From the IMG/VR virus record IMGVR_UViG_3300025112_000257, positions 1-20,010 of that record: a stretch of 20,010 bases of DNA, one strand, 5' to 3'. The position numbers were made by a program, and so were the translations under genes. This DNA is from a virus. The first letter of the stretch is position 1; the number at the start of each line of letters is the position of its first letter. A model generated the notes under the pieces. The model was given only the letters and a program-made list of their open reading frames with translations, did not search any database and had not been told where the DNA came from. Shown here piece after piece: positions 1-20,010 of this stretch.

Positions 1-75
1 GGGTATGCTTATGTTTCGCAATAGTATTATTATGTTCCCGCAAAGTGGGAACAAAAGGTTTACACCTAGACCCAA

Positions 76-588
76 GTGGGGATAGTTTGTTACAAACTCT
101 CGGGAATAGAACAGGTGAATAAGAACACAGCAATAAGCCGCCGCAAGCCGAGTGCTCCCACTCAATTCTTGGACGACCAAGGACTGCTCAAGGGGAAACT
201 ATTAGACTTCGGTAGCGGCAGGGGCTTTGATGCCGATCACTATGGGATGACAGCATACGACCCACACTGGAGCCCCGACCCATTGGCCCTTGAAACACAG
301 TATAACACAATCGTGTGTAACTATGTTCTTAATGTGGTTGAGCCCGAGGAGGAGCAAGGCATTTTAGCAAAGGTAGCAAGCCTTCTCTCTCCAGCGGGGT
401 CAGCCTACTTCGCCGTGCGTAGAGACATACCTCGCACCGGTCAACAAGGTCGGGGATGTTGGCAGAGGTGGGTGGAACTGAAATTGCCTGTGGTGACTGA
501 ACGCCGGGGCTTTGTCATCTATAGAATGAACGAGACAAAGGAGGTGGGAAGAATGAAAGTCGGTGATGATTTTGAAGGCAACAAATAA
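76..588 (+). CDS. Small class I SAM-dependent methyltransferase
   Basis: This is a 170-residue protein with a compact Rossmann-type methyltransferase core. Motif I is LLDFGSGRG at about residues 42-50. It is followed by an acidic strand end, YDPH, near 61-64, which would bind the SAM ribose, and by a motif IV-like CNYVLNVV at 81-88. The segment RRKPSAPTQFL just before motif I is typical of small phage methyltransferases of this kind. No target-recognition domain is visible, so the substrate (nucleic acid, protein or small molecule) cannot be named. The start is uncertain. The GTG at 76 lacks a good SD site. A second GTG at 115 would trim 13 residues and still keep the whole conserved core. 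The gene ends seven bases before a tiny membrane-protein gene, in the same transcription direction as everything downstream. The family assignment is firm; the biological role is unknown. Confidence 0.8.
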   Translation: MGIVCYKLSGIEQVNKNTAISRRKPSAPTQFLDDQGLLKGKLLDFGSGRGFDADHYGMTAYDPHWSPDPLALETQYNTIVCNYVLNVVEPEEEQGILAKVASLLSPAGSAYFAVRRDIPRTGQQGRGCWQRWVELKLPVVTERRGFVIYRMNETKEVGRMKVGDDFEGNK

Positions 589-594
589 GAAATA

Positions 595-759
595 ATGTGG
601 TTCCTGCAAGAGTATCCAACAATAAGCGGATTGATATTTTCAATCATTCTGGGATTGCCCGTAGGACTAAGCACTGTGTGGAGCATTAGAGGCTTCCACG
701 AAGACCCAGACAAACCAAAAGACGAAAATGTCTGGGATGATGAGTGGGACTTGAGATGA
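595..759 (+). CDS. Small single-pass membrane protein (54 aa)
   Basis: This short open frame begins MWFLQEYPTISG. It has one hydrophobic segment at about residues 11-30, with several glycines and isoleucines, followed by a strongly acidic, tryptophan-containing tail ending DDEWDLR. The tail would most likely lie on one face of the inner membrane. Its stop codon overlaps the next ATG (ATGA at 756-759). That overlap, and the only six-base gap to the methyltransferase, support it as a real gene. The SD site is weak. No family is recognised. A hydrophobic helix with a charged tail is compatible with a superinfection-exclusion or lysis-accessory protein, but nothing here proves either. Confidence 0.6.
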   Translation: MWFLQEYPTISGLIFSIILGLPVGLSTVWSIRGFHEDPDKPKDENVWDDEWDLR

Positions 760-989
760 AACCCGGTGACTTGGTGCAAAGTAACTTATTCCACCCCAGT
801 GGATCAGGGGGTTACGGACTTGTGATGGGAGGCTGCGACTTGCCGGGATACTGGAACGTGTGGTGGGTTGGGGAGATTACCCCCACCAGTCAAATGATAG
901 AGGACTATCCTCATGGGGCGATTATCGACATTCACGAGGACGACATAGTTGTCGTTTCTGCGGGCACAAAAAAGAAAAATAAAGAATGA
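756..989 (+). CDS. Small beta-rich phage protein with MKPGDLV start
   Basis: This 77-residue protein starts MKPGDLVQ and runs through alternating short hydrophobic stretches (GYGLVMGG, WNVWWVGEI, GAIIDIHEDDIVVVS). The pattern suggests a small SH3- or KOW-like beta barrel. Proteins with the M-x-x-GDLV opening are common, uncharacterised small genes in tailed phages. The ATG at 756 is preferred over the in-frame GTG at 744 because it overlaps the preceding stop as ATGA and gives the family-typical N-terminus. The following gene opens MRAGDLVR, so the two look like tandem paralogues. The C-terminus is lysine-rich. Function unknown. Confidence 0.65.
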   Translation: MKPGDLVQSNLFHPSGSGGYGLVMGGCDLPGYWNVWWVGEITPTSQMIEDYPHGAIIDIHEDDIVVVSAGTKKKNKE

Positions 990-1165
990 GAGCAGGCGAT
1001 CTCGTGAGATTCAAATACTCGGGCGCTGACGCTGAAGGGTGGAAGATAGGCCTACTAAAACAATACCACAAATGGGAGAAGGTTGCAACCATTATTTACG
1101 AAGGAAAAGAAATAAGGGTGATGGCTGCGCTTGCAGAGATACATAAACGGGCTAAAAGATATTAG
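986..1165 (+). CDS. Second MxxGDLV small protein, probable paralogue
   Basis: This 59-residue frame begins MRAGDLVRFKYSG and ends in a basic tail (IHKRAKRY). The opening matches that of the gene just upstream (GDLV at residues 4-7 of both). The middle, WKIGLLKQYHKWEKVATIIYEGKE, again looks like short beta strands, so a duplicated SH3- or KOW-like fold is likely. The ATG overlaps the previous stop as ATGA (986-989), which supports translational coupling. Composition and spacing match the neighbours. A nucleic-acid-binding role is possible from the basic tail, but this is inference. It is the last gene before the first putative late promoter. Confidence 0.6.
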   Translation: MRAGDLVRFKYSGADAEGWKIGLLKQYHKWEKVATIIYEGKEIRVMAALAEIHKRAKRY

Positions 1166-1168
1166 AGA

Positions 1169-1180
1169 TACTATTTAATA
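1169..1180 (+). promoter_or_regulatory. Putative late promoter element TACTATTTAATA
   Basis: The element TACTATTTAATA lies in the 43-base gap before the ParB-fold gene, with its CTATTTA core 38 bases upstream of the start codon. It belongs to a family of six intergenic copies (WACTATWTA) in this window, all shortly before a start. The AT-rich single-box layout resembles T4-type late promoters, but the sequence is not the T4 TATAAATA box. Promoter function is inferred from recurrence and position. Confidence 0.5.
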
Positions 1181-1208
1181 TTAGTTTACTGGCGGGAGAT
1201 TAAAGTTA

Positions 1209-2144
1209 GTGAAAATAAAAAGAAAACTGATAAAAGAAGTTGTTCGAAGATTGCTGAAGGAAGAGGGACTCGACGCAGCTAGGCTTCCTCTAAAATTATC
1301 AGATGTTGATCCAGCAGTTGCTAAACAAGTAACTACGACTGGACAAAAAGACGGTGACCCAGAAGATGATAAAATCTCTGTTGCCGCAAAGCCCGAAGGC
1401 ATAAATCCAGTGCAAAAACTTTTCCCGTCACAGTCAAGCATGAATATTCAAAAGGCAATGACTTTTGTTTTACACATGATCGATCACCCTGCTGGAAAAA
1501 TGGACCCAGGTGGAGATCTTGGCGCTTTTATTAGCAAAGACGGATTTATTATGGATGGGCACCATCGGTGGATAGCTACAGCAATGGTAGACCCCACCAA
1601 ACCCGTGGGCGGCTTTTTGGTTCAATTCCCTGGCGAACAATTGGTAGCAATTCTTAACGCCATGACCAAGGGAAGATTTGGCGAGATGGAAGGCAAGCCG
1701 GCTTCGGGCGGCTTTGAGCAGTTTAAAGAAGGTCCGCTCCGTAAGCAATTATATGCTATGGTTAAGGGTGGCATTAGTAAAGAGACGGCCCCGGCTACTT
1801 TTGACCCAAAATGGCAAGGCATGTCCCCAGAAGATGTGCTTGTTGCACTAGAAACCTTTACCCAGAAAAAAGGACAAGATGCTGTGGAAGCAGCAGTCAC
1901 CAAAATGGTAAATAACTTGAGTGGCATAACGATGAAACCGCCAAGCTGGGCACCAAAAAGACCAGATATGCCGGTCGTCGATAAGCCTAATGTTGCCACT
2001 GCTGTTACAGCACTGGATCAAGGCGAAGTTGATTGGAACAAGCCATACCTTAAGCAAGATGGTGGTGGCGAAGAGAAAGCCGTCGCCAACCGTAAAGATA
2101 CAAAATGGAACGGACTTAGCTCGAAAAGCTGGGGAAAACAATGA
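1209..2144 (+). CDS. ParB/sulfiredoxin-fold protein (DGHHRW) with basic leader
   Basis: This is a 311-residue protein. A PSQ motif at residues 73-75 is followed about 40 residues later by DGFIMDGHHRW (residues 111-121). Those are the hallmarks of the ParB/sulfiredoxin nucleotide-binding fold, where the DGHHR loop binds phosphates. Members act as CTPases, nucleases, phosphotransferases or kinases, so the exact reaction cannot be read off. Residues 1-19 (MKIKRKLIKEVVRRLLKEE) form a basic amphipathic helix containing I-K-E and L-K-E. This resembles a T4-type capsid-targeting sequence and the leaders of the genes at 2141 and 12620. The C-terminal 100 residues are proline-, lysine- and glycine-rich and probably flexible. 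The GTG start has a GGGAG SD-like site about 11 bases upstream. The gene overlaps the next one as ATGA. Fold assignment is good; a packaged, injected role is inference. Confidence 0.72.
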   Translation: MKIKRKLIKEVVRRLLKEEGLDAARLPLKLSDVDPAVAKQVTTTGQKDGDPEDDKISVAAKPEGINPVQKLFPSQSSMNIQKAMTFVLHMIDHPAGKMDPGGDLGAFISKDGFIMDGHHRWIATAMVDPTKPVGGFLVQFPGEQLVAILNAMTKGRFGEMEGKPASGGFEQFKEGPLRKQLYAMVKGGISKETAPATFDPKWQGMSPEDVLVALETFTQKKGQDAVEAAVTKMVNNLSGITMKPPSWAPKRPDMPVVDKPNVATAVTALDQGEVDWNKPYLKQDGGGEEKAVANRKDTKWNGLSSKSWGKQ

Positions 2145-2467
2145 AACTGACAAAATCATATCTTAGAGAAGTTATCAAAGAAGAGTTAACAAGCCTCTCG
2201 GAACAACCAGAACAAGAAGAAACACCCCAGGCTCAGACCGACGACAAAGCCGCCAAAAGAGCCGGGAAGTCCGCTGTGGGACTTGCTGATGAACTAGTTG
2301 ACGGGATGTTGCAAAAGTCCGCCAGCCTAGCAAAAAGATTAGAACAACTCCGGACTAGCGACCAAAGAAGACTGGCACTGGCCAGAGCCGTCTTGGTGAA
2401 GATAGTGGGAATGGACCCAGGCAAAATAGATAAAATGCTTCAACTGCTAGTTCAAGGCATGAAATAA
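2141..2467 (+). CDS. Small helical protein with capsid-targeting-like leader
   Basis: This 108-residue protein starts MKLTKSYLREVIKEEL, a basic amphipathic helix with I-K-E at residues 12-14, which matches the (I/L)-x-E cleavage rule of T4-type prohead proteases. A polar, glutamine- and glutamate-rich linker (residues 18-38) follows. The rest is a helical body with alanine- and leucine-rich heptads (about residues 45-105). It is translationally coupled to the ParB-fold gene by an ATGA overlap. It resembles T4 internal proteins in size and design: short leader, cleavage site, small helical basic domain. It shows no detectable enzymatic motif. A scaffold-associated or packaged protein is the best reading. 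Confidence 0.6.
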   Translation: MKLTKSYLREVIKEELTSLSEQPEQEETPQAQTDDKAAKRAGKSAVGLADELVDGMLQKSASLAKRLEQLRTSDQRRLALARAVLVKIVGMDPGKIDKMLQLLVQGMK

Positions 2468-2476
2468 TAAATAATA

Positions 2477-2488
2477 AACTATTTATAC
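2477..2488 (+). promoter_or_regulatory. Putative late promoter element AACTATTTATAC
   Basis: The AACTATTTATAC copy of the recurring intergenic element sits in the gap before the holin-like gene, with its core 32 bases before the ATG. Read on the opposite strand it contains TATAAATA, the classic T4 late box. However, no gene on the minus strand starts from it, and the other five copies do not share that reverse match. Orientation is therefore assigned to the + strand by consistency. Confidence 0.5.
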
Positions 2489-2508
2489 CTACAGAGGAGG
2501 TGCTGTAG
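2489..2508 (+). promoter_or_regulatory. Leader hairpin with Shine-Dalgarno in the loop
   Basis: CTACAG (2489-2494) pairs perfectly with CTGTAG (2503-2508). The eight-base loop AGGAGGTG carries a near-perfect SD site at 2495-2500, ten bases before the ATG of the holin-like gene. The hairpin begins directly after the promoter element, so it would lie near the mRNA 5' end. It could present the SD for efficient loading, or delay translation until unfolded. Which of these applies is not visible. Confidence 0.55.
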
Positions 2509-2510
2509 AC

Positions 2511-2693
2511 ATGCACGAAAAACTAGACCAATGGCTCGGAAAATGGGCATCACGAAAATTAATGGTATGGATGACATCCACCGCTTTCTTGGCGATGGGC
2601 TCTTTAGCTAGCAGCGACTGGGTTGCTGTATCTCTAGCCTACATCGGGCTTCAAGGAGCAGCCGACATAGCGGCTAAGTGGAAGCATGGTTGA
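2511..2693 (+). CDS. Small holin-like membrane protein (60 aa)
   Basis: This 60-residue protein begins MHEKLDQWLGKWASRK. A hydrophobic segment follows at about residues 18-34 (MVWMTSTAFLAMGSLAS). A second, more amphipathic one spans about 36-53 (DWVAVSLAYIGLQGAADIA). It ends in a basic tail, KWKHG. The layout of a charged N-terminus, two short membrane segments with a YIG-x-QGAADI-like second helix, and a basic C-terminus is common among small phage proteins annotated as holin-like. It has a strong SD (AGGAGG) held in a hairpin loop. It is followed with a TGATG overlap by a spanin-like membrane protein. Lysis function is a reasonable guess from this pairing, but no endolysin gene lies in the window. 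Confidence 0.5.
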   Translation: MHEKLDQWLGKWASRKLMVWMTSTAFLAMGSLASSDWVAVSLAYIGLQGAADIAAKWKHG

Positions 2694-3007
2694 TGAAGCG
2701 ATTATGGTACAAGGCCAAAGAACTTTGGTGGAAAGTGGTGCTCGGGATTATTTTTCTCGGCGCACTTCTAATTTATTTTTACCGTCTGCTGAAACCAGCA
2801 GACGATAAAGTAGATTATTTGGAAGCAATAAAAACAGAAGCCACCGCAGCCTTAAAGGAAAACGAGTTGCGTGGTAGACTAGAAAAAGATAACATTGGAG
2901 CAATCAAGGATATCTTCAAAAGTCGTTTGGAAGATACACGAAAAATAGACGACCGAGAAGAACGATTGAGAGCCCTGATCAGACTCCATAAGGAATTAGA
3001 CATTTGA
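2693..3007 (+). CDS. Membrane-anchored coiled-coil protein, spanin-like
   Basis: This 104-residue protein has a short basic N-terminus (MKRLWYKAKELWWK), one transmembrane helix at about residues 15-32 (VVLGIIFLGALLIYFYRL) and a highly charged helical domain with coiled-coil character over residues 40-104. Under the positive-inside rule, the C-terminal domain would face the periplasm. This matches the design of an inner-membrane spanin (Rz-like), and the upstream neighbour is holin-like. The start at 2693 is preferred over an in-frame GTG at 2678 because it makes a TGATG overlap with the preceding stop. No overlapping outer-membrane lipoprotein gene (Rz1) was found, so the spanin label remains tentative. 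Confidence 0.5.
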   Translation: MKRLWYKAKELWWKVVLGIIFLGALLIYFYRLLKPADDKVDYLEAIKTEATAALKENELRGRLEKDNIGAIKDIFKSRLEDTRKIDDREERLRALIRLHKELDI

Positions 3008-3020
3008 GGAGAATAGAAAA

Positions 3021-4154
3021 ATGGTAGACATTCCTACACTAGACATTGAGGATTACGATCCTGATCTAAACGAAGAAGAGGAGGCTGTTGAGGATAAGTC
3101 CGGCGGCGCTCTAACTTATGCTATCGTCGGTGCCGGCCAAGGCGGCGGACGTATGGCTAAGGCGTTTTATGACATGGGCTATACCAAGACGGTTGCCGTT
3201 AACACAGCCCGCTCAGATTTGAACGGGCTAGATCTCCCAGATAACCAGAAGTTCCTCGTTGATGAACACGCTGCCCAGGGAGCCGGCAAAGACCAAGCCA
3301 AAGCTCAAGCAGCTATTGAGAAGAAAGAACAAGAAGTGTTCAACCTTTTCCGAGAGGTTTTTGGAAGCAACGTTGATCGTATTCTTATATGCCTTGGTGT
3401 TTCTGGTGGCTCGGGTGGCGGGTCGGTCAATACTCTTATCAAGGTGGCAAAGAAGTACTTCACTTACATCGGCGTCGAAGACGTAGATAAGCGTGTTGGC
3501 GTTGTTGCATCTCTGCCCACCGCCGGCGAATCTGCTTCTCCAACCGTGGCGAAGAATGCTCACGCCCGCATCACTCAACTTTGCGGGCTCGCAGAAAAAG
3601 GTAAGATTGCTCCCCTTATTATGGTGGACAACGAAAAGATTAAAAAGCTTTATCCCAAACTCACCGTCAAGAAATTTTGGAAGACTATCAATAATACTGT
3701 AGCTGGGCTTTTCCACGTCTTCAACGTTCTGGCGAATCAAGATTCAGAGTACACCACGTTTGATCCAACTGACTACGATAGCATTATGAGTCAGTCAGGG
3801 TGTATGATTATGGGCGTCACCAGCGTAAAGAACTTGGAAAGCGATACTGCTATTTCTAACGCTTTGAAGAAAAACCTCGAAAAGACACTTCTGGCAGAAG
3901 GTTTTGATTTGACCACCGCAACAGGAGCGGCCTGCATTGTTGTCGGCGGCGAAGTAATTTTTGAAGAGACTGTTGGGTTAATGGATAGTATTGAATTTGG
4001 GTTTGATACTTTGGCTGCCTTGACGGGCGGCGCTATTATCCACCGTGGCATCTATGAGGATAGTAATCGGGACAAACTTGTTACCTACACACTTGTTAGT
4101 GGACTTAAACGCCCAGTTAAAAGAATTGAGGGACTGAAAAAGTTCCTAAAGTAA
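3021..4154 (+). CDS. Tubulin/FtsZ-superfamily GTPase
   Basis: This 377-residue protein has the full set of tubulin/FtsZ nucleotide loops. T1 is GAGQGGGR at 37-44, T3 is NTARSDL at 61-67, and the T4 signature GVSGGSGGGS at 126-135 stands in for the usual GGGTG(S/T)G. T5 is SLPTAGE at 164-170 and T6 has VDN near 202-204, whose Asn would contact guanine. The T7 synergy loop is TFDPTD at 246-251, which keeps the two aspartates of the FtsZ NxDxxD motif. All catalytic elements are present, so it should polymerise and hydrolyse GTP. An acidic extension (residues 1-27) precedes the core and a basic tail closes it. There is no obvious FtsZ C-terminal anchoring peptide. The SD GAGGAG is ideal. Known phage relatives (PhuZ, TubZ) position DNA or capsids. 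The location just upstream of the terminase block suggests a role late in infection. Confidence 0.85.
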   Translation: MVDIPTLDIEDYDPDLNEEEEAVEDKSGGALTYAIVGAGQGGGRMAKAFYDMGYTKTVAVNTARSDLNGLDLPDNQKFLVDEHAAQGAGKDQAKAQAAIEKKEQEVFNLFREVFGSNVDRILICLGVSGGSGGGSVNTLIKVAKKYFTYIGVEDVDKRVGVVASLPTAGESASPTVAKNAHARITQLCGLAEKGKIAPLIMVDNEKIKKLYPKLTVKKFWKTINNTVAGLFHVFNVLANQDSEYTTFDPTDYDSIMSQSGCMIMGVTSVKNLESDTAISNALKKNLEKTLLAEGFDLTTATGAACIVVGGEVIFEETVGLMDSIEFGFDTLAALTGGAIIHRGIYEDSNRDKLVTYTLVSGLKRPVKRIEGLKKFLK

Positions 4155-4155
4155 T

Positions 4156-4536
4156 ATGAGACAAGCAGTAGCCTTAATCCTATGCTTCTCACTCAACGCC
4201 GCTGCCGCAGAAGTCACCATATTTGACCCACGCCCAGCCTCTGTTGAACAAGAGAGCAACACCTACATCGGAATCCTTCTCAGCGAAGAGGACTTTCGCA
4301 AAATACTGGAAAATAAAATTGATACTAACGCTTTGTTAGGCGAGTGCTCAATAGATAAGCAGGTTTGTGCGAAACAAAAAGAAATCTATGAGAAGGAAGC
4401 CAAAAAACTAGAAGCCCTAATTCTTAAAAATAACTCATGGTTTAGCAGAAATCGTGGAACTCTCGGACTCCTCACTGGTTTGGTGGTGGGAGCCGGTATG
4501 TCCATTGCTATAGTTCATGCCGTATATCAGAAGTGA
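4156..4536 (+). CDS. Exported protein with signal peptide and C-terminal TM helix
   Basis: This 126-residue protein begins MRQAVALILCFSLNAAAAEV, a short signal peptide with an AxA-type cleavage site after about residue 18. The mature part is polar and charged. It has two cysteines in a C-x8-C arrangement (CSIDKQVC) and a helical stretch at about 73-95. A glycine-rich transmembrane segment lies near 104-122. The predicted topology is periplasmic with a C-terminal inner-membrane anchor. The Cys at residue 10 is not in a proper lipobox, so lipoprotein processing is unlikely. It starts one base after the GTPase stop and overlaps the next gene as GTGA. It could cooperate with the upstream membrane proteins in lysis, or act in superinfection exclusion. 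No family is recognised. Confidence 0.65.
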   Translation: MRQAVALILCFSLNAAAAEVTIFDPRPASVEQESNTYIGILLSEEDFRKILENKIDTNALLGECSIDKQVCAKQKEIYEKEAKKLEALILKNNSWFSRNRGTLGLLTGLVVGAGMSIAIVHAVYQK

Positions 4537-4952
4537 AAAAAAAAGATTATAATTACATTGCAGCGATAGAGAAAGCAATATCAAAAAAATATGGGATTGA
4601 AACAGTTCAAGATTTCCGCACTTCGTGGCCGAAAGCCAGAGAAGAAGACTATCTTGAGCAATTACGGCAACGTAACAAATCTAAAAAAAAGAAGTCAAAA
4701 AAAGAGAAACTACAGGTGGGACAGGTACTAATCACTTCCCGCCCCAATGCCAGAAAAGAAGAAAGAACTTGCCCTACCTGCAAAACATATTCATTTTCCC
4801 CCAAAGACGACCTATATATGAATAGGTTTAAATGCTGTTTTCGTTGCTATATTGAATTTGTTGAGTACCGTGAGGAAGAGTGGTTATTTGGCAAAAGACC
4901 AAGCGAAGAAAATATTAATGAGGCACTAAAAAGGAGAAAAAACAATGGCTAG
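4533..4952 (+). CDS. Zinc-ribbon protein
   Basis: This 139-residue protein has three parts. The N-terminus is helical and charged (residues 1-48) and is followed by a very lysine-rich stretch (about 49-60) likely to bind nucleic acid. A zinc ribbon has C80-P-T-C83 as the first knuckle and C102-F-R-C105 as the second, separated by 18 residues, with an additional C101. Beyond the ribbon is an acidic helix. The GTG start overlaps the previous stop (GTGA). A zinc-ribbon gene two genes ahead of the terminase could act in late transcription or DNA packaging, but the sequence shows only likely metal and nucleic-acid binding. Confidence 0.65.
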   Translation: MKKKDYNYIAAIEKAISKKYGIETVQDFRTSWPKAREEDYLEQLRQRNKSKKKKSKKEKLQVGQVLITSRPNARKEERTCPTCKTYSFSPKDDLYMNRFKCCFRCYIEFVEYREEEWLFGKRPSEENINEALKRRKNNG

Positions 4953-5481
4953 TATTCTGGATATTGTAAAAGGGTTAAATCAGGCAGCTAGTAATGCTTA
5001 TGACGGCTACGAAAACATGGACGAAGATATCGGTCTTCGCCGAGAAGAGGGGCACCCCATCTTGGATAGCCGTATTATCGATGGGTTCAGGGTCAGATTC
5101 TCGGCCGATAAGATGATCGTGACATATCAGAGCGATGTGTTGATGAAGGAGATTCATCCACGGAATCAATTCGAAAATGAAGTTGAGGCAAGGTTCGGCG
5201 ACATTTTAAAGTTTTTGAAAAAAGAATATAAAAAAGTGACCAAGGAGAGTGTTTCTCTCACCGAAGTTGGTGAGACAGATATGCTTGTTCAGTCAACCTC
5301 TCGGGTTCGGAACTGGGTTCAGGCCACCAAACAATATAAAATTGGCGGCATTGATGGTGTTGATTCTCTCGGACAAACATCGGACGAAAAATTAGAGTCA
5401 AACATAAAGAAATTTATGGAACTACACACAACAAAAAAAGCGAACAAGGCTCCTAAAAACCCCGATACGCCAGAGGCGTAA
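4945..5481 (+). CDS. Unknown terminase-adjacent protein
   Basis: This 178-residue protein begins MASILDIVKGLNQAASNAYDGY. The central region, about residues 40-105, mixes strands and helices (IIDGFRVRFSADKMIVTYQSDV, then a lysine-rich helix FGDILKFLKKEYKKV). Past the glycine-rich IGGIDGVDSLG the C-terminal third is a charged helix and a lysine/proline tail. It has a strong SD (AAGGAG) and overlaps the zinc-ribbon gene by eight bases. Its stop abuts the terminase ATG directly. In T4 the small terminase gp16 occupies this position, which makes it a positional candidate. However, no clear DNA-binding helix-turn-helix or coiled-coil oligomerisation core is visible, so the product is left unnamed. 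Confidence 0.6.
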   Translation: MASILDIVKGLNQAASNAYDGYENMDEDIGLRREEGHPILDSRIIDGFRVRFSADKMIVTYQSDVLMKEIHPRNQFENEVEARFGDILKFLKKEYKKVTKESVSLTEVGETDMLVQSTSRVRNWVQATKQYKIGGIDGVDSLGQTSDEKLESNIKKFMELHTTKKANKAPKNPDTPEA

Positions 5482-7062
5482 ATGTCCTTATCAAAAAAGG
5501 AAATAATGGCAGAGGTCGTGCGTTCTGGCAAAGACCCTGTCTATTTTTCCAATAGTTACGCAAAAATCTCGCACCCGATGCGGGGGCTCATACCCTTCGA
5601 TATGTATGGGTTTCAAGAAGATACTATGAGAGATTTTAAAAAGCATAGATTTAATGTTATTTTAAAAGCTCGTCAGTTAGGAATATCTACGACGGTCGCC
5701 TCATACGTTTGCTGGCTAATGCTTTTTCATCGAAATAAAGATATATTAGTAGTTGCGACCAAACTTGGCACTGCTGCCAACTTAGTTAAGAAAGCCAAGG
5801 CGATATATAAGAATTTGCCGGCATGGCTGAGAATTGCTACTATTGAGATAGATAATCGAAATTCATTCGAACTATCTAACGGCTCCCAAGTGAAGGCTTC
5901 TTCAACCTCCGGCGATGCTGGACGTTCGGAGGCTCTTTCTCTTCTGGTTGTGGACGAAGCTGCAATCGTCGAGGGTTTGACTGAGATGTGGGCTGGACTT
6001 TATCCCACTCTGTCCACAGGTGGTACTTGTATCGCTCTTAGCACTCCCTATGGTGTCGGCAATTGGTTCCACAAAATATATGTTGAAGCCGAAGAACAAA
6101 AAAATGATTTCAATCCGATTAAATTGCCGTGGACAGTCCACCCAGATAGAGACGAGGCGTGGTTTATAAAAGAAACTCGGAATATGTCCAAGCGGGAAAT
6201 AGCCCAGGAGCTAGAGTGTAATTTTAATGCCTCCGGCGAGACGGTGATTCACGGGGATGATTTAAATAGGATAATGGAAAATATTTCCGAACCAGTTCAC
6301 AAAACGGGATTTGACAGAAACTACTGGATATGGAAGACACCAGAAGAAGGTAGAGATTATCTCACCGTCGCCGATGTTGCGAGGGGAGACGGATCAGATT
6401 TTAGTGTCTGTCAGGTTATAGACTTAGAGACCCTAGAACAGGTGGCAGAGTATCAAGGAAAAATAGCCCCTGATATGTTTGCTCCTCTCCTTTATAATAT
6501 TGGGAATGAATATAACGGCGCACTAATGGTTATTGAAAACAATTCTTTGGGCATTGGGGTCCTGAGCAGACTAGAAGAACTAGAATATAATAATCTATAT
6601 TATAGCAAAAAAACAACTCACGAATATCTAGACCAAGCCACCTCCGAAGCTATTGGTGGTGTGGCTGGATTTACTATGTCTATGAAAACAAGACCTTTGG
6701 TGATAGCTAAGTTTGAAGAATTCGTAAGAAATAAACTACTTACTATTAATTCAATGCGGCTAGCCAACGAGATAAAAACGTTTATTTGGCACAACGGTCG
6801 GCCGCAGGGGATGAGGAACTATAATGATGACCTTGTTATAGCGGTTTCTATAGGGTGCTGGGTTCGTGATACAGCTTTGACTGTAAATAAAAGAGAGGTT
6901 GAATATAAGAAAGCTTTAATTGGTGGTATATTTACAACTAGTAAAAAGCTAAACTCTAAGATAGAGGGAATGCACGGTTATCAACCACCAAAAAAACCCA
7001 AGAATACATTTGAGGGTACTGACGGTAGACAGTATGATTTATCATGGATAATAAAAGGATAG
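5482..7062 (+). CDS. gp17: Terminase large subunit (T4 gp17-like packaging motor)
   Basis: This 526-residue protein is the ATPase-nuclease that cuts concatemeric DNA and pumps it through the portal. The N-terminal ATPase has a deviant Walker A, KARQLGISTT (residues 62-71). Compared with T4 SRQLGKTT, the usual P-loop lysine is Ile68. Walker B is LLVVDEAA (154-161; D158, E159) and the coupling motif is STP (187-189). The C-terminal RNase H-like nuclease shows the acidic triad at D298 (TVADVARGDGSD), E352 (VIENNS) and D449/D450 (NDDLVIA). Its length is close to the roughly 610 residues of T4 gp17, with a shorter N-terminus. It starts immediately after the stop of the preceding gene and is followed three bases later by the portal gene, the functional partner. 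Identification is firm. Confidence 0.95.
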   Translation: MSLSKKEIMAEVVRSGKDPVYFSNSYAKISHPMRGLIPFDMYGFQEDTMRDFKKHRFNVILKARQLGISTTVASYVCWLMLFHRNKDILVVATKLGTAANLVKKAKAIYKNLPAWLRIATIEIDNRNSFELSNGSQVKASSTSGDAGRSEALSLLVVDEAAIVEGLTEMWAGLYPTLSTGGTCIALSTPYGVGNWFHKIYVEAEEQKNDFNPIKLPWTVHPDRDEAWFIKETRNMSKREIAQELECNFNASGETVIHGDDLNRIMENISEPVHKTGFDRNYWIWKTPEEGRDYLTVADVARGDGSDFSVCQVIDLETLEQVAEYQGKIAPDMFAPLLYNIGNEYNGALMVIENNSLGIGVLSRLEELEYNNLYYSKKTTHEYLDQATSEAIGGVAGFTMSMKTRPLVIAKFEEFVRNKLLTINSMRLANEIKTFIWHNGRPQGMRNYNDDLVIAVSIGCWVRDTALTVNKREVEYKKALIGGIFTTSKKLNSKIEGMHGYQPPKKPKNTFEGTDGRQYDLSWIIKG

Positions 7063-7065
7063 AAA

Positions 7066-8940
7066 ATGGACGACAATAATCAGAACAACCCAAGAAACAT
7101 TCAATCGACTCTTTTTAAGAGATTGACACGCCTCTTTAGTGGTCCAATAGTTAACTATAAGCAGCCGTCGGTTGTGAAAACAACCCCAAGGACTGTTAAA
7201 AAATATAAATTCAAAACAAGTACCGGCAAAGAGTTCAAGAAAAAAGAATATTACAACCCGTTCAGCGGACTACAAAATAAAGTATTGATGAATCGTGACA
7301 AACAGTTGCGCTATACTGATTTCGACCAGATGGAGTATACTCCGGAGCTTGCATCAGCCCTAGACATATATGCGGATGAAATAACTACATCCTCGGAGAT
7401 CACGCCATTGGTCCACATAGAGTGTCACAACAGAGAGATCAAAGAAATTATTCATACGTTGCTGTATAACGTATTAAACATAGAATTGAATTTGTTTGGT
7501 TGGGCACGAAGTATGTGCAAATATGGAGACTACTTTTTGTATCTTGACGTGGATGATGAAATGGGAGTCACTAACGTAATTCCTTTGCCAATTCGAGAGG
7601 TAGAGAGAATAGAGGGAAAGGACGAGACAAACCCCAATTATGTTCAATACTATTGGTCGGGACAAGGCGAAGGAGTTACTTTTGAAAACTGGCAGTTAGC
7701 TCATTTTAGAGTTTTGGGGAACGATAAGTATGTTCCTTATGGAACTTCTGTTTTGGAGTCTGCCCGAAGAATTTGGCGACAGTTGATTCTATTGGAAGAC
7801 GCCATGATGGCCTATAGAATTGTCAGATCTCCCGAGCGCCGTGTTTTTTATATAGATGTTGGAAACATTCCTGCGGAGGATGTAGAACAATATATTCAAC
7901 AAGTGCAAACACAAATGAAACGCAACCAGATTGTTGATGAAGATTCTGGCAGAGTAGACCTTCGTTATAATCCAATGAGTATCGATGAGGATTATTATGT
8001 TCCAGTTAGAGCCGGCAACTCTTCTAGAATAGAGACTTTGGCTGGCGGACAATTTACGGGCGACATTGACGACGTAAATTATCTTCGGGATAAATTATTT
8101 TCTGCTATTAAAATACCAAAATCTTATCTGGCTCAAACTGATGCCATGGAAGATAAAACAACTCTGGCTCAAAAAGACATTCGCTTTGCAAGAACAATCC
8201 AGCGTCTTCAGCGGGTAGTCTTGTCTGAAATACAAAAAATATGTGTTATTCATCTCTATAGCATGGGCTACAGAAATGAAGATTTGATGAACTTCTCCTT
8301 GACATTGAACAACCCTAGTAAAATTGCCGAATTGCAAGAACTGGAACACCTTAGAACAAAATTTGATATCGCTGGCGCAGCTACTGAGGGTTTATTTTCA
8401 AAACGCTGGATATATAAAAGTATCTTTAAGATGGACGACGATGAGGTTGAGCGAATTATGCGTGAACAGTTTACAGACTCTAAGCACAGTTCCCTTATAG
8501 AGGCCGCTGGTACTGCTGCCGGCGAGGGGGCATCGGCGGACCTCGGCGGCGACCTTGGGGGCGAAGGCGAAGGTGAAGGTGAACTTGGCGACCTTGAGGG
8601 GGGAGATCTTGAAGGAGAAGATGTGGACGCTGAAGAAGGTCCGCTCCTCGCTGAACCAGAGCCGGGACAGCGAGATGATGACTGGTATAAACCTGTTGCT
8701 ATCGACAAGAGAAAAGGTATGGGACCCAGGAAGAGGAGCATCACCGCCGCCGCCGGAGAAAAAGTTGCTTACCCTGGAGCATCCAGAATGTTTCAGGGCG
8801 TTGCAGACGGGCTGGGACCACTTAGCAGAGGAATCGTCAGCGCCGGAAGAAATCGGGAAGAAGATTTAATTACTGAGACAAATAGAGACATTGAGCAACT
8901 AATTAAAGAGTTGGACAAAAGACATGAAAAACAAACATAA
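7066..8940 (+). CDS. gp20: Portal vertex protein (T4 gp20-like)
   Basis: This 624-residue protein forms the dodecameric DNA channel at the special vertex of the head. Strong T4 gp20 signatures include YTPELASALDIYADEI near 90-105, a YRIVRSPERRVFYIDVGN segment near 250-267, and DDVNYLRDKLFSAIKIPKSYL near 330-350. About 100 residues longer than T4 gp20 (524), it gains most of the extra length at the C-terminus. There, a glycine/glutamate/aspartate repeat tract (about residues 490-530, coding positions about 8530-8655) leads into a basic region and a final charged helix. A clear SD (AAGGA) precedes the ATG. The 3' end overlaps the next gene by 17 bases. Assignment is firm; the acidic C-terminal extension is unusual. 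Confidence 0.93.
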   Translation: MDDNNQNNPRNIQSTLFKRLTRLFSGPIVNYKQPSVVKTTPRTVKKYKFKTSTGKEFKKKEYYNPFSGLQNKVLMNRDKQLRYTDFDQMEYTPELASALDIYADEITTSSEITPLVHIECHNREIKEIIHTLLYNVLNIELNLFGWARSMCKYGDYFLYLDVDDEMGVTNVIPLPIREVERIEGKDETNPNYVQYYWSGQGEGVTFENWQLAHFRVLGNDKYVPYGTSVLESARRIWRQLILLEDAMMAYRIVRSPERRVFYIDVGNIPAEDVEQYIQQVQTQMKRNQIVDEDSGRVDLRYNPMSIDEDYYVPVRAGNSSRIETLAGGQFTGDIDDVNYLRDKLFSAIKIPKSYLAQTDAMEDKTTLAQKDIRFARTIQRLQRVVLSEIQKICVIHLYSMGYRNEDLMNFSLTLNNPSKIAELQELEHLRTKFDIAGAATEGLFSKRWIYKSIFKMDDDEVERIMREQFTDSKHSSLIEAAGTAAGEGASADLGGDLGGEGEGEGELGDLEGGDLEGEDVDAEEGPLLAEPEPGQRDDDWYKPVAIDKRKGMGPRKRSITAAAGEKVAYPGASRMFQGVADGLGPLSRGIVSAGRNREEDLITETNRDIEQLIKELDKRHEKQT

Positions 8941-9757
8941 CAAAAAAAGAAATACAGCATTTGTTTTTGAGGCGCTATTGAGAGAGATGGCAAAATCGAT
9001 AATTTCGAAAGACCGAAAGAAGAAGCAAAATATTTTGAAAATTCTTAAGGAGCATTTCTCCAAAGGAAAGATCCTTGAAGAAGAATTGCAGTGTTATCGT
9101 GCGCTTGTGAGCGAGTCCTCTATGGATTCTTATACCGCCGAGAAGCTGATCCATCGGGCCAAAACACAATATTACAATCTAGATAAAAAACAAATCTTCG
9201 AAGCGCAGTCCCGAGTTATAGGCAGAATAAATAAAGAGATCAGCCCTGCTGTTTTTTCAAATTTTGTCCCGAACTATAAATCTTTTGCAACAATTGCTCA
9301 GATTTTCAATGACAAGACTCCCCTTAAGCAAAAAGTTATTATGGAGCAACATGTTTTAGAAGTTCTTTCAGCCGATCCCAAGAAAAAGAAAGAGACATTG
9401 ACACCTGTTGATTCTATCGTTGTCGGCGGATTTGTTGAAAAATTTAATAAAACGTATTCTACACTACTTCCGGAGCAAAGAAATTTACTGTCAAGATATG
9501 TACGCTCGTTTGGTGAAAATAATGCCGATTTTAGAATAATTGTTGGCAACGAATTGAAAAGAATTCATGGCGCTGTTAAAGAATCTCTTACAATGCAAGA
9601 AATCCTATCAGACAAGGATATGGCACAAAGTACAAAAAAGGTTCTCAAAGAAATAGAAAGCCTTAATGTTTCTAGCATCGGAGAAAAAGAACTAAAGAAG
9701 ATTTTAAAATTGCAAAATCTTGTGAACGAGTACGAAAACGATGCCTCTCAAGATTAA
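8924..9757 (+). CDS. Unknown helical protein between portal and protease
   Basis: This 277-residue, largely helical and lysine-rich protein begins MKNKHNKKRNTAFVFEALLREM. It has no catalytic motif I recognise. The gene overlaps the portal gene by 17 bases and the next gene by 17 bases, so translation is coupled. In T4 the slot between portal and prohead protease is filled by the core proteins gp67 and gp68. By position this protein could be a prohead core or portal-associated factor. Several internal (L/I)-x-E tripeptides (for example L-R-E near residue 20 and L-K-E near 246) would be potential protease sites if it is packaged in the core. That role is inference from synteny only. Confidence 0.65.
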   Translation: MKNKHNKKRNTAFVFEALLREMAKSIISKDRKKKQNILKILKEHFSKGKILEEELQCYRALVSESSMDSYTAEKLIHRAKTQYYNLDKKQIFEAQSRVIGRINKEISPAVFSNFVPNYKSFATIAQIFNDKTPLKQKVIMEQHVLEVLSADPKKKKETLTPVDSIVVGGFVEKFNKTYSTLLPEQRNLLSRYVRSFGENNADFRIIVGNELKRIHGAVKESLTMQEILSDKDMAQSTKKVLKEIESLNVSSIGEKELKKILKLQNLVNEYENDASQD

Positions 9758-10277
9758 ACTTGGCGATGCGGTTACGCCACCACCTCAAGCAACAATAGAG
9801 CTTCAAGTTAGGAAAACTCTTGATGGAAATCTCCTTATAACTGACCACCACAAGATGGATATTGTTATTGTGCCTTCAGAAAATAAAATTGTTACAATGC
9901 CAAAACCCTATGCTGGCGACAACATATATGATTACCAACGAGAATTAATGGATGCCTTATTTCGTGGCGGGGTAATAAAATATAATAGTGTGCAGGGGGG
10001 ACCAACCTTTGGGATGTTGGAGGGATTTTTAGGAGAGAGCACAGAGGTAGACCCAGTTCAGGTCGCCCTGTTCGAGATAGAAAAATATTTGGTTTCGACT
10101 TCTTCGGATGAGCTTAAGGCGGAAGAGTATGATAAAAACATTGAAGATAAGTTCACCGACCCTGATTCTAGTGAGACCACCGAGCTTGGAGAAATTGGAC
10201 CGGAAGAAGACGAGCCCTATCGAAGCTCACAGACAAACGGTAATTATAGTTTCTCGGGGTACGGCTACCTTTACTAA
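9741..10277 (+). CDS. Unknown protein of the portal-protease interval
   Basis: This 178-residue protein has an N-terminal beta-rich part (residues 1-55, with ATIELQVRKTLDGNLLITDH). A mixed region with FRGGVIKYNSVQGGPTFGML (74-93) follows, and then a helical, acidic C-terminal half. It ends in a serine-, asparagine- and tyrosine-rich tail (SFSGYGYLY). Composition and coupling to its neighbours (17-base overlap upstream, 12-base gap downstream) mark it as a genuine late gene. I do not recognise the family. It may be a head-assembly accessory, judging from location alone. Confidence 0.6.
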   Translation: MPLKIKLGDAVTPPPQATIELQVRKTLDGNLLITDHHKMDIVIVPSENKIVTMPKPYAGDNIYDYQRELMDALFRGGVIKYNSVQGGPTFGMLEGFLGESTEVDPVQVALFEIEKYLVSTSSDELKAEEYDKNIEDKFTDPDSSETTELGEIGPEEDEPYRSSQTNGNYSFSGYGYLY

Positions 10278-10289
10278 GGTAAAATAAAA

Positions 10290-10634
10290 ATGGATTTATT
10301 TTTGTTTATATTCTGTGCTTACGGGCTTACACAAATTTTAGTTTACTCTGATGTTTTTATAAGTGTACGGCCGTCTGGCTATTTTTTCCATTGTCCCATG
10401 TGTGTAGGCTTTTGGGTTGGTGTATTTCTTATGCTCCTAAACCCTTTTACAGAACTATTTACCTTTGATGTCTCTGTTGTCAATGCCCTTCTTTTGGGGT
10501 CTTTATCTTCGGGAACATCATATGTGTTGTGTATGCTAATCTCGGACGGAGGATTTCAACATGAATACCGAATTAATAGGGATGTGGACACAAAAGTGGA
10601 GACTGAGACCAGTCGCAAGGTGTTGCAGGGGTAG
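10290..10634 (+). CDS. DUF1360-like membrane protein with CPMCVGFW motif
   Basis: This 114-residue protein has a hydrophobic N-terminal helix (residues 3-20), then the sequence FHCPMCVGFWVGVFLMLL (residues 33-50), with paired cysteines C35 and C38 running into a second membrane helix. A third helix lies near 63-85. The hydrophilic tail has alternating charges. A C-x2-C-x-GFW motif at the entry to a membrane helix is characteristic of the DUF1360 group, found in Bacillus and many phages without a known function. AAGGT upstream can serve as the SD. Its place inside the head gene cluster is odd for a membrane protein; T4 heads do assemble on the inner membrane, so a membrane-linked assembly role is conceivable. 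Confidence 0.65.
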   Translation: MDLFLFIFCAYGLTQILVYSDVFISVRPSGYFFHCPMCVGFWVGVFLMLLNPFTELFTFDVSVVNALLLGSLSSGTSYVLCMLISDGGFQHEYRINRDVDTKVETETSRKVLQG

Positions 10635-10642
10635 TTGTACCG

Positions 10643-10663
10643 TGCGGGTAGCGCCCGCATTTT
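10643..10663 (+). promoter_or_regulatory. GC-rich hairpin upstream of the protease gene
   Basis: TGCGGG (10643-10648) pairs with CCCGCA (10654-10659) around a five-base TAGCG loop and is followed by four T residues (10660-10663). The AGGGAG SD of the protease gene starts at about 10665. The stem is short for an intrinsic terminator and the T tract is minimal, so it may act as a partial terminator or an mRNA-stability or translation-tuning hairpin for the protease. Confidence 0.45.
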
Positions 10664-10676
10664 CAGGGAGAAAAAA

Positions 10677-11273
10677 ATGAATAAGAAATACGTCTTACAA
10701 GAATTTATGAATCTGGATTACAGTGATGATCTTCTCACCGAAGAGGAACGTGAAGGCAATCGCCAGGGCACCCATCTTATCGTGGCTGGCAAAATCCAAG
10801 CCGCAGGCAAGAAGAACGGCAATGGCCGCATTTACCCCAAGCCCATACTTGAGCGGGAAATGAAGAACTACGAAAAGCTAGTCCGAGAGGGGAGAGCTAT
10901 CGGAGAACTTGACCACCCAGACAGTTCAGTTGTAGAACTAAAGAACGCCAGCCATCTCGTCACCGAAGTATGGTGGAACGGGGATGATGTCATGGGCAAG
11001 ATGAAGATTTTAGAGACCCCTGCGGGGCAGATAGCCAAACAACTCGTTGAGGGCGGCGTCCAACTGGGAATATCTAGCCGTGGACTCGGGTCTACCCGCC
11101 AAGAAGGCGGTACCACTATGGTAGAGGATGACTTCCAGCTTCTCTGTTTTGATTTGGTTTCCGAACCAAGCACTACGGGTGCCTATCTTGTGGCAGAAAG
11201 CCAAGTCAAAACCCATCTAACGAAGGCTGACCGCATCAACCGGGCCCTTAACGACGTACTCGGAGACGACTGA
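10677..11273 (+). CDS. gp21: Prohead core protease (T4 gp21-like)
   Basis: This 198-residue serine protease matures the prohead by cleaving scaffold, capsid and internal proteins after (I/L)-x-E. The herpesvirus-assemblin-like fold is marked by GELDHP with catalytic His80 and GISSRGLG with the nucleophile at Ser133/Ser134. FDLVSEPS near 158-165 supplies the third conserved region. NGNGRIYP (48-54) is the typical N-terminal substrate-groove motif. The ATG at 10677 is preferred over the in-frame TTG at 10635 because AGGGAG lies just upstream and the shorter protein matches the roughly 212 residues of T4 gp21. The N-terminus contains L-Q-E (7-9) and L-T-E (20-22), possible self-cleavage sites. 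It overlaps the next gene as TGATG. Identification is firm. Confidence 0.92.
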   Translation: MNKKYVLQEFMNLDYSDDLLTEEEREGNRQGTHLIVAGKIQAAGKKNGNGRIYPKPILEREMKNYEKLVREGRAIGELDHPDSSVVELKNASHLVTEVWWNGDDVMGKMKILETPAGQIAKQLVEGGVQLGISSRGLGSTRQEGGTTMVEDDFQLLCFDLVSEPSTTGAYLVAESQVKTHLTKADRINRALNDVLGDD

Positions 11274-12568
11274 TGGGCGACGGAACAGGGTACGGAATAG
11301 TAGATCCGGATACCGGAGCATTTATAACTAAATTAGAAGGTGACGGCGATGTCAAACTTGGTGATTCGTCTGGCGACCTGATCCAGATCACAGGCAGCGT
11401 TGAAATAAATGAAAATCTATTTTTCCTGACGAACGGGCGTGTCGGCATTAACACTGACGACCCTGCTTATAAGCTGGGCGTTGCAGGCAATGTTGGAATA
11501 AATGAATACATTTATCACAACGGCGATGCCGATACATTCATTAGGCTCCAGCCTGATGACATCAACATTCAGGCTGGCGGCGTTGATTTTATTAAGATCA
11601 CCGAGGATGCCTCCCAAGATATGTTGGTCATCAACGAGGGTGGTGCCGATGTTGATTTACGAGTAGAGACCCAACACAACGACCATATGTTTTACATAAA
11701 CGGTTCGGCTAGCCGCATTGGCATTGGCTCCTCCAGCCCCCAACATACTTTAGATATTCAGGAGCGTGATGGCGTTGAGGCTACTATCCGTTTGATGGGC
11801 ACTGCTGACGTCGGCATTAGACTCGCTGCCGACAGTGACAACTCGGGTGAAAACGATAATCCCTACATCGATTGGTACCAAGACGGTCAGAATTCCAATT
11901 CCAGAGTCAACCGTCTGGCATCCATTGCGATGGAGGGTGATGCTGGAGTTACTTTCACTGGCTCTCTGGGAAATGGCTTCTTTTTGGATGCGTACTGCCC
12001 CGGAGCCCTCGGGGGTTCCAACCGAACCATACAATTCGCCAATGACTCCTCCAACAACGGACATGCTGCTCGTATCACAATTGAGGGGACAAACGGTTAT
12101 GTTGGAATCCACACAACCACCCCATCTGTTACACTTGATGTCAACGGTTCGGTCCATTGCCAAGGGCAGTTTGCCCGAGGAGTTGCCGCAAAGGATCTTG
12201 GCTCGGGGACCACCTCCACTATAACACCATCTAGTCTGGGAGCGGGCACAGTTCTGATAACTGCCTCCAGCGTTACTACTCCTACCGAGGGTCCCACCGA
12301 AATGATGCATATTTGCACTATTGCTGACGGCACCACCGCAGGAGAGCTATTGACGCTAGTGCTAGTGACGAATGCTCTGGATGGTTCGGCGGGGCTTGCA
12401 AGCATGGGTATGATACTCTTCTCTCCTACGAATCCATTAAACTCCGGAGAAATCACTACTGTGACTGGCGAAGCCGCCGGAGGCGTATCTCCAATAGGAT
12501 CAACAGCCCAGTATATCTGGACCGGTAGCAAGTGGGCTCGTCTGTCAATGAACGGAAGTGCCGCCTAA
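11273..12568 (+). CDS. Fibre- or decoration-like beta-repeat protein
   Basis: This 431-residue protein is dominated by short beta strands and glycine turns. It contains three copies of the repeat (G/S)-(R/Y)-(V/I)-GI-x-(T/S)-x2-P-x3-LxV, at about residues 55-72, 147-164 and 274-293. Such repeats are typical of trimeric phage tail fibres and of proteins with intramolecular chaperone domains. No S74 chaperone triad is seen at the C-terminus, which ends YIWTGSKWARLSMNGSAA, a form common at the ends of phage structural proteins. The gene is coupled to the prohead protease by TGATG and lies within the head module instead of the tail module. Head fibre, head decoration or whisker-like functions are therefore as likely as a tail fibre. 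The protein is probably surface-exposed and host- or matrix-binding. Confidence 0.65.
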   Translation: MGDGTGYGIVDPDTGAFITKLEGDGDVKLGDSSGDLIQITGSVEINENLFFLTNGRVGINTDDPAYKLGVAGNVGINEYIYHNGDADTFIRLQPDDINIQAGGVDFIKITEDASQDMLVINEGGADVDLRVETQHNDHMFYINGSASRIGIGSSSPQHTLDIQERDGVEATIRLMGTADVGIRLAADSDNSGENDNPYIDWYQDGQNSNSRVNRLASIAMEGDAGVTFTGSLGNGFFLDAYCPGALGGSNRTIQFANDSSNNGHAARITIEGTNGYVGIHTTTPSVTLDVNGSVHCQGQFARGVAAKDLGSGTTSTITPSSLGAGTVLITASSVTTPTEGPTEMMHICTIADGTTAGELLTLVLVTNALDGSAGLASMGMILFSPTNPLNSGEITTVTGEAAGGVSPIGSTAQYIWTGSKWARLSMNGSAA

Positions 12569-12578
12569 CACTCGGGTA

Positions 12579-12590
12579 TACTATATAATA
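12579..12590 (+). promoter_or_regulatory. Putative late promoter element TACTATATAATA
   Basis: TACTATATAATA matches the intergenic consensus. It lies 11 bases after the fibre-like gene, with its core 39 bases before the ATG at 12620. It would drive the leader-bearing protein, the bS21 homologue and the small structural gene as one unit ending before the next copy at 13773. Confidence 0.5.
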
Positions 12591-12592
12591 GG

Positions 12593-12607
12593 TGCGTAAG
12601 GAACGCA
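12593..12607 (+). promoter_or_regulatory. Short leader hairpin with AAGGA loop
   Basis: TGCGT (12593-12597) and ACGCA (12603-12607) form a five-pair stem whose entire loop is AAGGA, an SD-like sequence. It begins two bases after the promoter element, as in the leader at 2489. The ATG is 17 bases beyond the loop, too far for an ordinary SD unless the folded leader shortens the distance, so functional meaning is uncertain. Confidence 0.35.
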
Positions 12608-12619
12608 AGAAAGAGAACA

Positions 12620-13024
12620 ATGAAAAAATCGGAACTAAAAAATATTATTAAAGAATGCGTGAAGGAGGTCATCTTTGAAGAGGGCGTCTTGTCGGGCATT
12701 ATTACGGAAGTGGCTCAAGGACTTCAAGGCTCCACTCCTATAAGAGAGAACAGTATGGCCATCATCGCCGAAGCTAGCAAAAAATCCAACTCATCGCCCG
12801 GTCAAGACGAAACAAGAAAAAAAGTTATGGCAGCCATTGCAAACGATTACTCCGACGTTAAGAATAAATTTTCTAACCCGGCTTTGTTTGAAGGAACAAA
12901 GCCACTCCCCTCGGATAGTAAAGGGGCACTTGCCGGCGTAGCCCCAAGTGATACCGGAATTGATCTGACTTCAATACCGGGGCTTGGGAACTGGTCAAGA
13001 ATTGCCGAGGGCAATAGAAAGTAG
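12620..13024 (+). CDS. Leader-bearing putative internal head protein
   Basis: This 134-residue protein begins MKKSELKNIIKECVKEVIFE, an amphipathic basic-acidic helix with I-K-E at residues 10-12 and I-F-E at 18-20. It is the third protein in the window with such a leader (the others are at 1209 and 2141). A low-complexity, serine- and alanine-rich middle follows, then a C-terminal motif DLTSIPGLGNWSRIAEG (about 115-131). No enzymatic residues are evident. Its late promoter, its position before the scaffold and capsid genes, and the protease-site leader together suggest a prohead-core or packaged protein. The real function is unknown, and the leader could instead be a generic virion-assembly tag. 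Confidence 0.6.
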   Translation: MKKSELKNIIKECVKEVIFEEGVLSGIITEVAQGLQGSTPIRENSMAIIAEASKKSNSSPGQDETRKKVMAAIANDYSDVKNKFSNPALFEGTKPLPSDSKGALAGVAPSDTGIDLTSIPGLGNWSRIAEGNRK

Positions 13025-13029
13025 ATAGT

Positions 13030-13320
13030 ATGAGAAATAACAGAAAAAACAACAGAGGACCTAGGGAAATTCGTACCTGCATTACTGTTACGGCAGCCGA
13101 ATGCAATGATAACCCTGATAAAATGGTGCGCCGCTTTATTAAGAAGGTTAAGAATGACGGGATTGTAGAGGAATTCAGAAGTCGGGCAACTTATATGAAG
13201 CCTTCTGAGTCCCGCCGTTTAAAAAAAGCCGCAGAAAGAAAAAAGATAGAAAAGGCGAATAAACAAAGACAAGCACTACTTATTCCAAGAGATAAAAAAC
13301 GCTTTAAAGCTAGGAGATAA
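13030..13320 (+). CDS. rpsU: Ribosomal protein bS21 homologue
   Basis: This 96-residue basic protein matches bS21. In the core (residues 18-80), the conserved block RRFIKKVKNDGIVEEF is followed by RSRATYMKPSESRRLKK and then a lysine/arginine-rich helix. Compare E. coli [31 protein letters not shown]. bS21 sits next to the 16S rRNA 3' end and helps initiation. An extra 15-residue basic N-terminus and a 12-residue C-terminal extension distinguish it from the roughly 71-residue bacterial protein. The SD is weak and translation is probably coupled to the preceding gene, five bases upstream. Viral bS21 genes are known from environmental phages. Here the gene shares a late transcript with head proteins. 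Incorporation into host ribosomes is inferred, not shown. Confidence 0.85.
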   Translation: MRNNRKNNRGPREIRTCITVTAAECNDNPDKMVRRFIKKVKNDGIVEEFRSRATYMKPSESRRLKKAAERKKIEKANKQRQALLIPRDKKRFKARR

Positions 13321-13323
13321 CAG

Positions 13324-13731
13324 ATGGCTACAAATGGATTTAGAGATTTCCCAAAACCAGGCCTCGGGTCTGTCGGGTCCTACCAAATGAGCGGAACGCC
13401 GTTCGTCACGGGAACAATACTGCAAGGCAACCAAGAAGTTCATTTTGCATTTCCTTCTGTAACAAAAGAGTTCACAGTTTTCACCAACAAGGAAAACGTC
13501 TATTTGACATTCCTCGCTACAGGTTCTGATGCAGGCGTCGTAGCCAGAATGCACAGGGTCATGATTATCCCCACAGGCACAGCACAACCATATACGTTTA
13601 ACGCAAAGTGCAAAGATATTTTTATCCATAAAGCCACAGCCAATGCCGCAGATGTTACTGTTTACGCTTCCCTGACAGGTATTGAGGCAGGGAATATGTT
13701 CCACCTCACAGGTTCAGGCATTAGTGAATAG
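13324..13731 (+). CDS. Small beta-rich structural protein (decoration candidate)
   Basis: This 135-residue protein begins MATNGFRDFPKPGLGSVGSYQMSGTPFVTG. It continues as a regular run of beta strands (EVHFAFPSVTKEFTVFT, NVYLTFLATGSD, MHRVMIIPTG, ADVTVYASLTGIE), ending GNMFHLTGSGISE. The all-beta pattern and absence of charged catalytic clusters suit a virion surface or decoration protein. N-termini with G-SVGSYQ-SG-P-(F/Y)-V-TG are common among structural genes beside gp23 in T4-like environmental phages. It has an AGGAGA SD at 13313-13318, separated by three bases from the bS21 stop. Its place in the head block supports a capsid-associated role; the exact role is unknown. Confidence 0.6.
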   Translation: MATNGFRDFPKPGLGSVGSYQMSGTPFVTGTILQGNQEVHFAFPSVTKEFTVFTNKENVYLTFLATGSDAGVVARMHRVMIIPTGTAQPYTFNAKCKDIFIHKATANAADVTVYASLTGIEAGNMFHLTGSGISE

Positions 13732-13772
13732 TGAACAACCTTGTATCATTCTAGTCGTTTTGTCAACCAAAT

Positions 13773-13784
13773 AACTATATATTT
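13773..13784 (+). promoter_or_regulatory. Putative late promoter element AACTATATATTT
   Basis: AACTATATATTT lies in the 86-base gap before the scaffold gene, with its core 43 bases upstream of the ATG. It is followed by an A/T-rich leader with an AAAAGGGG SD. It is positioned to drive gp22 and gp23 together up to the terminator at 16671. Confidence 0.5.
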
Positions 13785-13817
13785 TGATATAATTCCAAAT
13801 TTAAAAGGGGATTTTTT

Positions 13818-14837
13818 ATGTCCAAGATGCTAGAGGAAGCTATTATCGACGCAAAAGCATTGCGTGAAGCTGCAATTAAGAATGCTGAATCTATGGTCGT
13901 TGAGAAATATTCCGACGAAGTTCGTAGTGCTGTTGAAAAATTACTAGAGCAAGATCCTGCTCTCGAAGACGAGCCGCTTGATCTTGGACTTGACGCCGAA
14001 ATGGAAATGGCTCCCGAAGAAGAGTCTAGTGTTATGGCTAATATTCCAATGGCCCATAACCCAGAAGAAGAGGATGAGATTGTTGTGGTCGATTTAGATC
14101 AAATTATAGCCGCCGCCAATGCCGAAGAGGCAGATGAGGATCAGGAATTCGAACTTGATGCGGAAGAAATAGCAGATACCGTAGGCGTTCCTCTGGACGA
14201 TGAGTCTTCGATGGAACCCCCGGCAAATCGTGCCGATGAAATTGAAATTAGTGAGTCTGATCTCCTAGATGTATTTAAAGAAATGCTAGTTGTAGATGTT
14301 GACCCAAAAGACTTAGAGAAATTACAAGCAGAATCAGAAGCTGATGAAACTAAAGGTAAAAAAGAAGAGGATCTGGAAGTTGATGTTTCTTCTTCTCGGG
14401 ACGATGGAATGGACGAAAAAGATATTGAAGCCCATACACGTCTTACCACAAAGCTTGAATCGGTAACAAAAGAAAATAAAGAATTAAAAAATATTCTAGT
14501 AAAAGTGAAAGATAGATTAGAAGAAGTTAATTTGTCAAATGCTAGATTGTTGTATGCGAACCGTGTCCTTCAAGACACCTCCCTGAATGAGCAGCAAAAA
14601 AATAAAATTGCTGAGATACTTTCTGGTACACGGTCAGTGGATGAAGTAAAGATGGTCTATGAGACCCTTCAAAAGACAATGGCGCACACTAAAAATAGTG
14701 GACCTCAATCGTTGTCTGAGGCAGTATCAAGAAAATCATCTGTAATTCTTAGCGGACACCGTAAGGAAGAAGCCACTGATAATAACCCGGTTACAAATCG
14801 CTGGGCTACGCTCGCAGGTATTAATAATAAAAACTAA
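13818..14837 (+). CDS. gp22: Prohead core scaffold protein (T4 gp22-like)
   Basis: This 339-residue protein is mostly very acidic (residues 45-200 rich in Glu/Asp). It is followed by a long coiled coil at about 205-250 (TKENKELKNILVKVKDRLEEV) and a C-terminal helix-turn ending NRWATLAGINNKN. That end resembles the conserved R-x2-LAGI end of gp22-type scaffolds. Such proteins form the core around which gp23 assembles, and are then degraded by gp21 to small internal peptides. Many (I/L)-x-E sites occur in the sequence, for example LLEQ near 42-45. Direct adjacency to gp23, with 24 bases between, matches T4 gene order (21-22-23). The size is somewhat larger than T4 gp22 (269). Acidic content and order make the assignment good despite divergence. 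Confidence 0.82.
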   Translation: MSKMLEEAIIDAKALREAAIKNAESMVVEKYSDEVRSAVEKLLEQDPALEDEPLDLGLDAEMEMAPEEESSVMANIPMAHNPEEEDEIVVVDLDQIIAAANAEEADEDQEFELDAEEIADTVGVPLDDESSMEPPANRADEIEISESDLLDVFKEMLVVDVDPKDLEKLQAESEADETKGKKEEDLEVDVSSSRDDGMDEKDIEAHTRLTTKLESVTKENKELKNILVKVKDRLEEVNLSNARLLYANRVLQDTSLNEQQKNKIAEILSGTRSVDEVKMVYETLQKTMAHTKNSGPQSLSEAVSRKSSVILSGHRKEEATDNNPVTNRWATLAGINNKN

Positions 14838-14861
14838 ATCATTTAAGGAGATTTTAAAAAA

Positions 14862-16622
14862 ATGACTATGTTAGATACTCTTACAGAGGGCATCCGACAA
14901 CGTTCCTTAGCCAACGAGGGTGAAGCTCTCCTTGGGAAGTGGGAAAAGACTGGACTCCTAGAGGGCCTGAACGATAATCATCGTTCAACTATGGCTCGTC
15001 TACTGGAGAACCAGGCTGCCCAGCTTCTCAAAGAGCAAACCACAATGGCTGCTGGTGACGTTGAAGGCTTTGCCTCAGTTGCTTTCCCAATTGTTCGCCG
15101 TGTATTCGGTGGTCTTTTGGCACAGGACCTCGTGTCCGTTCAACCGATGAGCCTCCCTAGTGGACTCATCTTCTTCATGGACTTTGCTTTTAGTCCAGAT
15201 TCTGGCATGATTGGTGCCAGTGACGAAAAACATCGTCTTGCTAATGAGGCTGACACTTCCCTTTATGGTGGTGGTGTCGTTGGTCGTGCATTGACTGGTG
15301 GTGTTTCTTTGGCTGATGGCAATCAGGAACTTGGATTCTATTCTTTGAACAATGGCTTCTCTAGCCCGACAGGATCGGACACGGGAGCAGTTGTGGTTTG
15401 GGCTTCGGGTACTTTTGGTGATGCTAATACGAGCCCTGGTGGAAACCTGTGGTCAACGCTTCGTGGCGATCCCGATCTTGTTTCGGGTACATCGACTTAC
15501 GTCATTGCTTCGGCTTCGTTGCCCACTTCTACTGGTGCAAACTTCAAGAACCTTGCCGCATTCGTGCTGTCAGGTTCTGATGGTCGTGGTAATCTTGCCA
15601 GCGGCGCATATCATGCTCGCCGCCTCAATCAGATGAGTGGTTCTGAAACTAGAGTCCTCAATCTGGTTGGTGTTTCTCGTGAAGGAACTCGAAGCGCAGT
15701 TCAAATGTCTGCTTCGATGCTGGGCACTTCCGCCTCTCCCGCAGGTGGAACCCATGGTACGGTTCACTACCCAATCACCGACGAATTTGTCGCCGCTGGC
15801 GATCCTTTCGGCGGAATTCGTGGTGGTAACGGAAACCAGGGATGGAATCTTGAAACATCGCCGGCTATCCCCGAGATAGACATTAAGGTCCAGAGCATCG
15901 CCGTGACAGCCGTCACCAAGAAGCTCAAGGCCAAGTGGAGTCCTGAGCTTGCTCAAGACTTGAATGCTTATCATAACCTCGACGCTGAAGTTGAGCTTAC
16001 AAGCATTCTTTCGGAGCAGATTGCTCTTGAAATCGACCAAGAGATTCTGAATGATCTCGTCGGTGGCGCTAAGGGTGGTACTCTGTACTGGTCTCGTCGC
16101 CCTGGTAGGTTCTTGAATCGTGAAACCGGTGCAGACGTTACTACAAGTCTGGCTCCCGACTTCACAGGTACGGTTAGTGAATGGTACGAGACTCTTCTCG
16201 AAGCCATTAATGACTTGAGTGCTCGTATTCATCGCAAGACTCTTCGTGGTGGCGCAAACTTCGTGGTTTGCTCTCCTGAGGTGGCTTCGTTGCTTGAGTT
16301 CACAAGTGGGTTTAAGGCGAATATCGCCTCTGACGAAGATAAGGGCTCCTGGGGTGCCGTCAATGTTGGTTCTTTGAGCCGCAAGATGGACATTTATGTT
16401 GATCCTTACTTCACCCGTAACCTTCTTCTGGTCGGACGTAAGGGAAGCAGCTTCTTAGAAAGCGGCTATGTTTACGCTCCGTATGTGCCACTGCAAGTGA
16501 CACCCACCATCTTTGGTGTCGAAGACTTCGTGCCCCGCAAGGGCGTGATGACTCGTTATGCCAAGCAAATGGTGCGTCCAGATATGTACGGACTTGTTGT
16601 TGTGGCTGATTTGGTTGGTTAA
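14862..16622 (+). CDS. gp23: Major capsid protein (T4 gp23-like)
   Basis: This 586-residue HK97-fold protein forms the hexamers of the head. T4 gp23 landmarks include PIVRRVFGGLLAQDLVSVQPM (about 75-95), KKLKAKWSPELAQDLNAYH with LDAEVELTSILSEQIALEI following it, and GANFVVCSP. The C-terminal block KMDIYVDPYFTRNLLLVGRKG is followed by YVYAPYVPL and RYAKQMVRPDMYG. The N-terminal 58-65 residues are a scaffold-binding propeptide. Likely protease sites are L-L-E at 47-49 and L-K-E at 56-58, near the T4 cleavage after residue 65. An SD (AAGGAG) is 14-19 bases upstream. Codon use is visibly richer in G/C-ending codons than its neighbours, in keeping with high expression. A hairpin and a strong terminator follow. 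Identification is firm. Confidence 0.95.
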   Translation: MTMLDTLTEGIRQRSLANEGEALLGKWEKTGLLEGLNDNHRSTMARLLENQAAQLLKEQTTMAAGDVEGFASVAFPIVRRVFGGLLAQDLVSVQPMSLPSGLIFFMDFAFSPDSGMIGASDEKHRLANEADTSLYGGGVVGRALTGGVSLADGNQELGFYSLNNGFSSPTGSDTGAVVVWASGTFGDANTSPGGNLWSTLRGDPDLVSGTSTYVIASASLPTSTGANFKNLAAFVLSGSDGRGNLASGAYHARRLNQMSGSETRVLNLVGVSREGTRSAVQMSASMLGTSASPAGGTHGTVHYPITDEFVAAGDPFGGIRGGNGNQGWNLETSPAIPEIDIKVQSIAVTAVTKKLKAKWSPELAQDLNAYHNLDAEVELTSILSEQIALEIDQEILNDLVGGAKGGTLYWSRRPGRFLNRETGADVTTSLAPDFTGTVSEWYETLLEAINDLSARIHRKTLRGGANFVVCSPEVASLLEFTSGFKANIASDEDKGSWGAVNVGSLSRKMDIYVDPYFTRNLLLVGRKGSSFLESGYVYAPYVPLQVTPTIFGVEDFVPRKGVMTRYAKQMVRPDMYGLVVVADLVG

Positions 16623-16633
16623 TAACTAACCAG

Positions 16634-16667
16634 ATTGTTAGTCTAGCTTGCTAGATTGAATAACAAT
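16634..16667 (+). other. Structured 3' UTR hairpin after major capsid gene
   Basis: ATTGTTA (16634-16640) pairs with TAACAAT (16661-16667). Inside it, TCTAG (16642-16646) pairs with CTAGA (16651-16655), closed by a CTTG loop, which in RNA is the stable CUUG tetraloop. A third small hairpin (TGGTTA at 16616-16621 with TAACCA at 16627-16632) spans the gp23 stop. Stacked before the terminator, these may protect the abundant capsid mRNA from 3' exonucleases. Confidence 0.55.
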
Positions 16668-16670
16668 GCA

Positions 16671-16707
16671 GGAAACCTCGTCCATGTGGCGAGGTTTTCT
16701 GTTTTTA
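16671..16707 (+). terminator. Intrinsic terminator after gp23
   Basis: AAACCTCG (16673-16680) pairs perfectly with CGAGGTTT (16690-16697) around a nine-base loop, extended by G-U and G-C pairs at the base. A T-rich run to 16706 follows. It lies 48 bases after the capsid stop and before the next promoter element, so it separates the scaffold-capsid transcript from the neck-tail genes. Confidence 0.85.
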
Positions 16708-16729
16708 TAAGCCTAAGTATATAAGAGAA

Positions 16730-16741
16730 AACTATTTACTA
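16730..16741 (+). promoter_or_regulatory. Putative late promoter element AACTATTTACTA
   Basis: AACTATTTACTA lies 23 bases after the terminator T tract, with its core 50 bases before the ATG of the neck gene. It matches the other intergenic copies, and its placement right after a terminator supports an initiation role. An adjacent GTATATAAG at 16717-16725 is a looser A/T-rich alternative. Confidence 0.55.
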
Positions 16742-16781
16742 TTATTGCAGTTACACCACAACATTCTAGGAAAATATTTAA

Positions 16782-18035
16782 ATGCCAATTGACCTATCTC
16801 CAAAAAGTACCAATAGCGCCATTGTTTTAACTTCTACCGGAAGTAGTTCTCAAGTTTTAACCTCTTTGGCATATGGAGTTTATACTTCTGCTAATTTTGT
16901 AAGCGGCGCAGTTGATCAAGTAGCCTATGTGTATAATAAACTCGGGGGAAATGTACTAGATTTAGAAATAACTACTGCAAACGTCTACAACGCTTATGAA
17001 GAAGCGGTCCTAGAGTATTCTTATTTAATAAACACCCATCAAGCTAAAAATGTTTTATCTGATTTCCTAGGGAACTCTACTGGTTCTTTTGACCAAGACG
17101 GAGAACTGAGTGGATCGTACAGTACAAAGGCAAATTTAAAGTTTCCCAGATTTCAACTTGGGTATGCCACTCATATTGGACGGGGGGCAGGACTTCATGC
17201 GTCCGTCGGAGCAAGCCAAACAATATTTTCAGCGTCCTTTACAGCCGAAAAAGATGTTCAAGATTATGACCTACAGGATATAATTTATAGCGCATCCATC
17301 GATGGAACCGGCGCAGGCGCAGCATTTACAGGATCTGTAGGAACCAGCGCAATAACAATTCAGAAAGTTTATTATAAAACAGCCCAGGCCGCATGGAGAT
17401 TCTTCGGTGGTTCTTACCCCGTCGGCGCTGTTGGAAATTTGTCAACGTATGGACAATATGCCGACGACACTATGTTTACGCTAGTCCCAGCGTGGCAAAA
17501 CGTTCTTCAAGCCTATGCATATGAAGAAGACATGAACGTGAGAGCATCACATTATTCATTTAGGATTAATGATAATAAACTTAGGATCTTTCCTACTCCT
17601 AGCGGCGAGAATCCGTCTAAGTTCTGGGTAGACTTTAGAGTATCGGAAGATGCATTTACCGAAAAGGCAGATAGAAAATATGGGGCCGACGGGGTAAATA
17701 ACATGAACACATTGCCTTTCCCGAATTTGCCCTATGATAAAATTAACAGTATAGGGAAGCAGTGGATAAGGAGATTTTCTCTTTCTTTGTGCAAAGAAAC
17801 TTTAGGACAGGTAAGATCAAAGCTGGGTAGCATTCCAATCCCCGGAAACGACGTAACTCTTAACGGACCCGCTCTGATCTCTGAAGCTAAAGAAGAACAG
17901 TCAGCACTTAGAGAGGAACTTAAGGCCGTCCTTGATGAGTTGGTCTATGGAAAGCTAGCGGAAGGTGATGCGGCACTACAAGCCAGTGTAAACGAGACGC
18001 TAAAAACAATTCCTCACGGCATATATGTAGGCTAA
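16782..18035 (+). CDS. Probable neck/head-completion protein (gp13-like)
   Basis: This 417-residue protein follows the capsid gene and precedes a gp14-like gene, the T4 gp13 position. The N-terminal third includes a helical region, VLDLEITTANVYNAYEEAVLEYSYLIN (about 58-85), of the kind found in head-tail connector and adaptor proteins. The middle is beta-rich with many Gly/Ser/Ala residues (residues 130-230). The C-terminal part has FPNLPYDKINSIGKQWIRRF and a long helix with REELKAVLDEL. At 417 residues it exceeds T4 gp13 (309), mostly through the middle insert. The SD is a modest AGGA 11 bases upstream. The neck assignment rests on gene order plus the helix-rich adaptor pattern, so the gp13 equivalence is probable, not proven. 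Confidence 0.6.
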   Translation: MPIDLSPKSTNSAIVLTSTGSSSQVLTSLAYGVYTSANFVSGAVDQVAYVYNKLGGNVLDLEITTANVYNAYEEAVLEYSYLINTHQAKNVLSDFLGNSTGSFDQDGELSGSYSTKANLKFPRFQLGYATHIGRGAGLHASVGASQTIFSASFTAEKDVQDYDLQDIIYSASIDGTGAGAAFTGSVGTSAITIQKVYYKTAQAAWRFFGGSYPVGAVGNLSTYGQYADDTMFTLVPAWQNVLQAYAYEEDMNVRASHYSFRINDNKLRIFPTPSGENPSKFWVDFRVSEDAFTEKADRKYGADGVNNMNTLPFPNLPYDKINSIGKQWIRRFSLSLCKETLGQVRSKLGSIPIPGNDVTLNGPALISEAKEEQSALREELKAVLDELVYGKLAEGDAALQASVNETLKTIPHGIYVG

Positions 18036-18039
18036 ATAA

Positions 18040-18543
18040 ATGGCAAACAATAAATGGACCCAGCCGGTACAGCCACCCCCTCCGCTTTTTGTTGGAAAAG
18101 CAGAACGTAATTTCGTAAAACAAATCAATGATGAGATCATTGAGAAAATTGTTGGGGAACAAATTCTGTATTACCCAATAGATGTTGAAAGAACGGATTA
18201 TCATTCTCTCTACGGTGAAGCTATCAGAAAATCTTTCTTGCAACCAGTAAGAGTATATGGACTTGTTGAGTATGCCGGCTCGGATAGGGTTCAAGAAAAA
18301 TATGGTTTTGATAATTTATACAATTTGAACATACATCTTCACAAGCGCCGCCTTACTGAAGATCAAAATTTGTTTGCTCGACTGGGAGACTTTATTCAAT
18401 ACGATGAGATGTATTTTGAAATTGTAGATATCTTTGAGCCACGTTACCTGTTTGGACAAGACAGTGCATTTGCTGACAACACCTCTTTGGAGGTAACTTT
18501 GGTGGCCAAGCAAGCAAGAAGAGGACTCTTTGATGCCAATTAG
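18040..18543 (+). CDS. gp14: Neck protein (T4 gp14-like)
   Basis: This 167-residue protein contains the pattern of gp14 family head-closure proteins. It has a YYPIDVERTDYHSLYGEA segment at about 44-61 (YY...D.LYGE), a DRVQEKYGFDNLYNLNIHLHKRRL strand pair, a GDFIQYDEMYFEIVDIFEP block around 111-129 (gp14: GDLIYFP...LFEI..VEP), and FGQDSAFAD near 133-141. It would complete the neck under the portal and help attach the tail. It is shorter than T4 gp14 (256 residues). Only four bases separate it from the upstream neck gene. Its 3' end overlaps the next gene, whose ATG lies at 18533. The order gp13-gp14-gp15 is conserved with T4. Confidence 0.75.
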   Translation: MANNKWTQPVQPPPPLFVGKAERNFVKQINDEIIEKIVGEQILYYPIDVERTDYHSLYGEAIRKSFLQPVRVYGLVEYAGSDRVQEKYGFDNLYNLNIHLHKRRLTEDQNLFARLGDFIQYDEMYFEIVDIFEPRYLFGQDSAFADNTSLEVTLVAKQARRGLFDAN

Positions 18544-19417
18544 AACAAAAACGCCAGGAGTGCAACCATATTCAGTATACCCTATGACTCCATCAACGCT
18601 GGAAGATATAGATTTTGCTTTATATGAGTACATAAATGAAAACCTTGATATTTTTGCAGAAACAAACGAAGGATTTAAGAAAGTTCCTGTTATATATTCT
18701 GTTCCTGAGCGTGCATTTCAAATAAAAAACGACCCGACTTTGAGACCCAATGGTAGGACTTTAATTTACCCTATAATTTCAATAATGAAAAATTCATTGG
18801 TCAGTGATCCTACGAAAAAAGGCCGATATGGCGTGCATATACCTCCATATTTTGATTATTATAACCGAGGTGGGTCGATAGAGATAGCAAGAGTGGTGCA
18901 TCAGGATAAGACAAAAAACTTTGCTAACGCAAATACGATACGAAAATCTCCGGGGGGCATAGTAAAAAACTACCAGACTTTTCCCAATGAAAATAAAAAC
19001 ATTGTCTATGAAACACTGTCTGTGCCAATGCCAACGTTTGTTGAGGTTAACTATACGATATCTATTGTGGCAGAATACCAGCAACAGATGAATCAGATTC
19101 TATCCGCTTTTGCAACCACAACATCAACTCCTAGCGCCTTTAAAATAAGTCATAATAAAAATCATTATGAAGCTTTTATAACCCCGGAATATTCTTTTGA
19201 AAATAATTCTTCTGGACTTGAGACTTCGGAAAGAATTTTTAAAACAAACATAACTTTTAATGTACTTGGGTATCTTATAGGGGCCGACAAAAACCAAAAG
19301 ACTCCGAACGTAGTACGACGACAGTCGGCTGCAAAAATTCAATTCCAAAGAGAGCGTGTCATACTTGGTGATGAGATTGAATATCACCAAGGAAGAAAAG
19401 ATAAATATCGCTCTTAG
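18533..19417 (+). CDS. gp15: Tail completion/sheath stabiliser protein (T4 gp15-like)
   Basis: This 294-residue protein resembles T4 gp15, the hexameric ring that caps the tail tube and sheath and docks onto the neck. The shared layout is VPVIYSVPERAF (T4: VPITYASKEHF), then a line of type LIYPIISIMKNSLVSD (T4: LPRINLHLVDFSY). A VNYTISIVAEYQQQMNQIL block (T4: YELSIFTRYEDDMFQIV) follows, and then the strand FKTNITFNVLGYL. The ATG at 18533 is preferred over an upstream TTG at 18530. GAGG lies nine bases ahead of it and the start overlaps the gp14 stop. The N-terminal PGVQPYSVYPM segment is proline-rich. Its length is close to T4 gp15 (272). Next comes the sheath gene, fitting a neck-tail order. 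Confidence 0.82.
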   Translation: MPIRTKTPGVQPYSVYPMTPSTLEDIDFALYEYINENLDIFAETNEGFKKVPVIYSVPERAFQIKNDPTLRPNGRTLIYPIISIMKNSLVSDPTKKGRYGVHIPPYFDYYNRGGSIEIARVVHQDKTKNFANANTIRKSPGGIVKNYQTFPNENKNIVYETLSVPMPTFVEVNYTISIVAEYQQQMNQILSAFATTTSTPSAFKISHNKNHYEAFITPEYSFENNSSGLETSERIFKTNITFNVLGYLIGADKNQKTPNVVRRQSAAKIQFQRERVILGDEIEYHQGRKDKYRS

Positions 19418-19445
19418 TATTTCAAGGGAGTTTCAATATTTGTGT

Positions 19446-19457
19446 TACTATTTAATA
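19446..19457 (+). promoter_or_regulatory. Putative late promoter element TACTATTTAATA (palindromic)
   Basis: TACTATTTAATA sits in the 103-base gap before the sheath gene. Here it is part of a perfect inverted repeat, TACTATT-T-AATAGTA (19446-19460). Its core is 73 bases before the ATG, the longest leader in the set. The direct repeat ATTTGTGT flanks it (19438-19445 and 19473-19480). Confidence 0.5.
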
Positions 19458-19460
19458 GTA

Positions 19461-19480
19461 GCGCAAATCCTTATTTGTGT
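19461..19480 (+). promoter_or_regulatory. Leader hairpin before tail sheath gene
   Basis: GCGCAAAT (19461-19468) can pair with ATTTGTGT (19473-19480), using two G-U pairs, around a CCTT loop. It lies directly downstream of the promoter element and 41 bases before the ATG, with no following T tract, so it is not a terminator. It may be part of the 5' leader of the highly expressed sheath transcript. Confidence 0.3.
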
Positions 19481-19520
19481 GACGATATACCAGACTTCAA
19501 AGCGAGGAGAAAGTAAATAA

Positions 19521-20010
19521 ATGGCGAGCGACTCTTCTAAAAAATTCAAGTTCATTTCCCCAGGGGTTTTTGTTGACGAAATAGACAACTCACAACTTCC
19601 CGCAACACCAGCGGCTGTTGGCCCTGTAGTTATAGGCAGAGCCAGCAAGGGACCGGGGATGACCCCAGTTACAGTAAGTTCCTTTTCTGACTTTGTTGAG
19701 ACCTTTGGCGAGCCAGTTGCAGGCGGCGCAGGCGGCGATGTGTGGCGTGGAGGAAGTGTCACGGGACCTACCTACGGCGCTTACGCCGCTCAAGCATGGC
19801 TTAGAAATAATTCTCCTGTTACTTACCTTCGTCTTTTGGGAGAACAGTCCACTGATGCTAGTTCTGCCGGTCTCGCCGGTTGGGCAGCAGGAACAATTAG
19901 CAGTACCGTTTCTGCCGGAGGTGCTTGGGGTCTGTTTGTTTGGCCATCGAGCAGCTTGAAGGCTGGGGGAATCGGCGAACCTGTGACAGGAACCCTTGCG
20001 GCGACGTTTT
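19521..20010 (+). CDS. gp18: Tail sheath protein, N-terminal part (T4 gp18-like)
   Basis: The gene is open to the end of the window (163 codons visible, no stop). It begins MASDSSKKFKFISPGVFVDEID and includes VGPVVIGRASKGPGMTPVTV and FSDFVETFGEP. It also contains YGAYAAQAWLRNNSPVTYLRLLG. The SPGV-x3-E start, the (I/V)GRA-x-KGP strand and the F-x-x-FG-x-P motif are hallmarks of contractile phage tail sheaths. The protein wraps the tail tube and contracts to drive injection. The SD GAGGAG is 10-15 bases upstream. Only the N-terminal domain is in the window; the C-terminal handshake domain lies beyond it. Assignment is firm. Confidence 0.92.
   Translation, partial: MASDSSKKFKFISPGVFVDEIDNSQLPATPAAVGPVVIGRASKGPGMTPVTVSSFSDFVETFGEPVAGGAGGDVWRGGSVTGPTYGAYAAQAWLRNNSPVTYLRLLGEQSTDASSAGLAGWAAGTISSTVSAGGAWGLFVWPSSSLKAGGIGEPVTGTLAATF

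What the first reader, a model, noticed from the sequence alone, without database searches (positions are those of the whole stretch)
1209..2144. DGHHRW ParB-fold protein as a possible injected effector
The protein combines a ParB/sulfiredoxin-type phosphate-binding motif with a putative capsid-targeting leader and a long disordered basic C-terminus. It does not sit with replication or partition genes. A ParB-fold enzyme delivered with the genome could modify host proteins or protect or cleave DNA on entry.
Basis: inference. Interest (0 to 1): 0.6.

Follow-up and report, generated by a model that had tools for sequence, protein, structure and literature searches.

The report
Phage head-packaged ParB-fold enzyme, likely injected
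A marine phage gene encodes a ParB/sulfiredoxin-fold protein with a short removable-looking front tag that appears to load it into the phage head, and the same kind of tag sits on at least 30 unrelated protein families, including several predicted enzymes, in related phages, so these viruses may carry a swappable set of proteins to inject into bacteria.

Summary
The ORF at 1209-2144 is a real, conserved gene (191 relatives found in IMG/VR; DGHHRW invariant in the 80 kept). AlphaFold2 (mean pLDDT 89.7) gives a ParB/sulfiredoxin-like core: the 20 best PDB rows all belong to that superfamily (Z only 3.3-4.6), and annotated phage ParB/Srx proteins are the best viral matches. It fails Pfam's ParB and ParBc_2 models, so it is a separate branch. 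The 'long disordered basic C-terminus' is wrong: the tail is about 29 residues with net charge +2. Leaders differ between members but end at an aligned [LIVFMY]-x-E in 53 of 57, matching the (L/I)-x-E sites conserved in the MCP and in the T4-gp21-family protease of the same head module. Homologues in phages without gp23 and that protease have no such leader. A strict form of one leader type starts 44 proteins in about 30 unrelated families, including a protein-kinase domain, a zeta-toxin-like P-loop kinase, 2H phosphoesterases, a cytidylyltransferase and DGHHRW paralogues. Best reading: prohead-core cargo, cleaved and injected, acting by nucleotide-dependent phosphotransfer or hydrolysis. Packaging, injection and catalysis are inferred, not shown.

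The parts
1209..2144 (+). DGHHRW ParB/sulfiredoxin-fold protein, 311 aa, GTG start
1209..1262 (+). Predicted capsid-targeting propeptide, residues 1-18 (MKIKRKLIKEVVRRLLKE), predicted cleavage LKE18|E19
   Evidence: aligned [LIVFMY]xE junction in 53/57 members; swappable leader types; gp21-family protease in same module
1281..2054 (+). Conserved folded core, residues 25-282 (ParB/Srx core about 58-165 plus conserved helical and C-terminal extension)
   Evidence: AF2 pLDDT mostly above 90; VIA rows span 48-266; conserved columns
1419..1448 (+). Box I-like motif LFPSQSSMNI (family consensus LKPSQSSMNI), Q75 invariant
   Evidence: matches LRPTQ of ParBc_2 in hhalign
1554..1571 (+). P-motif DGHHRW (residues 116-121), at the N-terminus of helix 118-127
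   Evidence: invariant in 81 sequences; identical in the PDB free serine kinase 5x0j, though that sequence match is sub-threshold
2055..2141 (+). Short low-confidence tail, residues 283-311
   Evidence: pLDDT below 50 for most of it; composition
2141..2467 (+). Next gene: small protein with the common MKLTKxxLRxxIKEEL leader
10635..11273 (+). Prohead protease, Peptidase_S77 (T4 gp21 family), the candidate processing enzyme
   Evidence: Pfam PF03420 E 7.1e-29; phrog_207
12620..13024 (+). Small head-module protein with a conserved leader ending (I/L)(F/L)E, often next to the ParB-like gene in relatives
14862..16622 (+). gp23-type major capsid protein; conserved (L)xE processing site, LLKE58|Q59 here
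   Evidence: phrog_138; MCP alignment

Best explanation
The gene encodes a virion-packaged enzyme of the ParB/sulfiredoxin superfamily. Its amphipathic N-terminal leader docks it in the prohead core. The gp21-family (S77) protease then cuts after LKE18, leaving a 293-residue protein inside the head, which is ejected with the DNA. In the new host the DGHHRW loop would bind a nucleotide phosphate and metal and carry out phosphotransfer or phosphoester hydrolysis on a host or DNA target. Shown by computation: the fold, the conserved loop, the conserved cleavage triad, the head-module position in gp23-type phages, the co-variation of leader with gp23/S77, and the sharing of such leaders by unrelated proteins. 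Inferred: packaging, cleavage, ejection, nucleotide binding and the reaction. The target is unknown.
For: Fold: AF2 pLDDT 89.7; the 20 best VIA rows are all ParB/Srx superfamily; BFVD ParB/Sulfiredoxin proteins, best E 3.7e-10. Loop: DGHHRW invariant. Leader: [LIVFMY]xE at the aligned junction in 53/57 despite heterologous leaders. Same triad in the MCP (LL(R/K)E) and in the protease N-terminus; protease is S77. Co-variation: the gp23-positive long contigs carry a leader on the ParB-like protein and 10 of 11 show S77 (the eleventh, G055, is an 85-kb fragment whose member starts with a short LFE-type leader); two leaderless genomes (257 kb, 126 kb) lack gp23, S77 and all leader motifs proteome-wide. 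Sharing: motif A N-terminal in 8 proteins of one 151-kb phage against 1 internal match in all its proteins; a strict DNA form of the leader begins 44 proteins in about 30 families including Pkinase 3.5e-7, Zeta_toxin 1e-13, tRNA_lig_CPD 3.5e-7; on other tagged proteins 2H-SAK 1e-19 and CTP_transf_like 1.8e-4. A relative (L332) has the ParB-like gene followed by five genes with MKKLLTEWRKFLKE-like starts and, further on, a run of MKITKSQLRKIIKEEL-like starts. Precedent: T4 CTS and injected Alt/IPs (PMC9958956); P1 DdrB ParB domain protein packaged in the head (PMC5512222).
Against: No virion proteomics for any member. VIA Z-scores are low (3.3-4.6) and sequence profiles do not reach any ParB family. 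Residue Q75 stands near where SerK has its catalytic glutamate (by eye, not aligned structurally), so a kinase mechanism is uncertain. The window protein's own leader is a divergent version of the common type. Two contigs with leaders (G002, G003) show neither gp23 nor S77, though they may be fragments. Some members lie outside the head module. Leader classes were found with hand-written patterns. Five leaderless contigs, two of them near-duplicates, are a small and phylogenetically confounded contrast.
Confidence: 0.55

Rival explanations
1. It is prohead-core cargo but acts in head assembly or maturation (a scaffold-associated or core structural protein), not as an effector in the host.
For: Gene lies directly downstream of the prohead protease and beside small core-like genes in many relatives; the leader/cleavage logic is the same for core proteins; the scaffold-like protein of L078 carries the same C-terminal RWxxLAG module.
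Against: An enzyme-type P-motif loop is invariant; gene is accessory, absent from a 190-kb contig with the same MCP family (G048); position in the genome varies and it can sit among other tagged cargo.
Confidence: 0.2
2. It is a cytoplasmic ParB-type DNA or NTP switch, perhaps working with the TubZ/FtsZ-like GTPase encoded 0.9 kb downstream in segregation or capsid positioning; the leader has another role.
For: TubZ-like gene nearby here and in some relatives; ParB/Srx fold.
Against: No match to the ParB_N model and hhalign probability 3.6% to canonical ParB; the TubZ-like gene is missing from most ParB-bearing long contigs (5 of 17 hits, one of them marginal); does not explain the xxE junction or the shared leaders.
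Confidence: 0.12
3. It is a virion or packaging-associated nuclease of the Tox-ParB/ParBc_2 type, nicking host or competitor DNA.
For: DGHHR is the motif reported for Tox-ParB toxins (PMC3482391); top structural row 2hwj is a ParBc_2 protein; box I PSQ resembles PTQ; polyvalent DdrB-like ParB domains are proposed DNases.
Against: Fails the ParBc_2 model; ParB nuclease activity is disputed in the same literature. This is a sub-hypothesis of the best explanation that differs in the chemistry.
Confidence: 0.13

Closest known systems
T4 internal proteins IPI-III and Alt with their capsid targeting sequence, processed by gp21
   Same: short N-terminal propeptide ending before a Glu cleavage site; gp21-family protease and gp23-type MCP in the same phage; non-essential cargo-like genes
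   Different: leader sequences differ (MKLLMENWRKFLKE or MKITKxxLRxIIKEE types); cargo is ParB/Srx fold, not ART or IPI
DdrB-like ParB domains of phage polyvalent proteins (phage P1 DdrB)
   Same: ParB/Srx-superfamily domain near virion genes, predicted injected; P1 DdrB is processed and packaged
   Different: stand-alone single-domain protein with its own leader; DGHHRW motif; processing predicted by S77 protease in trans rather than an MPTase domain; no direct profile comparison made
ParBc_2 (PF08857; PDB 2hwj) and Tox-ParB toxin domains
   Same: box I P(S/T)Q and a DGHH/DHHH loop; 2hwj is the top structural row
   Different: phage family scores below the Pfam cut-off; hhalign aligns box I only; different C-terminal half
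Free serine kinases SerK and SbnI
   Same: SerK 5x0j carries the identical DGHHRW; both appear among the structural rows (Z 3.3-3.6)
   Different: sequence match is sub-threshold; catalytic Glu not conserved as judged by eye; no serine kinase assay
PHROG 2859
   Same: all 57 aligned members match it (best E 2e-12)
   Different: 740-position family of unknown function; only about 110 positions aligned

Membership tests
ParB/sulfiredoxin superfamily | alpha+beta ParB/Srx core fold | tested here: met
   AF2 model; all 20 best VIA rows are ParB/Srx superfamily, Z 3.3-4.6; BFVD ParB/Sulfiredoxin matches. Moderate strength.
ParB/sulfiredoxin superfamily | phosphate-binding loop with conserved Arg (GxxR type) | tested here: met
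   DGHHRW invariant in 81 sequences, at start of helix 118-127
ParB/sulfiredoxin superfamily | nucleotide binding or hydrolysis | not testable with these tools
   needs purified protein
Canonical ParB partition CTPase (PF02195) | match to ParB_N profile | tested here: not met
   no Pfam hit at E<=1; none among 57 members; hhalign 3.6%
Canonical ParB partition CTPase (PF02195) | adjacent parA | tested here: inconclusive
   no ParA-like Pfam hit among the window genes scanned; not every gene scanned, but a TubZ-like GTPase is present
ParBc_2 / Tox-ParB (PF08857) | score above Pfam gathering cut-off | tested here: not met
   no hit for the window protein or members; paralogue L009:8771 E 0.15; hhalign 31%, box I only
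Free serine kinase (SerK/SbnI) | sequence homology over the domain | tested here: not met
   5x0j E 0.71, 12 residues only; structural rows Z 3.3-3.6
T4-type capsid-targeted core protein | N-terminal propeptide ending at a (L/I)xE site used by the phage's gp21-type protease | tested here: met
   sequence level only: 53/57; S77 protease; same triad in MCP and protease
T4-type capsid-targeted core protein | presence in virion and cleavage in vivo | not testable with these tools
   needs virion mass spectrometry
DdrB-like ParB polyvalent protein | DdrB-type ParB profile match | not tested
   no DdrB alignment was built

The most novel reading that the evidence does not exclude
Marine and other T4-type phages use portable N-terminal leaders (MKLLMENWRxFLxE and MKITKxxLRxIIKEEL types, sometimes with C-terminal modules) as general capsid-targeting tags to load a variable arsenal of unrelated proteins, many predicted enzymes (ParB/Srx DGHHRW, protein kinase, zeta-like kinase, 2H phosphoesterase, cytidylyltransferase and others), into the head for injection; the window gene is one member.
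Probability: 0.5. Interest if true: 0.85.

Novelty: new variant of a known kind. Interest (0 to 1): 0.66.

Why it matters
Which proteins phages inject with their DNA is known for a handful of model phages. A recognisable tag with a cleavage site would let injected proteins be read straight from sequence in thousands of uncultured ocean phages, give a list of candidate host-takeover and counter-defence enzymes, and offer a packaging tag to test in laboratory phages. The DGHHRW family would be a widespread ParB/Srx-fold candidate in that set.

Tried and rejected
Pfam gave no family for the protein. PDB sequence search gave only sub-threshold hits. Foldseek against PDB gave no E<=0.001 hit; VIA was needed. 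A first hhalign run used a wrong flag and gave nothing; rerun. Cultured-phage search found only distant relatives (Microcystis phage Mel-JY01, Chryseobacterium phage MA9V-1, Aeromonas phage avDM6, a 735-kb uncultured phage). The genome-contig scan found one relative in a Methylococcaceae MAG, possibly a misbinned phage contig, so no host claim is made. The idea that the tagged neighbour L009:9640 is an ADP-ribosyltransferase like Alt could not be confirmed: no Pfam hit and a poor model (pLDDT 56). Partition with the TubZ-like gene was considered and made unlikely by poor co-occurrence. Absence of the gene from many MCP relatives was not over-read, since most of those contigs are fragments that do not cover the region. 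The literature library held no relevant paper with the leader strings tried.

Full report
What is there. The ORF 1209-2144 encodes 311 residues from a GTG start. No Pfam family matches; PHROG 2859, of unknown function, matches weakly (E 2.7e-07) and matches all 57 members of the family alignment. A scan of IMG/VR found 191 stretches encoding relatives, of which 80 loci were kept, at 33-75% identity. In 81 sequences IMDGHHRW is invariant, as are D54, Q75, M254-P255 and G272 where the sequence covers them. The gene is therefore real and under selection.

Fold. AlphaFold2 with the 57-sequence alignment gives pLDDT 89.7, with low confidence only in the leader and in residues 286-311. Foldseek against PDB gives no strong hit, with ParB-type chains at the top. 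In VIA the 20 best rows are all ParB/Srx-superfamily entries (2hwj, pNOB8 ParB-N, sulfiredoxin, ParB, Noc, SerK, KorB, SbnI) at Z 3.3-4.6; the next unrelated row has Z 2.9. Individually these Z values are low; the uniformity of the list carries the weight. BFVD gives annotated phage ParB/Sulfiredoxin proteins (best E 3.7e-10, TM 0.59). The top PDB row 2hwj is itself a ParBc_2 protein. Profile comparison with ParBc_2 aligns only box I (LKPSQ with LRPTQ; probability 31%) and with canonical ParB only the P motif (3.6%). So the family lies in the ParB/Srx superfamily but not in those Pfam families. SerK (5x0j) has the identical DGHHRW loop. Tox-ParB toxins are reported to have a DGHHR motif predicted to be a metal site (PMC3482391). 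A 2025 survey shows diverse NTP binding in orphan ParB folds, including phage proteins, and that specificity cannot be predicted from sequence (PMC12704722).

Only 29 residues are low-confidence and 241-311 has K+R 12 against D+E 9; residues 241-280 are conserved.

Leader. The N-termini of family members are not homologous throughout: some begin MKxTxxxLRxxIxEE, some KLLMENWRxFxxE, some have longer helices. They converge on an aligned [LIVFMY]-x-E in front of a conserved (x)A(D/N)P segment: 53 of 57 have the triad within the junction, against an expected 12.6% for a 12-residue span of the core. In the window it is LKE18. The same phages have a Peptidase_S77 prohead protease (PF03420, 7e-29), the T4 gp21 family. 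T4, phiKZ and SPN3US proteases all cleave after Glu in an x-x-E motif (PMC5694885). The MCP family has a conserved LL(R/K)E site and the protease N-termini a conserved (L/I)xE. So three head-module proteins share the triad.

Co-variation. Eleven long contigs with gp23-type MCP all have an xxE-ending leader on their ParB-like protein (short, LFE type, in G055), and ten show S77. The leaderless homologues belong to contigs without gp23 and S77 (G012 257 kb, G013 126 kb, G050, G017, G052). Across whole contigs, leader-type motifs are N-terminal in 13 of 150 genes of G001, 11 of 227 in G009 and 9 of 170 in G005 (each with at most a few internal chance matches), and in none of 317 and 125 genes of G012 and G013. 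Caveats: two leader-bearing contigs (G002, G003) show neither gene and may be fragments; the contrast is small and phylogenetically confounded; at least one pattern match in G003 and one in G005 looks spurious.

Cargo diversity. A strict degenerate DNA pattern for MKL(L/I)MENWRx(F/Y)xxE was found in 40 stretches of viral contigs. Translated, it begins 44 proteins which fall into about 30 unrelated families once the leader is removed. Residue 12 is L, I or V in all 44, although the pattern would also have allowed F or M, and the residue after the Glu is mostly E, G, D or A, of which the pattern itself fixes a first base G. Pfam finds Pkinase (3.5e-7, just under cut-off), Zeta_toxin-like (1e-13) and tRNA_lig_CPD (3.5e-7), and on other tagged proteins 2H-SAK (1e-19) and CTP_transf_like (1.8e-4). 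DGHHRW paralogues are among the cargo (L298, L311). In a near relative (TubZ-like protein 91% identical) the ParB-like gene heads a block: five genes with MKKLLTEWRKFLKE-like starts, and a few genes further on a run with MKITKSQLRKIIKEEL-like starts. ParB, 2H and ART domains are part of the repertoire listed for phage polyvalent, virion-delivered proteins, and P1 DdrB, with its ParB domain, is packaged in processed form (PMC5512222).

Genome context. In relatives the gene is most often in the head module, for example directly after the prohead protease or beside the MCP, but also near terminase or elsewhere. It is usually single-copy, sometimes tandem. It is accessory: a 190-kb contig with the same MCP family lacks it (G048).

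Mechanism. Most likely the precursor joins the prohead core through its leader, is cut after LKE18, travels in the head and is ejected with the DNA, where the DGHHRW site binds nucleotide and metal. Whether it phosphorylates, dephosphorylates or nicks is open; Q75 near the SerK glutamate position (by eye) argues against a simple copy of SerK chemistry, and ParBc_2/Tox-ParB is the nearest structural branch. Packaging, ejection and chemistry are inferences.

Verdict.

Noticed in passing
window 3021-4154: TubZ/FtsZ-like GTPase gene (Pfam Tubulin 9e-9, TubZ-like_C 1e-7) inside the head/packaging region; in several relatives it sits directly before the prohead protease. Present in only some ParB-bearing contigs.
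   Followed up: partly
[quoted passage not shown] here it is on the same strand as the head genes, not the opposite one.
   Followed up: partly
L332:6699-16017: Block of genes starting with two kinds of shared leader in a near relative, beginning with the ParB-like gene, which there carries an extra C-terminal HNCKNPGPKTKARYWSCKAW domain (phrog_7595-like by eye).
   Followed up: partly
L061, L069, L078, L080 and others, C-termini: A C-terminal module E-R-W-x-x-L-A-G-(L/I) recurs on ParB-like proteins, a HAD/DUF2608-like neighbour and a scaffold-like protein; other members end in a leader-like ISKERLQEIIKEEL. T4 Alt is also reported to be processed at both ends (PMC5694885).
   Followed up: partly
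L009:8771-9664, L053:6872-7867, L058:8975-9874, L061:5551-6747: Diverged second DGHHRW paralogues, or PHROG 2859 relatives, next to or near the main gene in several phages.
   Followed up: partly
window 2511-2693 and 2678-3007: Small membrane protein and single-TM coiled-coil protein (holin/spanin-like by eye) that recur beside the ParB-like gene even in phages where it lies outside the head module.
   Followed up: no
window 76-588: Partial methyltransferase-like protein (Methyltransf_23 6e-5, below cut-off) near the left edge of the contig.
   Followed up: no

Follow-up and report, generated by a model that had tools for sequence, protein, structure and literature searches.

TUB, the phage tubulin gene described here, encodes a complete GTPase of the tubulin/FtsZ superfamily. 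It is located at positions 3021 to 4154 (+) of the window, which is the complete IMG/VR record IMGVR_UViG_3300025112_000257 (20,010 bases). Judged from sequence, the family to which TUB belongs is a new lineage of phage tubulins in a new type of phage and is unusually conserved. The best explanation for TUB, with a probability of about 0.5, is that it forms a filament during the lytic phase and thereby positions DNA and/or proheads of the phage; polymerisation, late timing, and cargo are what we infer here.

Distribution and conservation of the TUB family

Scans of IMG/VR revealed up to 118 places per scan that encode relatives of TUB, and these are found on more than 110 viral contigs. Three clades can be recognized. 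The tubulins of clade A are 82-95% identical to the window TUB, those of clade B 65-67%, and those of clade C 66-69%, and the three clades are 65-69% identical to each other. A single intermediate tubulin (L194) stands beside them. With more than 110 contigs and three clades, TUB is not a chance capture. Each record carries one tubulin in 15 of the 15 records tested. Among 50,697 phage records, the sole relative is gp138 of Bacillus phage G (approximately 22% identity), and five plasmids gave weak matches, which are to TubZ-type genes. No TUB relatives were found when 84,980 prokaryote species genomes were scanned with a peptide pattern, a strict method by which absence is not proven. FtsZ-like names are already present on single database entries (phage G and BFVD), and no report of the TUB family was found in the openly licensed literature.

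Within clade A, TUB has the highest conservation of the proteins compared. Its median identity to the window is 91.8%, and that of the prohead protease is 89.7%. Lower values were obtained for the terminase (75.5%), the capsid protein (67.2%), the portal (66.7%), and the flanking genes g3 to g8 (54-87%). The median dN/dS of TUB is also the lowest of the genes compared, at approximately 0.02, a value that is approximate because many synonymous distances were saturated and only 50 pairs were used. Such extreme conservation is expected for a self-assembling polymer.

Domains, loops, and terminal peptides

The TUB ORF encodes 377 amino acids. It begins with an ATG at 3021, ends with a TAA at 4152-4154, and has a ribosome-binding-like sequence, GGAG, ahead of the ATG. 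An earlier note on this DNA had described a complete tubulin/FtsZ-like GTPase here, and its coordinates, frame, and length were exact. A GTPase domain is followed by a TubZ-like C-terminal domain, as indicated by Pfam, a structure model, Foldseek, and the more than 110 relatives. The Pfam Tubulin profile matches TUB with an E of 9e-9 (36.3 bits, cut-off 33) and TubZ-like_C (PF22453) with an E of 1e-7 (32.3 bits, cut-off 26). Both are above their cut-offs in clades A, B, and C; L194 falls slightly below the cut-off for TubZ-like_C. A phmmer search of the PDB gave FtsZ and TubZ as its top matches (E approximately 4e-8). There was no match in PHROGs (best E 0.18), and the family is thus absent from that library. 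Pfam, the fold, and the aligned loops all place TUB in the tubulin/FtsZ superfamily.

All of the nucleotide loops are present, as the earlier note had stated. By alignment, loop T1 is GAGQGGGR (3129-3152, +, residues 37-44), loop T3 is QGAGKDQ (3276-3296, +, residues 86-92), and T4, the glycine-rich tubulin signature, is GVSGGSGGGS (3396-3425, +, residues 126-135). The variant signature that had been noticed, GGSGGGS, lies within the latter. Its final S is peculiar to the window copy in clade A, and most clade A relatives have GGSGGGT. The T7 (synergy) loop is TTFDPTDYD (3753-3779, +, residues 245-253). It contains both catalytic-type aspartates, D248 and D251, in the sequence FDPTDYD, and these are invariant across clades A, B, and C. 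The alignments also show the key residues of T1, T3, T4, and T7 to be unchanged between clades. Two other copies are defective. The tubulin at L067:256-1359 has an in-frame loss of 9 residues spanning loop T1, and the one at L033:826-1962 is broken into two ORFs. These are either assembly errors or decaying copies.

The acidic N-terminal extension that had been reported is present and conserved. At the tip of this disordered extension is the motif IPTLDIEDYDP (3030-3062, +, residues 4-14), with the consensus IPxLxxED[FY], and an acidic linker that is probably disordered comes after it. The pLDDT of the model is below 50 at residues 1-24. In alignments, the tubulins of clades A, B, and C and of L194 share the motif, which was not found in FtsZ, TubZ, PhuZ, or the tubulin of phage G. 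It may be a binding peptide. A basic C-terminal helix (4116-4148, +, residues 366-376; consensus KR[IL]ExLxKF) is also conserved in the family. It was considered as a membrane anchor, a reading that its ordinary hydrophobic moment does not support.

Gene block around TUB in clade A

A search with the terminase alone gave 80 contigs, of which 50 have at least 1.7 kb upstream. TUB was found upstream of the terminase in all of these judgeable clade A contigs (50/50); the gap is 1.3-1.5 kb in all but one of them, where it is 2.2 kb. In the window, the terminase ORF begins at 5482, 1,327 bp past TUB, close to the 1.3 kb given previously. The order g3-g4-TUB-g6-g7-g8-terminase is fixed in clade A, so that the synteny proposed as a check does hold among related contigs.

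The first gene of the block, g3 (2511-2693, +), encodes a small hydrophobic protein of 60 amino acids that is holin-like by eye and is kept upstream in 35 of 35 covered contigs. It has no Pfam or PHROG match and no segment above the transmembrane threshold. Next is g4 (2678-3007, +), which encodes a single-transmembrane protein with a charged C-terminal part. It adjoins the 5' side of TUB (35 of 35 covered contigs), in the position that is held by TubR in plasmids. Membrane-protein-like genes upstream had been described, and these can be recognized as g3 and g4; one is also directly downstream. This is g6 (4156-4536, +; 55 of 55 covered contigs), which starts 1 bp past the TUB stop codon and encodes a signal-peptide-like N-terminus and a C-terminal transmembrane segment. 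A small protein with zinc-finger-like cysteines is encoded by g7 (4533-4952, +; 55/55), and g8 (4945-5481, +; 54/55) encodes 178 amino acids and adjoins the terminase. The possibility that g8 is the small terminase was rejected, given a low-confidence fold and no match. The genes of the block touch or overlap, and co-transcription is therefore likely.

The packaging and head genes follow. The large terminase of gp17 type (5482-7062, +) was identified by Pfam, PHROGs, its Far-T4 relatives, and a tree. The portal of gp20 type (7066-8940, +) was identified by Pfam and PHROGs, with its best matches among Far-T4 isolates, and the major capsid protein of gp23 type (14862-16622, +) by Pfam and PHROGs. 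A prohead protease-like gene (10635-11273, +) has an annotated counterpart in Mel-JY01 and immuto. Proteins encoded at 1209-2144, 2141-2467, and 12620-13024 of the window have, by eye, a similar leader of approximately MKxxxxxLxxxIKEx, which is possibly a shared capsid-targeting sequence or cleaved propeptide. A small multi-span membrane protein of the CPMCxGFWVG type is encoded near the terminase in clades A and B (window 10290-10634, L178:15937-16245, and L194:5433-5741).

The neighbors of TUB raise the possibility of a membrane or lysis role, in which TUB would work with g3, g4, and g6, for example in placing or timing the lysis machinery. The contiguity of g3-g4-TUB-g6 in every covered clade A contig, the 1 bp between TUB and g6, and the basic C-terminal helix are consistent with this. 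However, no homologs of these neighbors were detected next to the clade B and clade C tubulins, g3, g4, and g6 are clearly faster evolving than TUB, and no match identifies g3 or g4 as a holin or spanin. The unremarkable hydrophobic moment of the helix also counts against such a role, which is decidedly unlikely.

TUB in other clades and exchange between lineages

The location of TUB differs in the other clades. In clade C, it is upstream of PhoH and approximately 80 kb from the terminase. In clade B, it is approximately 2-6 kb from the terminase with variable strand and place, and many clade B relatives have no tubulin nearby. Closeness to the terminase alone is thus weak evidence of a packaging role. 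A filament for packaging, new for this phage type, had been proposed in the earlier note. The tubulin is indeed new for the type; its adjacency to the terminase is seen in the window's clade only. This absence of adjacency in clade C and its variability in clade B count against a filament that serves packaging. Three small ORFs beside the clade B tubulin, at L178:6818-7778 (-) and L183:6845-7798 (+), resemble, by eye, the Fe-S cluster assembly proteins ferredoxin, IscU, and IscA.

TUB could also be a GTPase that does not polymerise or that is associated with the virion, and that contributes to the assembly of heads or tails as a structural or regulatory protein. It does lie between structural and packaging genes, and its conservation equals that of the prohead protease. 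However, the position of TUB changes in clades B and C, and the catalytic residues of polymer type are invariant, including those of T7, which are active solely between two subunits. Such a GTPase is very unlikely.

Clades A and B share only 31-36% identity in the terminase and approximately 30% in the portal, yet their tubulins are 65-67% identical. The reverse can be seen in two B-type phages, L181 and L194, with 79% identity in the terminase, 76% in the portal, and only 65% in the tubulin. The tubulin of L194 is closer to clade C (72%). The mismatch between L181 and L194 indicates that the tubulin gene has passed between phage lineages at least once, and strictly vertical inheritance with the terminase was rejected on the basis of this swap.

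The phages and their hosts

The phage of the window is T4-like, as had been suggested. It possesses proteins of gp17, gp20, and gp23 types and belongs on the Far-T4 side rather than with the cyano-T4 phages. The nearest relatives of its terminase and portal are the Far-T4 isolates Mel-JY01, the Flavobacterium phages 'immuto', and RM378, and in the terminase tree clades A and C group with Mel-JY01 and immuto (95/96). Profile searches found no tubulin in the cultured Far-T4 phages Mel-JY01, immuto, and RM378, and the same searches recover that of phage G. The main text of three Far-T4 papers does not contain 'tubulin' or 'FtsZ' (PMC4360716, PMC13037479, PMC7198788).

The long contigs of clade A measure 172-191 kb and have a GC content of 41-43%. 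No integrase was found in eight related contigs, three of which are 172-191 kb. Searches for two markers of nucleus-forming phages, chimallin and the multisubunit RNA polymerase profile PF00623, gave no match in G001-G003 and G016, and these searches also missed chimallin in two of three PhuZ phages and PF00623 in phiKZ. A search for hosts through infected genome bins found none, and a tRNA pattern served instead. When the tRNA-Arg(TCT) of the long clade A contigs was used as a slightly degenerate pattern, it matched 21 genomes. Of these, 19 belong to Bacteroidota, and the other two are a Nitratireductor bin and an unnamed bacterium. By this indirect evidence, the hosts of the TUB phages are probably Bacteroidota, and Far-T4 host predictions agree with this result (PMC7198788, PMC13037479).

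Other genes can be mentioned. The 178.6-kb clade A contig G001 (L147-L155) encodes PrkA kinase, SpoVR, and DUF444, a stress-response triad that looks unusual for a phage. It also encodes GroEL-like, FtsH-like (M41), ClpP, M50 protease, and IMPDH proteins, as well as a bacterial-type DNA polymerase III alpha. Phage tmRNA genes are present at L154:4108-4430 (tag ANDDFQLALAA; Rfam, 94 bits) and L207:18098-18423 (tag ANDDFEMEMAA). A PurZ-like 2-aminooxy adenylosuccinate synthetase is encoded at L211:6312-7304 in the clade C contig G016 (phrog_1211, E 1e-74), which may point to modified adenine in that genome.

Proposed role of TUB

TUB, as a GTPase from a new phage branch of the tubulin/FtsZ superfamily, would form filaments. 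Its place in a tightly packed, same-strand run with head and packaging genes makes expression late in lytic infection probable. Subunits with bound GTP would join in a head-to-tail row, in which the T7 aspartates of each subunit complete the GTPase site of its neighbor. Such filaments would be dynamic and could then move phage DNA and/or proheads into place within the host cell, much as PhuZ does, minus the phage nucleus. The conserved acidic N-terminal peptide may bind a partner or the cargo. A filament is favored by the intact inter-subunit catalytic residues together with purifying selection that is typical of polymers. The movement of proheads and phage DNA by PhuZ in other phages provides a precedent (PMC10299810, PMC13282480). 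That the cultured Far-T4 relatives live without a tubulin counts against this explanation.

Comparison with known tubulins

An AlphaFold2 model of TUB was built from 13 relatives (pTM 0.84). Structure prediction had been named as a check, and the tubulin fold was retained. By Foldseek, the best matches are the TubZ protofilament subunits 2xka/2xkb (E 4e-19, TM 0.68-0.73), with CetZ and FtsZ behind TubZ. In the viral structure library, PhuZ matches are weaker (TM approximately 0.50-0.55), and the top match is BFVD A0A6J5RW92, the 'FtsZ Cell division GTPase' of an uncultured Caudovirales phage (E 6e-29, TMq 0.83), with 28% identity in the structural alignment. This protein may belong in the TUB family or near it. 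In a maximum-likelihood tree of 36 tubulin/FtsZ sequences, the TUB family is one clade with a support of 100/100 and a long stem, and it forms one group with TubZ and phage G (97/93). Its exact neighbor is uncertain because the branches are long. The FtsZ clade (99/97) and the PhuZ clade (100/100) are both separate. TUB is thus neither a host FtsZ, nor a PhuZ, nor a plasmid TubZ. Neither of the two outcomes that the earlier note would have taken as refutation, a fold lacking the tubulin nucleotide pocket or a place within host FtsZ with no conservation among related phages, was observed.

The FtsZ of Bacteroidota, the likely hosts, shares the superfamily and the GTPase core with TUB. The identity is only 16-22%, and the two are distant in the tree. 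The NCBIfam ftsZ profile gives 52.7 bits with TUB, below its cut-off of 295.2, and no C-terminal anchor peptide of the ExxPAYLRR type was found on TUB. The phylogeny thus bears out the earlier view that TUB is not a captured host ftsZ. TUB could nevertheless block host division during infection, by co-assembly with host FtsZ or by sequestering FtsZ partners. The shared superfamily would allow this, eight of the nine genomes identified by way of the host-type tRNA have their own ftsZ, and DIPTL in the N-terminal motif is slightly like the proteobacterial FtsZ C-terminal peptide DIPAFL. The motif was considered as a mimic of that peptide, but this found no support, since the ExxPAYLRR peptides of the likely host FtsZs are basic and the phage motif is acidic. 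The low similarity to host FtsZ and the opposite charge of the tail argue against mimicry. Host-targeting proteins usually diversify, whereas TUB is under very strong purifying selection, and phage FtsZ inhibitors are small peptides as a rule. Interference with host division therefore appears unlikely.

The TubZ of Bacillota plasmids, which belongs to type III partition systems, is the best fold match (2xka, TM 0.72) and the nearest named group in the tree. It shares with TUB a T7 of the style FD..[DE] and a short C-terminal domain. These likenesses are what would suggest a TubZ-like partition role, in which TUB segregates phage genomes kept as a plasmid-like or pseudolysogenic element. However, the identity is 20-23%, and TubZ_C (PF21493), which plasmid TubZ matches strongly (79 bits in Lysinibacillus TubZ), has no match to TUB at E<=1 in Pfam. 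Each of the plasmid TubZ genes fetched has a gene of 100-120 amino acids just upstream, whereas TUB has the single-membrane-span g4 in that place instead of a TubR-type gene. No tubC-like repeats or iteron array were found in window 1-6000, and plasmid TubZ does not have the motif IPxLxxED[FY]. With no integrase in eight related contigs and neither a TubR-like neighbor nor tubC-like repeats beside TUB, a lytic role is favored over partition, which is highly improbable.

Bacillus phage G gp138, a putative FtsZ-like cell division protein, is likewise a phage-encoded tubulin and falls on the TUB side of the tree, and the A3 profile matches it with an E of 6e-18. It differs from TUB in its long branch and in having neither an N-terminal extension nor a TubZ-like_C match, and its gene is surrounded by genes of nucleotide metabolism in a phage of 498 kb.

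The phage tubulins of studied role are PhuZ, which is tied to the phage nucleus, and the TubZ of phage c-st, which is tied to prophage partition (PMC7950403). The TUB family could represent a third kind of phage cytoskeleton, a tentative view that falls somewhat short of an even chance. Tubulin filaments of sub-jumbo, T4-like Bacteroidota phages would organize DNA and/or proheads for packaging without a nucleus, under a constraint so strong that the tubulin outlasts capsid and terminase sequence, and they would be exchanged between lineages. A near-invariant tubulin in uncultured sub-jumbo T4-like phages suggests that cytoskeletal organization of infection extends beyond the nucleus-forming giants. 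The family would also allow the direct question of why a phage needs a spindle. PhuZ of the nucleus-forming jumbo phages is also encoded by large lytic phages, and its job is similar to the one proposed for TUB. The identity between them is 14-17%, they form separate clades, and PhuZ carries a C-terminal domain, PF22334 (128 bits in phiKZ PhuZ), for which TUB has no match. Many PhuZ proteins are only 23-37% identical to that of phiKZ, whereas TUB hardly varies. PhuZ is divergent and dispensable (PMC10299810); TUB, in contrast, is conserved above the capsid protein.
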